A stretch of 64,000 nucleotides of DNA from contig JAQIBP010000056.1 of assembly GCA_027858995.1 (NCBI GenBank), positions 1 to 64,000 of the forward strand. The letters are read 5' to 3'. The number at the start of each line of letters is the position of its first letter. Position 1 is the stretch's first letter. The notes beneath the pieces are model-generated. The model did not search any database, was not told the DNA's origin, and worked only from the letters and a program-made list of their open reading frames with translations. The translations under genes and the position numbers were made by a program. Shown here piece by piece: positions 1-64,000 of this stretch. The stretch is from Deltaproteobacteria bacterium (GTDB lineage Bacteria > Desulfobacterota > Desulfobacteria > Desulfobacterales > Desulfobacteraceae).

Positions 1-265
1 TTCAAAATAGTACCATATGAATATTTCAAAACTGTAACCATTTGAAATCAAAGAAATTTATAATAAAAGTAATTCTATATAAAAAGTTAACATACTGAAA
101 TTATTAAACTAAATTTAAAATCACAAAGATGAAATTTATTATGTAAATATTTAGATAAAATTAATGGATGCATTGACTTTTTGTTTTTCAGGTGGTTATA
201 TGGTAGAGTTTTTTTATTTTATTAATAGTGAATAAATAAAAAATAAAATTCATAAGGATATATCC
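1..265. other. AT-rich leader with no gene
   Basis: No convincing reading frame. The stretch is very AT-rich and ends in a purine-rich ribosome binding site (AAGGATAT) just before the first gene. It probably carries that gene's promoter, but I could not pick a convincing -35/-10 pair. No other rnf gene lies between the window edge and the RnfB-like gene. Confidence 0.5.
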
Positions 266-2335
266 ATGATTCAATCTATTTTAATGATGGGCGGACTAGG
301 TGTTTTAATCAGCACTGCTCTAGTGATTGCTTCAAAAGCTTTTTATGTTTACGAGGATCCAACAGTACTTGCTATTGATGATGCACTGCCCGGAGCCAAT
401 TGCGGGGGATGCGGCTATCCAGGTTGTATGCCCAATGCCCAGGCCATTGCCGACGGTGTCCAGAGCGTAAATTCATGCGTGGCAGCAGGTGATGATGTTG
501 CCCAGGCAATTGCAGCAATTATGGGTGTGTCAGTAGTTGACAGAGAACCTGAATTTGCAGGGCCTGGATGCTATTATGGTAATGATGAAGCAGACATGGA
601 GTATAAATATCTTGGTCTGACAGACTGCAGGGCAGCTTCACTGATGTTTGGAGGGATGAAAGAGTGCAGGATCGGATGTCTTGGACTTGGTACCTGTGTA
701 AAAGCCTGCCTGTTTGATGCTTTAACCATTGGCAGTGACGGCCTTCCCAAGGTTGACCAGGAAAAATGTACAGGGTGTGGCGCCTGTGAAGTGGTATGCC
801 CTAAAAATATAATAAGGCTTACATCTGTGACAAGAAGGATTATGAGAGAGTATACAGATGAAGAGTGCATCACCCCCTGCCAGAGAGCCTGTCCAACAGG
901 TATTGACATTAAAGAGTATATAAGATTGATCAGGGAAGGCGATTATACAGGCTCTATCCAGGTTATAAAAGAGAGAAACCCTTTTCCCAGTGTGATAGCA
1001 CGAATTTGTCCTGCTGAATGTGAATCTCACTGCAGAAGGCTTTTGCAGGATGATTCCGTTGCCATAAATCATTTGAAACGTTTTGTATGTGACTATGAAA
1101 TGAATCAAAATAAGTTGTCACTGCCCTATAAAGCTCCTTTAAGCGGGAAAAAGATTGCAGTTATCGGTGGTGGAGTTCAAGGATTATCAACTGCATTTTT
1201 CAGTGCAAGATTAGGGCATGAACCCACAGTTTTTGAAGCAACAGATTCTCTTGGAGGAATCCTTCGCCAGGCTATTTCAAGGGAGAGGCTCTCCATGGAT
1301 GTCCTTGAGTGGGATATTGAAGGCGTAAGGCAGATGGGTGTAGATCTTAAAACAAATACAACAGCTGGAAGAGATTTTACCATTGACAGTCTTTTGAAAG
1401 AGGGTTTTAATGCAGTATTTACCGCAACAGGCGGTTGGGATTCCAGACTTCTGCGCAAAGATATTGATAAGACTGCCAAAGTTTTTCCAGGCACATTTCT
1501 TTTAATTGATCTTTTGAGAAGTAAAACAGATAAGAATCTGGATATATCATCAGGAGAGAGTGTGGTAATTGCAGGCAGTGGTAATAAGAGCCTGCCAGGT
1601 GCTGTGGATATTTTAAAAGAAAATGGAGCCAAAAATATAACCGCTATTTTAAGAAAACCAACAGATGATTTATCTCTCGACCCTGCAGGTATTGATCAAC
1701 TCATAAAGGCTGGTATAACCATAATTTATCATGCAGGTATTACAAGGGTAATGGGTGAAGATGATCAACTCAAATCCATTGAATATACCAAGATTTCCAC
1801 CGGTGAAAAAAAGATCATTGATGCAGACACATTGATTATTGGCTCAGGAAGATTTCCCGAACTTGTATTTATCCCAATGGCCCCAAATGATTCAACTGAT
1901 GATTCAGACAATGAATCTCAGGAGACTCAAGAAATTATTGCAAATGCAGGGCCACTTGCCTGGGAAGGAGTTGAACTCCTTAAAAAACCAGATTCAAACA
2001 GAGAGCTGGGACTGCTTTCAGACCAGGATACTAAAACCGAGTATTCTTCTGTTGTGGCAGCCATCAATGGCGGCAGAAAAGGTGCAGCAGCCTTGCATAA
2101 TCTGATGTATGGAATACAATATCAGGAAGCTTCTAAAATTATTACAGAACAAACCCGGCTTCAGGATGTTTTTTCGTTGAACAGTGTTGACACTTCTTCG
2201 CGAAACATTCTGATACCGCGTCAGACAAGAAAAGAGTGGTTAGATGAATTTTCAACAGGATTTTCCACGGATAAAGCTCATACTGAAGCCGAAAGGTGTT
2301 TAAGGTGCGGTCTTATCTGCTATGAAAAAAGTTGA
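266..2335 (+). CDS. rnfB: RnfB-type ferredoxin fused to a GltD-like FAD/NAD(P) oxidoreductase
   Basis: The 689-aa protein combines two families. Residues 1-28 form a membrane anchor. Next comes the RnfB four-iron motif (CGGCGYPGC plus a later Cys) and two ferredoxin-type clusters around residues 133-180 (CRIGCLGLGTC, CTGCGACEVVCP). From about residue 200 it continues as a glutamate-synthase-small-subunit/DPYD-type module, with CQRACPTGIDI and an ICPAECESHC cluster, then the FAD loop VIGGGVQGLS near residue 295 and a second Rossmann fold near 430. It ends in a CLRCG motif. In the Rnf complex RnfB takes electrons from ferredoxin at the cytoplasmic face; the added domain suggests direct exchange with a pyridine nucleotide or flavin (inference). 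No other rnf gene lies within the 265 bp upstream or downstream in the window, so it may act alone or with a distant operon. Typical RnfB is much shorter. Confidence 0.85.
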   Translation: MIQSILMMGGLGVLISTALVIASKAFYVYEDPTVLAIDDALPGANCGGCGYPGCMPNAQAIADGVQSVNSCVAAGDDVAQAIAAIMGVSVVDREPEFAGPGCYYGNDEADMEYKYLGLTDCRAASLMFGGMKECRIGCLGLGTCVKACLFDALTIGSDGLPKVDQEKCTGCGACEVVCPKNIIRLTSVTRRIMREYTDEECITPCQRACPTGIDIKEYIRLIREGDYTGSIQVIKERNPFPSVIARICPAECESHCRRLLQDDSVAINHLKRFVCDYEMNQNKLSLPYKAPLSGKKIAVIGGGVQGLSTAFFSARLGHEPTVFEATDSLGGILRQAISRERLSMDVLEWDIEGVRQMGVDLKTNTTAGRDFTIDSLLKEGFNAVFTATGGWDSRLLRKDIDKTAKVFPGTFLLIDLLRSKTDKNLDISSGESVVIAGSGNKSLPGAVDILKENGAKNITAILRKPTDDLSLDPAGIDQLIKAGITIIYHAGITRVMGEDDQLKSIEYTKISTGEKKIIDADTLIIGSGRFPELVFIPMAPNDSTDDSDNESQETQEIIANAGPLAWEGVELLKKPDSNRELGLLSDQDTKTEYSSVVAAINGGRKGAAALHNLMYGIQYQEASKIITEQTRLQDVFSLNSVDTSSRNILIPRQTRKEWLDEFSTGFSTDKAHTEAERCLRCGLICYEKS

Positions 2336-2424
2336 GAAAGTTGTGAGTTTTAAAGGGGTTAGTTAAGGGTTTACTTAAAAATAAATTGGCACTTCAGGCT
2401 TAAATATTTATATCAGGAAACTTT

Positions 2425-4404
2425 ATGGAACCACAACAAATACTTGTTGTTGATGATGAGAAAAGAATTGTTGACAGTATTTCACTCTGTCTGCAAAGAG
2501 AAGGTTTTCAGACCATTGGCGCTTTCAATGGCAAAGAAGCTGTAAAACTTTTTCAACAAGAGAAATTTGATCTTGTATTGCTTGATATAAGTATGCCCGG
2601 GATGAATGGGTATGAAGCCATGGAGCATATCTTTCAGATGGATGAAGATGCCGTGGTTGTTATTATTACCGGCAATGCATCTATTGAATCAGCTGTCCGG
2701 GCACTAAAAATCGGTGCCTGGGATTATCTGAAAAAACCTTTTGAGTATGCAGATTTAAGAAAAACTGTTAAAAATGCCCTTTCGCAAAAGCAGATAATTG
2801 CAGATAAAAAAGCCATGTCTGTAAGGCTTGAAGCCTCTGAAAAACAATATGAATACATGGTGAATAACTCTCCTGATCTAATTTTTACCTTGGATAAAAC
2901 CGGCTGTTTCACTTTTGTAAATCATCAGTTTAATAAAGTACTTGGTTTTTCATGGCATGATTTAATAGGAACCAGTTTTGAAAATATTATTCATGAAAAA
3001 GATCTTTTAAAAGCCAGAGCCCTTATACAGGCTGGGAAAAATGGAAGCCTGTTCAATGAAACCAGGGAATTGCATTTAAGATTTAAAAAAGCAAAACAGA
3101 AAAAATCAAAATATGATCCTTACTCTTCATTTGCTTTTATGGAGCTGAAAGCCGCACCCATAAATTTGCCTGCCATAGATAACAAGAGGGAGTGTAAAGG
3201 AGTGCATGTAGTGGCAAGGGATGTTACTGAGCGGATTAATCTTGAGGGTCAGCTTCGCCAGGCACAGAAAATGGAAGCCATAGGCACACTCGCAGGAGGT
3301 ATTGCCCACGATTTCAATAACATACTCATGGGTGTGCAGGGATATACATCTCTTGTAAAGCTTGGGTTTGACAGGGGTTCTGAGGAATATAAGAAACTTG
3401 CCAATATTGATGAATATGTTGCTAATGGGGCAGAAATGGCTCGACAATTATTGGGATTTGCACAGAAAACCTGCTATGGAACAAATCCTGTTAATTTGAA
3501 TTATCTTTTAAAAATGTCTGCAAAAATGTTTGGCAGGGCAAAAAAAGATATTTTGATTGAGCAGTCTTTAGATAAAAATTTATGGGGAGTAGTTATAGAT
3601 GAAGGCCAGATAAAACAGGTGTTATTGAATCTTTTTGTTAATGCCTGGCAGGCAATGCCCGATGGAGGCACAATTATTATCAAGTCTGAAAATATTGTTG
3701 CAGCTGAGCAGTGGATAAATGAATTTGGACTTGAAGATGCAGGCAACTATGTAAAGGTTACCGTATCAGATATGGGTATGGGAATGGATGATGAGCTTAT
3801 TACAAGAATTTTTGATCCATTCTTCACAACCAAAGAACAAGGCCAGGGAACAGGCCTTGGGCTTGCTACAGCATATGGGATTATCAAAAGCCATAAAGGA
3901 TTATTGAAAGTTAAGAGCCAGTTAGGAAAAGGCAGCTCTTTCATGATTTTTCTGCCTGCCACTCCAGCCAAGGTTAAGAGATCTTTTGAGCCTGAAGAAA
4001 ATCGGACGATATACAACGGTAAAGGCACCATTCTGCTTGTTGATGATGAAGCAGGTGTTATTGAAGTCTGTTCAGAAATGCTGGAAAACCTTGGTTATAA
4101 AGTAAAAGCTGTTACAGATGGGATGCAGGCCATAGATATTTTAAAATCCAGGGATTTTAAAATAGATCTTGTTCTCTTGGATATGGTTATGCCCCAAATC
4201 AACGGGGAGCAAACTTTTGAAAAAATCAGAGAAGTGGATCCTGACATGAAAATTCTGATCTGTTCAGGCTATACCAAGGAAGAAAAAATTCAAAAAATGG
4301 TGGAAAAGGGATGTGATGAATATATTCTTAAACCATTTGATGTGGTAGCATTGTCTGAAAAATTAAATAACGTTTTGAGTCCAAATGTGAGTTATGAGGT
4401 GTGA
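2425..4404 (+). CDS. soluble hybrid sensor histidine kinase (REC-PAS-HisKA-HATPase-REC)
   Basis: 659 aa with no transmembrane segment, so cytosolic. The N-terminal receiver (about 1-120) has the phospho-acceptor motif LVLLDISMPGMNG and a KKPF lysine. A PAS domain follows (about 135-270, SPDLIFTLD). The kinase core has the H-box GGIAHDFNNIL near residue 292, an N-box LLNLFVNAWQAMPDGG and G-boxes GMGMDD and GTGLGLATAYG. A C-terminal receiver (about 535-650) has LVLLDMVMPQING. HDFNN kinases of this sort are common in deltaproteobacteria; the signal and output partner are unknown. It follows rnfB by 89 bp on the same strand and may be co-transcribed, but no separate output regulator is nearby. 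Confidence 0.9.
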   Translation: MEPQQILVVDDEKRIVDSISLCLQREGFQTIGAFNGKEAVKLFQQEKFDLVLLDISMPGMNGYEAMEHIFQMDEDAVVVIITGNASIESAVRALKIGAWDYLKKPFEYADLRKTVKNALSQKQIIADKKAMSVRLEASEKQYEYMVNNSPDLIFTLDKTGCFTFVNHQFNKVLGFSWHDLIGTSFENIIHEKDLLKARALIQAGKNGSLFNETRELHLRFKKAKQKKSKYDPYSSFAFMELKAAPINLPAIDNKRECKGVHVVARDVTERINLEGQLRQAQKMEAIGTLAGGIAHDFNNILMGVQGYTSLVKLGFDRGSEEYKKLANIDEYVANGAEMARQLLGFAQKTCYGTNPVNLNYLLKMSAKMFGRAKKDILIEQSLDKNLWGVVIDEGQIKQVLLNLFVNAWQAMPDGGTIIIKSENIVAAEQWINEFGLEDAGNYVKVTVSDMGMGMDDELITRIFDPFFTTKEQGQGTGLGLATAYGIIKSHKGLLKVKSQLGKGSSFMIFLPATPAKVKRSFEPEENRTIYNGKGTILLVDDEAGVIEVCSEMLENLGYKVKAVTDGMQAIDILKSRDFKIDLVLLDMVMPQINGEQTFEKIREVDPDMKILICSGYTKEEKIQKMVEKGCDEYILKPFDVVALSEKLNNVLSPNVSYEV

Positions 4405-4417
4405 GATGTCTCACACC
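4398..4417. repeat. short perfect inverted repeat at the end of the hybrid kinase gene
   Basis: GGTGTGAGA and TCTCACACC are separated by only 2 bp and overlap the kinase stop codon. The loop is too short, and there is no T-run, for a classical terminator. It lies between convergent genes and belongs to a stretch of GTGAG/CTCAC-rich sequence that recurs near 7.65 kb. Confidence 0.4.
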
Positions 4418-4493
4418 CCACCACTCGCATTCCATTACTCACACCCCAAAAATTAATGCGTGTTTGAGCGAAAAGTTGCCCATTAAACACTAA

Positions 4494-5414
4494 TTATCCA
4501 AAGACCTTTTCAAGATCCGGCACAATCTGTTTTTTACGACTCATTATCTTGTCCAACCAGACTTTTCCATCAGCAGGGGCAGATCCAAATGCCTTTTCAA
4601 CAACTGACTCATCATCTGAAGCAATCAAAAGCTCTGTGCCTTCTTTCATGATATCAGTGAGCATGAGAAATACGCTGTGATGACCTTTTTCCTCTTTAAG
4701 GGTTTTAATATCTTTTTCAAGGTCTGCTTTTATACCATCAACAATTGACAGGTCAACAAGCTCAAGCTGTCCAACACCCACACCCTTGCCGCCCATGTTA
4801 AAATCTTTGTAGTCACGCAGGACAAGCTCACGAATGGGAGTGCCCTCAACAGCAGATTTTACCTTGAACATCTCAATGCCAAGGGTTTCCAAATCATTTT
4901 CTTCACAGATTTCAGAAAGATTGGCACACACTTTTTTATCTGTATCAGTACAGGTGGCTGATTTAAAAATTACTGTATCCGACAAAATTGCACATAGCAT
5001 GATACCTGCAAGCTCTTTTGGTATTTCAACATCAAAATATTTATACATTGATGCAACAATAGTGCAGGTGCATCCCACAGGCCATATCCAGCATTCCAAA
5101 GGCTGGCTTGTAGTTACATCTCCTAATTTGTGATGATCTACAATACCAAGAATATTAGCCTCGCCAAGGTCGTCAGGGCTCTGGGCAAGATCGGAATGAT
5201 CCACAAGATATAAATCTTTTCCAGCATATGAAGTGACAACATCGGGAGCTGCTACGCTGAATTTTTCTAATACAAATTTAGATTCAGGATTGAGTTCACC
5301 CTGTACAACAGGTGCAATATCTTCACCAAGTTTTTTTTTAAGGTCGCAAAGTGCAATCGCTGCACAAACTGAATCAGTGTCCGGGTTCTTGTGTCCAACT
5401 ACTAAAGTGGTCAT
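4494..5414 (-). CDS. ppaC: manganese-dependent inorganic pyrophosphatase (family II, DHH)
   Basis: 306 aa, the usual length of family II pyrophosphatases. It hydrolyses cytosolic pyrophosphate to phosphate. Visible metal ligands: GHKNPDTDS near the N-terminus, a VDHSD Asp motif, the signature VDHH near residue 92, and the C-terminal substrate-binding SRKKQ motif (DHHA2 domain). The start is well supported by an AGGAGG ribosome binding site. It is monocistronic and faces the kinase gene. In sulfate reducers pyrophosphate comes largely from sulfate activation, so a strong pyrophosphatase fits (family knowledge). Confidence 0.93.
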   Translation of the reverse strand: MTTLVVGHKNPDTDSVCAAIALCDLKKKLGEDIAPVVQGELNPESKFVLEKFSVAAPDVVTSYAGKDLYLVDHSDLAQSPDDLGEANILGIVDHHKLGDVTTSQPLECWIWPVGCTCTIVASMYKYFDVEIPKELAGIMLCAILSDTVIFKSATCTDTDKKVCANLSEICEENDLETLGIEMFKVKSAVEGTPIRELVLRDYKDFNMGGKGVGVGQLELVDLSIVDGIKADLEKDIKTLKEEKGHHSVFLMLTDIMKEGTELLIASDDESVVEKAFGSAPADGKVWLDKIMSRKKQIVPDLEKVFG

Positions 5415-5960
5415 TAAATTTACCTCCTAAATTTTTTAGTCTTGTTTCTATAATTTGATGATCCATAAACTATTATAATCATCTGGTGTTTATGGTTTTT
5501 GTACCGCCATACAAAAAACAGTTTTTTACCATACAAAAAGTTTTATATGACGAATCTTTAATATTAACAAGGAAAATTTTAAAAAATTTATCTGCTTTTT
5601 ACTATTAAATAAAATATAAAATTAATGCTCTCCTTGTAGGCGAGGATGGAAAGCGCTATTAAATCAATGATTTTAAAAGATTTACACCGTCTGTTTGTTG
5701 TTTCCAAAAAACATCAGCCGGTTTCAGGTATCATATCGCTTTCAGATGCAGCGCGGTTTAGGTCAGGAAGCTGTCATGCATGTGTCAGCAGTAGAATCAA
5801 AGTTGACTAAATCCGGCTCTATGCCATAAGAAATTTATCAGGATCCGTTCCAGGGTGATCATTATACCAAATATTCAGTGACTAAATATGTGAGCTTTGA
5901 CGTAATGCAGAAGAGAGGTGGAAGGACAAACAAGGTGTTCAAGTCTTTTTGACTTGACCG
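5415..5960. other. 546-bp intergenic region without a recognisable gene
   Basis: The first 150 bp hold the leader of the pyrophosphatase gene (minus strand), including two CCATACAAAAA direct repeats (around 5500-5540) that could be regulatory. The rest has short open stretches broken by stops in all frames and may be a decayed gene, but I recognise no protein family. A 7-bp inverted repeat (TCAAGTC/GACTTGA, 5939-5957) sits just after the radical SAM stop codon and could be a weak terminator. No tRNA or rRNA fold was seen. Confidence 0.4.
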
Positions 5961-7625
5961 CTAAATACAGGTTTTGCAGATTTTACAATCAATCATGGGG
6001 CAGGGTGCAGATTGTTTTTCCTGTTTTGCCTTAATAAATTCCCTGACAAGAAATTTTTTTTTCACGCGATTGTCAAGAAAATCCCATGGCAGGGTATCAT
6101 CCACACCCTTTTCCTTATAGATAATTGAGTGACAATATCCTCTGTTTTTTCTTATGGCTGATGTCCATCCCTCTTTGAGAGCAGATTCGATTATGTCAGC
6201 TGTCTTTTGGTCACCACGGGACAAAAGAGCATGGATTTTAGCTTTTTTCAGTGATTCAATATTTATATTTATGTTGGCAATTTTTTTTAACCCCTGTTTG
6301 ATTATATTTACCTTTTTCTTTAATATGGTTTCATCTTCCATGGCAGCCCACTGAAACGGAGTAGAAGGTTTAGGGATAAAAGGGTTGACACTCAATGTAA
6401 TGGTGCCGATTTTTCTGTTTTTTTTTGACTCTTCAAGAAAAACAATTTTAATTCTTTTGGTTAACTCAACAATATCATGCACATCCTGAATCTCTTCAAA
6501 GGGAAGCCCTATCATGAAATAAAGTTTTATATTCATGATACCGGCACTAACAAGCTTTCTTACTGCCAGAATTATATCTTTTTCATCAATGTTTTTATTG
6601 ATAATTCTGCGCATTCTTTGTGATCCTGCCTCAGGGGCAAGGGTTGCTGTTTTGATGTTAGAATTTGAAAGTGCAAGAATAAATTTATTATCTAATTTAT
6701 CAGCTCTCAGGGATGAAAAGGATAATTGAAATTTGTGTTTTAAGCCATAGTCACAAATGGCCATAATATCAGGGTGATCTGCAATGGCTGAACTGACAAA
6801 TCCTATTTTATCTGTCTTTTTTGCAGCTTGATCAATTGCAGCAAAGATGTTTTTTTTGGGATAAATTCTCGGGGGGCGGTAAATAAACCCTGAACTGCAG
6901 AACCTGCAGCCATGGGGACACCCTTTAAGGGTTTCAATAAGAAACGTATCCTTAAAAGCTGTATCAGCAGTAAGAACAGTTGTACAGCTTGTTATTGCTT
7001 GAAGGCTTTCAAGATATTGCACCTTGACCGGCAATGTTTTTTTATTGCTATAGAGAGGAGTGTATGAACCTGGGATTTTTTTTTCAAGGTTTTTTAAAAA
7101 AGATTTCTTATCAGTATTTTTTAAAAATTCATTAAAGAAAGGTTCTAAGAGGTTTTCAGCTTCACCAAGGAGAAAACAATCAATAAAGGGAGCTATGGAC
7201 TCAGGATTTAAAAAACAGGCGACTCCCCCTGCAACCACCAGGGGGTGGATGTGGTTTCGATCAGATGATCGCAGAGGGATGCCTGTTCTGGTAAGGAGTT
7301 GAACAAGGTTTAAAAAATCGTTTTCAAATGAAATTGAAAACATGATTATATCAAAAAGATCAAGTCTTAATCCGGTTTCAATACTTTTTGGGCATTTGGC
7401 ATCCTTTTTTTGCCTGGACCAAAAAACCCGCTGGCATGACACAAACTCAATTTTGTTTGCAAGCTTATAAACTGTTTGAAAGCCAAGGCTTGACATGCCA
7501 GCCTTATAAGTATTGGGATAGACAAGGGCAGTTTTTAGCAAACCTTTGTCTTTTTTAATTATGGCTCCTGTTTCAACACTGTTTTTCAAACCATAATTCA
7601 GGCCAGGTTTAAACCGTTTTTTCAT
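5961..7625 (-). CDS. radical SAM protein with N-terminal B12-binding-like region (TIGR03960-like)
   Basis: 554 aa. The radical SAM cluster motif CPHGCRFC (CxxxCxxC) lies near residue 236, followed by SSGFIYRPPRIYP, and the N-terminal 190 residues resemble the cobalamin-binding-like domain of this family. The N-terminal NTYKAGMSSLGFQ segment is typical of the TIGR03960 group, often fused to or next to a DUF2344 domain; here the protein stops after the radical SAM domain with a Cys-rich tail (CPMIDCKICKTC) that may bind another cluster. It follows ftsZ by 53 bp on the same strand and may be read through from the dcw operon. The substrate is unknown. Confidence 0.75.
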   Translation of the reverse strand: MKKRFKPGLNYGLKNSVETGAIIKKDKGLLKTALVYPNTYKAGMSSLGFQTVYKLANKIEFVSCQRVFWSRQKKDAKCPKSIETGLRLDLFDIIMFSISFENDFLNLVQLLTRTGIPLRSSDRNHIHPLVVAGGVACFLNPESIAPFIDCFLLGEAENLLEPFFNEFLKNTDKKSFLKNLEKKIPGSYTPLYSNKKTLPVKVQYLESLQAITSCTTVLTADTAFKDTFLIETLKGCPHGCRFCSSGFIYRPPRIYPKKNIFAAIDQAAKKTDKIGFVSSAIADHPDIMAICDYGLKHKFQLSFSSLRADKLDNKFILALSNSNIKTATLAPEAGSQRMRRIINKNIDEKDIILAVRKLVSAGIMNIKLYFMIGLPFEEIQDVHDIVELTKRIKIVFLEESKKNRKIGTITLSVNPFIPKPSTPFQWAAMEDETILKKKVNIIKQGLKKIANININIESLKKAKIHALLSRGDQKTADIIESALKEGWTSAIRKNRGYCHSIIYKEKGVDDTLPWDFLDNRVKKKFLVREFIKAKQEKQSAPCPMIDCKICKTCI

Positions 7626-7652
7626 TCATAATTCACCATTCATTCCTGTTTT

Positions 7653-7680
7653 ATAACTCATAACTCACAACTCACATCTC
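7653..7680. repeat. four degenerate heptamer repeats (ATAACTC type)
   Basis: ATAACTC, ATAACTC, ACAACTC and ACATCTC run in tandem between ftsZ and the radical SAM gene, overlapping the ftsZ stop codon. Similar GTGAGTTATGAG text lies at the end of the hybrid kinase gene (about 4386). This is probably a slippage-prone low-complexity spacer. Confidence 0.5.
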
Positions 7681-8932
7681 AATCTGCTTTTCGTCTAAGA
7701 AATGTCGGTACCTCCAGATCATCATTATCAAATGCCATTTCAGCGTAATCATTTGTCATACCCTCATCTCCAACAACTTTTTTTTGTGTCATGATGACAG
7801 GATTGTCAAATTCATTCCAGTTTGCAAGTTCCTCCGGGGTTGGAGTCCGTATATGTCCACGGGCAACTGGTTCGCATGTCTGTTGTACACTCCTTGATAC
7901 CAATTTCTGCTGTTGATGTTCAGGCAGTTGAGCGGCAGGGTCAAAATGATGAATATTATTGGATTCTTCAAGCTCGCCAGAGTCAATACCTGTGGCAATA
8001 ACAGTAATTCTCATTTCATCGCCAAGATCCTCGTCAAATGTCTGGCCCCAGATGATCTCCGCTTCATCTCCAACTTCCTGATAAATTCTGTCAGATGCTT
8101 CTGTCATCTCATCAAGGGTAAGATCAGAGCTGGATGTTATATTCATCAGCACACCCTTTGCTCCTGAAATTGATATGTCTTCAAGAAGAGGATGGGAAAT
8201 AGCTCTTTCAGCAGCCTCAACTGCACGGTTTTCTCCTGAAGCAACACCGATGCCCATCAATGCTTTACCAGCTTTTTGCATGGTAGTTCTTACATCTGCA
8301 AAGTCAAGATTAACGTGCCCCGGCATCATAATAAGATCAGTGATTCCTTTTACAGAATGATGCAGGATTTCATCTGCTTTAATGAACATATCAACCATTC
8401 TGGCACCCTTGGGAGCAATCCCGCGGAGTCTGTCATTTGGAATTATAATAACTGTATCTGTGGTTCCATGAAGATTTTCAAGACCCGTAATAGCCTGTTT
8501 TTCTCTTTTTTTCCCTTCAAAGGAGAAGGGTTTTGAAGCTACTGCTACTGTCAGGATTCCAAGATCTTTACAAATTTCTGCAATGACAGGGGCAGCACCG
8601 GTTCCTGTACCGCCGCCAAATCCTGCTGTAATAAAGACCATGTGACTGCCCTCCAGGGCTGCCCTCAGTTCATCCATGGTTTCCAAAGCAGCATCCCTGC
8701 CTTTGTCTGGGTCAGCACCTGCGCCAAGACCTTCTGTCAGCTCTTTTCCAATCTGAATTTTTACTTCAGCTCTGGATGCATCAAGAGCCTGCACATCAGT
8801 GTTGGCAACAATAAATTTTACACCTTTCAGTTTTGCATCAATCATGTTGTTTACGGCGTTACCACCGGCCCCGCCAACACCAATAACTTTAATTTTTGCT
8901 GAATTGTCGTTTTCTACATAAGAAAAAGTCAT
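7679..8932 (-). CDS. ftsZ: cell division GTPase FtsZ
   Basis: About 417 aa. FtsZ is the tubulin homologue that forms the division ring. Visible: the N-terminal [13 protein letters not shown] nucleotide loop, the tubulin signature [11 protein letters not shown] near residue 107, the T7 region NLDFADVRT, a variable linker and the conserved C-terminal peptide VPTFLRRK that binds FtsA and other partners. The ORF track starts at an upstream GTG; I prefer the ATG at 8932 because AGGAGGT lies 6 bp upstream. It is the last dcw gene, 20 bp after ftsA. Confidence 0.97.
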
Positions 8933-8952
8933 ATCCACCTCCTGTAAAAATA

Positions 8953-10179
8953 TTAAATTATGTTTTTAAACCACTGTTTCATTTTGTTTAGTATTCCGAT
9001 AAAACCCGGAACTTGTACATTCTTAAATTCTGTCTGATCACTGGCTGTGGAACCAAAAATTACAAGTCCAACTCCAGTTGCATAGGCAGGATTTTTAACA
9101 ATATCTTTTAACCCTCCGATTTTATTTGGCTCTCCAATTCGCACGGGCAGATTAAACACAGATTCTGCAAGCTCACTTATTCCATCAAGAACCACGCTTC
9201 CCCCTGTGAGCACAAACCCTGCCGGGAAGGTATTTTCAAGGCCATTGGAGAATAATTCTGCTTTTAACAGTGAAAAGATCTCTTCAACCCTGGGTTCAAG
9301 AATTTCAGCAAGAATTCCTTTGGAAAGTTTTTTAGGGGCTCTGCCGCCAACTGCAGGAACTTCTATAGTTGTGCCCTTTCTGACATTTTCCGGAATACAT
9401 GTACCGTGTTCAATTTTTATTTTTTCAGCTTCAGGCAAAGGAGTCCTCAACCCAATGGAAATATCATTGGTCAGATTGTTGCCCCCAAGGGTGAGTTCAT
9501 AAATAAATTTCAGGTTATTATCTTTAAAAAGGGCAAGGTCAGTAGTCCCTCCTCCCAAGTCAACGATTACACATCCCAACTCCTTCTCTTCCTTTGTAAG
9601 GACAGCTTCTCCCGAGGCCAGGGATTCAAGGGCAATATCACAAACTTCAAGACCTGCTTTATTGCAGCATTTAACAACATTCCTGACCGATGATACAGCT
9701 CCTATAATAATATGAATTTTAGCTTCAAGACGTATGGCTGTCATACCAACCGGGTTTTGGATGGATTCCATATCATCAACAATAAATTCCTGGGGGATGA
9801 CGTGAAGGATCTCTCTGTCTGTGGGAATAGCCACAGCTTTTGCAGCATCAATAACACGGTCAACATCCATTTCAGTGATTTCACGGCCTTTGATGGCAAT
9901 AAGTCCATGGGAACTAAGCCCTTTGATGTGATTGCCCGCAATCCCAACATATACAGATGAAATATCACATCCAGCCATGAGTTCTGCCTCTTCAACTGCC
10001 TTTTTTATTGAATCCACAGTTGATTCAATGTTGACAACTGAGCCTTTGCGAAGTCCGGTGGATGGATGAGAACCAACACCTATGACATTTATTTCATCCT
10101 CAAGCATCTCTCCAACAATGGCACAAATTTTTGTTGTGCCAATGTCCAGACCCACGATTATTTTTTCATTTCCCTGCAA
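8953..10179 (-). CDS. ftsA: cell division protein FtsA
   Basis: Actin-like ATPase that tethers FtsZ filaments to the membrane. Motifs: VGLDIGTTKICAIVGE (phosphate 1), the SHUT/1C domain, VDLGGGTTDLA (phosphate 2) and LTGGSVVLDGI (adenosine), and a C-terminal amphipathic tail ending KMKQWFKNII that should bind the membrane. I set the start at a TTG at 10179, one base after the ftsQ stop and with a strong AAAAAGGGGG ribosome binding site; the track's ATG at 10203 lies inside ftsQ without a ribosome binding site. This gives about 408 aa, normal for FtsA. Confidence 0.95.
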   Translation of the reverse strand: MQGNEKIIVGLDIGTTKICAIVGEMLEDEINVIGVGSHPSTGLRKGSVVNIESTVDSIKKAVEEAELMAGCDISSVYVGIAGNHIKGLSSHGLIAIKGREITEMDVDRVIDAAKAVAIPTDREILHVIPQEFIVDDMESIQNPVGMTAIRLEAKIHIIIGAVSSVRNVVKCCNKAGLEVCDIALESLASGEAVLTKEEKELGCVIVDLGGGTTDLALFKDNNLKFIYELTLGGNNLTNDISIGLRTPLPEAEKIKIEHGTCIPENVRKGTTIEVPAVGGRAPKKLSKGILAEILEPRVEEIFSLLKAELFSNGLENTFPAGFVLTGGSVVLDGISELAESVFNLPVRIGEPNKIGGLKDIVKNPAYATGVGLVIFGSTASDQTEFKNVQVPGFIGILNKMKQWFKNII

Positions 10180-10180
10180 A

Positions 10181-11080
10181 TTAAACCCCCTTTTTAAAAT
10201 CATCTATTTGAAACAATCTGTCGGGTTCTGTCTTGATAAATACTTTTTCAATATTAAAAAGGTCCATTGTGCTGATTGTTTTTTCAGGAAAGTTTTTATC
10301 AATATACTCACTAATTTCTATTGCTTTATTCAGCTTTGCTTTAAATTTGCTGAATCCCAATTTTATTTGAATTGTTTTTTCATTGTTTAAAGAAAATTTG
10401 TTGTAGATATCATTGGCTTTAATGCTGATTCCTGAGTTTTTATCTGCCTTTATTAATTTTACACTGTTTGAATTATCAGCTTTGAAAAATTCCATGACAG
10501 AGTTGAAAAGAGGGCTGTTAAATGTATATTGGTAATTTGATTTGCGAAGGTCAACTCCGGTTATAACAGGTAAGTTTTTAATGCTGTCTTTCAGAGGATT
10601 GTATTCTTTAAAAGGTTTACCACTGGTATTGATTAAAATATCTGCCAGGTTTTCAATTTTAACAATTGCCAGAGGTTTTTCTTCAATAATGGATATAATA
10701 AGCTTGCAGGGCATACTCCTTTTAATATCGGCAGATTCAATCCAGGGGTGGGAAACAATGAGCTTTTGTGCAGTTGATAAATTGACCTGGAAAATATTTT
10801 TATTAGTGTCTATATTTGCCAATGTAAGAATTTCATCTTTAGAAGTCTGTTTCATGCCTGAGATTTCTATGGTTTTAATTTTTAAAAAATCAGTCTGGAT
10901 AATAAAATCGTATATAAATATGGATGCAAGGCTTAAAACAGTTATAGAGACAACTATCATGATGCACTTAAGGAAAAAATCAACTGCCTCAACACTGGTT
11001 GTTGATTCTACCTTTTTTCCCGTGTTGTTCTCTGTTTCAGGCTTATACCTGTTGTGTCTGATTTTTTTATTCACCTTCAA
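10181..11080 (-). CDS. ftsQ: cell division protein FtsQ/DivIB
   Basis: 299 aa. A basic cytoplasmic tail is followed by one transmembrane helix (about residues 37-60), a POTRA domain (FLKIKTIEISGMKQTSKDEI..., with PWIESADIKRSMP) and an FtsQ-type beta domain. It bridges early and late divisome proteins in the periplasm. The start overlaps the murB end by 14 bp and its end abuts ftsA, as usual in dcw operons. FtsQ is poorly conserved in sequence; topology, POTRA motif and position make the call. Confidence 0.9.
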   Translation of the reverse strand: MKVNKKIRHNRYKPETENNTGKKVESTTSVEAVDFFLKCIMIVVSITVLSLASIFIYDFIIQTDFLKIKTIEISGMKQTSKDEILTLANIDTNKNIFQVNLSTAQKLIVSHPWIESADIKRSMPCKLIISIIEEKPLAIVKIENLADILINTSGKPFKEYNPLKDSIKNLPVITGVDLRKSNYQYTFNSPLFNSVMEFFKADNSNSVKLIKADKNSGISIKANDIYNKFSLNNEKTIQIKLGFSKFKAKLNKAIEISEYIDKNFPEKTISTMDLFNIEKVFIKTEPDRLFQIDDFKKGV

Positions 11081-11987
11081 TCCTCACTTCGGTTTCAAGT
11101 TGAATATTGAATTTCTCAAACACTTTTTTTTGAATCTGCTGTTTTAATAAAAGGATATCTTCGCAGCTTGCATTTCCTATGTTTACAATGAAATTGCCGT
11201 GTTTTTCCGAGACTGCCGCATCATTGACGCTCATACCTTTTAGTCCGGCTCTATCAATAAGTTCTCCTGCTGATCTGCCAACAACAGGGTTCTTGAAAAA
11301 ACATCCCGCACTTGCAAAAGATACTGGCTGACTTGTATTTTTTCTATTTAAATTATGTTTAAAGATCTGTTCTATAAGTTCTTGATTCCCTTTTTTCAGT
11401 GTGATTGCGGCTGAAACAATGATTCCAGACAAATTAAGGTGTCGATAAGAAAAATCTAAAAGGTCTGTTCCAATGGTTTCCACCTCAAGAGTATCCTGGT
11501 TCAATACCTCAATGGATTTAATAATTGTTGACATCTCACCGGATTTTGTTCCGGCATTCATTATGATGGCTCCCCCTATTGTTCCAGGTATCCCGGCAGC
11601 AAATTCAAGTCCTGAAAGAGTGTTATTAATGGCAAACTGGCAAACTTTCGATAGACGTTCTCCTGCATCAGCAAAAATTGTTATCGTGTCTCTCTCTTTT
11701 TCAATGATTTGTATTCTGGATTTCAATTGTTTTGTAATAACTACCAGACCACGTATTCCTCTATCTGTAATTAAAAGATTGGTACCCCTTCCAAAAAGAG
11801 TGACTGGAATATCAAGTTCCCAGGCTCTTTTCAGTAAATCTTTTAATTCAAATCTGTTTTCTGGTAAAGCAACAAGGTCGGCTGTACCTCCAATTTTAAA
11901 AGAGGTATAGTTTTCCATTGGTTCATCAACAAGAATATTAAATTCTTGAACAAGGATTGAGTATGACTCTATTATCTCTTTTATCAT
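11067..11987 (-). CDS. murB: UDP-N-acetylenolpyruvoylglucosamine reductase MurB
   Basis: 306 aa, FAD-dependent reduction of UDP-GlcNAc-enolpyruvate to UDP-MurNAc in the cytoplasm. Motifs: NYTSFKIGGTADLVALPE, GRGTNLLI, AGIPGTIGGAIIMNAG (FAD loop), the SAGCFFKNP segment with the catalytic Ser/Cys position, and a C-terminal glutamate in LETEVRIEGE. The S-x-G-C-x-F-K-N-P pattern marks a type II-like MurB. It has an RBS (AAAAGGAGGG) and sits 14 bp after murC. Confidence 0.96.
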   Translation of the reverse strand: MIKEIIESYSILVQEFNILVDEPMENYTSFKIGGTADLVALPENRFELKDLLKRAWELDIPVTLFGRGTNLLITDRGIRGLVVITKQLKSRIQIIEKERDTITIFADAGERLSKVCQFAINNTLSGLEFAAGIPGTIGGAIIMNAGTKSGEMSTIIKSIEVLNQDTLEVETIGTDLLDFSYRHLNLSGIIVSAAITLKKGNQELIEQIFKHNLNRKNTSQPVSFASAGCFFKNPVVGRSAGELIDRAGLKGMSVNDAAVSEKHGNFIVNIGNASCEDILLLKQQIQKKVFEKFNIQLETEVRIEGE

Positions 11988-12001
11988 GCTGTCCCTCCTT
12001 T

Positions 12002-13369
12002 TTATAAGATTTCCACGAGGTTTTCACCAAGTGTATAAATATCTCCTGCACCAAGTGTTAAAACAATATCGTTTTTTTTAACTTTATGGGTTATTATGGA
12101 TAAAGCCTGTATAAAATCCGGTGCACAGCTCACATCTCCATGTCCGTGTTCCTGTATGCCTTTGCACAATTGTTGAGAATTAACTCCTTTAATCTCCTGT
12201 TCACTTGCCGCATAAATGGGGAGGACAATGAGAATATCAGACTGGTAAAAGGAGCGGGTGAATTCATGGAATAATCCTTGGGTTCTTGTGTATCTGTGAG
12301 GCTGGAAAACGACAATCAGACGTTTGTTCCTGTAACTTTCCCTGATTGCAGCAAGAGTTGCCACGATTTCTGTTGGATGATGGCCATAATCATCCATCAC
12401 TATAATTCCCTTTTTCTCTCCTTTGATTTCAAGCCGGCGTTTTACGCCTTTAATTGATTCCAATGCTTTTTTAATTGTTTTAAAGTCAATGTTGAGTTCA
12501 AGGCCTGTTGCAATTGAGGCAAGAGCATTGTAAATATTGTGTTTTCCTGCAATATTCAAATTGATGTCGCCAAGAAGTCTCTTATGGTGAAAAATTTTGA
12601 AAAAACTTTTGCTGCCTTTGAATGAGATCTCTCTGGCCTGTAAATCAGACTGGGCTGTCATACCAAAAGTGGTATATCGAACCTTGACTCTGGGAAGTAT
12701 GTTTTGAATATGCTCATTGTCAAGACATAGAATTGCAAGGCCGTAAAAGGGAACAGAATTTATAAACTGGACAAATTTATCTTTAATATCTTCAATATCC
12801 TTGTAAAAATCTAAGTGCTCAAGATCAATATTTGTAACTGCTGCAATGGCAGGGGCATACTTTAAAAAAGATCCATCACTTTCGTCTGCTTCAGCAACTA
12901 TAAAATCACCTTTACCGTGCAGGGCATTAGTGTCAAGACCTTGAAGAAGCCCTCCTATTATCACTGTAGGGTCAAGTCCGGCTGTATTAAGGATTTGAGA
13001 AATCATGGAAGTGGTTGATGTTTTACCGTGGGCACCTGATACAGCTATGGAGTATTTAATGCGCATTAATTCAGCCAGCATTTCAGCCCTTGGAATAATG
13101 GGAATGGATAAAGCTTTTGCCTGAATTACTTCCGGGTTCTCCTTTGCAATGGCAGTAGATGTAACCACAACATTGGCGTTTTTTACCTGCTCTTTGCTGT
13201 GCCCCTTAAAGATTATTCCGCCTTTTTTTTCAAGGCGTTTTGTAATGTGGGATAATTTCAGATCTGATCCTGACACCTTATATCCAAGAGTGATAAGAAG
13301 TTCAGCAATACCACTCATGCCAATACCGCCGATCCCTACAAAATGAACATGGTAATTTTTTTGATACAT
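12002..13369 (-). CDS. murC: UDP-N-acetylmuramate--L-alanine ligase MurC
   Basis: 455 aa. It adds L-alanine to UDP-MurNAc, the first step of the stem peptide. N-terminal HFVGIGGIGMSGIAELL (UDP binding), P-loop SGAHGKTSTTSMI near residue 111, EADESDGSFL, HLDFYKD and the C-terminal domain with DDYGHHPTEI and QPHRYTRT. Three bases from murG. All Mur ligase signature residues are visible. Confidence 0.97.
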   Translation of the reverse strand: MYQKNYHVHFVGIGGIGMSGIAELLITLGYKVSGSDLKLSHITKRLEKKGGIIFKGHSKEQVKNANVVVTSTAIAKENPEVIQAKALSIPIIPRAEMLAELMRIKYSIAVSGAHGKTSTTSMISQILNTAGLDPTVIIGGLLQGLDTNALHGKGDFIVAEADESDGSFLKYAPAIAAVTNIDLEHLDFYKDIEDIKDKFVQFINSVPFYGLAILCLDNEHIQNILPRVKVRYTTFGMTAQSDLQAREISFKGSKSFFKIFHHKRLLGDINLNIAGKHNIYNALASIATGLELNIDFKTIKKALESIKGVKRRLEIKGEKKGIIVMDDYGHHPTEIVATLAAIRESYRNKRLIVVFQPHRYTRTQGLFHEFTRSFYQSDILIVLPIYAASEQEIKGVNSQQLCKGIQEHGHGDVSCAPDFIQALSIITHKVKKNDIVLTLGAGDIYTLGENLVEIL

Positions 13370-13371
13370 AG

Positions 13372-14481
13372 TTAACCTATTGTATTTAAAATGTATGAAG
13401 CAATTTTTTCATCAGCATCTGGCATGGAGAGTCGTTTTAAGGCTCTGCCCATGCTTTCAAGTTTCTCTTTGTCTTTTATTAACTTTTCAATTATTGTTTT
13501 TAAAGTTTGTCCGTTAAGGTTTTTGTCCTGGATCATTATGGCAGCACCTTGCTCTTCAAGGGCTTTTGCATTAAAAGCCTGATGATCATCAGCAGCATAG
13601 GGGAAAGGAATTAAAATAGCCGGCACCTCCTTTATGCATAGCTCTGCAATTATTCCAGCTCCTGCCCTTGTAATGACAAGGTCTGCCATTGTTTGAATTT
13701 TTGGCATGTCATGGAAAAATGCCCTGGCTGTTGCACGGATTTTCAGATCTTTATACTTTTGCCTGATAAGGTCTTCCTCACTAATGCCGGTTTGATGGAT
13801 AATATTGAATTGATTGGGGTTTTCCATTAATTCAAGTGCATCCATAAATGCATTGTTAATGCTGGCAGCCCCTTGACTCCCACCTGTTACAAGAATGGTG
13901 AATTTGTTTGAGTCATAACTGCTCAAATTCAAATCCTCTTTTGTTTCAATGTTGGCGTCTTTTCTGACAGGATTACCAACATATTTTACTTTTGGGTTGT
14001 TAATAAATCCGTTTGTATCCTGAAAAGATGTGAAAATAGTTTTTGTGAATTTTGACAGTATTGAGTTTGTCATTCCAGGAAAGGCATTCTGCTCCTGGAT
14101 GGCGGTTGGAATACCAAAAATACATGCAGCTATAATCACTGCAAATGATGAAAAACCACCCACACCAATAACAAAATCGGGTTTAAAAGCTCTCATTATT
14201 ATCAAGGACTGGATCAGGGAGAAAAGAACAGTAGTTGCAGCAAAAATTTTATATATAATGTTGCCGCCCTTAACGGGTTTTGAAAGGATTGCTTTATGGG
14301 AATACCCGTATTTTTTAAGGGTTTGTGTTTCAAACAGAGCATTTGTACCAACAAAAAGGATATTAACACCAGGGCTTGTTTTTTTAATGATCCTTTCAAG
14401 AGCCTGGGCAATTGCAATCCCGGGAAACAGATGTCCACCTGTTTTGCCACCTGCAATTATTATGTTAAGCTCTCTATTCAT
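13372..14481 (-). CDS. murG: lipid II glycosyltransferase MurG
   Basis: 369 aa peripheral membrane GT28 enzyme that transfers GlcNAc onto lipid I to make lipid II. N-terminal GGKTGGHLFPGIAIA and VGVGGFSSFAVIIAA loops; C-terminal VTGGSQGAASINNA, TRAGAGIIAELC and IPFPYAADDHQAFNAKAL, which bind UDP-GlcNAc. It overlaps ftsW by 8 bp, suggesting translational coupling. Confidence 0.97.
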   Translation of the reverse strand: MNRELNIIIAGGKTGGHLFPGIAIAQALERIIKKTSPGVNILFVGTNALFETQTLKKYGYSHKAILSKPVKGGNIIYKIFAATTVLFSLIQSLIIMRAFKPDFVIGVGGFSSFAVIIAACIFGIPTAIQEQNAFPGMTNSILSKFTKTIFTSFQDTNGFINNPKVKYVGNPVRKDANIETKEDLNLSSYDSNKFTILVTGGSQGAASINNAFMDALELMENPNQFNIIHQTGISEEDLIRQKYKDLKIRATARAFFHDMPKIQTMADLVITRAGAGIIAELCIKEVPAILIPFPYAADDHQAFNAKALEEQGAAIMIQDKNLNGQTLKTIIEKLIKDKEKLESMGRALKRLSMPDADEKIASYILNTIG

Positions 14482-15592
14482 AATTTTTTGAAGCCGAGAT
14501 ATTCATTAAAATGCCCATTGCAGCCATGTTGACCACAAGGGATGTGCCGCCATAACTGATAAAAGGCAGGGTAAGCCCCTTTGTCGGAAGAACTCCGAGA
14601 GCAACTCCTGTGTTGATCATGACCTGAACAGCGATATAAATAGTAAGGCCGGTTGCAGTAACAGTTCCAAACAGGGTTTTTGATTGTTTGGCAATCTGGG
14701 TTCCTTTTAGCAATAAAATTAAATATAGTAATAGAATAGTCAGCACACCGATCAATCCAAGTTCTTCACCAATAATGGCAAAAATAAAATCTGTGTGTGG
14801 CTCTGGAAGATAATGCATTTTCTGCATTCCAAGACCAATGCCTTTGCCGAAAATTCCTCCTGATCCAAATGCTTTTAAAGAGTGTGTAATCTGGTATCCG
14901 GTGTTAAATGGGTCATCCCAGGGATTTAAAAACGAGAGAATCCGCTCCAGTCGGTATTCAACCTTGAAAATAAGAAAATAGACCAAGGGGATAACCAAAG
15001 GTGTTGGAGAAAGCAGATGACCTATTTTAACACCTGCTGTAAACATCATTCCCCATGTGATTATTCCCAATACAACAATGGTTCCAAAATCAGGCTGAAT
15101 GATTATAAGAGAGGCAAAAACAGCGAAAATAAATGCGTGGGGAATAAAGCCCACGGAAAACACTTTAATCATCTCCTGTTTTTTCGCCAGAGAATATCCA
15201 AGGAAAATAATCAGGGCAAGTTTTGCAAATTCAGCAGGTTGAAATGTGAAACCACCCAGATTCAACCATCTGTGGGCACCACCAGCCTTGATATTCAATG
15301 CAGGGAAGAGAACAGCCACAAGCAGGGCTATGGCAGCAAAAAGTATGATATAGGCAAAATTTTTGTAAAGTTTATAGGGGAAAGAAGCTGTTACAAACAT
15401 GACACAAAAACTTATCAAGCAGAAAAGAGCCTGTTTTTTCATGTAAAAATATAAATTGTTATGATCTTCCATGCTGATGGCACTGCTTGCTGAATAAACC
15501 ATGATAATCCCTATGCCTGAGAGAAGAATAACAGGGAAAAGAATGCTTTTTTCACTTAAAAAAGGATGAATATGTTTTATTGGTTCACTCAT
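14474..15592 (-). CDS. ftsW: septal peptidoglycan polymerase FtsW (SEDS family)
   Basis: 372 aa with about ten transmembrane helices. SEDS signatures: RWLNLGGFTFQPAEFAKL, GIGLGMQKMHYLPEPHTDFIFAIIGEELG and the C-terminal LPFISYGGTSL. It polymerises lipid II at the septum together with the FtsI transpeptidase encoded upstream. Overlaps murD by 8 bp and murG by 8 bp. Confidence 0.97.
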   Translation of the reverse strand: MSEPIKHIHPFLSEKSILFPVILLSGIGIIMVYSASSAISMEDHNNLYFYMKKQALFCLISFCVMFVTASFPYKLYKNFAYIILFAAIALLVAVLFPALNIKAGGAHRWLNLGGFTFQPAEFAKLALIIFLGYSLAKKQEMIKVFSVGFIPHAFIFAVFASLIIIQPDFGTIVVLGIITWGMMFTAGVKIGHLLSPTPLVIPLVYFLIFKVEYRLERILSFLNPWDDPFNTGYQITHSLKAFGSGGIFGKGIGLGMQKMHYLPEPHTDFIFAIIGEELGLIGVLTILLLYLILLLKGTQIAKQSKTLFGTVTATGLTIYIAVQVMINTGVALGVLPTKGLTLPFISYGGTSLVVNMAAMGILMNISASKNYE

Positions 15593-16961
15593 TATTTGTT
15601 TCCAGATGTTTTACACAATTTATAAAATCATCTCCTCTGTGCACATAGCTTTCATACATGTCAAAGCTTGCACAGGCAGGAGATAACAGCACAATGTCAT
15701 TTTTGAGAGCCATGGCAAAAGCAGTTTGAACTCCATCTTTCATTGTCTGCACCATTTTTACAGGGCAGGTTTTTTTAAAAGCGTCATGAATTTTTCTGCT
15801 TGTTTCACCCATGGCAATAATAGTTTTAACTCTCTGTTTTATATGATTTATAAGATCAGAAAAATCTGCTCCTTTCTCACTTCCGCCAAGAATAAGAATT
15901 ATATTGTTTTTAAAACATTGAACAGCTCTGATAACTGCATCTGTGTTGGTTGCTTTGGAATCATTATAAAAAGATATTCCTTTAATGGTTTTTAAAAATT
16001 GCATTCTGTGGGGAAGATTTTTAAAGTTTTTGATACCCTTTAAAACAGCATTGATATCCGCACCGATGGCAAAGGATGCAAGAGCTGCAGCAGCAATGTT
16101 TTCCTTATTATGGAATCCTGGAAATTCCTGTAAATTATCTGTGGGTACCTTCTGATTATAGTTTTTAGTTTTAATCTCAATATTTTTTAAACCAATTTTA
16201 GCATTGCATTTTTCAAAATCACTTCTATTTGAAGAAAATGTAATAAGTTCTGATTTTAATTTTTGAGATTTTTTATCAAAACCGTGAATGGATTGATTAA
16301 TCACGGCTTTGTCTGCAAAACTCTGATTTTTAAAAACAGACCATTTGGAATCTGTGTACTCCGCATAATTTTCATAGCGGTCAAGATGATCCTGAGATAT
16401 ATTTAAAAGTACTCCAACATCAGGTTTGAATTTCTTTGAAATGTCTAACTGGAAACTTGAAATTTCAGCAACAATAACTTCTGCTTTTTTTTCATCCTTT
16501 TTTTCTGACATCAGGGATTCAACCAGGGGGGTTCCAATATTTCCTCCAACAAAAGGGTTCATTCTGCTATGTTTGAGTATGTCACCTATCAGGGTGGTGA
16601 CTGAGGTTTTTCCATTTGTGCCTGTAATGGCAATTATGGGAAGATCATTGTATTTTGTGAAAATATCCAGCTCACCTGTTATATCAACTCCTTTGTTTAA
16701 AGCAGTTTTTATAAATTTATTGGTCAGGGGAACCCCCGGGCTTGGAACCATGATTCCTGCCTGGTTAAAAGTTTTCTGGTCGTGAAAACCAATTTGAGTT
16801 TTAATGCCGAGTTCATTGAGCTCTTTTGCAATATCAGCTTTTGATTCCTCAATATCTGTGGCAATTACATTTTTACCCCTGGAGCGTAAAAATCTCGCCA
16901 TGGAAATTCCAGATGTGCCAAGGCCGATTATGAGAAAATATGGGGAATGTGTTTCAATCAT
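15585..16961 (-). CDS. murD: UDP-N-acetylmuramoylalanine--D-glutamate ligase MurD
   Basis: 458 aa cytoplasmic Mur ligase. N-terminal IIGLGTSGISMARFL, P-loop ITGTNGKTSVTTLIGD near residue 114, EISSFQLD, HLDRYENYAEY, and the C-terminal NDSKATNTDAV and LLSPACASFDMYE motifs are typical of MurD. Five bases after mraY. Confidence 0.97.
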   Translation of the reverse strand: MIETHSPYFLIIGLGTSGISMARFLRSRGKNVIATDIEESKADIAKELNELGIKTQIGFHDQKTFNQAGIMVPSPGVPLTNKFIKTALNKGVDITGELDIFTKYNDLPIIAITGTNGKTSVTTLIGDILKHSRMNPFVGGNIGTPLVESLMSEKKDEKKAEVIVAEISSFQLDISKKFKPDVGVLLNISQDHLDRYENYAEYTDSKWSVFKNQSFADKAVINQSIHGFDKKSQKLKSELITFSSNRSDFEKCNAKIGLKNIEIKTKNYNQKVPTDNLQEFPGFHNKENIAAAALASFAIGADINAVLKGIKNFKNLPHRMQFLKTIKGISFYNDSKATNTDAVIRAVQCFKNNIILILGGSEKGADFSDLINHIKQRVKTIIAMGETSRKIHDAFKKTCPVKMVQTMKDGVQTAFAMALKNDIVLLSPACASFDMYESYVHRGDDFINCVKHLETNNE

Positions 16962-16966
16962 ACTAA

Positions 16967-18046
16967 CTACCTTATTTTCAGGGTGCTCAATGAAATTAAT
17001 GCCAGAGTAATGGATATTATCCAGAACCTCACAATCACCTTTGATTCATGCCATCCTTTAAGCTCAAAATGATGATGCAATGGAGCCATCCTGAAAATTC
17101 TCTTCCCTTTTGTAAGTTTAAAATATGATACTTGAATAATAACGGACAATGCTTCCACCACAAACAATCCACCCACAATAAGCAGAAGAATTTCCTGTTT
17201 TGTTATCACAGCAATGGTTCCAAGAATTGCACCAAGGGGGATAGAACCTGAATCACCCATAAAAATTTGTGCAGGGTGTGAATTAAACCATAAAAATCCA
17301 AGGCCTGCTCCTGCCAGAATTCCGCAGATAACTGCTGTTTCACCGGCAGCCGCAATATGTTTTACATTAAGGTATTCAGCTATTTGAACATGGCCTGCAA
17401 CATATGCAAAGAGCATATAAGTCGAACTGGCAACGATGTAGGGTCCGATGGCAAGTCCGTCAAGACCATCAGTCAGGTTTACAGCATTGGAAGTACCCAC
17501 AATAACAAGACAGGCAAAAGGAATATAAAAAACACCAAGGTCAGGAGAAACATCCTTGAAAAAAGGAATGGTAAGCCTGGAATTAAAATCTGGGCATTGA
17601 TAAATCAGATAGCTGATAATCATGCCGAACAATATCTGAATAAGAAATTTACCTTTGGCAGTAAATCCCATATTTCTTTTTTTAACCTGCATGAGATAAT
17701 CATCAATAAATCCGATGAATCCAAAAAACATCAAAGAGAGAAGAAGAATGTTTACATAATGGTTGGAAAGATTTCCCCATATTGCAATAGATATAAAACT
17801 GGCAAAGAGAATTAATATTCCACCCATTGTCGGTGTGCCCTGTTTACCCATGTGAGACTGGGGCCCATCGGTTTGTATGATTTGCCCGATCTGCATCAAG
17901 GAGAGTTTTTTAATCACAAAGGGTCCAAAAATAAAACAGATCAGAAAAGCAGTCAGTCCTCCATAAATAGTTCGGAAGGTAATATACCGAAATATATTTA
18001 AGAAAGTGAAATCAACATGGTATGGATATAAAAACTCGTAAAGCAT
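16967..18046 (-). CDS. mraY: phospho-N-acetylmuramoyl-pentapeptide transferase MraY
   Basis: 359 aa with ten or so membrane helices. It links the MurNAc-pentapeptide to undecaprenyl phosphate, giving lipid I. Motifs: QTDGPQSHMGKQGTPTMGG, the DDYL aspartate pair, NLTDGLDGLA, the FMGDSGSIPLGA loop and the histidine cluster APLHHHFELKGW. There is a 133-bp gap to murEF upstream, unusual for this tight operon, and a small coupled ORF lies in it. The RBS of mraY itself is weak. Confidence 0.97.
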   Translation of the reverse strand: MLYEFLYPYHVDFTFLNIFRYITFRTIYGGLTAFLICFIFGPFVIKKLSLMQIGQIIQTDGPQSHMGKQGTPTMGGILILFASFISIAIWGNLSNHYVNILLLSLMFFGFIGFIDDYLMQVKKRNMGFTAKGKFLIQILFGMIISYLIYQCPDFNSRLTIPFFKDVSPDLGVFYIPFACLVIVGTSNAVNLTDGLDGLAIGPYIVASSTYMLFAYVAGHVQIAEYLNVKHIAAAGETAVICGILAGAGLGFLWFNSHPAQIFMGDSGSIPLGAILGTIAVITKQEILLLIVGGLFVVEALSVIIQVSYFKLTKGKRIFRMAPLHHHFELKGWHESKVIVRFWIISITLALISLSTLKIR

Positions 18047-18090
18047 TATTTTTAAGCTCTATGCCACCCTTTTTTTGAATTTTGTCATGT

Positions 18091-18180
18091 TTACTGCTCT
18101 TCTGTCATGCCCTGACCTTCTTTCCGGGGAACAGGCAGTGTAGTTGAATTTTCTTCTGTCATTAACCCTGCGTCTCTCAT
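18091..18180 (-). CDS. possible 29-aa small protein coupled to murEF
   Basis: The murEF stop codon overlaps an ATG (TGATG), and from it a 29-codon frame runs to TAA, filling most of the gap before mraY. The predicted peptide is polar, starts MRDAGLMTEENS and contains two MTEE units. No family is recognised. It may be a real coupled small gene or only a ribosome re-initiation leader for mraY, whose own RBS is weak. A second tiny frame (MTKFKKRVA) follows. Too short for the ORF track. Confidence 0.3.
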   Translation of the reverse strand: MRDAGLMTEENSTTLPVPRKEGQGMTEEQ

Positions 18181-21100
18181 CAAAGTTTTTCATAATCCTC
18201 CTTCTTAAGGGAATTGACTGCTAATCTCTCTTGCAGTCCCTTTATAATGGTTTCCATTGCCATACCTCTTGAACCCTTAACAAGAAGCCAGGTATCGCAA
18301 TTTATATTTTCCAGCACTTTTTGAGCTATTTTATCTTTTGTTCCATGGTATATATTGTTTGATGGGAACCGGTTTTCCAGTGCGCCTTTAATTGTGTGTT
18401 TTCCCTTGGGGCCAAAAACAAACAGTTTATTGATTCCAAGAAGAGCTGCTTTTTTACCGATTTGCCAGTGAAGTTTGTCTGATTCTTTTCCAAGTTCAAG
18501 CATGTCACCGAGAACAGCAATGTTTTTTTTATTTTTGCTCATACTGTTTAATGTAATCAATGCAGCAGTTACTGAAGCAGGATTTGCATTGTATGTGTCA
18601 TCAATAATATTAATTGATTCACTGAGCTTATAGATATTCATTCTTCCTGAAACAGGGATAAAAGCCTTGATTCCGGTCTGTATATCTTGAATATCAATTT
18701 TCGCAGCCATGGCAGCGCTGATTGCAGCAAGAGAGTTGTCAACCATAAAAAGGGCAGGGGAGTTAATGGAAAATAGATGTTCAGTATCGCTGATTTTAAC
18801 TGAGAATTGAGTTGGGCCTGTACTTGTTTTTATATTGCAACCGCAGATATCACAGTTTTGATCTGAACCAAAAAAAAGATAATTTTTAATATTTATATTT
18901 TCTTTTGCCTTTGTTTCAAGGATGTTACGCCGTGGGTCACTGCCTGGAATGATTGCAGTCCCGTTATTTTTTAAACCTTCAAAAATTTCAGCTTTGGCTT
19001 TTGCAACATTATTCACTGATCCAAGTCCCTCAAGATGAACCTCAGCAGTGTTAGTCACAACGGCAATGTTTGGAAGTGCAATCCGGCTTAATCTGGATAT
19101 TTCACCGGCATGGTTCATACCCATCTCAACTATTGCCCATTCATGGGCATGTGAAAGATTTAAAAGAGTCAGAGGCATGCCGATTTCATTATTAAAATTT
19201 CCTTTGGTTGCAAGGGTATGAAATCGGGTTTTAAAGATTTCTTTAGTAATTTGTCTTGTAGTTGTTTTCCCGCTGGAACCTGTAATTGCGACTACCTTTA
19301 CTTTTGACCGCAGTCTTTGATATCTGGCAAGCTTTCCAAGAGCTGTCAGGGTATTTTGAGTCTCAAAAATCAGATTATTTTTCTGGAATTCTTTTCTGCT
19401 GTTTTTATCAAGGGTGTCAATAAAACCTTTTTGAGTTATAAAACCTTTTATGCCCTTCTTAACCAGCTCTTCTATAAATGTGTGGCCATCAAAATTTTCT
19501 CCTTTCAGGGCAAGAAACAGATCTGTTTTCTCTATTGTTCTTGAATCTGTAACGATTCTGGTAAATTTGTAATCTTTTTTAACTGTTGAAATAAGAGGAT
19601 CACAACCCAGTGCATTTGCAAGATCATCTACTCTCCATGCAATGGGTTTGAATCTATCTGCAAAGTTCATGGCTGCACTTTCAAGCTCCTCTTTATCATC
19701 AAAATGAATAGTTCCGCTGTTTGTGATCTGGTAAGTTTCATGACCTTTTCCAGCAGCAATAATTATATCTTTGGGCTGTGAAATTAAGAGAGCTTTTTGA
19801 ATGGCTTTTTTTCTGTCTGTTTCAATAATATATCCTTTTTTCAAAGGACAAGATTTAAGATCATGATTTGAAAGTTCATGGAAATTATTCATACCTTGAA
19901 GGATATCAGCTATGATGGAACCAGGATTTTCTGTTCTTGGATTGTCAGAACTTACAATGGAAACGTCACTGTGATTACATGTAATTTTTCCCATTAAAGC
20001 ACGTTTTGAGCGATCTCTGTCACCACCGCATCCAAAGATAGTTATGACTCTTTTGGGAGAAATTTCTCTTAATGTCCTTAATATGGAGTCAAGCGCATCA
20101 GGGGTATGGGCATAATCCACAAATAAAAATCTGTCAATGGAGTTATTTATTTTTTCAAGACGGCCGGGAATTTTCTTACACTCCTCAATGCCTTTTTTAA
20201 TATGTTTTTGTTTGATATTTAAAGCATGGGCAGCTCCTGCTGCACAAAGGATATTTTCCAGATTAAATTTGCCAATGAGTGATGATACAAACTTGAAAGA
20301 ATCATCAGGCAGGCATATGGTTCCGGAGAGTCCATTAATGCTATTCTTTATATTCCGGGCAAAAATATCAGCCTCTTTCTTGATACCTACTTTTACTGTT
20401 TTATAGTTAAGAGATTTTGATAAAAATTCCCCTTTGGAGTCATCAATATTCAAGACAGCCAGGGCTTGCTGTGTTCTATCTGATCCCAGCAATTGGGTAA
20501 AAAGCCTTTTTTTACAATTAAAGTATTCATCCATGTTTTTGTGATAATCGAGATGATCCTGGCTCAGATTGGTGAACACTCCAATATTAAAATCACAAAA
20601 ATCCACCCTGTTAAGATCAAGCCCGTGCGAGGAGACCTCCATGATCACATGGGTTATGCCTGCCATTTTCATTTTATAAATTGTTTTTTGAAGATCAATG
20701 GAATCAGGTGTTGTTACAGGGTTCTCATATACTTTGCCGCTGTACCGGATATTCACTGTCCCAATAACACCAGTTGAAAATCCGCAGGTTTTGAAAATGT
20801 TTTCAAGAATCCATGTGGTTGTAGTTTTGCCATTTGTTCCGGTGATGCCAACAAGAGTCATATCTTTAGATGGATTGCCATAAAACCTGTCAGCAACAGA
20901 TGCCATTGCAAGTCGTGAGTTTCCAACAAGAAAGATGCGGTCACTGTTTTTCAGATTTTCTGGTTTGTATTGGGCCAGTACAGCAGTTGCGCCCTTTGCA
21001 AAGGCTTGATCAATATAATCATGCCCGTCTGCTGTAAAACCCTTAACAGCAATAAAAAGTGTACCCTGTTTTACTTTCTCAGAGTTTGAAGCAATGGATA

Positions 21101-21185
21101 AGATCTCAGGATCATTGGCCATTTCCGCCTTGAAATCTGCAGATGATACCAATGCACAATCTTTTATCAGAAAGGATAGCTTCAC
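18180..21185 (-). CDS. murE-murF: fused MurE-MurF bifunctional Mur ligase
   Basis: One 1001-aa frame carries two complete Mur ligases. MurE (about 1-510) has the P-loop GITGTNGKTTT near 115, the substrate segment TTPDSIDL and the DNPRTENP motif, whose DNPR form predicts meso-diaminopimelate as the added residue. MurF (about 512-1001) has its own UDP-binding region (VTDSRTIEKTDLFLALKGENFDGH), P-loop ITGSSGKTTTRQ near 636 and YNANPASV. The enzyme would add meso-DAP and then D-Ala-D-Ala to the stem peptide. The usual separate genes are replaced; I see no stop or frameshift between the halves. GTG start overlapping the ftsI stop (GTGA) with a GGAGAAA RBS. Confidence 0.95.
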   Translation of the reverse strand: MKLSFLIKDCALVSSADFKAEMANDPEILSIASNSEKVKQGTLFIAVKGFTADGHDYIDQAFAKGATAVLAQYKPENLKNSDRIFLVGNSRLAMASVADRFYGNPSKDMTLVGITGTNGKTTTTWILENIFKTCGFSTGVIGTVNIRYSGKVYENPVTTPDSIDLQKTIYKMKMAGITHVIMEVSSHGLDLNRVDFCDFNIGVFTNLSQDHLDYHKNMDEYFNCKKRLFTQLLGSDRTQQALAVLNIDDSKGEFLSKSLNYKTVKVGIKKEADIFARNIKNSINGLSGTICLPDDSFKFVSSLIGKFNLENILCAAGAAHALNIKQKHIKKGIEECKKIPGRLEKINNSIDRFLFVDYAHTPDALDSILRTLREISPKRVITIFGCGGDRDRSKRALMGKITCNHSDVSIVSSDNPRTENPGSIIADILQGMNNFHELSNHDLKSCPLKKGYIIETDRKKAIQKALLISQPKDIIIAAGKGHETYQITNSGTIHFDDKEELESAAMNFADRFKPIAWRVDDLANALGCDPLISTVKKDYKFTRIVTDSRTIEKTDLFLALKGENFDGHTFIEELVKKGIKGFITQKGFIDTLDKNSRKEFQKNNLIFETQNTLTALGKLARYQRLRSKVKVVAITGSSGKTTTRQITKEIFKTRFHTLATKGNFNNEIGMPLTLLNLSHAHEWAIVEMGMNHAGEISRLSRIALPNIAVVTNTAEVHLEGLGSVNNVAKAKAEIFEGLKNNGTAIIPGSDPRRNILETKAKENINIKNYLFFGSDQNCDICGCNIKTSTGPTQFSVKISDTEHLFSINSPALFMVDNSLAAISAAMAAKIDIQDIQTGIKAFIPVSGRMNIYKLSESINIIDDTYNANPASVTAALITLNSMSKNKKNIAVLGDMLELGKESDKLHWQIGKKAALLGINKLFVFGPKGKHTIKGALENRFPSNNIYHGTKDKIAQKVLENINCDTWLLVKGSRGMAMETIIKGLQERLAVNSLKKEDYEKL

Positions 21186-22915
21186 TCTTTTTCTCCGGTC
21201 GATAATAATGCAATCATGGGTTTGGTTTTTTCCGGGGCTATATTCAGATAATTAAATGATTCAGCCATAATGGCTTTAAATGCAGGAGCTGCCACATCTC
21301 CACCATAATATTGTTTTTTGGGCTCATCAATGACCACAAGAATTGCAAGTTCAGAATTGTTTTTTGGTGCAAAGCCTGCAAAAATAGAAGTGTATTTTTT
21401 CTTGGAATATCCTTTTGCGTTTTTTAATGCTTTTTGAGCAGTTCCTGTTTTTCCGCACACTGTATATCCGTCAATAGCTGCCTTTACACCTGTCCCATCA
21501 TCATCTACCACAAGGTTCATCATGTTTTTAACCTGAAGAGCGCTTTTTTTGGATATGACCTGTCGTATGGTTTGAGGATGATATGCGTGAAGTGTTTTTC
21601 CCTTGCTGGAGACAATTTTTTTAATCAGCATGGGTTTCATAAGTTTACCAGCATTGGCAATTGCACTGATACCACTTAAAAGCTGAATGGCTGAAACTGA
21701 TACTCCCTGACCAAAAGAGATGGCACCTCTATCTATGTTAGACCATTTATTATATGGAATAAGCCTGCCTGATGTCTCGCCAGGACTTGCAATTTTTGTT
21801 TTATCTCCAAATCCAAAATCTGCAAGGTAATTGTGCAAAACTTTATCTCCAATGGCCTCAGCAATTTTTACCGTTCCTATATTACTTGAGAATTTTATTA
21901 TCTGGTTAATGGAAAGCCATGCATGGGAATGGGTGTCATGTATGGTAAAAGTCCCTATCTTATAGGTGCCGTTTTCACAAAAAAAGATGGAATTTGGAGC
22001 AAGACCTTTTTCAAGCGCTGCTGCTGCCGTAAAAACCTTCATGGCAGATCCTGGTTCAAATGCATCTGTAACCGCACGGTTGCGGTAAATTGTATTATTA
22101 TATCCTTTGAAATTGTTGGGGTTGAATTCAGGGAAATGAGCAATGGAGAGGACTTCTCCTGTTGTAGGCCTCATTACAATAGCCATTCCAGACTTTGCCC
22201 TATGTTTTTTTACAGTTTTTTCAAGGGTCTGTTCACTTAAGAATTGTATTTTCTTATCAATGGTTAAGACTATTGAATTTCCTTTTAAATCCTTTCTTCT
22301 TTTTTTATCAAGATTGAGAATTCCTCCATTCCCATCCCGTTTGATCCTTATTTTTGAACTGCTGCCTTCAAGAAAAGAGTTGTACTTAAACTCAAGACCT
22401 TCAAGTCCGGTGTTGTCATTGCCTGTGAATCCTATAATTTGGGCGGCAAGATGTTTGTTGGGATAAAACCTTTTTGAATCATTTTCAAAATAGATTCCCT
22501 GCAGGTTCAATTTTTTTATCTCATTGGCCTGATCAGGGGGAACTCTTCTTTTTACCCAGGCAAACATATGCTTTGTGGAGAGTTTTGTTTGAAGTGTCTT
22601 TTTATTGATACCCAAAATTTTGGAAAGCTTTTGAGCAGTAATATGAGGATCTTTTATCTTTTTTGGGCAGGCAGTAATGGAAATGGCATCAATGGAAGTT
22701 GCAAGTTCATACATTTTTCTGTCAAGGATCTGCCCTCTTTCTCCTTTAATAGTTATATAGCTTGCATAGTCATTCTCAGCTTTTTTTGTGAGATTTTCGG
22801 CCTGAAAAATTTGAATATCAAAGGACTTTGCTCCAAGCAGGAAAATTATTACAACAATCAGAATCTGGATGAAAATGATTCGTTGTGTGATCCCTTTGTT
22901 AAAATCCTTTGACAT
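21182..22915 (-). CDS. ftsI: septal transpeptidase FtsI (PBP3, class B penicillin-binding protein)
   Basis: 577 aa. One N-terminal membrane helix (about 12-32), a PBP dimerisation domain (GERGQILDR..., RFYPNKHLAAQIIGFTG) and a transpeptidase domain with the three penicillin-binding motifs: SxxK in EPGSAMKVF near 290, SxN in KFSSNIGTV near 340, and KTGTAQK near 490. It crosslinks septal peptidoglycan with FtsW. No C-terminal PASTA domain. Start overlaps the ftsL stop by one base. Confidence 0.96.
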   Translation of the reverse strand: MSKDFNKGITQRIIFIQILIVVIIFLLGAKSFDIQIFQAENLTKKAENDYASYITIKGERGQILDRKMYELATSIDAISITACPKKIKDPHITAQKLSKILGINKKTLQTKLSTKHMFAWVKRRVPPDQANEIKKLNLQGIYFENDSKRFYPNKHLAAQIIGFTGNDNTGLEGLEFKYNSFLEGSSSKIRIKRDGNGGILNLDKKRRKDLKGNSIVLTIDKKIQFLSEQTLEKTVKKHRAKSGMAIVMRPTTGEVLSIAHFPEFNPNNFKGYNNTIYRNRAVTDAFEPGSAMKVFTAAAALEKGLAPNSIFFCENGTYKIGTFTIHDTHSHAWLSINQIIKFSSNIGTVKIAEAIGDKVLHNYLADFGFGDKTKIASPGETSGRLIPYNKWSNIDRGAISFGQGVSVSAIQLLSGISAIANAGKLMKPMLIKKIVSSKGKTLHAYHPQTIRQVISKKSALQVKNMMNLVVDDDGTGVKAAIDGYTVCGKTGTAQKALKNAKGYSKKKYTSIFAGFAPKNNSELAILVVIDEPKKQYYGGDVAAPAFKAIMAESFNYLNIAPEKTKPMIALLSTGEKE

Positions 22916-23247
22916 TAATATTCCTTCCCTTTGGTTTCTGTTGCTGGAAAATATATTGTCTGATTTATAGTGACTGTTGAAAGATTTAATCTGGTTTTTG
23001 CAATCCTTGTAATTCGTTCGTCTGATTTCAGACGGTTTCTTTCAATGGATAGAGCCTTTTGATAGTCACTCTTTTCTGCAAGTGTTTTCTGGAGAGTGGA
23101 TATTTGAAGGATAGTTTGTGTGGATTCTGTCCTGACCCAGGTATAAGCCAAAAGTTCGCAAAAGACTATGCAAATAATGGCAATCCAATAGAATTCAGCC
23201 TTTTTGGGCGGTATGATTTTCCTGCGTATGTTATTTTTAATTGTCAT
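22915..23247 (-). CDS. ftsL: FtsL-like division protein
   Basis: 110 aa. Short basic cytoplasmic segment, one transmembrane helix (about 19-36, AIICIVFCELLAYTWV) and a periplasmic coiled-coil-like region rich in leucines, ending in a short RLNLSTVTINQTIYFPA tail. Sequence conservation of FtsL is low; the call rests on topology, size and its position between rsmH and ftsI. It would form a complex with FtsQ (and FtsB). Confidence 0.8.
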   Translation of the reverse strand: MTIKNNIRRKIIPPKKAEFYWIAIICIVFCELLAYTWVRTESTQTILQISTLQKTLAEKSDYQKALSIERNRLKSDERITRIAKTRLNLSTVTINQTIYFPATETKGKEY

Positions 23248-23250
23248 ATG

Positions 23251-24189
23251 TTAGAGTTTTTGTCCTACTCTCAGTTTTGAGCTTCTTGCCATGGGGTTTA
23301 ATTCAATTTCTTTTCTTGTGGGAATTAATGGTTTCCTGAAAACTGATTTCATTGTTGGAATAAAGCCGCATAAACAGACAGGAAGCTCTTTGGGGCATGT
23401 GCAGCCCTCTTCAAATTTGCGTAATGCCTGTTTTACGATTCGATCTTCAAGGGAATGGAAAGAGATAACACACAGACGTCCTCCCTTTTTGAGAAGGGAT
23501 GGTACTCTCTCCATAAATTTTTCAAGTTTTTCCAACTCTCTGTTTACTGCAATCCTCAATGCCTGGAATACCCTTGTTGCAGGATGAATACGCTGACTGA
23601 ATACATTTTTTGCTGGAATGGCCATTTTAACTATTTGTGCAAGTTCAGAACTTGTATGGATGTCTTTATCTTTTCTTGTTTCCACAATCTTTTTAGCAAC
23701 CCGCCTTGAAAATTTTTCTTCACCAAATTTAAAGAAGATGTCTACCAGCTCATTTTCCGGGTATGAATTAATTATTTTTGACGCTGTCAGGTCGTTTCGA
23801 ATGTCCATTCGCATATCCAATGGTTCGTTTTTATTAAAGCTGAACCCGCGCCTGGCGTTTTTTAATTGGTTCAGTGAAAAACCCAGGTCAAGGATTATTG
23901 AGTCTACACCTTCTATTCCATTTGAATTCAATATTGCTGGAAGATCGATAAAATTGTCGTGAAACAGGCGTACATTTTTTTTAAAAGGAGCTAAGATTTT
24001 TTTTGCATGGGTAATTGCATCCAGATCCTGATCAATACCAAAGAGTATCCCGTCCGGCAGTATCTGCTGTATTGTTGCAAGTGCATGACCTGCTCCACCC
24101 AGAGTACAGTCAACACAAATGTTTCCGGGTTTAAGATTCTGGTACTCATGCACCTCGTCAGGCATTACAGACCTATGCTCAAATCCCAT
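23251..24189 (-). CDS. rsmH: 16S rRNA (cytosine(1402)-N(4))-methyltransferase RsmH
   Basis: 312 aa. It methylates the ribosomal P-site nucleotide m4Cm1402. Typical segments: HRSVMPDEVHEYQNLKPG, VDCTLGGAGHA (SAM-binding loop), LDLGFSLNQLKNARRGFSF, RRVAKKIVE, PATRVFQALRIAVNREL and the C-terminal RKPLIPTRKEIELNPMARSSKLR. Usual partner of mraZ, 4 bp apart. Also called mraW. Confidence 0.97.
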   Translation of the reverse strand: MGFEHRSVMPDEVHEYQNLKPGNICVDCTLGGAGHALATIQQILPDGILFGIDQDLDAITHAKKILAPFKKNVRLFHDNFIDLPAILNSNGIEGVDSIILDLGFSLNQLKNARRGFSFNKNEPLDMRMDIRNDLTASKIINSYPENELVDIFFKFGEEKFSRRVAKKIVETRKDKDIHTSSELAQIVKMAIPAKNVFSQRIHPATRVFQALRIAVNRELEKLEKFMERVPSLLKKGGRLCVISFHSLEDRIVKQALRKFEEGCTCPKELPVCLCGFIPTMKSVFRKPLIPTRKEIELNPMARSSKLRVGQKL

Positions 24190-24193
24190 TGTA

Positions 24194-24634
24194 CTACAGC
24201 CCCAGGGAAGCTATTTCCTCTTTTACTTCCTCTTTTTTAAGTTTCTGCTCCATCTCTTTATTGATTTTATCCCATTGATCCCGGTCCCAGATTTCAAAAC
24301 GATCCAGATTGCCCACAAGAACAATATCTTTTTCAAGATTTGCATATTCTCTTAAACTCTTCGGGATCAGTATACGATCTTGTCTGTCACACATACATTC
24401 ACAGGAATTGCCAAGGAAAAATCTTCTAAAATCTGCCATGGCATTGGTTTTTGTTGATAAGATCTTGTTTTCAACTTTTTCCCATTCACTGAAAGTATAA
24501 GCGTATAAGCAGTCATCCTTGTTTGAAATCATGACACCATAGATTTTATCTGATTTTAGGATATTCCTGAATCTTGACGGAATAATGATCCTGCCTTTAG
24601 CATCAATTGTATGAAAGGAGCTTGATCGAAACAC
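24194..24634 (-). CDS. mraZ: transcriptional regulator MraZ
   Basis: 146 aa, two SpoVT-AbrB-like repeats, each with the DxxxR core: DAKGRIIIPSRFR and DRQDRILIPKSLR. MraZ forms a ring-shaped multimer and regulates its own dcw operon by binding tandem GTGG/TGGG repeats upstream. Three such boxes lie about 35-55 bp upstream of the start. The start is a GTG with a modest RBS. First gene of the operon. Confidence 0.95.
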   Translation of the reverse strand: MFRSSSFHTIDAKGRIIIPSRFRNILKSDKIYGVMISNKDDCLYAYTFSEWEKVENKILSTKTNAMADFRRFFLGNSCECMCDRQDRILIPKSLREYANLEKDIVLVGNLDRFEIWDRDQWDKINKEMEQKLKKEEVKEEIASLGL

Positions 24635-24666
24635 TTATTTAAGCCTTGTTTAAACTACATTAATAT

Positions 24667-24690
24667 CCACTTTCCACCACCGTAATCCAC
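24667..24690 (-). promoter_or_regulatory. three MraZ-type boxes (GTGG at 10-bp spacing)
   Basis: On the minus strand GTGG occurs three times with starts exactly 10 bp apart (GTGG-N6-GTGG-N6-GTGG), which on the plus strand is CCAC at 24667, 24677 and 24687. This matches the phased repeat layout known for MraZ operators. They sit immediately downstream of a -35/-10 pair, so bound MraZ would cover the transcription start. Confidence 0.75.
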
Positions 24691-24691
24691 A

Positions 24692-24719
24692 CTTTTACGA
24701 AAAATATTAGCTATGTCAA
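24692..24719 (-). promoter_or_regulatory. candidate dcw operon promoter
   Basis: A consensus -35 (TTGACA, 24714-24719) is followed after 16 bp by a weaker -10 (TAAAAG, 24692-24697), directly abutting the GTGG boxes. Reading toward mraZ. The -10 matches only four of six consensus bases. Confidence 0.5.
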
Positions 24720-25023
24720 GTAAAAAATTAATTTTTTTTTAAAAAAAGAAAGTTATATCGCTAATTATATCAATGATTTTTGCTGAATCTATAAAATGTA
24801 ATTTTGTGGGACTGTAGTTTGGCATGATATATTAATATTGCAATCATAGTCGATAAAAATTTTGAGAAAGACATATTATCAGGGCTTGTCTGCTATAAGT
24901 GGAATAAAGTGGAGTTAGTTTGTGCAGTTAATTGATATGAGTGTTAGATATGGACTGATCTCTTTTTGAAAAAATAGATATATCCTAAAGAGAGATCAGA
25001 AGGTTGAAGAGTTACTGTTTGAT
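24720..25023. other. intergenic region upstream of the dcw promoter
   Basis: About 300 bp, AT-rich, stops in all frames, no recognised gene or strong hairpin. It separates the dcw promoter from the end of the short crotonase-like ORF. Confidence 0.4.
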
Positions 25024-25239
25024 TTATTTCTCCTGCCAGACAGGGTTGCGTTTTCCAAAAAAAGCATTGACTCCCTCTTTTGCATCATCTGTGGTGCACA
25101 ATCTGGCAAAAGATTCATTCATATAGGAAAATTGCTCTTTATAATTCATATCTTCGGCATGATAATCTGTTTCAAGGCAAAGTTTGGCTGCCCTTAATTT
25201 AAATTCACTATTGTACTTTCTCTTTTTTCTTTTTCCCAT
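25024..25239 (-). pseudogene. 71-aa chimeric ORF with enoyl-CoA hydratase-like C-terminus
   Basis: From about residue 28 the sequence (NYKEQFSYMNESFARLC, then DDAKEGVNAFFGKRNPVW) looks like the last ~45 residues of crotonase/enoyl-CoA hydratases, where a short helix and EGxxAFxxKRxPxW end the protein. The first ~25 residues (KRKKRKYNSEFKLRAAKLCLE) instead resemble the N-terminus of IS3-type OrfA helix-turn-helix proteins. A good RBS (AAAGGAG) precedes the ATG, so it may still be translated. Best explained as a remnant fused by rearrangement; a real small protein cannot be excluded. Confidence 0.45.
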
Positions 25240-25347
25240 TTTAAGCTCCTTTGTGTTTTATTCTTTTTACACATACGAAGCAGAAAGTGTCTACTGGTTT
25301 AAAGAAAGATCAGTCTGTTGAGCATTAACTATAATATTACATTTTTT

Positions 25348-25707
25348 TTACCAATGGCCGTCTTTATTTGCACCATCAGCAAAGACAATATTGCCCTGGT
25401 TGTATTTTTCTATTACATCAATTATTTTACCTGTTTGATCATTTGCAACTTTGACACCGGCTGCTTCCAGTGTTTGAAATGCATTGGGACCACAGAATCC
25501 TGTTAATAGCACTTCAGCGTCGTTATCACTGATCATTGCCGCAGCCTGAATACCAGCCCCTTTAAAAGAATTTTTATTTGTTGAATTATCCAATGCTTTA
25601 AATTCAAGTGTTTGTGTGTCCACTATGATAATATACGCAGCTCTTCCAAATCTTGGATCGAGCTGGGATTCCAGGGTGTCTCCCTGTGATGTGACAGCTA
25701 TTTTCAT
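25348..25707 (-). CDS. NifX/NafY-family protein, orange-protein-like
   Basis: 119 aa, dinitrogenase iron-molybdenum cofactor biosynthesis family (small alpha/beta fold). Typical text: MKIAVTSQGDTLESQLDPRFGRAAYIIIVD, GAGIQAAAMI, VLLTGFCGPNAFQTLEAAGVKV. Members bind metal-sulfur clusters; the orange protein ORP of Desulfovibrio, which carries a Mo-Cu-S cluster, belongs here. Together with the ferredoxin-MinD ATPases upstream this suggests an ORP-type complex (inference). Strong RBS (AGAGGAG). Last gene of the presumed operon. Confidence 0.75.
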   Translation of the reverse strand: MKIAVTSQGDTLESQLDPRFGRAAYIIIVDTQTLEFKALDNSTNKNSFKGAGIQAAAMISDNDAEVLLTGFCGPNAFQTLEAAGVKVANDQTGKIIDVIEKYNQGNIVFADGANKDGHW

Positions 25708-25777
25708 ATTAATAGTCTCCTCTTATAATAAACAAACCACATAGTTAATGAGTGAGAACCCATGTTTGGATGAGAAA

Positions 25778-26164
25778 TTACATTTGTCCGCCACCACCAC
25801 CACAGACCTGATCATTTGAAATTTCAGTCAGCTTGCCGGCAATAAGATCTTTTACTACAGGTTCTATTTCAGCTCGTTGATCATCATGATATACATCAAT
25901 GCCCACTTGTTTGAACCCCATCAATGGACGCATTCCAATTCCTCCGACAATCAAGGCATTGACACTGTTGTCAGATAAAAGATTTACCGGGACCATGCAT
26001 CCGCCCTGGACATGCTCCTGATTTTGGAGGATAGATACTTCTTTGATTTCACCGTTTTCCACATCAACCAGGGTAAAGACGTCGCAATGACCAAAATGTC
26101 CTGCTCTTGTTCCGTCAAGTCCGCCCTGTCCGTTTGAAGGGATTGCAATTTTTCCGTTTTCCAT
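25778..26164 (-). CDS. NifX/NafY-family protein with Gly-rich tail
   Basis: 128 aa, same family as the next gene downstream but closer to the MTH1175-type branch: KIAIPSNGQGGLDGTRAGHFGHCDVFTLVD (the HFGHC cluster is typical), VNALIVGGIGMRPLMGFKQVGI, and a C-terminal CGGGGGQM tail like those on such proteins. Conserved His/Cys residues are possible metal ligands. RBS ATAGGAG. Probably co-transcribed with the two ATPases. Confidence 0.75.
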   Translation of the reverse strand: MENGKIAIPSNGQGGLDGTRAGHFGHCDVFTLVDVENGEIKEVSILQNQEHVQGGCMVPVNLLSDNSVNALIVGGIGMRPLMGFKQVGIDVYHDDQRAEIEPVVKDLIAGKLTEISNDQVCGGGGGQM

Positions 26165-26267
26165 AATTTTTAACTCCTATATTTTAACTTCCTGATAAAT
26201 GTTCAATCTAAAAGTTCATCAGCTATTTTAAGAATACCTGCTGAAACTTTTGATTATCACCCCAGTA

Positions 26268-27173
26268 TCAAGCATTTGGGATGAATATATTATTTGCAGC
26301 AGGAGTGTTAAACTCCGGCATGGCTATAATTGTATTCCAAATTTTTTTAATGTCAATACTGGCCTGCGAATTTTTGCTGTACTCAAAAATAGTTTTTGCC
26401 TGGATCATGGCGTGTGTAAAAGTCTCATCAAAAGGAATCTTACCCACAACTTTAATGCTCTTCTCCTGGGCAAGCTCTTCAATCTTTTTTGTTTGATCAA
26501 AATTGAGATCAAATTTATTTATTAAGACCATGGCAGGAACATTAAAATGTCTGGACAGCTCTCCTACTCTCTCCATGTCATGAAGTCCTGTAACAGTTGG
26601 TTCAGCAACAATTAAAATAGCTGTTGCCTGACCAATGGATGCAATAACCGGGCATCCAATGCCTGGAGGGCCATCTGTAAGGATCAGGTCTAAATCTTGT
26701 TTTAGGGCAATTTTTTTTGCCTCCTGCCTTACAAGGGAAACCAGTTTTCCTGAATTTTCCTGGGCAATGCCAAGTCTTGCGTGAACCATGGGGCCAAACC
26801 TTGTATTTGAAATATGCCACTGTCCGCATATGACTTCTGGAAAGTCAATAGCCTCTTCCGGGCATAAATCAAAGCAGATTCCGCATCCTTCACATTCAAC
26901 GGGATCAACTTTAAATGTGTCGCTTATGGCATCAAACCTGCATACTTCAATACATTTGCCGCACTCAGTGCATTTATCCTTATTAATAACAGCTTCATTG
27001 CCACCTTTAAAATCCGAAGTTTTGTTAAAGTCAGGATTCAGGATCAAATGAAGATCTGCTGCATCAACATCAGCATCACACATCACCATGTTTTCAGCCA
27101 GGGATGCAAAAGCTGCTGTAATACTTGTTTTTCCTGTGCCGCCTTTTCCACTTAAAATAACCAGTTCTCTCAT
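26268..27173 (-). CDS. MinD/Mrp-type ATPase with inserted 2[4Fe-4S] ferredoxin domain
   Basis: 301 aa. Deviant Walker A (SGKGGTGKTSITAAF), Walker A' DADVDAADL, then an inserted bacterial ferredoxin module with two clusters (CTECGKCIEVC and CEGCGICFDLCP, about residues 69-105), then DGPPGIGCPVIASIGQ and NKFDL. This architecture occurs as tandem pairs in anaerobes, including Orp3/Orp4 of the Desulfovibrio orange protein complex. The close paralogue lies 3 bp upstream. Likely role: nucleotide-dependent assembly or targeting of a metal-sulfur protein (family-based, unproven). Confidence 0.85.
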   Translation of the reverse strand: MRELVILSGKGGTGKTSITAAFASLAENMVMCDADVDAADLHLILNPDFNKTSDFKGGNEAVINKDKCTECGKCIEVCRFDAISDTFKVDPVECEGCGICFDLCPEEAIDFPEVICGQWHISNTRFGPMVHARLGIAQENSGKLVSLVRQEAKKIALKQDLDLILTDGPPGIGCPVIASIGQATAILIVAEPTVTGLHDMERVGELSRHFNVPAMVLINKFDLNFDQTKKIEELAQEKSIKVVGKIPFDETFTHAMIQAKTIFEYSKNSQASIDIKKIWNTIIAMPEFNTPAANNIFIPNA

Positions 27174-27176
27174 TTG

Positions 27177-28025
27177 TTATACCCCCTTGGCTTCCACTAA
27201 TTGCCTGATCTTCTCAAACAATATGTGAAACTTTTTTTTATACTCGGGAAGTCTGTCCACAATCATCTCGCCTTTAGAATAGATTTGTGCAATTTTTTTA
27301 TCAAAAGGTATTTCCATGAGTATGGGTATGCCTTCCTTTTGGGCATAACTTTTAACGTCATCATTTCCAAGACCGGCCCTGTTGATAACAAGACCATGGG
27401 GAATGTCAAGGATTTTTACGGTTTCAACGGCAAGTTTGAGATCGTGGAGACCAAAAGGTGTAGGCTCTGTTACCAAAAGGATAAAATCAGCTTTACTCAT
27501 TGCAGCAATCACAGGGCATGAAGTTCCTGGAGGTGCATCAATAATGGTTACAGCATCAGGATCACTGTATGATCTTACTTTTTTAATAATAGGAGGCACC
27601 ATTACCTGACCTATGTCAAGACGGCCATGTATAAATGAGATGTCTCCGGTTTTCCCGTGTTCGATTTCACCAAGGGATCTTGCTTTTTCAATAATGGCAT
27701 CTTCAGGGCAGATCTCAAAACAGCCTCCACATGAGTGGCAAAGGTTTTCAAAGATCAGGACATCTTTTTTTAATACAGCAATGGCACCAAACCTGCAAAT
27801 ATCCATGCATTTTTTACAAAAAGTGCATTTTTCAAGATCAATTTGGGGGACAGGAGCCAAAACCGGTTCATTTTTTTCTATTATGGGATTTAAAAAAAGA
27901 TGTGCATTGGGTTCTTCAACATCACAGTCAAGAAGCTGCACCTCCTGATCAATAGAGAGGGCAAGATTGGTGGAGACTGTTGTCTTTCCGGTTCCTCCCT
28001 TGCCGCTTGCAATACTGATAATCAT
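27177..28025 (-). CDS. MinD/Mrp-type ATPase with inserted 2[4Fe-4S] ferredoxin domain (paralogue)
   Basis: 282 aa, same architecture as its neighbour: ASGKGGTGKTTVSTNLA, DCDVEEPNAHLFL, ferredoxin clusters CTFCKKCMDIC and CHSCGGCFEICP (about 67-105), IDAPPGTSCPVIAAMS and a C-terminal PFDKKIAQIYSKGE. The DCDVEEPN form distinguishes it from the partner, so the two may form a heterodimer (inference). Its start overlaps the stop of the pseudo-receiver gene. Confidence 0.85.
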   Translation of the reverse strand: MIISIASGKGGTGKTTVSTNLALSIDQEVQLLDCDVEEPNAHLFLNPIIEKNEPVLAPVPQIDLEKCTFCKKCMDICRFGAIAVLKKDVLIFENLCHSCGGCFEICPEDAIIEKARSLGEIEHGKTGDISFIHGRLDIGQVMVPPIIKKVRSYSDPDAVTIIDAPPGTSCPVIAAMSKADFILLVTEPTPFGLHDLKLAVETVKILDIPHGLVINRAGLGNDDVKSYAQKEGIPILMEIPFDKKIAQIYSKGEMIVDRLPEYKKKFHILFEKIRQLVEAKGV

Positions 28026-28429
28026 CAGTTCCCTTCTCCTTTCAAGCTGTTTGTCTCTCCAGCTATTTTATCGATGCGGTCCAGATGATCCATGAGATTC
28101 CGGATATCCTGCATTCCTGGTTCCAATGGAAACTGCATTAAAACACCCAGACCTTCATAAGCTTCATGAAAATCTTTATGGGGGAGTTGACTTAATACCA
28201 CACTATTCATCATGGCATCTTGAAAAAGAGCTTTTTCAATAAGCTTTCTGCCTGTCATGTCTGGCAGCTCTTCACTGATTATGAAAAGGTCAAATTTTTT
28301 ATGGGAGAGAGTTGACAGGGCTTTTTGTGCAGAATCCACCCATTGAGTAGTTGTTTTATCTTTAGAAAATGCAGGTTCAATTTTTTTAAAAACAGTTTTT
28401 TCCTGGCTTACCAGCAGTATATTGGCCAT
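28025..28429 (-). CDS. degenerate response-regulator receiver domain
   Basis: 134 aa, single CheY-like fold: ILLVSQEKTVFKKIEPAF at the start and FDLFIISEELPDMTGRKLI in the middle. The phospho-acceptor Asp expected before ELPDMTG is replaced by Ser/Glu, the N-terminal acidic pair is Ser-Gln, and the conserved Lys is missing (QFPLEP). It should not be phosphorylated normally, so it is a pseudo-receiver probably used for protein contact. Tightly coupled to the two ATPases. RBS AAGGAAG. Confidence 0.7.
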   Translation of the reverse strand: MANILLVSQEKTVFKKIEPAFSKDKTTTQWVDSAQKALSTLSHKKFDLFIISEELPDMTGRKLIEKALFQDAMMNSVVLSQLPHKDFHEAYEGLGVLMQFPLEPGMQDIRNLMDHLDRIDKIAGETNSLKGEGN

Positions 28430-28559
28430 ATATTATCTTCCTTTGCATTTTTAATTTTCACAGGTTTCCCCGGGCTGTTAAAAAAGATGATTTTTACTGC
28501 TTCTGTTCTGTAGAGAGCAGAAGCTCTTTTATTTTGTAACAGCTTTTGAGGTATTATTA

Positions 28560-28955
28560 TCATGACTTTTCAGAAGTCAAATCGGTAAGGGCAAGATATA
28601 ATGCTCCAACTGCAAGTTCAGCGCAATGGAAGTGATCTTCAGGAAGGGTTTGTAAAAATTTATTGATTTTTTCCGGTGAAACCTTCCATGCAGTTTCAAT
28701 GGTTTTTCCCTGGATAAATTTTGCCACGGTATTGCAGCAGGCAGTTGTATTCATACAGCCTTGTACCAAAAATGAGGAAGATTCAATTGTGCTGTTCTTA
28801 CTCTTTAAGAAAAATTCTACTGTATCACCACAGTCGCCTGTTCTTGTTCCATATCCGTCTGGATTGGTAATTTTTTCAATTCTGTCTGTTCTCAAGGCCA
28901 TCTCTATATATTTTATTGAGTGAGTTTGAAAAAAATCTGTACTATAATTAAGCAT
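28560..28955 (-). CDS. NifU/IscU-like iron-sulfur scaffold protein
   Basis: 131 aa. The fold's ligand segments are visible: GDCGDTVEFFLK (normally GxCGDxM), CMNTTACCNTVAKFIQGK and HCAELAVGALYLAL. Three Cys positions of the IscU/NifU N-domain are kept, so it can plausibly hold a transient Fe-S (or other metal-sulfur) cluster. It is the first gene of the cluster, 130 bp before the pseudo-receiver; that spacer contains a hairpin (GCTTCTG/CAGAAGC). The start could also be an internal Met (MALRTD). Confidence 0.8.
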   Translation of the reverse strand: MLNYSTDFFQTHSIKYIEMALRTDRIEKITNPDGYGTRTGDCGDTVEFFLKSKNSTIESSSFLVQGCMNTTACCNTVAKFIQGKTIETAWKVSPEKINKFLQTLPEDHFHCAELAVGALYLALTDLTSEKS

Positions 28956-29260
28956 AACTGTTTTCCATTATTTTTTCATTTCTTACAAAACCAATATCTG
29001 TTTTGTGCTTTTACAGGAAAAAAGCTACAGTTTTATATTAAATCATCAGTTTTTTATGTCCTTATGCTATTCTAAATTAGCATAAAACATGCCAGCAACT
29101 TTGAATCAGCTTAAATCCCAACGATATCAACTGGTTTGTGCTGCAGTAGATCAGAAGTGGCTTTATTTTTGGTGCTTAATTTAGAATATTTTCGAAATAT
29201 TTTTTTGCAAAATTACGAATTTTTATAAATTTACTATAACCCGATAAAGAATTTTATGTA
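28956..29260. other. intergenic region upstream of the ORP-like cluster
   Basis: No gene. It holds two operator-like inverted repeats: ACAAAAC/GTTTTGT (28985-29006) close to the NifU-like start, and TTATGCTA/TAGCATAA (29062-29085), which overlaps the sigma54-like promoter described separately. Confidence 0.45.
29062..29094 (-). promoter_or_regulatory. sigma54-like promoter overlapping an inverted repeat
   Basis: The minus strand reads TGGCATGTTTTATGCT (29079-29094): GG and GC are exactly 10 bp apart, as in -24/-12 promoters (TGGCAC-N5-TTGCA). It points to the NifU-like gene about 125 bp downstream. The -12 half overlaps an 8-bp inverted repeat (TTATGCTA/TAGCATAA), so it may instead be an operator. 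The orange protein operons of Desulfovibrio are known to be sigma54-dependent. Confidence 0.4.
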
Positions 29261-29450
29261 ACCCGTTACAGGCTGCTTACCTTACGTCCGCTGGATGGAC
29301 ATTGCAACAAGTTCTAAGATCACCTTCGCTGACCGCCATGAACTCGCTCATGCTTCGCTCAAACAACATGGCGGCTTAACCGCTACGGTAATCAAGAACT
29401 TATAAGCAAAGATCCATAATGCTCCCATAAGGCAAACAGCCTTACACTGG
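29261..29450. repeat. 190-bp palindromic repeat, copy 1
   Basis: Same length and orientation as the copy at 46385-46574, with about 13 mismatches counted by eye (about 93% identity). Ends are imperfect inverted repeats (ACCCGTTACAGGCTG and CAGCCTTACACTGG) and the centre has GCCATG/CATGGC arms around a GCTCATGCTTCGCTC loop, so a single strand could fold into one long hairpin. No ORF. It may be a miniature inverted-repeat element. It marks the left edge of an accessory gene islet. Confidence 0.75.
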
Positions 29451-29609
29451 CTGGTGCAGCAAGTTTGAAAAGACTTCATATACATCAAAGATTGCATAGC
29501 TGTCATGATCAAAGATAATCAGCTTGTTGCCAATTCTTCTTCCATTTTCAACCCTAATTGTAGCCTTCCCCTTTTTAGTTCCAAACAAAAGTAGAAACTT
29601 CGGGCGAAT
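29442..29609 (-). pseudogene. 55-codon ORF fragment abutting the repeat
   Basis: An open frame bounded by stops encodes RPKFLLLFGTKKGKAT, then VENGRRIGNKLIIFDHDSY and a C-terminal VYEVFSNLLHQPV. There is no ATG or GTG start. The coherent, protein-like composition suggests the C-terminal end of a lost gene. Its stop codon lies inside the end of the 190-bp repeat. Family not recognised. Confidence 0.35.
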
Positions 29610-29746
29610 TTAGCATGAGATAATACATAATTAATTTGTACACTTCTTTGATTGACACTTCAAAAGGTTTAACTATATATTTTTAAAAAACTATGATAAT
29701 CAAAAAGAATAGCATAGTACATATAAGAGTTGGTAGGAGCAATAAT

Positions 29747-30196
29747 ATGGATTTTCTGAATAAAATTCCTAATTGGCTGAGATGGGTTTTGTCGTTGCCC
29801 ATAGCTCTATTAGCGCTTTTTATTTCTTATCCACTTATCATAATTTTAAATAAAATTACTATGATTGGTATAGGGGAAGGTTTTTTAACAAATCTTGTAA
29901 TACTATTACTGGCTAACCTATGGAGTGCAGCTGCTTTTATATGGGTCGGCGCGATAATAACACCACGTCATAATTTTATTGTTGCGGTTATTTTTGCAGT
30001 TTTCTACAGTTTTATACTTGGAGCATCGTTTTTTGCAAAATTTTCACTCGGGTCCAAATCGAGCATAACCTGGCTGGAAATGACTATAACGGTAATCGCT
30101 GGACTAGTCGCGGCTGTCGGAGTGGTTTATCATTTTTATGAGAATGAGACAAAGGTGAAAACCCACATTGAAAGCTATGATAGTGAATTATATTAG
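29747..30196 (+). CDS. small hypothetical membrane protein
   Basis: About 149 aa from the ATG at 29747, which has a TAGGAGC RBS; the track's earlier start at 29693 lacks one. Four hydrophobic segments are visible (about residues 10-33, 43-66, 72-95 and 109-128 of the short form), then a charged tail ENETKVKTHIESYDSELY. Family not recognised. It is AT-rich and lies in the accessory islet between the ORP-like cluster and the flavoprotein gene. Confidence 0.6.
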   Translation: MDFLNKIPNWLRWVLSLPIALLALFISYPLIIILNKITMIGIGEGFLTNLVILLLANLWSAAAFIWVGAIITPRHNFIVAVIFAVFYSFILGASFFAKFSLGSKSSITWLEMTITVIAGLVAAVGVVYHFYENETKVKTHIESYDSELY

Positions 30197-30202
30197 ATAG
30201 TT

Positions 30203-30317
30203 GGCTCTTAACTACCGACTTCATTGTATTGTAGGTGCTGAGCCGTTTGGAAAAGTTTTGGCTTTTTGAAACTTATCAAACATGAACAAGGTTAGTGGAA
30301 ATTTTCCCTGCAAACGG
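30203..30317. repeat. two overlapping inverted repeats between islet genes
   Basis: GGCTC-CTAC pairs with GTAG-GAGCC (30203-30244), and CCGTTTGGAAAA (30243-30254) pairs with TTTTCC-CTG-CAAACGG (30302-30317). They fill the spacer between the membrane protein and ankyrin-like genes. An attC site would be expected here if these are cassettes, but I could not find a matching R''/R' pair. Confidence 0.35.
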
Positions 30318-30355
30318 TGAACCTTAGTATTAAACTTGTTAAATGGTTTTAAAAA

Positions 30356-31162
30356 ATGGAAATAATTAACGATTTTGAGGCAACAATTAGTTTTAAACAT
30401 GACATTCTTTGGTACGCTCAAGAGAACTGGAAAGAGGCTGCTACAAAAATCAACAAAATGTTTAAAATTGATCCTCCACTATCAACGGACAACTATGCTA
30501 CTTTCAACTATTTTATATCTATTCTCTTCATTCAGTCAAGGGCTCCGTATAACTTGTACGGTCAAAAACAAGGTGATAGAATTTGGCAATACTTAAAAAA
30601 TTCTTTTTTAGCTGAAGAGCAATATGGTGAACATGCAATAAACTCATTGGAACTTTGTTTAGAAGGTTGGAATCACCATTCGGCAAAAAAAAATAATCCA
30701 TTAGGCGCTATTGCTTCTGTTCTTCTTTTTAGACTTAATTATAAAGAAAAAGATACAGACACCATACTTGGCCAACTTCTTGGAGATATATTGGGTCTCT
30801 CACCTCCTTGGTGGAAGAATTTTTCAAAAAAGAAGAAACTAACTAAGTCTGATATCCCTGTGGACTCAAAAAATTTTAATATTTTTTTTAAAGGCATGAA
30901 CCAAAATAATGAAAACATAGTAAACGACTATGATTTAAATGGGCTAACGTTATTGATGCGTGCTGTCCAAATTGGTGACGTGGGTCTTGTAAAAAATTTT
31001 CTCTCTAAAGGAGCTGACCCATTAAAAATTGATGGTAAATCTGGAACTACATCAGCAATCGGTTTAGTTTTACAGAAATTATCAACTGTTGAAAACGAAG
31101 AAAAAAGAGAACGATACAATTTAATATTAAATTTGTTTAAAGATCATTGTGAGAAAAAATAA
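30356..31162 (+). CDS. hypothetical protein with C-terminal ankyrin-type repeat
   Basis: 268 aa. The N-terminal 190 residues are not recognised (aromatic-rich, DILWYAQENWKEAATKINKMF). Near residues 195-245 there is an ankyrin-like unit: DLNGLTLLMRAVQIGDVGLVKNFLSKGADP. No signal peptide or membrane helix. No clear RBS. The stop codon is followed after 7 bp by an attC-like site, so the gene looks like the content of an integron cassette. Function unknown. Confidence 0.6.
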   Translation: MEIINDFEATISFKHDILWYAQENWKEAATKINKMFKIDPPLSTDNYATFNYFISILFIQSRAPYNLYGQKQGDRIWQYLKNSFLAEEQYGEHAINSLELCLEGWNHHSAKKNNPLGAIASVLLFRLNYKEKDTDTILGQLLGDILGLSPPWWKNFSKKKKLTKSDIPVDSKNFNIFFKGMNQNNENIVNDYDLNGLTLLMRAVQIGDVGLVKNFLSKGADPLKIDGKSGTTSAIGLVLQKLSTVENEEKRERYNLILNLFKDHCEKK

Positions 31163-31169
31163 TAGGGTT

Positions 31170-31242
31170 GTTTAACATTAGCTTTGAGAAGGATGCTGAT
31201 TTCGCTGCGCTTCATTCATGCTTTTCAAGCGGGGCGTTATGA
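31170..31242 (+). repeat. attC-like recombination site 1
   Basis: Begins with GTTTAAC (fits R'' RYYYAAC) 7 bp after a stop codon and ends with GTTATGA (near R' GTTRRRY). Between them GCTTTGAGAAGGATG pairs with CATGCTTTTCAAGC, leaving one extrahelical base, and the 4- and 5-base unpaired spacers and a variable loop are in the expected places. 73 bp is a normal attC length. R' deviates at its fifth and last bases. Confidence 0.55.
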
Positions 31243-31257
31243 GTGATTAGTATTACC

Positions 31258-31851
31258 ATGAATTCGGAACAAATTATAAAAAAGTTTTTATCTGGGTATC
31301 ATTTGCGCGCTGAAAAATTTGATAAAAAAAGATTTGGTAACGGAAAAACTCCTGATTATGAAGTATTCAAAAATGATAATTTGTTTTGCTATTGTGAAGT
31401 AAAAAACGCTAAGAAAGATATTTGGTTAGATCAAAAATTGAAAAAATCATCTCCAGGAGAAATGGTTGGTGGGCTACGTAATGATCCTGTTTTCAACCGT
31501 CTTACTTCACACATTCACAAATCTCGTAAACAGTTTGATGCTGTGAATAAGAATCAAGATACACCCAATATCCTTGCGTTCTATAATCAAGATCAAAATA
31601 GTGGTTTTTTAGACCTATTAGCCGTAATTACAGGGAACTTTTTTTCTGAAAATGGAAAAACCTACCCAATATATAAAAGCTTTTCAGAAGGTAGGATAAA
31701 AGCTGATATTGAAAAAATTCATCTGTTTATTTGGCTTGATGAGTTTAAACCACATAGATTTTTATTCAGTTTAGAAAGCAAGAAATTTCAGAATGAACTA
31801 TGTAAGGCATTCAAGTTCGACCCCAGAAAGCTTGAAATAGTTCATTCATAA
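31258..31851 (+). CDS. hypothetical protein with PD-(D/E)XK nuclease-like motif
   Basis: About 197 aa from ATG 31258; the track uses a GTG five codons earlier. The N-terminal part has TPDYEVFKNDNLFCYCEVKNAKK, a D ... ExK arrangement typical of PD-(D/E)XK nuclease folds, with a preceding conserved-looking Glu-rich helix. The rest (QFDAVNKNQDTPNILAFYNQD, LFIWLDEF) would suit the later strands of that fold. Lies between two attC-like sites with no clear RBS, as is common in cassettes. A defence or DNA-processing role is possible but unproven. Confidence 0.55.
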   Translation: MNSEQIIKKFLSGYHLRAEKFDKKRFGNGKTPDYEVFKNDNLFCYCEVKNAKKDIWLDQKLKKSSPGEMVGGLRNDPVFNRLTSHIHKSRKQFDAVNKNQDTPNILAFYNQDQNSGFLDLLAVITGNFFSENGKTYPIYKSFSEGRIKADIEKIHLFIWLDEFKPHRFLFSLESKKFQNELCKAFKFDPRKLEIVHS

Positions 31852-31902
31852 CCTGTCGGCCCAGGTGACAGCCATGGTCTGCGCCGTTTTGGCAGGTTGT
31901 TG
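31846..31902 (+). repeat. weaker attC-like site 2
   Basis: Overlaps the stop codon of the nuclease-like gene. TCATAAC at the left and GTTGTTG at the right occupy the R''/R' positions; AACCTG pairs with CAGGTT and CGGC with GCCG. 57 bp. The xCATAAC left box resembles those of the attC-like sites at 47.8 and 48.6 kb, but both boxes deviate from consensus. Confidence 0.35.
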
Positions 31903-32004
31903 TAAAATTGAAATGTATAATTTTTAGCAGAGGTTGTGGAAACCCTAGCTGTACCTGACTTCTGTGTTCCATGTCACTGTGTAAAATAAAAAAAGGGTTA
32001 TGAT

Positions 32005-32652
32005 ATGATCTCATTTAATGAAATCAACAGCAAATATATGGGTGAGAATCTTCCTCAATCTAATATTCTCGGTATTGGTGGAAGTCCGAGAAGAGGTGGA
32101 AATTCAGATGTGCTTTTGAGGAATATTCTGCAAGGGATAAAAGATACTGAAGTCACTTTTGATGTTGCTCAATTACGGGATTTTCAATTCCAGCCATGTA
32201 TTGGCTGCGAGAAATGCAGAAAAGACAAAATCTGTACTGGGTTAATGGATGGAATGTCTTTGCTTTATCCTAAAATAATTGATGCCAGAGGTTTAGTACT
32301 TGTATCTCCTACTCACAACTATAATATTACAGCAATAATGAAAGCTTTTATTGATCGTCTCTACTGTTTTTACAATTTTGATAATAAAAATCGTCCGGGT
32401 CAATGGTCAAGCCAACTGAATAATCAAGGACGCAAGGCTGTCATAGCAGCGGTTTGTGAACAGAATAATAAAAAGGATATGGGTTTTACCCTGGATGCCA
32501 TGCGCCTACCCCTTGAAGCATTAGGCTATGAAATTATAGATGAACTTGCAGTTTTTGGAGTGTTTTCAAGGGGAAAAATAAAAGAAAAAACCAAAATTTT
32601 GGAAAAAGCCTCCATGCTTGGAACAAGTTTAGCTGAATCTATTATTAAATAA
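32005..32652 (+). CDS. iron-sulfur flavoprotein (NADPH-dependent FMN reductase fold)
   Basis: 215 aa flavodoxin-like protein. FMN phosphate loop GGSPRRGGNSDVLL near residue 25; the cluster motif CIGCEKCRKDKIC has the compact CxxCxxCx5C spacing of Isf-type iron-sulfur flavoproteins, and SPTHNYNITAIMKAFIDRL is the usual second flavin contact. Such proteins move electrons between ferredoxin and small acceptors, including peroxide or oxygen, in anaerobes. An AAGGG RBS precedes the ATG. Single gene. Confidence 0.85.
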   Translation: MISFNEINSKYMGENLPQSNILGIGGSPRRGGNSDVLLRNILQGIKDTEVTFDVAQLRDFQFQPCIGCEKCRKDKICTGLMDGMSLLYPKIIDARGLVLVSPTHNYNITAIMKAFIDRLYCFYNFDNKNRPGQWSSQLNNQGRKAVIAAVCEQNNKKDMGFTLDAMRLPLEALGYEIIDELAVFGVFSRGKIKEKTKILEKASMLGTSLAESIIK

Positions 32653-32830
32653 ACAGGTGTAGATATAGCAATCCTAAAGGTTTCAGAACAGCTGATTTTG
32701 CAGCAGCGTGTTGACTTAAATATTGAGTTGCAATAAAGATAGGGTTGCAGGGGAATAGATTTTGTTAAATATTGTTTTTAAAGGAAGATTATATTTTTGT
32801 TAAAATACTAAATTGTTATGGGGCGTTTTA

Positions 32831-34549
32831 ATGTCAGCACTATTTTATCGAGATTTCCAACCCGAAGATTTGCCAGTTCCCAATAAACAGGTCATGCAGT
32901 TGATTCAATATACACTGCGGGAGGATGCTGAGATTGATACATTAACAAAGTTGATATCTGTGAATCCTGCATTAATTGCACAGCTTCTCGGGCTTGTCAA
33001 CTCAGCTTTTTTTGGATTTCGTCACAAAGTTCAAACTATATCCGATGCTGTTGTTGCCATGGGTATGGATAGCCTTAGAAATCTGGTTTTATGTTTTGCT
33101 GTGAAAGAGGCTCTTGCAGACAAAGATGTTCCAGGATTTGATATTGATATTTTCTGGGAGGATTCCATTAGAAGAGCTGTTGCTGCCAAGCAGCTTGGAT
33201 ACCTTATAAATGGACCCATTGAAGAAGCCTTTACAGCTGGAATGCTGCAGGATATTGGTTTATTGATCCTTTTTCTTATGGAACCGGATAAAGCTGATAG
33301 ATGGCCTTTGTTAAGGTCAAATCTTCCCAAAAAACGTTATGAGATGGAAGAGGAGTTATTTCATACTACCCATGATCATGTTGGTTCACTGTTGATGAAG
33401 AGATGGAACCTGCAGGAACCCTATATTTCTGCAATTGGTTATCATCATTCACTGTTTGACAACAAAAAAACCGGAATTTATGGGTATGAAAAAAATCAGT
33501 CTGATCTGGCTGGAATCATGCACCTCTCTGATTTATGCAATGCTGTTTATACCAGTCATGATAAGCCGGAAGCCTTAAATATCCTTAAAAAGGAGTCAAA
33601 AAAAATTTTCAGCTTAACAGGTGATCAGGTTGAATTTTTGTTATCCTTATTGTCGGACCAGGTAAAAGAAACTTCTGATGCATTACATATTTCTTCAGGG
33701 CATCAAATAGATTTTGATAATATATTGGACCAGGCTAATAGAAAACTCATTGAAGATAATATCAGTTATCAAGAGTTGACCTGGCAGCTGCAAAATTCAC
33801 TGAAGCAGCGGGATGAATATGCTGCCAGGCTGGAAGCAGAACTTGATATAGCAAGAGAAATTCAGCAAAGCCTTCAGCCTGATATTGAAAAAATTCATCA
33901 GGTTGGTGCATTTAATATTCCAGCCTTTCATCTGTCAGGAGATTTTTATGATTATTTTGCCAAGGAAGACGGTACCATCTGTTTTTGTATTGGAGATGTT
34001 TCAGGAAAAGGGACCTCAGCTGCTTTGCTCATGGCAAAGGCCATATCCCTTTTCAGGTGTTTGTGTAAAGTTGTAGATGATATCAGTGCCATTGTTCAGC
34101 TTATGAATAATGAACTTTGCGAAACAGCGGTCAGGGGAATGTTTGTTACATTTGTCGGGGGTTGGTTAGATCCGCATTCCAAAAAACTTGATATCATTAA
34201 TGTGGGACACCCCCCGCCATTTATTGTTGATGATAAGACAGTCACAAAAATCGAAGCAGCTGACCCGCCTCTCGGGGTGTTGCCCGGAATAATACATCCG
34301 GCAAAACAGTTTTCCATACAAAACAGCAGATTGTATCTTTATACAGACGGTTTTACAGAAGGCCGATTAAAAAATGAAGGCAGAAAAGAGGTTGAACAGG
34401 AGTTGGGATTAAAAGGCTTTTTGCGATGGCTTATTCAGTCGAAACAGATGCCGCTTGAAAAGCAGATGGTATGGATAAAAAAAGAGTGCAGTAAACGTCT
34501 TGTGACTCAGTCAGATGATTTGACACTGATGATATTGTCAGGAGAGTAG
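32831..34549 (+). CDS. HDOD domain - SpoIIE/PP2C-type phosphatase
   Basis: About 572 aa from ATG 32831 (track start is a TTG without RBS). N-terminal HDOD domain (about 10-210: LISVNPALIAQLLGLVNSAFFG, AFTAGMLQDIGLLIL, YHHSL), a coiled-coil linker (SYQELTWQLQNSLKQRDEYAARLEAE), then a PP2C_SIG/SpoIIE phosphatase with GDFYDYFAKEDG, IGDVSGKGTSAALLMAKA and YTDGFTEG metal-binding motifs. It likely dephosphorylates a STAS-type anti-anti-sigma protein. Converges with the GAF-SpoIIE gene, overlapping it by 12 bp at the 3' ends. Confidence 0.85.
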   Translation: MSALFYRDFQPEDLPVPNKQVMQLIQYTLREDAEIDTLTKLISVNPALIAQLLGLVNSAFFGFRHKVQTISDAVVAMGMDSLRNLVLCFAVKEALADKDVPGFDIDIFWEDSIRRAVAAKQLGYLINGPIEEAFTAGMLQDIGLLILFLMEPDKADRWPLLRSNLPKKRYEMEEELFHTTHDHVGSLLMKRWNLQEPYISAIGYHHSLFDNKKTGIYGYEKNQSDLAGIMHLSDLCNAVYTSHDKPEALNILKKESKKIFSLTGDQVEFLLSLLSDQVKETSDALHISSGHQIDFDNILDQANRKLIEDNISYQELTWQLQNSLKQRDEYAARLEAELDIAREIQQSLQPDIEKIHQVGAFNIPAFHLSGDFYDYFAKEDGTICFCIGDVSGKGTSAALLMAKAISLFRCLCKVVDDISAIVQLMNNELCETAVRGMFVTFVGGWLDPHSKKLDIINVGHPPPFIVDDKTVTKIEAADPPLGVLPGIIHPAKQFSIQNSRLYLYTDGFTEGRLKNEGRKEVEQELGLKGFLRWLIQSKQMPLEKQMVWIKKECSKRLVTQSDDLTLMILSGE

Positions 34550-36268
34550 TTTTTTAACCATTTTGATTTTATTAAAACCTTGTGAAGTCTGAGTGTATTC
34601 AACTGTATCCATGACTTGTTTTATAATATGAACTCCAAGCCCTCCAGGCTTGACCTTGCTTACATCTCTTGGTTCAAAGGAATTGATATCAAATTTGAGA
34701 CCTTTATCAATAATTGAGATGGTTAAAATGTTTGCTTCTACATTAACGGTCAGGTCAATTTTCTGGTTATAGTCATTTTTATAACCATGCTTGATAATGT
34801 TGGAACACGCTTCAACTACTGCAAGAATAATATTTTGTGAATTTTGTTTTGAAAGTTTGGTTTTTAACAAAGTCTTATTAATAAGGTTTCTGATTTGCCT
34901 GAGGTTCTCAGGGTGTGATTTTATACTTAAACAGACAGGTTTTATTTTTTTCTCATTATTTAGTGAAAATACCAGCAGGGTTAAATCATCACTTCTGTCT
35001 TGAGTTAGTGTAAAATTGTCAATTTTGGAAGTAATTTTTTTTATCATTAAATCAGGATCATTGGGATTGTTTTCAATCTCTCTGAGAAGCCTTTTTATGC
35101 CAAATAATTCGCTATTATAGTTTTTTGCTTCAATGATACCATCTGTAAAAATAGTAACGCATGAATCGTCTCCAAGTTCAAAGATTTCCTGGACATATTC
35201 AATCTCGTGTATGATACCAAGCGGCGGTCCTTTCTTATCATCATCACACAAAAGTCTTGTGCCTTCATTGCTTGAATAGATAGGAGATATATGGCCTGCA
35301 TTAGCAATTCTCAAACGGTTCTCTTTTGTATCGAGAAGTATATAAAGAAGGGTGACAAACATACCTCTTTTTGTTCTTTCACATAAAACTTTATTCATCT
35401 GGGTTAAAAGTTCTTTGGGGTCAGGGTATAAAAGGGTATAATATTGCAGATCACTGGTAAGTCGTGCCATGAAGAGGGAAGCTGAAATCCCCTTACCTGA
35501 AACATCTCCCAGAACAATTCCCAGCTTATTTGCAGGCAGTTTGAAAAAATTATAAAAATCGCCCCCTATTTCAAGGGCAGGTTGATTTAATACAGCAAAT
35601 TTATAATTTTCAATCAATGGAAGTTCCTGGGGTAAAAAGCTTGACTGCACCTCCTTGGCAAGTTTTACATCCCTTTCCAGTGTCTTTCTTTTGAGAATGA
35701 TTTGATGCATTTTTGCTGTATCAATGGCAACAGCAGCACTACTGCTGATGGTAATAAGCATTTCAAGTTCTTCAGCAGAAAAGAAAAATGGTTTGATCAT
35801 CTTGTTGATAACCTCGATAACACCTATGACTTCACCTCTAATCTTAAGGGGAACGCACAACATGGCCTTGGTATGGTAATTTGTTTTTCTGTCAATCTCA
35901 GGAGCAAATTTAGAGTGGTGGTAAGCATCTTCAATATTAAGAGGTAATCCGGTTTCAGCAACAAATCCTGCAATGCCCTGTCCCTTTTTTAGATTGTAGA
36001 TCTCTTTGATCTCTTCACCAGCTTCACCAATGCTGATATGAAAGGTCAGGTCTTTAGTTTTATCATCAATTAAAAGCATACTGACAGCATCTGCAACAAG
36101 TGTTTTTTTAGTGGTTTCCATGAGTTTGGATAGCAATTTCCCTATGGAAAGCTCTGAATTGATCAGGTTGGATATTTTAATGCAGTTGGACAGACGTTCG
36201 ACCCTGGTGATACAGGCTTGAAGATCTGATGAATCATCAGTGATCATATTTTTTTTATCTATTGTCAT
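34538..36268 (-). CDS. GAF - SpoIIE phosphatase - RsbW-type kinase fusion
   Basis: 576 aa. GAF domain (about 35-185: LVADAVSMLLIDDKTKDLTFHI, GQGIAGFVAETGLPLNIEDAY), SpoIIE/PP2C domain (about 225-420: GGDFYNFFKLPANK, LGDVSGKGISASLFMARL, TIFTDGIIEAKN) and a C-terminal HATPase_c_2 anti-sigma kinase domain (VVEACSNIIKHGYK N-box, GGLGVHIIK G-box). Kinase and phosphatase for a STAS partner in one chain point to partner switching. The STAS gene at 38.4 kb is the nearest possible substrate (inference). Confidence 0.85.
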   Translation of the reverse strand: MTIDKKNMITDDSSDLQACITRVERLSNCIKISNLINSELSIGKLLSKLMETTKKTLVADAVSMLLIDDKTKDLTFHISIGEAGEEIKEIYNLKKGQGIAGFVAETGLPLNIEDAYHHSKFAPEIDRKTNYHTKAMLCVPLKIRGEVIGVIEVINKMIKPFFFSAEELEMLITISSSAAVAIDTAKMHQIILKRKTLERDVKLAKEVQSSFLPQELPLIENYKFAVLNQPALEIGGDFYNFFKLPANKLGIVLGDVSGKGISASLFMARLTSDLQYYTLLYPDPKELLTQMNKVLCERTKRGMFVTLLYILLDTKENRLRIANAGHISPIYSSNEGTRLLCDDDKKGPPLGIIHEIEYVQEIFELGDDSCVTIFTDGIIEAKNYNSELFGIKRLLREIENNPNDPDLMIKKITSKIDNFTLTQDRSDDLTLLVFSLNNEKKIKPVCLSIKSHPENLRQIRNLINKTLLKTKLSKQNSQNIILAVVEACSNIIKHGYKNDYNQKIDLTVNVEANILTISIIDKGLKFDINSFEPRDVSKVKPGGLGVHIIKQVMDTVEYTQTSQGFNKIKMVKKLLS

Positions 36269-36383
36269 ATCAGATTTTTATATAAAGCCTTACATGGTTT
36301 GTCAATCTTTGTTATTATCGTTGACATGGCAAATATGGTAAGCTATTTATAAATATCCATGAACTGATAAACGATAAAGTGAT

Positions 36384-37169
36384 ATGATCAAAGTAGACAA
36401 TCTTGTAAAAAAATATGGTGATGTCGCAGCTTCAAACCATTTAAACTGCCATTTTGAAAAAGGAAAAATTACTGTTATCCTTGGAGGAAGCGGTTCTGGA
36501 AAAAGTACTCTGTTAAGGCAGGTTGTCGGTCTTGAAAAACCAGATTCCGGGGCTGTCTATTTTGATGGTATGGATATTACAATCATGCATAGAAAGAAAT
36601 TATATGAAATCAGAAAAAAAATGGGTATGCTGTTTCAGGGATCTGCTCTTTTTAACTACCTGAATATTTATGAAAACATAGCGTTCCCTCTGCATGAGCA
36701 TACAAAAATTGCAGACAGTGTTATAAAAACAATTGTGACAATGAAGCTTGAGATGGTGGGACTAAGAGGTACTGAGCATTTGATGCCCTCCCAGTTGTCC
36801 GGGGGTATGACCAAAAGAGTAGGGCTTGCCCGGGCCATTGTGATGGATCCTGAAATTATATTTTATGATGAACCAACTTCAGGGCTTGATCCCATTTCAA
36901 CCGGGGTTATTGATAAACTTATCAAGGATCTTAACAGGGCATTGAATATAACATCTGTAGTTGTTTCCCATGATATTGAGTCCTGTTTCAGGATTGCAGA
37001 TAATATTATTATTCTTTTTTTCGGGGAGATTATAGCCATGGGAGCTGCTGAAGAGATAAAAAACAGTAAAGATTTAAGGGTAAAGCAGTTTATAAACGGA
37101 GAACCTGAGGGCCCAATCCCCTTTACACGTACTGATAAGAATTATCTTGATGAAATTTTATTTTACTGA
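36384..37169 (+). CDS. mlaF: Mla-type ABC transporter ATPase (MlaF-like)
   Basis: 261 aa ABC ATPase: Walker A GGSGSGKSTLLRQ, Q-loop LFQGSALF, signature LSGGMTKRVGLARA, Walker B IIFYDEPTSGLDP, switch His in VVSHD. The GMLFQGSALF and EPTSGLDPIS forms are typical of MlaF/Ttg2A, which powers phospholipid movement between outer and inner membranes. First gene of an mlaFED-STAS-mlaC operon, divergent from the GAF-SpoIIE gene. Confidence 0.92.
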   Translation: MIKVDNLVKKYGDVAASNHLNCHFEKGKITVILGGSGSGKSTLLRQVVGLEKPDSGAVYFDGMDITIMHRKKLYEIRKKMGMLFQGSALFNYLNIYENIAFPLHEHTKIADSVIKTIVTMKLEMVGLRGTEHLMPSQLSGGMTKRVGLARAIVMDPEIIFYDEPTSGLDPISTGVIDKLIKDLNRALNITSVVVSHDIESCFRIADNIIILFFGEIIAMGAAEEIKNSKDLRVKQFINGEPEGPIPFTRTDKNYLDEILFY

Positions 37170-37185
37170 AGGAGAGTGTTTAATT

Positions 37186-37953
37186 TTGCAGATTGCAGCA
37201 TCAATTGGTCGCTCCACCTTAAATCGCTTTCAGATCTTAGGCAGAAGTACGATTTTTTTGTTTGTTGCTTTTTTTCAGGCCTTTTTACCTCCATTGAGAT
37301 TTTCCCGTTTTGTCAAAGAGGTTGAATTTATTGGATCAAAATCATTTTTGATTGTTTTTATCACTGCCCTTTTTACTGGTATGGTCTTAGGGATTCAAGG
37401 CTATTATTCTTTAAGACAGTTTGGAGCAGAGGCAGTTCTTGGTGTCATGGTTGCTCTTTCAATTATCAGGGAGCTTGGACCGGTTCTTTGTGCATTGATG
37501 GTTACAGGCAGGGCTGGATCTGCTATTACAGCACAAATTGGTATAATGAAGATTACAGATCAGTTGCCTGCTCTTGAAATGATGGCAATTGATCCGATCA
37601 AATATGTGATCAGCCCTAAAATAATTGCCGGGATAATTTCTCTGCCGCTTTTAACAGCCTTTTTTGATCTTGTGGGCATTGCTGGAGGCTACCTTGTCGG
37701 GGTTAAGCTGCTCGGGGTTAACGAAGGGGCTTATATCGGTAAAATGGTTACAGCCATCACATTTGAAGATATTTACGGAGGAATTTTAAAATCTTTTTGT
37801 TTTGGTATTTTGATCACCTGGATATCAGCATTTATAGGGTTTACAGCAGAACCCACCACTGAAGGTGTGAGTAGTGCAACTACTAACACAGTTGTTGTCA
37901 CTTCACTTTCAATCCTTGTTTTGGATTATATCTTGACATCTTTATTGCTATAG
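37186..37953 (+). CDS. mlaE: Mla-type ABC permease (MlaE-like)
   Basis: About 255 aa MlaE-family permease with five to six membrane helices; motifs FVKEVEFIGSKSFLIV, ALFTGMVLGIQGYYSLRQFGAE, ELGPVLCALMVTGRAGSAITAQIG and the C-terminal GAEGVSSATT-type loop (TEGVSSATTNTVV). I place the start at a TTG (37186) because GGAGAG precedes it and the track start would overlap mlaF without an RBS. Forms the inner-membrane complex with MlaF and MlaD. Confidence 0.93.
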   Translation: MQIAASIGRSTLNRFQILGRSTIFLFVAFFQAFLPPLRFSRFVKEVEFIGSKSFLIVFITALFTGMVLGIQGYYSLRQFGAEAVLGVMVALSIIRELGPVLCALMVTGRAGSAITAQIGIMKITDQLPALEMMAIDPIKYVISPKIIAGIISLPLLTAFFDLVGIAGGYLVGVKLLGVNEGAYIGKMVTAITFEDIYGGILKSFCFGILITWISAFIGFTAEPTTEGVSSATTNTVVVTSLSILVLDYILTSLLL

Positions 37954-37968
37954 GATTTAAATCAGATT

Positions 37969-38406
37969 ATGTATGGGAAAAAAACAGAAATTTCAGTAGG
38001 CATTTTTATGATACTGGGCATTGCCTGCCTGGTATATTTGTCTGTTAACCTGGGTGGTATTGATCTTTTTGGATCTGACTCGTTTGTAATTGATGCAAGA
38101 TTTGGATCCATAGAAGGTCTTGAGGTAGCAGCTTCCGTAGAGATTGCCGGTGTGCCGGTTGGTAAAGTGAAGAGAATTACCCTTGAGGAGAATGAAGCAC
38201 TTGTGCAGATGGAAATAAAGAAAGGAACTCAGATTACAGATGATACAATTGCTTCCATTCGAACAAAAGGAGTTATAGGGGACAAGTTTGTCAAGTTATC
38301 CCCGGGTGGTTCTGATGACCTGTTAGAAGATCAGGGCTTTTTAATGAATACAGAGTCTGCTATAAGTCTTGAAGAACTCGTCAGCAAATATATTTTTAAA
38401 AAGTAA
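37969..38406 (+). CDS. mlaD: MCE-domain lipid-binding protein (MlaD-like)
   Basis: 145 aa. One N-terminal membrane helix (about 7-29) and a single MCE domain: GSIEGLEVAASVEIAGVPVGKVKRI, then TDDTIASIRTKGVIGDKFVKLSPGG. MlaD forms a hexameric ring in the periplasm that threads phospholipid to the MlaE channel. Shorter tail than E. coli MlaD. 15 bp after mlaE. Confidence 0.92.
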   Translation: MYGKKTEISVGIFMILGIACLVYLSVNLGGIDLFGSDSFVIDARFGSIEGLEVAASVEIAGVPVGKVKRITLEENEALVQMEIKKGTQITDDTIASIRTKGVIGDKFVKLSPGGSDDLLEDQGFLMNTESAISLEELVSKYIFKK

Positions 38407-38412
38407 TAAATT

Positions 38413-38760
38413 ATGAGTTTTAAAATTAAAAGTGAAGAAAAAGAAAATATTGGTGTCATCAGTATTAAAGGTGAAGTCGACATGTTTACATCTCCAAACC
38501 TGCGGGAAAAACTGCTTCCTTTTTTTAAAAAAAATGTGAAAGGGATTATAGTTGATCTTTCCGAGGTCTCATTTATGGACAGCTCTGGTATCGCAACCCT
38601 TGTGGAAGGACTTCAGTGGAGCAAAAAAGCTGGCAGAGAGTTTATCCTTACCGGACTGGGGACAAATGTGAAAAATGCACTTGCACTTACAAAACTTGAC
38701 AATATCTTTAATATAGAAACTGATAGGGATGATGCATATAAAAAACTGTATAGCAGTTAG
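38413..38760 (+). CDS. STAS-domain protein (MlaB position; anti-anti-sigma type)
   Basis: 115 aa STAS domain with the complete antagonist signature IVDLSEVSFMDSSGIATLVEG, including the serine that SpoIIE/RsbW systems phosphorylate. In Mla operons the STAS protein MlaB stabilises MlaF; here it is longer and more RsbV-like than E. coli MlaB. Neighbouring phosphatase/kinase genes make phospho-control plausible (inference). Its TAG stop codon is the first three bases of a palindromic repeat. Confidence 0.85.
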   Translation: MSFKIKSEEKENIGVISIKGEVDMFTSPNLREKLLPFFKKNVKGIIVDLSEVSFMDSSGIATLVEGLQWSKKAGREFILTGLGTNVKNALALTKLDNIFNIETDRDDAYKKLYSS

Positions 38761-38901
38761 TGCCAATCGAAAATCGCTAATTTGTCCAATTACGGCGTTG
38801 GTAAAAAATTTTAATCCTCGAAATACTACTTGTATGTCTGTGGTTAAAATTTTTTACCTCCTTGTACTTGAACAAATTATCAGATGTTCGGTCAGACACT
38901 A
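38758..38901. repeat. 144-bp palindromic element, full copy
   Basis: Bounded by TAGTG and CACTA. Inside are nested perfect or near-perfect arms: AATTTGTCCAA (38779-38789) with TTGAACAAATT (38868-38878, one mismatch), and GGTAAAAAATTTTAA (38800-38814) with TTAAAATTTTTTACC (38844-38858, perfect). The hairpin separates the STAS gene from mlaC and could attenuate or insulate transcription. A shortened inverted copy lies at 40042-40080. Confidence 0.75.
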
Positions 38902-38936
38902 TTCAGAAAATTTCGGTTTATTTAGAGGAGGTATGA

Positions 38937-39536
38937 ATGAAACGGTTTAGAATAATTATTCTTGCTCTTTTGGTTGTCTGGCTTTTTATTCCAGTAAAAA
39001 ATACCTTGGCATCACCTGTTCAAGATCAGCTGAAAGTCACTATTGATAATGTTTTAGAAATATTAAGGAACCAATCTCTTAAAGGAGATGAAAAGAGGCA
39101 AGAGAAAAAAGAATCCCTTCGCAAGGTCATTCACGAAAGATTCAACTTTGCAAAAATGTCACAGCTAAGTCTTGCCAGACATTGGAAAAAAAGAAGTGAT
39201 GAAGAAAAAAAAGTTTTTATTGAGATGTTTGGCAAGCTTCTTGAAGAGATCTATATATCAAAAATAGATAACTATACTGATGAAGAAGTGTTTTATGTAA
39301 AAGATTTTGTAAGAGGAAATAAAGCGCAGGTTTACACAAAAGTTATTACAGATACAGTTGAAATACCAATTGATTACAGGATGTATAAAACAAAGAATGG
39401 AAAATGGATGGTTTATGACCTGGTGATTGAAGGTGTAAGCCTTGTGGGGAACTATCGCTCTCAGTTTGATCAAATTCTGCGAAAAGAGCCCTATGAAAAA
39501 TTAGTAGAAGATCTTAAAAAAAAACTTGATAACTGA
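38937..39536 (+). CDS. mlaC: periplasmic phospholipid shuttle MlaC
   Basis: 199 aa. Signal peptide (MKRFRIIILALLVVWLFIPVKNTLAS) and the MlaC/Ttg2D fold: RFNFAKMSQLSLARHWKKRSDEEKKVFIEMFGKLLEEIY, KAQVYTKVITD, WMVYDLVIEGVSLVGNYRSQFDQIL. It carries phospholipids across the periplasm to MlaD. Strong AGAGGAGG RBS. Separated from the STAS gene by the palindromic element, which may affect its expression. Confidence 0.93.
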   Translation: MKRFRIIILALLVVWLFIPVKNTLASPVQDQLKVTIDNVLEILRNQSLKGDEKRQEKKESLRKVIHERFNFAKMSQLSLARHWKKRSDEEKKVFIEMFGKLLEEIYISKIDNYTDEEVFYVKDFVRGNKAQVYTKVITDTVEIPIDYRMYKTKNGKWMVYDLVIEGVSLVGNYRSQFDQILRKEPYEKLVEDLKKKLDN

Positions 39537-39582
39537 TTATTTTTATAAACATGAAAAGCATATTTAATTAAGGAGAGTAAGC

Positions 39583-40044
39583 ATGGAGTTCAATTCTGTT
39601 GATGAAATATTAAACTTTGCCACGGATAGAGAAAAGGAGGCAGTAGAATTTTATACAATGTTAGCCAAAGAGGCGACCAAAGCATCACTGAAAGAGATTT
39701 TTGAAAGCTTTGTAAAAGAGGAAGAAAAGCATGTTGCAATGCTGTCAAATATTGAAGGTAATAAAGAAAAAATAGATTCCTATGAATTCAGAGAGATTAC
39801 TGATCTTAAAATCAGTGATTATATGGTGGAGACAGAATATAAAGAAGGAATGCCCATGCCTGATATTCTGAAACTTGCCATGAAAAAAGAGGAGAGTGCA
39901 GTTAAACTCTATTCTGATCTTGCAGCAAAGACAGATAATGATGATGCTAAGAAATTGTTTATGATTCTTGTACAGGAAGAGTCAAAACACAAGTTTGCAC
40001 TGGAGTCAATGTATGATGACTATTTGGCAGATCAAGATAACTAG
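39583..40044 (+). CDS. rubrerythrin-like ferritin-fold protein
   Basis: 153 aa four-helix diiron protein. ExxH and E ligands: REKEAVEFYTMLA, EEEKHVAML, KEESAVKLYSDLA, QEESKHKFALE, so both ExxH motifs are kept. It lacks the C-terminal rubredoxin domain of full rubrerythrins. Probably peroxide or oxygen detoxification in the cytosol. Strong RBS AAGGAGAG. It ends exactly in the TAG of the shortened palindromic element. Confidence 0.85.
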   Translation: MEFNSVDEILNFATDREKEAVEFYTMLAKEATKASLKEIFESFVKEEEKHVAMLSNIEGNKEKIDSYEFREITDLKISDYMVETEYKEGMPMPDILKLAMKKEESAVKLYSDLAAKTDNDDAKKLFMILVQEESKHKFALESMYDDYLADQDN

Positions 40045-40080
40045 TGTCTGGGCAAATTAGCGGTTTTCGATCGGGAACTA
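40042..40080. repeat. internally deleted, inverted copy of the palindromic element
   Basis: TAGTGTCTG is the reverse complement of one end of the 144-bp element (CAGACACTA) and CAAATTAGCGGTTTTCGAT of the other end, joined directly; the central hairpin is missing. As in the full copy, the TAG is the stop codon of the preceding gene. It lies just upstream of the acyl-CoA synthetase gene, leaving that gene without a clear RBS. Confidence 0.65.
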
Positions 40081-40088
40081 ACTAATCA

Positions 40089-41456
40089 ATGGATTTACGA
40101 CCTTTATTCAGGCCATCTACCATGGCAGTTATCGGGGTTTCAACATCCCAGGATAGTCATCCTGCAAATGTGATCTATAATAAAAATCATTTGCGGTATC
40201 CTGTTCAAACACTTCCCGTGAATCCCAAAGGTGGACTTATTAACAGGGAAATACTTTATCAAAGTGTTGAGGATATTCAAGCAGACATTGACCTGGCAGT
40301 TATTGCAGTACGTGCCCAATTTGTCCCCAAGGTAGTGGAACAATGTATAAAAAATCAAGTTGGTGGTGCTGTAATAATTTCCGGCGGATTTTCAGAAGCA
40401 GGAAATTCAAGTCTGCAGCAAAGAGTCGTTGATATGGCAAAAGAGGCTTCTTTTCCTTTTATAGGCCCAAACTGCCTTGGTATTTATGCTCCTGATTATG
40501 TGGATACTTTTTTTCTTCCCGGGGAGAGGATCATTTATCCTGACAAGGGTAATATTGGTTTTGTCTCTCAAAGCGGTGGAGTCCTTGTGGATCAAATGGT
40601 TAAATTTGCAGGTCAGGGAATTGGCATCTCCCTTGGTGTCAGCATAGGAAACAAGGCTTGTATCAGAGAAACTGATATGCTGGAGTGGTTTGATCAGGAT
40701 CCGGGTACAAAGGCGGTTGCTTTTTATGTAGAAGGATTTGATAAAGGTGAGGGGCGTGAATTCATAGAAAAAACAAGGCTTTGTTCCAAGCCTGTAATTG
40801 TTTTAAAGGCAGGGAAGAGTAAAAAAGGTATTGAGGCTGCATCCAGTCACACTGCTTCTCTTGCAGGAGATTACAGGGTTTTTTCCCAGATTATGAATCA
40901 GTATTGTGTAGCTGAAGCAGACAATGAATATGAACTCACATCTTTTTGTGAATCTTTAAGCTGTTATTCAAAAGCCATGAATGGAAATGTGGGTATTATC
41001 TCCTTGAGCGGCGGGCATGGTGTTATTGCTGCAGATGCCTGCGAATTGCACGGATTGTCCATACCCAGGATAGAACAGGCCACAATGGATACCATTCAAG
41101 AAAAATTATCCGAGGAGATAAAAAATATCGTCTCCCTTGTTAACCCTCTGGATCTTACAGGCAGTTCCATGGATAGTGATATTGTGACTGCTGCAAGGCA
41201 CCTTTCAAGGGATAAAAATATAGATTGTGTTCTTGCATTGTTGATTCCATATTCACCGGGTATTTCAGCTGATATAGGGGCAAAACTGAGCCATGTAGCC
41301 AGGAATGAAGATAAACCCATGATAGCATATGTTCCCAATGAAGATAAATATAGAATTATAATAGAAGGATTTGAACTAAATAATATTCCAGTGGCCTCCT
41401 CTGTTGAAGGCGCAGTGCTTATGGCAAAAGCATTGAAAAGGTATCGGCCGTGTTAA
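40089..41456 (+). CDS. acyl/acetyl-CoA synthetase (ADP-forming), alpha subunit
   Basis: 455 aa. CoA-binding Rossmann domain at the N-terminus (FRPSTMAVIGVSTSQDSHP, FVSQSGGVLVDQMV), then succinyl-CoA-ligase-like domains with the phosphohistidine segment KKGIEAASSHTASLAGDYRVF and the later SLSGGHGVIAADACE and NPLDLTGS motifs. It would conserve energy from acyl-CoA as ATP, or activate an acid, together with the ATP-grasp subunit next door. Substrate not predictable. No strong RBS. Confidence 0.85.
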   Translation: MDLRPLFRPSTMAVIGVSTSQDSHPANVIYNKNHLRYPVQTLPVNPKGGLINREILYQSVEDIQADIDLAVIAVRAQFVPKVVEQCIKNQVGGAVIISGGFSEAGNSSLQQRVVDMAKEASFPFIGPNCLGIYAPDYVDTFFLPGERIIYPDKGNIGFVSQSGGVLVDQMVKFAGQGIGISLGVSIGNKACIRETDMLEWFDQDPGTKAVAFYVEGFDKGEGREFIEKTRLCSKPVIVLKAGKSKKGIEAASSHTASLAGDYRVFSQIMNQYCVAEADNEYELTSFCESLSCYSKAMNGNVGIISLSGGHGVIAADACELHGLSIPRIEQATMDTIQEKLSEEIKNIVSLVNPLDLTGSSMDSDIVTAARHLSRDKNIDCVLALLIPYSPGISADIGAKLSHVARNEDKPMIAYVPNEDKYRIIIEGFELNNIPVASSVEGAVLMAKALKRYRPC

Positions 41457-42136
41457 AAAAAAGCAGTCGGAATATAATTAAAAAGAGCCAACCCCTTGGC
41501 TGGGTGCTGGAGCCCGATGCAAAGACATTGATGAAATTGCAGGGTTTTGCTGTTCCTGATAATATTTTGACCAACTCCTTTGAAAAAGCAAACCAGTTCA
41601 TGGAGGATTCAGACTCTCCGGTTGTGGTAAAAGCGGTATCAAAAAAAATACTGCATAAGACAGAACAAAGGGCAGTTGTTACTGATCTTACTTCAAGCAG
41701 TCATCTTAAAAAGGAGATGGCAAGACTGCTAAAACTTGAAGGATGTGAGAATGTTCTTGTTGAACAGATGGTTGAGGGTGTTGAACTTATTATTGGGGCA
41801 AAAAATGATTTTCAGTTCGGACCTGTTGTTGTTTTTGGCATTGGCGGTACATCCGTGGAAATTTATAATGATACTGCCATTAGAATGGCACCTCTCAGAG
41901 AAAATGATGTTTTATCAATGGTGGAATCATTAAAAGCAAAAGCAATTCTTTTCGGTCATCGGGGAAAACCGGGTATTAATATGAAAATTTTAACTCGTCT
42001 GATTGTTGATTTTTCTTTGTTACTAATGGATTTCCAGGATGATATGGAATCCATTGATCTGAATCCTGTTATCTGCACAAAGAATCGATGTATAATAGCC
42101 GATGCAAGAATAATATTGCAAAACAAACCATTGTAA
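41450..42136 (+). CDS. acyl/acetyl-CoA synthetase (ADP-forming), ATP-grasp beta subunit
   Basis: 228 aa ATP-grasp_5 protein: DSPVVVKAVSKKILHKTEQRAVV, VLVEQMVEGVELIIGAKNDFQFGPVVVFGIGGTSVEIYND, IDLNPVIC. Matches the beta subunit of archaeal-type ADP-forming acetyl-CoA synthetase. GTG start overlapping the alpha gene by 7 bp, so translation is coupled. In many bacteria both are one chain; here they are split. Confidence 0.87.
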   Translation: MLKKSSRNIIKKSQPLGWVLEPDAKTLMKLQGFAVPDNILTNSFEKANQFMEDSDSPVVVKAVSKKILHKTEQRAVVTDLTSSSHLKKEMARLLKLEGCENVLVEQMVEGVELIIGAKNDFQFGPVVVFGIGGTSVEIYNDTAIRMAPLRENDVLSMVESLKAKAILFGHRGKPGINMKILTRLIVDFSLLLMDFQDDMESIDLNPVICTKNRCIIADARIILQNKPL

Positions 42137-42205
42137 AACAGGCCGGGTCTGTACACTACTGTATCATAAGGTTGAAAAATAATTAAAATATGCATGGGAG
42201 AGAGT

Positions 42206-43255
42206 ATGCGTGTTCTTAAAATTTTGTTAATTCTATTTTTTTTAAACTGTTCATTGGTATATGCCCAAAGCAAATCTCCTGCAAGGGTGGTCACCTCAAA
42301 AATTGTTTTTCAGAATGTTGCACATAACAGATCTTTTATTGGCACGCTATATTATGAACGAATCAGTCATCTCTCTTCAGAAGTCACAGGACTTGTAACA
42401 AAAATCAATGTCAGAACCGGAGATAAAGTCAATCAGGGTTCATCTCTAATTTATCTTGACAGACAAATACTTGAAAAAGAGATCCTGATTCATAAAACAA
42501 GGATTGAACAGGCAAAGCTTAATATAAATCACATGCAGAAAAAATATCATAGAGTAGAATCTTTGTTCAAAAAAGGGACAATAAGTGAAAATGATTATGA
42601 TGATGCAAAATTTGCAGTTAAAGAAGCTCTTTTAAAAGAAAAATCTGCCGGAACAATTCTGGAAAAGTTGCTTATTCAAAAGAGCAAAAAAGAGATTAAA
42701 GCTCCTTTTGACGGAATCATCCTGGAAAAAAAAGTGGATTCAGGCGACTGGGTTCAGCCGGGAAAAGTTTTGCTTCGTATAGGTTCAGTTAATGATCTTT
42801 TTATAAAAGTACCTGTGGCAGAAACCATGTTGAGATTTATTGTTCAAGATCAGAAAGTACCTGTAATCATTACTGCCTATAATAAAAAAATGGTTGGAAC
42901 AATTGAAAATCTCTCTCCGGAAGCAGATGCAAAAACCAAAAATATCTTTTTAAAAATTCGGATTCCCATGCTCAACAGGGCTGCCATAAACATGTCTGCC
43001 ACTGTATTTATTCCCACAAGCAGAAAACAAAGACTGGCAATGATATCAAGGGATGCACTGGTAAATTTCCAGGGCAAAGATTTTATCTATACAATAAAAG
43101 AGAAAAAAGCAGTCATGCTGCCAATAAATATTGTTACATATCTCGATAACATGGTAGGTGCGGATAATGAACATTTTGTTCAAGGAATGCCAATAGTTGT
43201 TGAAGGTAATGAACGACTGCAGCCGGGTCAGGCAGTTGTAATTGTCGGAGAGTAA
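42206..43255 (+). CDS. RND efflux periplasmic adaptor (HlyD/MFP family)
   Basis: About 349 aa from ATG 42206 (GGGAGAG RBS), giving a clean signal peptide MRVLKILLILFFLNCSLVYAQ. Barrel-sandwich halves (HLSSEVTGLVTKINVRTGDKVNQG and APFDGIILEKKVDSGDWVQPGKVLLRIG) flank an alpha-helical hairpin, followed by a beta-barrel with VPVAETML. It links the inner-membrane pump to an outer-membrane channel; no TolC-type gene is in the window. Confidence 0.92.
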   Translation: MRVLKILLILFFLNCSLVYAQSKSPARVVTSKIVFQNVAHNRSFIGTLYYERISHLSSEVTGLVTKINVRTGDKVNQGSSLIYLDRQILEKEILIHKTRIEQAKLNINHMQKKYHRVESLFKKGTISENDYDDAKFAVKEALLKEKSAGTILEKLLIQKSKKEIKAPFDGIILEKKVDSGDWVQPGKVLLRIGSVNDLFIKVPVAETMLRFIVQDQKVPVIITAYNKKMVGTIENLSPEADAKTKNIFLKIRIPMLNRAAINMSATVFIPTSRKQRLAMISRDALVNFQGKDFIYTIKEKKAVMLPINIVTYLDNMVGADNEHFVQGMPIVVEGNERLQPGQAVVIVGE

Positions 43256-43258
43256 TTA

Positions 43259-46200
43259 ATGGATATTATCCGTTTTTTTATCAACAAACCTGTAACTGTT
43301 GCCGTGGGTGTAATCATGGTGGTTATATTCGGGTTTATTGGTATTCAAAAACTTCCGGTTCAACTCACTCCTGATGTTGAAACTCCTTTGATCACAGTGA
43401 ATACAGCCTGGTATGGTGCCACGCCCTATGAAGTTGAAAAAGAGATCATTGAAAAACAGGAAAAAGTTCTAAAGGGCTTGCAGGGACTGACCAAGATGGA
43501 GAGTTCGAGTTACAACAGCCTCGGCACCATAACTCTATCTTTTCAAATCAATACAGATCTGGACGATGCCCTGCTCAGGGTGTCCAATAAATTATCCGAG
43601 GTCAGCAACTATCCGGAAAATGTAAACAAACCAACCATAGAGTCTTCCGGAGCCAACAGCTCACCCATCATCTGGATGGTTATGAAAACAAAACCAGACA
43701 ACACAGAGCATATTAATCAGTTTAAAACTTTTTTTGAGGACAGTGTCCGTCAGCATCTGGAGCGAATTAATGGTGTTGGTTCCCTTTTAATTTTCGGCGG
43801 CACTGAAACAACCCTGGATGTGATAATTGATGCACAGAAAATGGCTCTCTATAATGTTTCAATCAATAATATCATCACATCCATCCGCCAGGCAAATAAA
43901 AATATTTCCGCCGGTATTCTGGGTATGGCCAAGAAAAATTACCGTATCAGAACCATAAGTCAGTTTCAGGCCAAAGATGATGTCCTTGATGTGGTTGTCT
44001 TTGATGACGGAATAAAGCGGGTTTACCTGCGGGATATTGCCCATGTTAAAAAAGGATATAAAAAAGAGAGTTCTTCAGTGCTGCATAATGGTGAACAGGT
44101 TATCGTAGCGGGTGTACGAAAAGAGAAAGGTGCCAATGTCCTGAATATGACAGACCTGGTGGAAAAAGCGGTTCACCATTTGAACAAAACCATCCTTGCC
44201 AGTAACAGGTTAAGTCTTGAAATAGTTTATGATCAGCGCCCCTACATTAATACAGCAATCAATCTGGTAAAGCGCAATATCATCATCGGTGGTCTGCTTG
44301 CTATCTGTGTGCTTTTACTGTTTTTAAGAAGCGTAAGGGCCACATTGATTACAGGTGTTGCAATTCCTATTGCAGCTGTGGGCTGTTTTATCTTCCTATG
44401 GCTGCTGGGAAGAAACCTGAATGTTGTGAGCATGGCTGGAATTTCCTTTGCTGTGGGTATGCTTGTGGATAACTCCATTGTGGTACTTGAAAACATTGAT
44501 CGGCACAGCAAAAAAGGCAAAAAAGCTTTTAATGCAGCTTATGATGGAACAAGAGAGGTGTGGGGCGCAGTTCTTGCCTCCACAGCAACCACAATAGCAG
44601 TATTCCTGCCGGTTATATTTATTCATGAAGAGGCAGGACAACTGTTCCGTGATATTGCCATTGCAGTTACTTCTGCGATTTTTTTGAGCCTTATTGTTTC
44701 AGTCTCCGTGATTCCAACTCTCTTTAACCTGCTTTACAAAAAAGAGTATACCACAAAGCAGGGCAGGCTGCAGAAAAGTTTTATAGGTCCGTTCCTTGCC
44801 GGTATTATATTAAACTTCAGCAAATTGTGCATGAAAAATGTGGTAACCCGACTGTTAACGATTGTTTTGTTTACAACTCTCTCCATTGGTTTAACCTTTC
44901 AGCTTCTGCCAAGCGCTGAATATCTTCCCCAGGGCAATAGAAATCTTATTTTAAATATTCTTATACCGCCTCCTGGATATTCTACAGCTAAACTCAAAAA
45001 CATTGGCAGAAATATATATGAAGAATCCAGGCCATATTTTGAGGAAGATGGCAAAGATGGCTTTCCAATGATTAAAAATATGTTTTTTGTAGGAGCTGAT
45101 CGTGTCACGCTTTTTGGAGGGATAAGCATCCATGAAACACGTGCACGTGAATTGATTCCCCTTTTTAACAAGATAATGAGGTCAATTCCAGGTGTTTTCG
45201 GAGTCAGTATTCAGGCCGGGATTTTCCAGTCTGGAATTGGTGAGGGAAGAACAGTGGATGTCAATGTTTCAGGCGAAAAAATTCAAGATATTATCAATGC
45301 TTCATTTGCTCTGTTCAGTACCATAGGTGCAAAAATGGAACACTCCCAGGTTCGTCCGGTACCTTCCCTTGAAGCCAGTTATCCAGAGGTGAGAATAATT
45401 CCCAGAAAAGAGAAACTTGCTGCCAACGGTCTTACAGCACAGGATCTCGGTGTATATGTCGATATCCTCATGGATGGCCGTAAAATTGAAGAATATCGTC
45501 CCGAGGGGATAAAACAGAATGATCTGGTTCTTAAAGGCAAGATTTCTGCAGTTAGATCTCCCGAGGATATTTTGAACAGCATAATTGTAAACAGATTTGG
45601 AGATCTTATACGGGTGAAGGATGTGGCAGATATTGAATACAGCCAGGGTTTGCCCCAGATAAATCACCTGGAAAGAGACAGAACAATCACCCTTCAGGTT
45701 ACTCCACCTGCTGATCTCTCTTTACAGAATGCCATGGAGCTTATAGAAAATGATATCATCCCTCTATTGGAAAAAGAGGGGAGACTTCAAAATGTCAGAG
45801 TGGACATTGGCGGAAATGCTGATAAACTTGTGGCTACAAGGAATGCACTTCAGTGGAATCTTCTGCTGGCATTAATCATTACCTATCTGCTGATGTCAGC
45901 ACTGTTTGAAAATTTTCTTTATCCTTTTATTATTCTCTTTTCTCTGCCTCTTGCCGGAGCAGGAGGTTTTGCAGGACTTTGGGCGGTAAATGCATTGATT
46001 GCTCCCCAGGGTTTTGATGTTTTGAGCATGCTGGGATTTATAATTCTGATCGGCACAGTTGTAAACAATGCCATTCTTATTGTTCATCAATCTTTGAATA
46101 ATGTCCGCTATAATGGTCTCATTGGAAAAGATGCTGTGACTGATGCTGTTAAAACCAGAATCAGGCCCATTTTCATGAGCGCCATCACCAGTCTTCTTGC

Positions 46201-46369
46201 AATGCTGCCCATGGTGCTGTCAACCGGTTCCGGAAGTGAACTCTATCGAGGTCTGGGCTCAATTTTGCTTGGAGGCCTTGCCATGTCAACAATTTTTACA
46301 CTTTTTGTGATTCCGTCTCTTCTGGTTTTTGTTATTGGAATTGAAACTGATAAAACTGTGAATTCTTGA
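43259..46369 (+). CDS. RND family efflux transporter, inner-membrane pump
   Basis: 1036 aa, full-length AcrB/HAE1-type transporter with twelve membrane helices and two large periplasmic loops. N-terminal FFINKPVTVAVGVIMVVIFGFIGIQKLPVQLTPDVE, proton-relay segment GISFAVGMLVDNSIVVLENIDRH in TM4 and the late GFIILIGTVVNNAILIVHQ/AITSLLAMLPMVLSTGSG. Closer to MdtB-like or heavy-chain pumps in the loop lengths; substrate unknown. Three bases after the adaptor, one operon. Confidence 0.94.
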   Translation: MDIIRFFINKPVTVAVGVIMVVIFGFIGIQKLPVQLTPDVETPLITVNTAWYGATPYEVEKEIIEKQEKVLKGLQGLTKMESSSYNSLGTITLSFQINTDLDDALLRVSNKLSEVSNYPENVNKPTIESSGANSSPIIWMVMKTKPDNTEHINQFKTFFEDSVRQHLERINGVGSLLIFGGTETTLDVIIDAQKMALYNVSINNIITSIRQANKNISAGILGMAKKNYRIRTISQFQAKDDVLDVVVFDDGIKRVYLRDIAHVKKGYKKESSSVLHNGEQVIVAGVRKEKGANVLNMTDLVEKAVHHLNKTILASNRLSLEIVYDQRPYINTAINLVKRNIIIGGLLAICVLLLFLRSVRATLITGVAIPIAAVGCFIFLWLLGRNLNVVSMAGISFAVGMLVDNSIVVLENIDRHSKKGKKAFNAAYDGTREVWGAVLASTATTIAVFLPVIFIHEEAGQLFRDIAIAVTSAIFLSLIVSVSVIPTLFNLLYKKEYTTKQGRLQKSFIGPFLAGIILNFSKLCMKNVVTRLLTIVLFTTLSIGLTFQLLPSAEYLPQGNRNLILNILIPPPGYSTAKLKNIGRNIYEESRPYFEEDGKDGFPMIKNMFFVGADRVTLFGGISIHETRARELIPLFNKIMRSIPGVFGVSIQAGIFQSGIGEGRTVDVNVSGEKIQDIINASFALFSTIGAKMEHSQVRPVPSLEASYPEVRIIPRKEKLAANGLTAQDLGVYVDILMDGRKIEEYRPEGIKQNDLVLKGKISAVRSPEDILNSIIVNRFGDLIRVKDVADIEYSQGLPQINHLERDRTITLQVTPPADLSLQNAMELIENDIIPLLEKEGRLQNVRVDIGGNADKLVATRNALQWNLLLALIITYLLMSALFENFLYPFIILFSLPLAGAGGFAGLWAVNALIAPQGFDVLSMLGFIILIGTVVNNAILIVHQSLNNVRYNGLIGKDAVTDAVKTRIRPIFMSAITSLLAMLPMVLSTGSGSELYRGLGSILLGGLAMSTIFTLFVIPSLLVFVIGIETDKTVNS

Positions 46370-46384
46370 GCTAATGTTCCATAG

Positions 46385-46574
46385 ACCCGTTACAGGCTGA
46401 TTACCTTACATCCGCTGGATGGACATGGCAACAAGTTCTAAGATTATCTTCGCTGGCCGCCATGAACTCGCTCATGCTTCGCTCAAACAACATGGCGGCT
46501 TAACCGCTACGTTAATCAAGAACTTGTAAGCAATGATCCATAATGCTCCCGTAAGGTAATCAGCCTTCCACTGG
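46385..46574. repeat. 190-bp palindromic repeat, copy 2
   Basis: Same orientation as copy 1. Here the near-terminal arms are a perfect 15-bp inverted repeat, GGCTGATTACCTTAC (46395-46409) with GTAAGGTAATCAGCC (46551-46565), and inner arms GGCCGCCATG/CATGGCGGC are kept. It lies between the RND pump and the antitoxin gene, at the distal end of the decayed integron. No ORF. Confidence 0.8.
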
Positions 46575-46591
46575 AGTGCACAGCAATTTTG

Positions 46592-46861
46592 TTATGCCAC
46601 TTTCTGTATTAACTCTGCTTCATATTCAGGAAACATTATAATAGCTGGATGAACACCAAATGCATGTGCCAATTGTTCAGCGCGTTTCTTGCCGATATCC
46701 ACTTTGTTATTTTCTAAAAGACTAATATTTTTAGAATTAATACCAGACTGTTTTGCAAGTTCTTCTTGTGTCCACTCTTTCAGTTCTCTCAACATACGGA
46801 TTACTTCCCCCGTGGTAATTGAAGCATGTTTTTTAGCTGGTACAAAATTTTTCTTTTTCAT
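46592..46861 (-). CDS. XRE-family antitoxin-like HTH protein (orphaned HigA/RelB type)
   Basis: 89 aa. Helix-turn-helix: ITTGEVIRMLRELKEWTQEELAKQSGINSKNISLLENNKVDIGKKRAEQLAHAFGVHP. HigA-like antitoxins have this form and normally follow their toxin gene; here the toxin upstream is broken. The RBS (AGGGGGAAC) lies in a leader very like that of the membrane protein gene at 48.5 kb. It could still repress or guard against related toxins. Confidence 0.75.
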   Translation of the reverse strand: MKKKNFVPAKKHASITTGEVIRMLRELKEWTQEELAKQSGINSKNISLLENNKVDIGKKRAEQLAHAFGVHPAIIMFPEYEAELIQKVA

Positions 46862-46871
46862 ATTGTTCCCC

Positions 46872-47019
46872 CTAATATTTATGAGGAGTTAATTCTAATA
46901 CATAAACGGTTACTTCTTTCGCCATCTATTTCATAAATAACTCTATACTGTAAATCTATCCGTGAAGATCGTTGTCCCTCATGATTTTTGGGTAGCAGTT
47001 TTTTAATTATTTTTTGGTG
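46872..47019 (-). pseudogene. broken RelE/HigB-type toxin
   Basis: One frame gives HQKIIKKLLPKNHEGQ and RSSRIDLQYRVIYEIDG, the C-terminal half of RelE/HigB toxins; after a +1 shift the other frame continues EVTVYVLELTPHKY and stops, as such toxins do. The N-terminal half is missing (a stop precedes the fragment next to mazF). It sits 10 bp upstream of the antitoxin gene, the normal toxin-antitoxin order. Too fragmented for the ORF track. Confidence 0.7.
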
Positions 47020-47023
47020 TTAT

Positions 47024-47377
47024 TTACAGTTCTTTAGGTTCAGTAAGAAGCTTGAGGCCTTCAAGAATTTTATACATTCTTTTCTCTGATACTTGACCAA
47101 TCTTTTCAACTAAGTCGCTTTTATTTACTGTGTAAATTTGTGAAATATTAACAACGCTTTTTTTGGGCAAGTTGGCTTCACTTTTGTTGAGAGGGACATT
47201 TCCAGGGGCTTTAGCTCTTTTTAAATTTGAAGTTAAAGAACATACAACAACAGTATTGATATTGCTTGAATTGAATATATTGTTTTGAATTACAATATGT
47301 GGATGCCTGTAACCAGGTTCAGACCCTCTTGGTTCTCCTAAGTTTACCCAATAAATTCCACCTTGTTTTGCTACCAT
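47024..47377 (-). CDS. mazF: MazF/PemK-family mRNA interferase toxin
   Basis: 117 aa. Typical MazF features: GGIYWVNLGEPRGSEPGYRHPHIVIQNN at the start (catalytic Arg in RGSEPGYRHP), VVVCSLTSN and a C-terminal SEKRMYKILEGLKLL. It cleaves mRNA when free. Starts 7 bp inside the antitoxin gene. The downstream end abuts the broken RelE toxin. Confidence 0.9.
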   Translation of the reverse strand: MVAKQGGIYWVNLGEPRGSEPGYRHPHIVIQNNIFNSSNINTVVVCSLTSNLKRAKAPGNVPLNKSEANLPKKSVVNISQIYTVNKSDLVEKIGQVSEKRMYKILEGLKLLTEPKEL

Positions 47378-47628
47378 GATTCTCGCCCTACAATTTTGCG
47401 ATGTTTTTCATGCATAGCTTTTGAAATTGTCTTTTCTTCTCCATTTGGTGAATCGCTATAAGCCGCATTAAGTTGAGCAAGTAGCATTTTATTCTCTTGC
47501 TTTTTTAAATAATCTTTGACAGCAAGGGCAAACAATTTACTGCGTGACACATGTAAATCTTTGGATAGTTGGTTGACTTGATTGAATAAATTCGTTTCTA
47601 ATGATATTGCAGTTTTTACACTGGACAT
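47371..47628 (-). CDS. mazE: ribbon-helix-helix antitoxin for MazF
   Basis: 85 aa. N-terminal ribbon-helix-helix (VKTAISLETNLFNQVNQLSKDLHVSRSKLFALAVKDYLKK) for DNA binding and dimerisation, then an acidic flexible tail likely to wrap around MazF. CopG/MazE-like. A strong GGAGG RBS and a near-consensus promoter lie upstream. Overlap with the toxin start ensures coupling. Confidence 0.87.
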   Translation of the reverse strand: MSSVKTAISLETNLFNQVNQLSKDLHVSRSKLFALAVKDYLKKQENKMLLAQLNAAYSDSPNGEEKTISKAMHEKHRKIVGRESW

Positions 47629-47671
47629 TTAGATACCTCCATATATAATATTTGCATATGTTATATCTGTA

Positions 47672-47700
47672 ATTATTTATCATATTTATACTTTTGTCAA
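47672..47700 (-). promoter_or_regulatory. mazEF promoter
   Basis: TTGACA (47695-47700) and AATAAT (47672-47677) with a 17-bp spacer. The downstream leader has the palindromic text CATATG and ATATAT that could be an antitoxin operator. Cassette genes usually lack promoters, toxin-antitoxin cassettes being the exception. Confidence 0.65.
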
Positions 47701-47745
47701 TACTTTAATTCATACAATACTGTTTCTTATCGGTAGTGATTCGAC

Positions 47746-47877
47746 TGCTAACGGCCCTAATAAGTTGCCGAAAATACAACGGGATGAAACCTTGAAAGAC
47801 CGGAAAATATTGATTGCAGGTGCCACTCTGACAAAAAAGCCGCTATTTTCTGTCAACTCTTCATTCGATGGTTATGT
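47746..47877 (-). repeat. attC-like recombination site 3
   Basis: On the minus strand it starts with ACATAAC and ends with GTTAGCA. The arms AATGAAGAGTTGACAGAAAATA and TATTTTCGGCAACTTATT pair with a few bulges and enclose a large variable loop; 132 bp lies within the attC range. It begins 7 bp after the stop of the membrane protein gene. Confidence 0.45.
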
Positions 47878-47884
47878 TTTGCAT

Positions 47885-48556
47885 TTATTCAATTATCGAT
47901 TTGTATAATAGGTCAGCATTATTTCCCTTGAAATTGACCCATTTCTGAATATCTTCAATACCTTTCATTTGTTGACTTGCATTATTTGTTTCTAAACCGG
48001 CAAGGTATAATTTCCATCCTTTCAATAAATGCTCTTTAAAATATACTTTTAATTTTGGGTGGACACTATTTAAAAAGTCCTTTGAAACCAAAAGACCAAA
48101 TCTTATACCGTCATTTATTAATGATTTCATCTCCTCTTCTTGCATTTCCGAAAGTTGAACAATATTCCCATTTTTGTCTGATTGCATTTCATGAGCTTTT
48201 ATAAATGACATAATCGCATTTTTACAATTCAACTTATCGATTTTCCCATTCTCAACAACAATCATATGCTGGTTTTTTGAGTCTGAAGCTTGACTTTTAA
48301 ATTCAGGGAAAAAGTGTGTAGAAAAAATACCAACAATTGAAAATATTAAACATGCAAATGTGACTCCCATATTCGCCCATACCCAAAACCTTACTACATT
48401 TCCTCCTGAATTATCCCTGGCTGCCGTTTTAACGGTTTCTCCCGTGAGCCAATCAAGAATAAATAAAACGAGAATTATCCACCACAGGATATTGTGGGCA
48501 GTCCCCCATAGTTTGTATAGAGCAAAGGCAGCGATTATAGAAATAATGAATTTCAT
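47885..48556 (-). CDS. hypothetical membrane protein, cassette-borne
   Basis: 223 aa. Three hydrophobic segments near the N-terminus (residues about 3-20, 25-40 and 58-84) and a soluble, charged C-terminal region of about 135 residues (SFIKAHEMQSDKNGN, FLNSVHPKLKVYFKEHLLKGWKLYLAGLE). No family recognised. Strong RBS AGGGGGAAC. Because an attC-like site lies on each side (47746-47877 and 48585-48654) it looks like one complete integron cassette. Confidence 0.6.
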   Translation of the reverse strand: MKFIISIIAAFALYKLWGTAHNILWWIILVLFILDWLTGETVKTAARDNSGGNVVRFWVWANMGVTFACLIFSIVGIFSTHFFPEFKSQASDSKNQHMIVVENGKIDKLNCKNAIMSFIKAHEMQSDKNGNIVQLSEMQEEEMKSLINDGIRFGLLVSKDFLNSVHPKLKVYFKEHLLKGWKLYLAGLETNNASQQMKGIEDIQKWVNFKGNNADLLYKSIIE

Positions 48557-48584
48557 TAGTTCCCCCTATATTCCTAGAACACTA

Positions 48585-48654
48585 GCATAACCAGCATTTT
48601 TCAGAGCGCAGTGAGCGAAGCGAACGGAGCGGTGAAAAACGTCTGTGTTTATGC
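48585..48654 (-). repeat. attC-like recombination site 4
   Basis: On the minus strand GCATAAAC and GTTATGC are complementary end boxes, except for one extra A. Inside, CAGACGTTTTTCA pairs with TGAAAAATGCTG leaving one extrahelical base, and the loop is rich in CGCTTCGCTC-type text. 70 bp. It starts 5 bp after the stop of the OLD-family gene. Confidence 0.55.
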
Positions 48655-48659
48655 ATTTA

Positions 48660-50471
48660 TTAACTTTTTATATAATCCCCGAAAATTGCTTTCATTTTAT
48701 CTTTCCAACTATCTGGAATGGAATTCCAATCATTCCCCCATTTCACAGTTTCCTGAAAAGCCCTAAACGGCTTCTCGGAGGACGGGGCTGCATATCCTAT
48801 TTCATCTTCAACATTTTCATGCATCTGAATTACCCTTCCATTTTCACCAATTGCATCAGCAATTGGCTGGTTAAACTTTACAGCTCCATCTATGCCATCA
48901 TCTCTGTCATGCACCACAATGGGCTTAATTCCCATTGCTACTAAGTATTTTGCAAGTCCTATAATGGATGCTTTTCCTCTTGCTTTAACTATCTCATAAT
49001 CGGCAACAATTTTTAAGTATTGATCTTGCGGTAATTTTTTAAGGGTTTCTGCAATTAAAATTTCTTCTGTGTCGCCCTCAATAACAACAACATGCTTGGT
49101 GAAAAAAACTCTTGCGATATGATCATCTACTCGTAACAGCATTTTGACATGGGTTTTGTCATCCTCCGCTAGTGCTCTGTATGCAATTGTAACATTAAAA
49201 GGATTTGCTTCAACTCCAGATGGAGTGATACACATATTGTTCAAAATTTGTTTGGGTTTCCTTGAGAGGTCTATAATGAAGGGGGAGTGTGTTGTTGCAA
49301 CAATTTGTGATCCACTTGTACTCAAATCATAAATTGTATCACGCATTTGGTTGGCTGCACTGGGATGAAGGAATATTTCAGGTTCTTCGAAGCAAACGAT
49401 AAGGGAACGCTGATGCTCGTCTTCTTTTCTTGACAACCACTTCTGGCGAAACCTTAGCATTCCAAACGCAGCAGCTCTTACCATTCCAGAACCTTGATGC
49501 GTAACGGGTGTCCTAACATTACTGGACATTTCAACTTTGAATGTAGGTTTAAGTGCTTTATTTGGATCACTAAGGTCTGTTGTCGCATGAAGCTGAGAAT
49601 CAGGGAAAACACTAGATAAAACATCATTAAGTTCAGTAATCATCTTTCCAAACTCTGAAGCATCATCTTCAGGATCCAACTCTTTGGATAATTTATCTAA
49701 GTAACTTTGAGCTTGCTGATAATTATCAGAACTCTCTCTTACATCTTCAAATAGTTCATTCAAAGTTTTTCCCAAAACACCTGAGGCTGATCCTTCTATT
49801 TCACTTATGGAAGTATCAGCAGGAATGAGAAGGAAACGAGGAAGCATTTTAAGTACATTCCCAGGTATCCCGCCCGGGTTTTGAAACCATGTTTCTTCTT
49901 CACCAAGAATCCAAATTTCATCCAATTGCTCAAGCTTCTCTATGGCTCCTTTACTTTTACCGATATTTTTCGATAAGTCAGAAAAAAGACTGCTTATAAG
50001 TTCTTCATCTATGCCCTTGTCAATATAGTCTTGGCCTTTTTTACAATCTGCATATTCTGAATCCAGTTCACGCTCTTTTGACTTGAATTCAATTTTTACG
50101 TCAACACCAAGTTTGAAGGTTTTACGATATGTAACTGACAACCCAGAGTCATCCTCATCATCCGTTTCGTAGTTGAATATACGCCCTTTGAATCCTCTCC
50201 ACTGATGTGCGTCATCTGGTAAGTTGCGAAACTCAGCCTCAAGAATAATCTCTGCTACCGCTGGTTTTGTTTCTCCAGTTTCATCATCGATTACAGAATA
50301 ATATTCTGGGCTTGGAATAGTTTTCTTCGCAGAAAGCAAGTATTCAATTGCTTTAAACGCCGTACTCTTACCTGAGTTATTTGCTCCAATAAGAAAAGTT
50401 GCATCTTCGAACAAAATACTTGCGGATCGGATTCTTCTAAATCCTTCGATTTTTAATGAATATAATTTCAT
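48660..50471 (-). CDS. OLD-family ATP-dependent endonuclease (ABC-type ATPase + TOPRIM)
   Basis: 603 aa. N-terminal RecF/SMC-like ATPase (LKIEGFRRIRSASILFEDATFLIGANNSGKSTAFKAIEYLL; signature and Walker B around CFEEPEIFLHPSA; H-loop ATTHSPFIIDLS) and a C-terminal TOPRIM nuclease with E in VVIEGDTEEIL and DxD in VVHDRDDGID. Resembles class 1 OLD nucleases, which act in phage defence; no UvrD-like partner follows, so not an obvious Gabija pair. First cassette position next to the integrase fragment. RBS AAGGGAT. Large for a cassette gene. Confidence 0.8.
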   Translation of the reverse strand: MKLYSLKIEGFRRIRSASILFEDATFLIGANNSGKSTAFKAIEYLLSAKKTIPSPEYYSVIDDETGETKPAVAEIILEAEFRNLPDDAHQWRGFKGRIFNYETDDEDDSGLSVTYRKTFKLGVDVKIEFKSKERELDSEYADCKKGQDYIDKGIDEELISSLFSDLSKNIGKSKGAIEKLEQLDEIWILGEEETWFQNPGGIPGNVLKMLPRFLLIPADTSISEIEGSASGVLGKTLNELFEDVRESSDNYQQAQSYLDKLSKELDPEDDASEFGKMITELNDVLSSVFPDSQLHATTDLSDPNKALKPTFKVEMSSNVRTPVTHQGSGMVRAAAFGMLRFRQKWLSRKEDEHQRSLIVCFEEPEIFLHPSAANQMRDTIYDLSTSGSQIVATTHSPFIIDLSRKPKQILNNMCITPSGVEANPFNVTIAYRALAEDDKTHVKMLLRVDDHIARVFFTKHVVVIEGDTEEILIAETLKKLPQDQYLKIVADYEIVKARGKASIIGLAKYLVAMGIKPIVVHDRDDGIDGAVKFNQPIADAIGENGRVIQMHENVEDEIGYAAPSSEKPFRAFQETVKWGNDWNSIPDSWKDKMKAIFGDYIKS

Positions 50472-50504
50472 GTGTATCCCTTGTTGAAGTTAACCATTTA
50501 TTCA

Positions 50505-50562
50505 CAAGGCTATTTTACCTGATAAGTCGCAAAATTGGCTATTATCAGGTAGAATTGCCTTG
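50505..50562. repeat. 58-bp near-perfect hairpin in the attI position
   Basis: Two 21-bp arms (50505-50525 and 50542-50562) match at 19 positions, including the perfect core ACCTGATAA/TTATCAGGT, around a 16-bp loop. It lies between the divergent OLD-family gene and integrase fragment, where attI and the cassette promoter would be. It may be a regulatory hairpin. No T-run. Confidence 0.55.
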
Positions 50563-50618
50563 CTAATTATTTTCATTAATTACCTTACAAATATTCATTT
50601 TGCAAAGGAGAAAAAGAT

Positions 50619-50793
50619 ATGTCAAGTAAAAACAATAAACGTCTTTTTGATGAAGCCCGGGATTATATGAGATTGAAACATTTTTGACCTATCTTGCAGA
50701 GAAACAAAAAGTTGTTCCTGCTACACAAAAGCAGGCTATGAATGGAACTGGCAATATGTATTTCCATCTAATCTTTCAAAAGATTCACTGTCT
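50619..50793 (+). pseudogene. intI: integron integrase (IntI) pseudogene
   Basis: Three in-order fragments in shifted frames match integron integrases: the N-terminal KRLFDEARDYMRLKHF (start of the SAM-like domain), ETFLTYLAEKQKV plus PATQKQA (the second part of that domain), and YEWNWQYVFPSNLSKDS (the integron-specific segment before the catalytic core's end). Two deletions join them; the first may have used the GAGATTGAAACATTT microhomology. The intact AAAGGAG RBS and ATG remain. Catalytic Arg/His/Tyr are gone, so it cannot recombine. Oriented away from the cassette-like genes, as in functional integrons. Confidence 0.8.
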
Positions 50794-50939
50794 CTATTGC
50801 AGCGGCAGAGCCTGCACCGATCATCAGAGCAGTAATCACATGAATAACAGTCCTTGCAGGGATGTTTTTTTTTACAACTGCTCTGTTTTTCAGGAATATA
50901 TAATTTGCCCTGCAAGCCTGGCAGTTTCACAAAAGCCAT
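50736..50939 (-). CDS. small cysteine-rich protein, tail extended into the intI remnant
   Basis: 67 aa. MAFVKLPGLQGKLYIPE then KKKHPCKDCYSCDYCSDDRCRLCR, a compact Cys cluster likely to bind zinc or an Fe-S cluster; similar short Cys-rich proteins occur in deltaproteobacteria (from memory). RBS AAGGA. The last ~20 residues read antisense through the integrase fragment, so the original C-terminus was probably replaced when the deletion formed. Function unknown. Confidence 0.5.
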   Translation of the reverse strand: MAFVKLPGLQGKLYIPEKQSSCKKKHPCKDCYSCDYCSDDRCRLCRCNRDSESFERLDGNTYCQFHS

Positions 50940-51089
50940 AATTGAATCCTTATTTACTCAACTGGTGTTGACAGTTTTACAATGCACCGTTTTCTTATAA
51001 GATAAACAATAAATGTTGGGAATCAAGAGATTATGAGTAATTTACCGTGTTCGGCATTAATCATTATCAGTAGGAATTTGATACAGTTT

Positions 51090-52310
51090 TTATTCCATCA
51101 AAGAGCAGATCTCCTTTGCAAATTCAGAGCATTTTAATTTTGTTGAGCCCTCTATCTGTCTTGCAAGATCATAGGTGACTGTTTTATTTAAAATGGTTTT
51201 TTGCAAAGCCTGGCGGACTGTTTTTGATGCTTTATCCCAACCTAAGTGGTCCAGCATCATGGCGCCTGAAAGTATCAGAGAACCCGGGTTTACCTTGTCC
51301 AGGCCTGCATATTTTGGAGCAGTTCCATGGGTTGCTTCAAAAACAGCGCAATTATCACCAATATTGGCCCCGGGAGCTAATCCAAGCCCGCCTACCATTG
51401 CAGCCAGCAGATCTGAAATATAGTCTCCGTTAAGGTTTGGAGCTGCTATTACATCATATTCACTTGGGCGCAAAAGTACCTGCTGGAACATATTATCTGC
51501 AATCCTCTCCTTTAAAACAATTCTGCCTTCAGGAATTTTGCCGTCAAATTCTTTCCACAGTTTTTGCTCAGTGATAATACTATCTTTGAATTCATCTTCA
51601 CCAACTTCATATCCCCATTTTAAAAATGCACCTTCAGTATATTTCATGATATTGCCTTTGTGCATAATGGTGACATTTTTCCGATCATTATCAATGGCAT
51701 ATTGAATGGCCTTTGAAATCAACCGCTTGGTATATTGTTCACTTATGGGTTTAATGCCGATTCCAGTGGTGGTTTCATCAAGGTTTTTGGATGTTTTTTT
51801 ATTGATGAAATGAAGGACTTCTTTTGCCTCTTTTGTTCCTGCTTCCCACTCAATTCCAAGGTAGATATCTTCAGTGTTTTCCCGGAAAATTATCATATCA
51901 ATGTTTTCAGGTTCGCTGCATGGAGAGGGAACACCCTGAATATATTTTGCAGGGCGGATACAGGCAAAAAGATCTAGTTCCTGGCGGATAGCAACATTCA
52001 GGCTTCTCATGCCATGTCCTACCGGAGTTGTTAAGGGGCCTTTGATTGCCACTTTATATTTTTGTATCTGTTCCAATGTCTTTTTGGGCAGCCATTCACC
52101 TGTTTTTTTAAAGGAATCCTCTCCGGCAGGAATTTCTTTGAATAGTATTTTCTTATCACCTTTGTAAGCTGTTTTAACAGCTTTGTCCAACACAAGCCGT
52201 GTTGCATTCCAGATATCATGTCCTGTGCCGTCTCCTGGTATATAGGGTATAACCGGGGTGTCTGGAACAATTAATGAGCCGTCTTTATTGAGTTCAATGA
52301 TATTTTCCAT
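51090..52310 (-). CDS. icd: isocitrate dehydrogenase (NADP-type)
   Basis: About 406 aa from ATG 52310 (RBS AAAGGAT); the track starts two codons earlier at a TTG. Oxidative decarboxylation of isocitrate to 2-oxoglutarate. Motifs: [44 protein letters not shown] (substrate Ser/Arg residues), [45 protein letters not shown] and HGTAPKYAG. Next to citrate synthase in a TCA-like cluster. Confidence 0.95.
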
Positions 52311-52391
52311 GAACAATCCTTTTTAATATATGAAAATAGTTAATAAAATAACAGTTGCGGGTAATTTTTTTCATGTCCCAGCCATGTTTGG

Positions 52392-53036
52392 TCAATCTTT
52401 AAACACCAGTTTACCACCAATATATCCTGCAATGCCGGCAGCTGTCAGCATAATGATATTTATAAACATAAAACTCCATGCCCAGGATGACAGAAGAACC
52501 TCAGGGTCTATGAAAAACCATATAGTAGTGATTAAACATGCAGTACTTGTCAATATGGCTGCTGAGATTTTTATTTTAAACATTGTTGTCATGGCTTTGT
52601 TATATTTTTTCTGCCACTCAATAATTCCTGTGGAAATTACAAGAGGAAGGGAAGCAGTAACAAAAATTTGATTAATAAAAGCAGCTTTTGCCAGAAGCTG
52701 ATAATCAAAAATCCATGCCAGCAGCCATAGTATAACTGCAACAGGCAGAAGGCCGTTAGGTGTGTGCACTAAAACCGGATGGGCATGGTGTTTAATCACA
52801 AGGGATTTTATTTTTTCAAAGCTATTTTCTTCTATTGTTCTGGTTTTGTCTTGAACCACAAAAGAGGTTTTCTCTGTTTGAGGCTGCTTCTGTTTTCTTT
52901 TCGGCCGCTTTTCCGGTATGGAAGCTTCATCAATCTCCCTGAATTTGTTTGCCCCTACACCGCAGATAGGACATTTATCAGGAGGGGTATCTCCCCTGTG
53001 AATATAATTGCAAACACTGCATTGCCAGACTTTCAT
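52392..53036 (-). CDS. rubredoxin-like domain fused to a four-helix membrane domain
   Basis: 214 aa. N-terminal rubrerythrin-type rubredoxin: WQCSVCNYIHRGDTPPDKCPICGVGANKF with the two CxxC iron ligands. A charged linker leads to a membrane domain with four helices starting KHHAHPVLVHTPNGLLPVAVIL, like the DUF2231 family, with a conserved His. It may pass electrons between a membrane partner and a soluble acceptor (inference). Lies between icd and citrate synthase with good RBS (GGGGGAT). Confidence 0.7.
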   Translation of the reverse strand: MKVWQCSVCNYIHRGDTPPDKCPICGVGANKFREIDEASIPEKRPKRKQKQPQTEKTSFVVQDKTRTIEENSFEKIKSLVIKHHAHPVLVHTPNGLLPVAVILWLLAWIFDYQLLAKAAFINQIFVTASLPLVISTGIIEWQKKYNKAMTTMFKIKISAAILTSTACLITTIWFFIDPEVLLSSWAWSFMFINIIMLTAAGIAGYIGGKLVFKD

Positions 53037-53099
53037 ATATCAATCCCCCTGTTTTATCAAAATAATCAAGTGTCATTTGATTGTCATGGTTTCTTTTTT

Positions 53100-54281
53100 T
53101 TACCGCTCATCTATATCAGTAAAAAGACACTCATCAGGCCCGCAGTAGTCTCCTACGTAAGCTGCCCCGGGCCTGTAAAGGGAGGGTTTTGCAGCTGCCA
53201 TGGCAAATTGCTCCTCAATAACATGGGCTGCCCAGCCACTTACCCTTGATATTGCAAAGAGAGGTGAGAAAAGATCTGTGGTAATGCCCATTGCATAAAA
53301 CAGTGATGCGCTGTAAAAATCTACATTGCAAAAAATTTCTCTCTGTTTTTTTGCTTTAAAAGCTGCTTTTCCTTTTTTCTCAAGAGCCCTTGAAAGTTTA
53401 TACCACAATGGCTGATCTGCAATCTGCCCCATTCTTTTGCTCATGGGAGCAAGGATAACAGCCCTTGGGTCATCTGTCTGGTAAACAGCATGTCCAAGTC
53501 CCATGATAAGACCGCCTGAGGTTAATATATTATTGATATAATTATCAATTTTATCAACAGAACCAATCTCTTTTAACATTTTCATGACTCTTACATTTGC
53601 ACCGCCATGAAGTGCGCCTGATAAAGATCCTATGGCTGCTGAGACGGAAGCATAAATATGTGCCTTTGTTGATGCCACCTGTCTTGCTGTAAATGTTGAA
53701 GCATTAAAAGAGTGTTCAGCATGGAGTACAAGGCTTGTATCAAAAAAACGTGCTGTTTCATCCTCCGGTGCTTTTCCGGTAAGCATATAAAGAAAATTTG
53801 CAGCATGGTTTAGATTATTATCAGGTTCTATTGGTTTTTTATTGTTCCTGATCCTGTCCCATGCAGCAGTAATGGTTGCCATTCCAGCAATAAGGTTTTC
53901 AGCACTGTATAACGTATTTTCAATTTTTTCGCTGCCTGCATTGGGGTCACTCTGGATTAACAGGGGAGCTGCCATCTGCAGGACATCCATGGGATTCATA
54001 TCAGAGGGAAGTATTTTGAGAAACGAGAATATATTTTCAGGGATATCTCTTTTTTGTTTAAGACTGTGAGTAAAATCTTCCAACTCCTGTTTTTTGGGAA
54101 GTCTTTCATATAATAAAAGAAAGCATACTTCTTCAAAACCGACATTTTGGGCAAGGTCTTCAATTAAAAAGCCTCTGTAAATCAATTTACCCTCTTTGCC
54201 TTTAACATCACATATTTTTGAACTTGCCACATCTATACCGCGAAGGCCTGTATCCATAACTGGTAATATGCATTCATCCAT
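53100..54281 (-). CDS. gltA: citrate synthase
   Basis: 393 aa, the short type. GLRGIDVASSKICDVKGKEGKLIYRGFLIEDLA near the start; catalytic His in LHAEHSFNAST and GALHGGAN, GLGHAVYQTDDPRA, and catalytic Asp in NVDFYSASLFYAMGI. The GHxVY position has Ala where many enzymes have Arg, so 2-methylcitrate synthase activity is a possible alternative. RBS AAGGAG. First committed step of the TCA cycle. Confidence 0.9.
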   Translation of the reverse strand: MDECILPVMDTGLRGIDVASSKICDVKGKEGKLIYRGFLIEDLAQNVGFEEVCFLLLYERLPKKQELEDFTHSLKQKRDIPENIFSFLKILPSDMNPMDVLQMAAPLLIQSDPNAGSEKIENTLYSAENLIAGMATITAAWDRIRNNKKPIEPDNNLNHAANFLYMLTGKAPEDETARFFDTSLVLHAEHSFNASTFTARQVASTKAHIYASVSAAIGSLSGALHGGANVRVMKMLKEIGSVDKIDNYINNILTSGGLIMGLGHAVYQTDDPRAVILAPMSKRMGQIADQPLWYKLSRALEKKGKAAFKAKKQREIFCNVDFYSASLFYAMGITTDLFSPLFAISRVSGWAAHVIEEQFAMAAAKPSLYRPGAAYVGDYCGPDECLFTDIDER

Positions 54282-54298
54282 GACTATCTCCTTAAAAA

Positions 54299-54637
54299 TT
54301 AGAATATTTTTTCCGGGGGTCTTCTTTCAGGAATATATTCTGATTCAATTTCACTGTTGTGCAGGGCAGGGGAAATATAAAGCCCGCAAAAACATGCTCC
54401 AAATTCCTCAAGATCCGGTTGTCTGTAGTCGCAGGGACATATAATATCCTTATCCTTTTCTCTGTCTCCACAGGCAAGCCTGCAGGGGCATGCCATATAG
54501 CCATATCTCTCCTTGTTTAAAAGCAGGGATTCAAGAAGTTCAAACACCAGGTCATTATCCTTGTTAAAATAGATATTTTTTGCTTCCTGAGATTTTTTTA
54601 ATGCCTTATATAATTCTTCAGTTTTCATTTTTATCAT
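54299..54637 (-). CDS. ferredoxin:thioredoxin reductase catalytic-chain-like protein
   Basis: About 112 aa. The cluster/active-site pattern of FTR beta chains is present: CPCRLACGDREKDKDIICPC and later CFC (CPC-x16-CPC-x8-CxC type). It would use ferredoxin electrons to reduce a disulfide. The start overlaps the glutaredoxin-like gene by about 20 bp and is uncertain (54637 or 54628). No variable (alpha) chain was seen. Coupling to the glutaredoxin-like gene suggests it is the partner. Confidence 0.75.
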   Translation of the reverse strand: MIKMKTEELYKALKKSQEAKNIYFNKDNDLVFELLESLLLNKERYGYMACPCRLACGDREKDKDIICPCDYRQPDLEEFGACFCGLYISPALHNSEIESEYIPERRPPEKIF

Positions 54638-54893
54638 CTTGAATTCCAAGAGCCTCCTTGATTTTATTTTCTTTATATCCGACTATTACTATATCATTAA
54701 TTTTTATGGTGGGAAAAGAACAGCGGGGGTTGAGTTCTCTAATATCAGCAAGGATGGCTTTTCGTTCATCCCCTTCAAGATCATCCACTTCAATATAATT
54801 ATATTCAACATTGCACTTGGAAAGAAACCGTCTCGTTGATTTACAATGGCTGCATGTACTCAATGCATATAAAATTGCTGTATCTTTTGCCAT
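54618..54893 (-). CDS. glutaredoxin-like protein
   Basis: 91 aa thioredoxin-fold protein with the active site CSHCKSTRRFL near residue 14, a cis-Pro in CSFPTIKINDIVIVG and a DDLEGDERKAILADI helix, fitting NrdH/Grx-type proteins. Probably reduced by the FTR-like protein encoded immediately downstream. RBS GGAGACA. Confidence 0.85.
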   Translation of the reverse strand: MAKDTAILYALSTCSHCKSTRRFLSKCNVEYNYIEVDDLEGDERKAILADIRELNPRCSFPTIKINDIVIVGYKENKIKEALGIQDDKNEN

Positions 54894-55199
54894 TTATGTC
54901 TCCTTTGATTGAAATTGATTTTTTGCCCTGCTTAAGAAACCGTTAATTCTACGACCTAGTATGCAGATCTCTAATTTTAAATAGTTAATTTGCATATTTC
55001 ATACCATCTTTGCAAGATTAAAGTAAAATTTTGTTTGCATGAATTAATAAAGTATGAGATTCCATGGCTATGAATTTGTTTAAGAAAATATATTAAAAAA
55101 TTTCTATGACTGGTTTGGTATTAATTTTGCAGTATTCTTGATTTTACAATATAGTGTTATAATCATAGGTGATCAAATTTGAAGAATAGAGAGTTGAAT
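54894..55199. other. divergent intergenic region between glutaredoxin-like and korA genes
   Basis: AT-rich, no gene. A TATAAT at 55158-55163 about 37 bp upstream of korA could be its -10, but no good -35 was found at 17 bp. Confidence 0.4.
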
Positions 55200-56903
55200 A
55201 TGGTACAAGATATTTCGATATTGATAGGAGGTGCGGCAGGTCAGGGGATACAGACAATAGGAGCATTGCTTGCCAGGGTGTGCAACAATGCCGGTCTGTT
55301 CATATTTTCTGTGGATGATTTTGAATCCCGTATCAGGGGAGGGCATAGTTTTCATCTGTTGAGGATCAGCACTCAAGCCTTAACTGCTCCTTGTTTCAAG
55401 CCCGATATTCTTGTGGCTCTTGATGAAAAAACCCATGAATATCATAAAGATACAGTCTCTTCTAATGGCATCACTATTTTAAATAGTGATGAAAACAAAA
55501 AAGAGAAATCAGATATTTATCATATACCCCTGGAGCTCCTTGCTGAACAGGCAGGAGGGAAAATTGCTTCCAACACAGTTGCGGCAGGTGCTGTTCTTGC
55601 TGTTATAGGAGCGGCTTTTAAAGATCTTGAACATGTGCTGAAAGAACAGTTCATGAACAGGGGGAAAGCCGTGCTGGAGTTGAACTTGAAAGCCGGGAAA
55701 AGCGGATGTGAAATTGGTAAAAAAATTAATTTTCCTCTATCCCTGGATTTTAATCCGGTGCAACATCAAAATATTGTTATGACCGGGGCAAAAGCAGCAG
55801 CCCTGGGTGCACTTGCAGCAGACTGCAGGTTTTTCCCATTTTATCCCATGAGTCCGGGTACTCCCATTATTTCCAATCTTGCAAAATATGCTGACCAGCT
55901 GCCCATGGTTATTGAGCAGGCTGAAGATGAAATTGCAGCAGTCAATATGGCAATTGGCGCATCCTTTGCCGGGGTTCGTTCCATGACATCTACATCCGGC
56001 GGGGGATTTTGTCTCATGATTGAAGGGCTTGGCCTGGCTGGAATGACTGAAACTCCCATTGTTATTATAAATGCTCAGCGCCCGGGACCAGCCACTGGCC
56101 TCGCCACAAGGACAGCCCAGGCAGATCTTTTATTTACTATCAATGCATCCCAGGATGAATTTCCCAGGTTTGTGTTTGCACCCGGTGGTGTGATCGAGAC
56201 ATTTTTTGCAGTTAAAAAAGCTTTTTTTCTCTCTGAAAAATATCAGGTTCCATCCATTGTTTTAATGGATCAGTTCCTTGTGGATTCAGCAAAGACTGAA
56301 TCAGATATATTTAAAATCGGCAATGAACATGAAAGTTTTCTGGACAAAGAGACAAAAGTGTATCAGTCTGAGAGCTATTTGCGATACAAAATCACTGAGA
56401 CAGGTATTTCTCCACGCAGGATCCCCTGCAATTCTGAAGCTCTGGTAAGGGCAAGTGGGAATGAACATACTCAAAAAGGGCTCTCCTTTGAAGAACCGGA
56501 AAACCGCAATATAATGATGGAAAAACGATTTAAAAAATTTGTACTAATGCAACAAGAGATGTCATTACCCCAGGTTTTTCATGATCAGAGTTCATTTTTC
56601 CTGACAGCCTGGGGATCATCAAAAGGCAGTGTTATTGAGGCAGGCCTGAAAATGAGGAAAGAGGGTATTAATGTTGGATGGATAATTTTTGAGGATATCT
56701 GGCCCCTGGATTTTGATAAACTTAAATCTGTGTTGAAAAACAGAAAATTAGTAATAGTAGAAGGCAATGCCACCTGCCAACTGGGTAGTCTGATCCGTCA
56801 GCAGACAGGCATTGACTATTTTTCATCTGTTTTAAAATATGATGGCAGACCCATATATCCAGAGTATATCATTAAAGAAATCAGACAGACCATGGGGCAA
56901 TAA
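55200..56903 (+). CDS. korA: 2-oxoacid:ferredoxin oxidoreductase, fused gamma-alpha subunit (KorA-like)
   Basis: About 567 aa from ATG 55200 (the track's TTG is 7 codons earlier). Residues 1-180 form the gamma domain (GGAAGQGIQTIGALLARVCNNAGL, DDFESRIRGGHSF), followed by the alpha domain with GAKAAALGALAADCRFFPFYPMSPGTPI, EQAEDEIAAVNMAIGASFAGVRSMTSTSGGGFCLM and RPGPATGLATRTAQADL. With KorB it converts 2-oxoglutarate (most likely) and CoA to succinyl-CoA, reducing ferredoxin. Confidence 0.92.
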   Translation: MVQDISILIGGAAGQGIQTIGALLARVCNNAGLFIFSVDDFESRIRGGHSFHLLRISTQALTAPCFKPDILVALDEKTHEYHKDTVSSNGITILNSDENKKEKSDIYHIPLELLAEQAGGKIASNTVAAGAVLAVIGAAFKDLEHVLKEQFMNRGKAVLELNLKAGKSGCEIGKKINFPLSLDFNPVQHQNIVMTGAKAAALGALAADCRFFPFYPMSPGTPIISNLAKYADQLPMVIEQAEDEIAAVNMAIGASFAGVRSMTSTSGGGFCLMIEGLGLAGMTETPIVIINAQRPGPATGLATRTAQADLLFTINASQDEFPRFVFAPGGVIETFFAVKKAFFLSEKYQVPSIVLMDQFLVDSAKTESDIFKIGNEHESFLDKETKVYQSESYLRYKITETGISPRRIPCNSEALVRASGNEHTQKGLSFEEPENRNIMMEKRFKKFVLMQQEMSLPQVFHDQSSFFLTAWGSSKGSVIEAGLKMRKEGINVGWIIFEDIWPLDFDKLKSVLKNRKLVIVEGNATCQLGSLIRQQTGIDYFSSVLKYDGRPIYPEYIIKEIRQTMGQ

Positions 56904-56904
56904 T

Positions 56905-57759
56905 ATGACAAAAACAAAAGTTGATATTGATAATGAAATTCAGTGGTGCCCTGGATGTGGTAATTTTTCCATTCTTAAGTCAATGGAAAATGCATTTACT
57001 GCTCTTGGTCTTGAGCCAAAAGACCTTTTGATTGTATCGGGTATAGGACAGGCAGGTAAGACTCCTAATTATATGGAATGCAATATGCTGCATGGACTTC
57101 ATGGAAGAGCCCTTCCCCTTGCCACAGGTGCAAAAATTGCAAATAGTGATCTTAATATTATTGTAAATACAGGGGATGGGGATTGTTATGGTGAAGGAGG
57201 AAATCATTTTCTGGCAGCAATACGCCGTAATATTGATATCACAGTGCTCATTCATAACAACCGGGTCTATGGACTGACCAAGGGACAGGCATCTCCGACC
57301 GCAGCCTTTGGAATGAAAACCAAACATCAAAACCGGGGGACAATTTCCAGCTCTTTTAATCCTGCTGCAACTGCCCTTGTAATGGGAGCAGGGTTCATAG
57401 CCCAGGGGTTTTCAGGAAACATGAAACAACTGGAATATTTGATTGTTGAAGCCATAAATTTTAAAGGATTTTCAATGGTTGATATCCATCAGCCCTGTGT
57501 CTCCTTTAATAAAATCAACACCCATTCATGGTATAAATCAAGGGTTTTTGATCTTAATGATACAGACCATGACTACTCAAATTATGAGAATGCGCTTCAA
57601 ACTGTTCACAATAAAAATCATAAAATTCCCTTGGGAATTATTTATAAAAAACCTGGTGTTCCATTTCATGAAAGGCTGGATGTGTTAAAAAAACAGCCTC
57701 TCTTAAAATATAAATTTGATGGAGCACAATTAGAAAATATTTTGACTACAGCTGTTTAA
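56905..57759 (+). CDS. korB: 2-oxoacid:ferredoxin oxidoreductase beta subunit (KorB-like)
   Basis: About 284 aa from ATG 56905, one base after the korA stop; the longer track start lies inside korA. WCPGCGNFSILKSMENAF with a cluster Cys pair, the thiamine diphosphate site GDGDCYGEGGNHFLAAIRRNIDITVLIHNNRVYGLTKGQASPT, then PCVSFNKINTHSWYK. Completes a KorAB complex with the fused gamma-alpha chain. No separate ferredoxin (delta) subunit nearby. Confidence 0.93.
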   Translation: MTKTKVDIDNEIQWCPGCGNFSILKSMENAFTALGLEPKDLLIVSGIGQAGKTPNYMECNMLHGLHGRALPLATGAKIANSDLNIIVNTGDGDCYGEGGNHFLAAIRRNIDITVLIHNNRVYGLTKGQASPTAAFGMKTKHQNRGTISSSFNPAATALVMGAGFIAQGFSGNMKQLEYLIVEAINFKGFSMVDIHQPCVSFNKINTHSWYKSRVFDLNDTDHDYSNYENALQTVHNKNHKIPLGIIYKKPGVPFHERLDVLKKQPLLKYKFDGAQLENILTTAV

Positions 57760-57811
57760 AAAAAATTGCAGGTTCAGGGATTTTATTTAACCGCTGAAAT
57801 AAGGAGGGATA

Positions 57812-58246
57812 ATGGGTAAAATTTTAATCGTATATGCATCAAGGTCAAATGAGACCAAAGGTATTGCAGACCTGATAGCAGAGGGCATCCGCATATCAGG
57901 GCATAAGGTTGATGTAAAAAAAACAAATGAAATTAAAAATGAAGAAGATTTAAAAGGCTATGACGGTTATGCATTTGGTTCTGCTACCTATCATGGTGAA
58001 ATGATTACATCCATGAAACAGATTCTGTTTATGGCAGAGAGAGCAGAACTTAAAGATAAACCAGGTGGTGCCTTTGGTGCATATGGCTGGAGCGGGGAAG
58101 CTGCAGGAAGGATTTTTGATACTATGGAACATATTTATGGTATGAAAATGGTGTCAGGAGGACCTTTGATGCTGAAAGCAAGCTGGATAGGCGGCGGTGT
58201 TCAGGCTGCCCAGGAGTATGGGAAAAGTATTATTGCAATGATTTGA
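57812..58246 (+). CDS. flavodoxin-like protein
   Basis: 144 aa. FMN phosphate loop near the N-terminus (ILIVYASRSNETKGIADLIAEGI), then GYAFGSATYHGEMI and GAFGAYGWSGEAAGRIFDTM, the flavin isoalloxazine contacts also seen in FprA-type flavoproteins. Likely an electron carrier for the FprA flavoprotein encoded convergently nearby, or for the oxidoreductase upstream. RBS AAGGAGGG. Confidence 0.85.
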   Translation: MGKILIVYASRSNETKGIADLIAEGIRISGHKVDVKKTNEIKNEEDLKGYDGYAFGSATYHGEMITSMKQILFMAERAELKDKPGGAFGAYGWSGEAAGRIFDTMEHIYGMKMVSGGPLMLKASWIGGGVQAAQEYGKSIIAMI

Positions 58247-58331
58247 AAATTGAAACTGGTGGAAACAAAAAAAAATAGTTATTTTAAATGCTAATAGAAG
58301 CATTATAACCATGAAAAAAAGGAGATAAAAA

Positions 58332-58709
58332 ATGGCTGACCAATTAGGAATTTACAAATGCAGTTTATGTGGCAACATTGTACAGGTACTTCACGGTGAA
58401 CAACCACCTGTTATGTGTTGTGGAGAAGAAATGGACCGTCTGGTTGAAAATACCATTGATGCAGCAGTTGAAAAACATGTACCTGTTATTGAAAAAATCG
58501 AGGGCGGTTATCTGGTAAAAGTAGGCAGTGTGCCTCACCCAATGGGTGATGATCACTGGATTGAGTGGATTGAGCTTGCTTCAGAAGATGATACTTTTGT
58601 ACAAAGAAAGATACTTAAACCAACAGATAAACCTGAAGTTGAATTTAAAACCGATGCAGCCAAGGTTGTTGCAAGGGAATATTGCAATCTTCATGGTCTT
58701 TGGAAATAA
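58332..58709 (+). CDS. dfx: desulfoferrodoxin (superoxide reductase)
   Basis: 125 aa, class I. Centre I rubredoxin-like iron: [27 protein letters not shown]. Centre II catalytic iron: His in EKHVP, PHPM, DHWIEW and the Cys/His pair in YCNLHGLW. It reduces superoxide to peroxide without making oxygen. Strong AAAGGAG RBS. Common in sulfate reducers. Confidence 0.96.
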
Positions 58710-58769
58710 TAAAACTTAAGTATAATAAATTTATTGTACAGATAAACCGACTGAACAGATTGTTACACA

Positions 58770-58809
58770 ACAAGACCTTTGAATAGAGTTACATATTCAA
58801 AGGTCTTGT
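58770..58809. terminator. strong hairpin between dfx and fprA genes
   Basis: ACAAGACCTTTGAATA and TATTCAAAGGTCTTGT form a perfect 16-bp stem with an 8-bp loop between convergent genes. No long U-run follows on either strand, so it is a likely but not classical bidirectional terminator. Confidence 0.6.
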
Positions 58810-58889
58810 TAATATATAGTTGCCTGCAATTGTAAAAATATCAGCTGCCTGAAATCATCAGGCATTATTTCATCTGAATCAATATCTCT

Positions 58890-60086
58890 TTAAGAGCATT
58901 TTTCCTTTAAAGCTTTTGCTATTTTAACACCAAGGTCGAAACATCTGTTCAAATCATCTTCATCAGGAACATATTGAACCCTGACACCGTCGTCAATAAT
59001 ATCCAACTTCATTTCAGAAAATTCCTTGTTAAGAATTTTTACTGCCTCACCACTCCATCCAAAGGAGCCAAATGCAGCAGCAATCTTATTCTGGGGTTTT
59101 AATCCTTTAATATATGTCATTACATCTGCAATTACAGGGAAGATATTGTTGTTAAGGGTTGGAGATCCAACAATAATAGCTCCCGCTTCAATAATTTCCG
59201 TTAAAATATCACTTCTGTGCCATTTCCTTGTATTCATAAGTCTTACATTTACCTCTTCTGACTCAATACCGCTTGTGATCTCTTTTGCCATCTTTGTAGT
59301 GCTTTCCCACATGGAATCAAAGATTATGACCACCTTTTTTTGTGGTTCCTGTTTTGACCACTTGTCATAGAGTTCAATAATTTTAGATGGATTATCCCGC
59401 CAGATAATTCCATGATCAGGGCAGATCATATTGAGTTTAAGGTTCATTTTTGCAACATCTTTTAAAAGCGACTGCACCCTTGGTGAGAAGTGAAGCAGAA
59501 TATTGGCATAGTATTTTCTTGCATGGGGAATAATTTCATCACCGATCTCATCATCAAAGAACATATCACCGGCAAAGTGCTGTCCAAAGGCATCACTGGA
59601 AAACAGTATGCCCTCATCTGCAAGATATGTAAACATGCTGTCCGGCCAGTGAAGCATTTTTGTCTCAAGGAATGAGAAAGTTCTGTCTCCAATGGTTATA
59701 TTTTCACCATGTTTTATAACCTGGAAATTAAAATCCTCATTTAAATTGCCTTTGATATTTTTTGCACCCATTTTAGAACAGTAAAGGGGTTTGTCTACTC
59801 CTATTCTATGCATTATTTTGGGTATGGCGCCGGAATGATCCATTTCAGCATGATTGGAAATAACAGCATCAATCTTTTCAGGATCAATAATTCTGCTGAT
59901 ATTGGACAGCAGTTCTTTTCCAAATTTTTCTTTTACAGTATCAATAAGGATGTTTTTTTTACCAAGCACGAGAAATGAATTATAAGTTGTGCCTTCATAG
60001 GTGGAATATCCATGGAAGTCTCTTATGTCCCAGTCACGGCAGCCCACAGAATATATTTTATTTGCAATTTCAATTGGTTTATACAT
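58890..60086 (-). CDS. FprA/rubredoxin:oxygen oxidoreductase (A-type flavoprotein)
   Basis: 398 aa. Metallo-beta-lactamase-like diiron domain (SNHAEMDHSGAIPKI, LHWPDSMFTYL, SSDAFGQHFAG, CPDHGIIW ligands) followed by a flavodoxin domain (IIFDSMWESTTKMAKEI, IVGSPTLNNNIFPVI, AFGSFGWSGEAVK). Such enzymes reduce oxygen to water or nitric oxide to N2O using rubredoxin or flavodoxin. Convergent with dfx; together they form an oxidative-stress pair. RBS GGGAGAT. Confidence 0.95.
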   Translation of the reverse strand: MYKPIEIANKIYSVGCRDWDIRDFHGYSTYEGTTYNSFLVLGKKNILIDTVKEKFGKELLSNISRIIDPEKIDAVISNHAEMDHSGAIPKIMHRIGVDKPLYCSKMGAKNIKGNLNEDFNFQVIKHGENITIGDRTFSFLETKMLHWPDSMFTYLADEGILFSSDAFGQHFAGDMFFDDEIGDEIIPHARKYYANILLHFSPRVQSLLKDVAKMNLKLNMICPDHGIIWRDNPSKIIELYDKWSKQEPQKKVVIIFDSMWESTTKMAKEITSGIESEEVNVRLMNTRKWHRSDILTEIIEAGAIIVGSPTLNNNIFPVIADVMTYIKGLKPQNKIAAAFGSFGWSGEAVKILNKEFSEMKLDIIDDGVRVQYVPDEDDLNRCFDLGVKIAKALKEKCS

Positions 60087-60403
60087 CTACGTTTATCTCC
60101 CTATCTTTAGTTTCTATTTTGAATTTTTACTTTTTAAATTATAGTCAACAACAGACAATTAATAATCATTTAGGCACCTTATTTAAATCACCCTGACCCA
60201 GGCAGATGCAAAGAGTGTGCCTTAATATTTTTTATTCTTTTTTTTAAAAATGTTTTAACTTAAACTCTATTACTATAATATTGTAAATTGAAAATCAATT
60301 GCTTATTGTCTTTGCACGATATTTGCTATAGCATCTCTGGACGAGTTGAATAAAAAAATGTCTGATCAAGATTCTGTCGTTTTAAGAGAAGTGTGCATAG
60401 TAT
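60087..60403. other. divergent intergenic region between fprA and epimerase genes
   Basis: About 317 bp, AT-rich, no gene in either direction beyond short open stretches. Contains TATAAT-like text on the minus strand (around 60130-60145) that could serve fprA. No strong inverted repeat noticed. Confidence 0.4.
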
Positions 60404-61762
60404 ATGAAGTTTATAAAAAGAACAAAAATCAATGTGCCTGTTGAAGCACTTTTTTCATGGCATACCAGAAGCGGTGCCATATCAAGACTGACACCGCCAT
60501 GGGCACCCCTTAAAATTATCTCCCGAAATGTAGATGGTATTCAAAAAGGGGTAAAGGTAAAATTCAGGTTGTCTCTTTTTAAAATACCCATGATATGGGA
60601 ATCCGAGCATATAGAATACAAAGAAAACAGGGAGTTTAAAGACAGGCAGATAAAAGGTCCCTTTGCAAAGTGGGAGCACACGCACAGATTTATACCAGAT
60701 GGCCAAAAAAGCTCTCTCATGGAAGACGAGCTTGAGTTTGAACTCCCCTTTGGATTGTTAAGCCATCCCTTTTATGGCATTGCCATTAAAGAATTTGAAA
60801 AGATGTTTCATTACAGGCACAGGGTATTGAAATATGATCTTGAAAATCATGTGGACAAAACTGGAAATTTAAGGATTCTTATTTCAGGTGCCAGCGGGAC
60901 CATTGGACAAGCTTTAATCTCTTTATTACAAACCTGCGGTCATGAAGTTATTATTCTTGTACGCAAAAAAAAAGATCTGTTGGATCACCAACTGTTCTGG
61001 GATCCCTATAAAGGTATATTAGATATTGAAAAGGCAGGATACATTGATGCTGTAATTAATTTAAACGGTATTGATATTTCAAAGGGCAGGTGGACAGAAA
61101 AACAAAAAAGACTCATTATTGATTCAAGAGTAATTCCTACACGCCTGCTTGCAGATAAAATAAAAAACATGACTCATAAGCCTGATGTTTTTATTAGTTC
61201 ATCTGCCATTGGTTTCTACGGAGATAACAGTGAAAGAGGCATAACTGAAACCTGTGCCAAAGGAGATCTTTTTATTTCCAATGTTTGCAAACTGTGGGAA
61301 GATGCAAGTTTTGAAGCTCAAAAAGCCGGAGTCAGAACAGTTATGCTTAGAACCGGAGTTGTGCTTACGCCTTTGGGTGGTGCACTTGCAAAAATGGTGC
61401 TGCCGTTTAAGCTTGGCATGGGAGTAGTACTCGTCAAAGGCAGACAATATATGAGTTGGATAAGTATGGATGATGAAATATCAGCCATACTGTTTATTCT
61501 TAAGGATGATAAAATAAAAGGTCCGGTTAATTTGACAGCTCCTGAACCTGTTACCAACTCAGAATTCTCAAAAACACTTGCCAGAGTCTTTTCCAGAAAA
61601 GTTTTTTTTACCATGCCAAAGTTTATGGCCAAAGCAATATGGGGACAAATGGGCCAGGAAACCCTTTTGGCAAACATCAGGGTGAAACCTGAAAAGCTTT
61701 TGAATAACGGTTTTGTCTTTCAACATAAAACACTTTTTTCTGCACTCAAAGACCTGCTATGA
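60404..61762 (+). CDS. SRPBCC domain fused to TIGR01777-family NAD(P)-dependent epimerase
   Basis: 452 aa. N-terminal SRPBCC/START-like lipid-pocket domain (about 1-145: RTKINVPVEALFSWHTRSGAISRLTPPW), then a short-chain dehydrogenase/epimerase (SGASGTIGQALISLL nucleotide loop, NLNGIDISKGRWTEKQK, FISSSAIGFYGD) and a C-terminal DUF1731 tail (RVKPEKLLNNGFVFQH). The fusion is common in bacteria; substrate unknown. Overlaps the next gene by 4 bp (ATGA). Confidence 0.85.
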   Translation: MKFIKRTKINVPVEALFSWHTRSGAISRLTPPWAPLKIISRNVDGIQKGVKVKFRLSLFKIPMIWESEHIEYKENREFKDRQIKGPFAKWEHTHRFIPDGQKSSLMEDELEFELPFGLLSHPFYGIAIKEFEKMFHYRHRVLKYDLENHVDKTGNLRILISGASGTIGQALISLLQTCGHEVIILVRKKKDLLDHQLFWDPYKGILDIEKAGYIDAVINLNGIDISKGRWTEKQKRLIIDSRVIPTRLLADKIKNMTHKPDVFISSSAIGFYGDNSERGITETCAKGDLFISNVCKLWEDASFEAQKAGVRTVMLRTGVVLTPLGGALAKMVLPFKLGMGVVLVKGRQYMSWISMDDEISAILFILKDDKIKGPVNLTAPEPVTNSEFSKTLARVFSRKVFFTMPKFMAKAIWGQMGQETLLANIRVKPEKLLNNGFVFQHKTLFSALKDLL

Positions 61763-62868
61763 AGCAAGTTAAAATGAATATAAAGCTCAAAATTATTTTT
61801 TCGATTTTAATGATAACAGCGCTTTGTTTCGGGTTTATTGAGATCTATTTTCCTGTTGAAAATTATAGTTTTGAAAGACTTCATATCTTTCTTTTTAATC
61901 TCTGTACAGGCGGAACCATACTATTATACTATACACGTGGAAAAGAGAGAGTCTCAAAAACCATTGGTCTGTTTTTTATTGGGTCATTGATCTATGCTTT
62001 TTCTGCATTTTTGAAAATATATCCTTTAACAATCCTTATATCGGTTTTACTTTTTATTCTTGTGGAAAAAGTTCGTATTGAAAAATTTTCTCTTTTCCCA
62101 TCAGGTTTTATCCAATCTGAGGAATCTGTCTCTAAAAAATTTCATCAGGCATCACTGTTATGTCTCTCCATTGGTATTGCCATGGCAAGCCTTGTGATAC
62201 TGAATAATGAATATTTCAAACTTGTTACCATGAGATTGCTTACCTTGGATACATTTTTCCTGGGCTTTTCTTTCCCACTTTCTTTGATTACGCTCTCTTT
62301 AGTTTTTGGAATGCTGGAAAAGCTGGAAAAGACTTCTGCAAGAATGATCATGGAGGTCTGCTTCTGGACAATCACACTTGGTGTTATCATTTTTTTCGTC
62401 TTTATGATGTTTGAAAAAATGATCCCTCAAATTTTTGTAACTTCTGCACTTTTTACTGCAGTGATTCTTGTATTTATGCTTTATACGATATTTGCAGATA
62501 AGATCCAGCAAAAACTTTTTCTAACTTCAGGAATAGGGTTTTTAATATTTACTGCAGTGACAGGTATTGCATATATATGCATAGTGATGAGTGAAGGGTA
62601 TAATCATCACAACACAAAATGGCTTATGCAGATGCATGTATTTGCCTCTTTATACGGCTGGAACCTTTGTGGTTTGTCCATAATTTGCAGGTTTGATGAT
62701 TTTCCCATAAGTATGCACTCTTTAACAGTTATAGGAATCCACTGGCTGACAGCTATTGTACTGGCCCCACTTGGAATTTTCTATCCCCTGTTCGCTGTCC
62801 TTGCTGTCATTGGCTATGCATTTATTACTCTGACACTGTTTTTCAGTTACAACACCAGGAGAGTTTAA
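61759..62868 (+). CDS. hypothetical polytopic membrane protein
   Basis: 369 aa with roughly ten transmembrane segments and few charged residues. Scattered His (HQMHVFASLYGWNLCGLSII region and YNHHNTK) might bind a cofactor, but I do not recognise the family. Translationally coupled to the epimerase upstream (ATGA) and to the DHH gene downstream (TAATG), so the three form an operon. Confidence 0.6.
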   Translation: MKQVKMNIKLKIIFSILMITALCFGFIEIYFPVENYSFERLHIFLFNLCTGGTILLYYTRGKERVSKTIGLFFIGSLIYAFSAFLKIYPLTILISVLLFILVEKVRIEKFSLFPSGFIQSEESVSKKFHQASLLCLSIGIAMASLVILNNEYFKLVTMRLLTLDTFFLGFSFPLSLITLSLVFGMLEKLEKTSARMIMEVCFWTITLGVIIFFVFMMFEKMIPQIFVTSALFTAVILVFMLYTIFADKIQQKLFLTSGIGFLIFTAVTGIAYICIVMSEGYNHHNTKWLMQMHVFASLYGWNLCGLSIICRFDDFPISMHSLTVIGIHWLTAIVLAPLGIFYPLFAVLAVIGYAFITLTLFFSYNTRRV

Positions 62869-63857
62869 TGAGTACCAGGGGAAAATTAAATCATTTCTTA
62901 AGTCTTTTTTATAATAATTCAAAAGTGCTTGTGGTAATCAATGCAGACCCGGACTCCATTGCAAGTGCCATGGCAGTGAAAAGGTTATTATGGCGAAGAG
63001 TCAAAGAGGTAGTAATTGCTTATTTCAACAAGATTACAAGACCTGATAACCTTGCCATGATTGAATATACTGAATCTGATCTAATCATGCTTGATGATAT
63101 TGATAGAGAAAATTATAATATTTTTGTAATAGTGGATTCACAGCCGGATCACCATGAAAAATTTTCCAGCTTTGATTACGATGCCATTATTGATCACCAT
63201 CCTCTTACCGATGATAATGCAAGATTTGTTGATATCAGACCTGATTTTGGTGCCTGTTCAACAATAATGACACAATATTTAAGGGCAAAAAAAATAAAAC
63301 CCTCTTTAAAACTTGCTGCAGCATTGATGATTGGGATTAAAACCGACACATCAAATTTTACAAGGCAGGCAAGTTTAAAAGATATAAAGGCATTCCAATA
63401 CCTTTATCAATTTGCAGACAATAATATTGTTGTCAAAGTTGAAAGAGCTGCTTTGAACCAGGAAGATCTGGATTTTCTCGGGAAGGCCATAAAACAAAAA
63501 AAAATTATTCATAACCGGGTTTTTTTCCATGCAGGAAATATAACTAAACCCGATGAACTCGTTATTGTGGCAGATTTTTTTTTAACACTTGTAAAAGTTA
63601 ACTGGAGCGTTATATCCGGGATTTATGAGAAAAAACTTATAATAATTTTTCGTAATGATGGATTGAGAAAGGCAGCCGGTAACACGGCAAAAGAGGCCTT
63701 TTCCATGTATGGTTCTGCAGGAGGCCACAAAACAATGGCAAGGGCAGAGCTTGATCTGAGATTAATTCGGAAAGAGATCAAACAAGTTAATAAAAAAGTC
63801 CTTGCAAACTGGATAATATCAAAAATTGAAAAAACAGCTGGTACAAGAATTAATTAA
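62868..63857 (+). CDS. DHH/DHHA1-family phosphoesterase (NrnA-like)
   Basis: 329 aa. Metal-binding motifs: VVINADPDSIASAMAVKRLL, IVDSQPDHHEKF, IIDHHPL (DHH), and in the DHHA1 half GSAGGHKTMARAEL. Matches bifunctional nano-RNases/pAp phosphatases, which clear short RNAs and 3'-phosphoadenosine 5'-phosphate; the latter would be useful with sulfate activation chemistry (inference). Coupled to the membrane protein gene by a one-base overlap. Confidence 0.85.
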   Translation: MSTRGKLNHFLSLFYNNSKVLVVINADPDSIASAMAVKRLLWRRVKEVVIAYFNKITRPDNLAMIEYTESDLIMLDDIDRENYNIFVIVDSQPDHHEKFSSFDYDAIIDHHPLTDDNARFVDIRPDFGACSTIMTQYLRAKKIKPSLKLAAALMIGIKTDTSNFTRQASLKDIKAFQYLYQFADNNIVVKVERAALNQEDLDFLGKAIKQKKIIHNRVFFHAGNITKPDELVIVADFFLTLVKVNWSVISGIYEKKLIIIFRNDGLRKAAGNTAKEAFSMYGSAGGHKTMARAELDLRLIRKEIKQVNKKVLANWIISKIEKTAGTRIN

Positions 63858-64000
63858 TTATTTATGAAAGATAAATTATTATGACGTTTTGTATTTTCTG
63901 GAAAAATTTTATATTGTAAAGAGCGGGAACAAAATATATAATTTTAGTCATGGGGATAGAAAATATTTTTTTATCTCTAATCTTAAAAGGAGCCAAATCG
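63858..64000. other. downstream non-coding end of the window
   Basis: AT-rich, no gene. The last bases (AAAAGGAGCC) look like a ribosome binding site for a gene starting just beyond the window. Confidence 0.4.

Follow-up and report, generated by a model that had tools for sequence, protein, structure and literature searches.

Several IS-derived MITEs of bacteria give transcripts with long stem-loops, including QMITE2 of Coxiella burnetii, the Correia/NEMIS elements of Neisseria, and the ERIC elements of enterobacteria (PMC10969869, PMC2229807). QMITE2 is flanked by 7-9 bp target duplications, Correia elements are cut by RNase III, and some known MITEs give small RNAs or RNase III sites (PMC10969869, PMC2229807). 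The Desulfobacula family described here is like these elements in being non-coding, in belonging to a class of roughly 100-200 bp, and in having terminal repeats (TIRs), target duplications, intergenic positions, and a long stem-loop. By description, it differs from them in having two diverged hairpins (HP1 and HP2) with a common loop, one inside each TIR. It also differs, again by description, in the quantified compensatory change and one-strand wobble bias of these hairpins. In the IS4 superfamily (IS10 and IS50), a DDE_Tnp_1 transposase is combined with ends that start with CTG and with short target duplications. The parent insertion sequence (IS) of our family has all three properties, but unlike those examples it is 2.2-3.0 kb long with long non-coding ends. 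IS10 also encodes RNA-OUT, an outward-reading stem-loop RNA, inside its IS end. HP1 is comparable by analogy only, as an outward stem-loop in an IS end, and unlike RNA-OUT it is at the 3' side of the transposase. A search of the open-access literature found no description of this MITE family, which is weak evidence of absence. Apparently, neither this MITE nor the related IS group of the order, which has well-defined ends, duplications, and a transposase, has been described.

The window (the whole 64,000-bp stretch of DNA that was analysed) contains two copies of the repeat, which are equal in length, on the same strand, and spaced 17,124 bp start to start. A sequence-only reading had put their identity at about 93%, and it is 93.16% over 190 bp, with 13 mismatches. 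They can be followed as same-strand repeats of 190-207 bp at 29261-29467 and 46385-46591. The perfect 15-bp inverted repeat reported for copy 2 was found (GGCTGATTACCTTAC at 46395-46409, with its complement at 46551-46565). There was also no ORF of more than 36 aa inside copy 2, in agreement with the claim that the repeat is non-coding. The 190-bp repeat itself is real, but the edges that had been given to it were too narrow, because homology to complete elements extends beyond them (~29223-29489 for copy 1 and 46356 to ~46590 for copy 2). A complete 261-bp element, L087, aligned to 29223-29489 and to 46356-46617, with only a weak continuation up to 46617 at copy 2. The 190 bp correspond to hairpin HP1, which makes up the interior of a larger element with CTGGATATTTGCCATAAG ends. 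Clear TIRs and a target duplication were not seen at either window copy, and both are old, immobile, decayed remnants in intergenic DNA. Their features are as follows.

29223-29489, + strand: copy 1, a decayed MITE with eroded terminal repeats (from the alignment to the complete 261-bp L087)
29261-29450, + strand: hairpin HP1 of copy 1
29341-29365, + strand: conserved apical loop motif of copy 1, AACTCGCTCATGCTTCGCTCAAACA
29466-29567, - strand: remnant of the parental transposase gene (residues 491-520 of a 550-aa query, 67% over 30 aa)
46356-46591, + strand: copy 2, a decayed MITE with its right terminal repeat lost (left end fixed by empty-site comparison)
46356-46369, + strand: final codons and stop of the RND-pump gene at 43259-46369, contributed by the element
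46385-46574, + strand: hairpin HP1 of copy 2
46395-46409, + strand: left arm of the perfect 15-bp inverted repeat, GGCTGATTACCTTAC
46465-46489, + strand: conserved apical loop motif of copy 2
46551-46565, + strand: right arm of the 15-bp inverted repeat, GTAAGGTAATCAGCC

The insertion site of copy 2 could be located by comparison with relatives. The orthologue match of the RND-pump gene ended at 46355 in six of them and at 46356 in G007. In other relatives it ended slightly earlier or later, with unrelated sequence beyond. The left end of the element in the L087 alignment coincided with the end of the RND match. Therefore, the left junction of copy 2 is at 46355/46356. Copy 2 landed at the very 3' end of the RND-pump gene and supplies its last codons. 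To its right, homology to other HTH genes resumed at 46586-46592, which indicates that the right TIR was lost. The adjacent region, 46592-50471, is a defence-like islet encoding an HTH protein and an adjoining PemK/MazF-like toxin, followed by an OLD-like AAA/TOPRIM ATPase.

The sequence-only reading had noted that each copy is at the edge of an accessory islet and had suggested either a miniature mobile element or a structure linked to cassette mobilisation. The second suggestion was not supported for these two copies, because they are decayed and on the same strand, and the RND pump between them is conserved in relatives. No matching ends bracketing either islet were found, and the association of the repeats with the islets is probably incidental. 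A related idea is that the islets move as part of a 17-kb composite unit with one copy at each end. The same-strand arrangement of copies 17 kb apart would fit this, as would a 2.1-kb passenger unit found in another genome (G005; see below), and MITE-bounded composite units (TIME-COMPs) do exist (PMC13367494). However, the two copies are eroded and differ by 7%, at least seven relatives have the intervening RND gene but not the copy, and no duplication was seen at the outer ends. We consider a composite unit highly improbable.

We also determined how widely the repeat is distributed. The genome that contains the window (3.98 Mb in 172 contigs) had at least 27 matches, about nine of them near full length, and these were scattered singly. 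The count excludes the outcome that would have undermined the sequence-only reading, in which the repeat occurs just twice as part of one duplicated gene. Matches were also found in 15 of 25 other Desulfobacula genomes, whereas a set of 32 genomes from elsewhere in the family and order gave none. The apical loop motif, with at most one mismatch, was in 3 of 292 sampled genomes of the order, all of them Desulfobacula. Contig titles of the pattern matches named Desulfobacula repeatedly, and the rest named only Desulfobacteraceae, Desulfobacterales, Deltaproteobacteria, or proteobacteria. Phage and plasmid collections were searched with the repeat, and IMG/VR with the loop pattern, all without a match. 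The TIR pattern in IMG/VR mainly matched one recurring unrelated sequence, with no inverted pair. In these searches HP1 was confined to one genus, whereas the transposase and the TIR occur across the order.

Aligning the copies with their flanks revealed conservation outside the 190 bp, with CTGGATATTTGCCATAAG...CATAACCCGTT on the left and, in some copies, GTATAGCAA...GCAAATATCCAG on the right. In the genome of the window, the TIR pattern CTGGATATTTGCCATAA had 27 hits with at most two mismatches, compared with none for a reversed control. Related elements with CTGGATATTTGCCATAAG at both ends ranged from 61 bp to 2.1 kb. The shortest were 61-71 bp (L102, L108, L115, and L120), intermediate copies were 216-621 bp, and the largest was 2082 bp (L264). 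Inspection of flanks for target-site duplications, as the sequence-only reading had proposed, revealed an exact duplication of 7-9 bp in 20 of 32 complete elements. In a control that paired left and right flanks from different elements, 0 of 992 pairings had one. The duplicated flanks identify the complete elements as transposition products.

These data also bear on integron attC-like recombination sites bordering cassettes. HP1 is like attC in that structure is conserved above sequence and one strand is preferred. Accessory genes adjoin the window copies, and GCTTAAC resembles half of an R-box. However, GCTTAAC (RYYYAAC-type) lies on just one side of the apical stem, the 3' side, and has no GTTRRRY partner, and so HP1 does not have paired R/L boxes, just as the sequence-only reading had stated. 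Furthermore, HP1 is part of a transposon with TIRs and 7-9 bp duplications, its copies are scattered singly, and some have transposase remnants attached. The target duplications refute the attC reading, to which we assign a negligible chance.

Some larger units also have these ends. L264 (positions 136-2217; G005:C124) is 2082 bp long and has TIRs and an exact duplication of TTTTGAAA. HP2 and HP1 occupy its opposite ends. It contains a small lipoprotein-like ORF and a 212-aa ORF, and no transposase. It is a mobile passenger cassette and, having passenger ORFs only, it was ruled out as an autonomous element. A 5.5-kb region (L150 1019-6587, which is G004:C20 72518-78086) has inverted CTGGATATTTGCCATAAG-type ends of ~31 bp and ORFs that by eye are TPR-like, PEP-CTERM-like, and copper-ATPase-like. 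This was also rejected as an autonomous element, because it is without a recognisable transposase and without a duplication. Contig ends in G005 (L158-L169) are of two TIR-bearing kinds, A (with HP2) and B, and their flanks pair by eye as duplications (for example, L159 with L163, ATATACAAC). This suggests a recently active IS with its interior missing from the assembly.

At one contig end in G019, ~125 bp inward from a TIR of this type, we found the 3' portion of a gene for a DDE_Tnp_1 transposase. We used this gene part to search 292 genomes of the order. Complete ISs of 2.2-3.0 kb were found, some within the same family and some in other families of the order. Their ends are CTGGATATTTG(C/A)TATAAG and close variants, they have 7-9 bp duplications, and they encode a DDE_Tnp_1 transposase of 550-566 aa. 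G303, a one-contig genome of the same family, had 12 copies of the transposase gene, and the copies read end to end were 2545-2620 bp with the TIR CTGGATATTTGCTATAAG. Autonomous relatives with the same ends and a duplication were in G303, G032, G277, G069, and G246. The sequence-only reading had recommended looking for a full-length element that has a transposase and the same ends, and these elements, all outside Desulfobacula, match that description. The transposase matched PF01609 (49.2 bits, E 7e-13), but it scored 27.6 bits against the NCBIfam IS4 model NF033592, which has a cut-off of 115. Therefore, we call the parent IS IS4-like and do not assign it to the IS4 family.

In Desulfobacula, no intact autonomous IS with HP1 was found, and G005 had only ends, at contig breaks. 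Remnants were informative, however. L252 (G003) has the order TIR, HP1, transposase remnant, HP2, and in G000:C164 a transposase remnant (49 residues at 71%) is beside another HP1 copy. Together with the remnant at copy 1, this indicates that HP1 originated immediately downstream of the transposase gene. HP1 is absent from full-length IS relatives outside the genus, which have different subterminal hairpins. Therefore, HP1 is not essential for transposition in the wider family. We also examined L273 and L282, which are the 3' and 5' non-coding ends of autonomous ISs. They have strong subterminal hairpins (the best two with z ~-6), without clear strand bias. Hairpins at the ends may thus be common to this IS group as a whole.

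The family is multicopy and has no transposase of its own, as MITEs do. The suggestion of a miniature mobile element is supported by the TIRs, the target-site duplications, the empty-site junction of copy 2, and the full-length relatives that encode a transposase. We are almost certain that the window repeats are remnants of an IS-derived MITE, which would have been moved in trans by the DDE_Tnp_1 transposase of a 2.2-3.0 kb IS with the same ends. Palindromic, intergenic, multicopy repeats could instead be hairpins of the REP/RAYT or IS200/IS605 type, which depend on an HUH transposase for their movement. That is contradicted by the target duplications, the TIRs, and the DDE_Tnp_1 partner. The DDE parent with the same ends refutes this reading, and its probability is close to nil.

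An unusual feature of the MITE is a covarying, strand-biased hairpin at each element end. Copy 2 folded into one long hairpin of -39.5 kcal/mol (DNA parameters), with z = -7 relative to shuffled sequences, 0 of 200 of which were as good. We then compared 38 distinct HP1 sequences. Their plus-strand consensus had 37 pairs, with compensatory change in 26, although HP1 and HP2 copies are related by descent and so counts and cells are not independent events. Pairing was intact in 95.6% of cells, and 0 of 500 shuffles reached such values. When the partners were slid by one to three columns, pairing was at most 41%.

One strand was consistently favoured. For HP1 it is the minus strand, with a consensus of 56 pairs and -60.3 kcal/mol, compared with -27.0 for the plus strand. 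HP2, which is the paralogue of HP1 at the other end of the element, had 55 pairs and -50.8 versus -35.7 kcal/mol (14 sequences). The favoured strand folded more strongly in 38/38 HP1 and 14/14 HP2 sequences. It also had more wobble cells than the other strand over the union of pair sets (115 versus 19 for HP1 and 48 versus 5 for HP2). The HP1 wobble bias was weaker in pairs predicted on both strands (24 versus 13 cells, binomial p = 0.10). A-U, G-U, and G-C states occurred together in several pairs (for example, HP1 columns 20-184 and 80-123 and HP2 columns 77-122). HP1 and HP2 have a common layout of ACCCGTTCC, stem, apical stem with loop AACTCgNTCATNCTTCNCTCAAACA, stem, and CCACTGG. Their stems are largely different, and some HP2 sequences have a diverged loop. 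The favoured strand of each hairpin reads outward, that is, toward the TIR, and in HP1 it is the sense strand of the transposase gene.

The covariation, together with the one-strand bias via G-U pairs, indicates selection on a single-stranded fold. We judge it likely that the hairpin has been selected as a folded strand. It might be argued that the same MITE was not selected for structure at all and that its arms match through arm-to-arm correction by template switching. Template switching is known to perfect quasi-palindromes and would yield paired changes, and most copies are decayed. However, arm-to-arm correction could explain the covariation and not the strand bias, with its G-U intermediates. 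Conserved bulges and a conserved loop also persist, and HP1 and HP2 kept a common loop and layout with largely different stems. We regard correction without selection as unlikely.

Some HP1 copies have one of two different repeats inserted into the apical loop, at almost the same position (AACT/AACTC). The interrupted copies are L012, L014, and L015 (contigs C164, C151, and C127 of the window's genome), L016, L110, L019, and L020. Contigs end inside the inserted repeats, which had no plasmid match. They are probably other insertion sequences that prefer the HP1 loop.

If HP1 was selected as a folded strand, the molecule could be DNA or RNA. Single-stranded DNA, such as a hairpin extruded in replication or transposition, might be the selected form. 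G-T is the mildest DNA mismatch as well, so a one-strand bias is expected there too. The fold also holds with DNA parameters, and the two different insertions at the apical loop are consistent with this. However, the general view of DDE elements of this type is that they transpose as double-stranded DNA, and full-length relatives outside the genus do not have HP1. Single-stranded DNA is therefore a minority possibility. We lean slightly toward RNA, which is the simplest reading. Rfam 15 had no match for the hairpin at the gathering threshold over the whole window, and up to E 1 it gave only the flanking tRNA and two sub-threshold microRNA models. A promoter scan of one copy was negative. HP1 would be under selection in active source elements, where it would most likely act as outward-strand RNA, a stable stem-loop in transcripts leaving the element. 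It may protect, process, or limit the transposase mRNA. Taken as a whole, a Desulfobacula IS-derived MITE that is moved in trans, with HP1 selected as a folded strand that is likely RNA, is very probably the best explanation of these data.

The repeats at the islet edges are thus transposon debris and should not be read as recombination sites. In MITEs, hairpins are commonly regarded as incidental products of the inverted ends. HP1 and HP2 have exchanged most of their stem bases, yet pairing, layout, and strand preference were kept. This makes them a testable case of selection on RNA (or single-stranded DNA) structure within a DDE transposon. A more speculative possibility is that HP1 and HP2 represent a new class of transposon-encoded structured RNA. 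If so, they would be paired outward hairpins that differ in their stems and have one loop in common, and they would bind a common partner and control transcripts of the IS or of the host.
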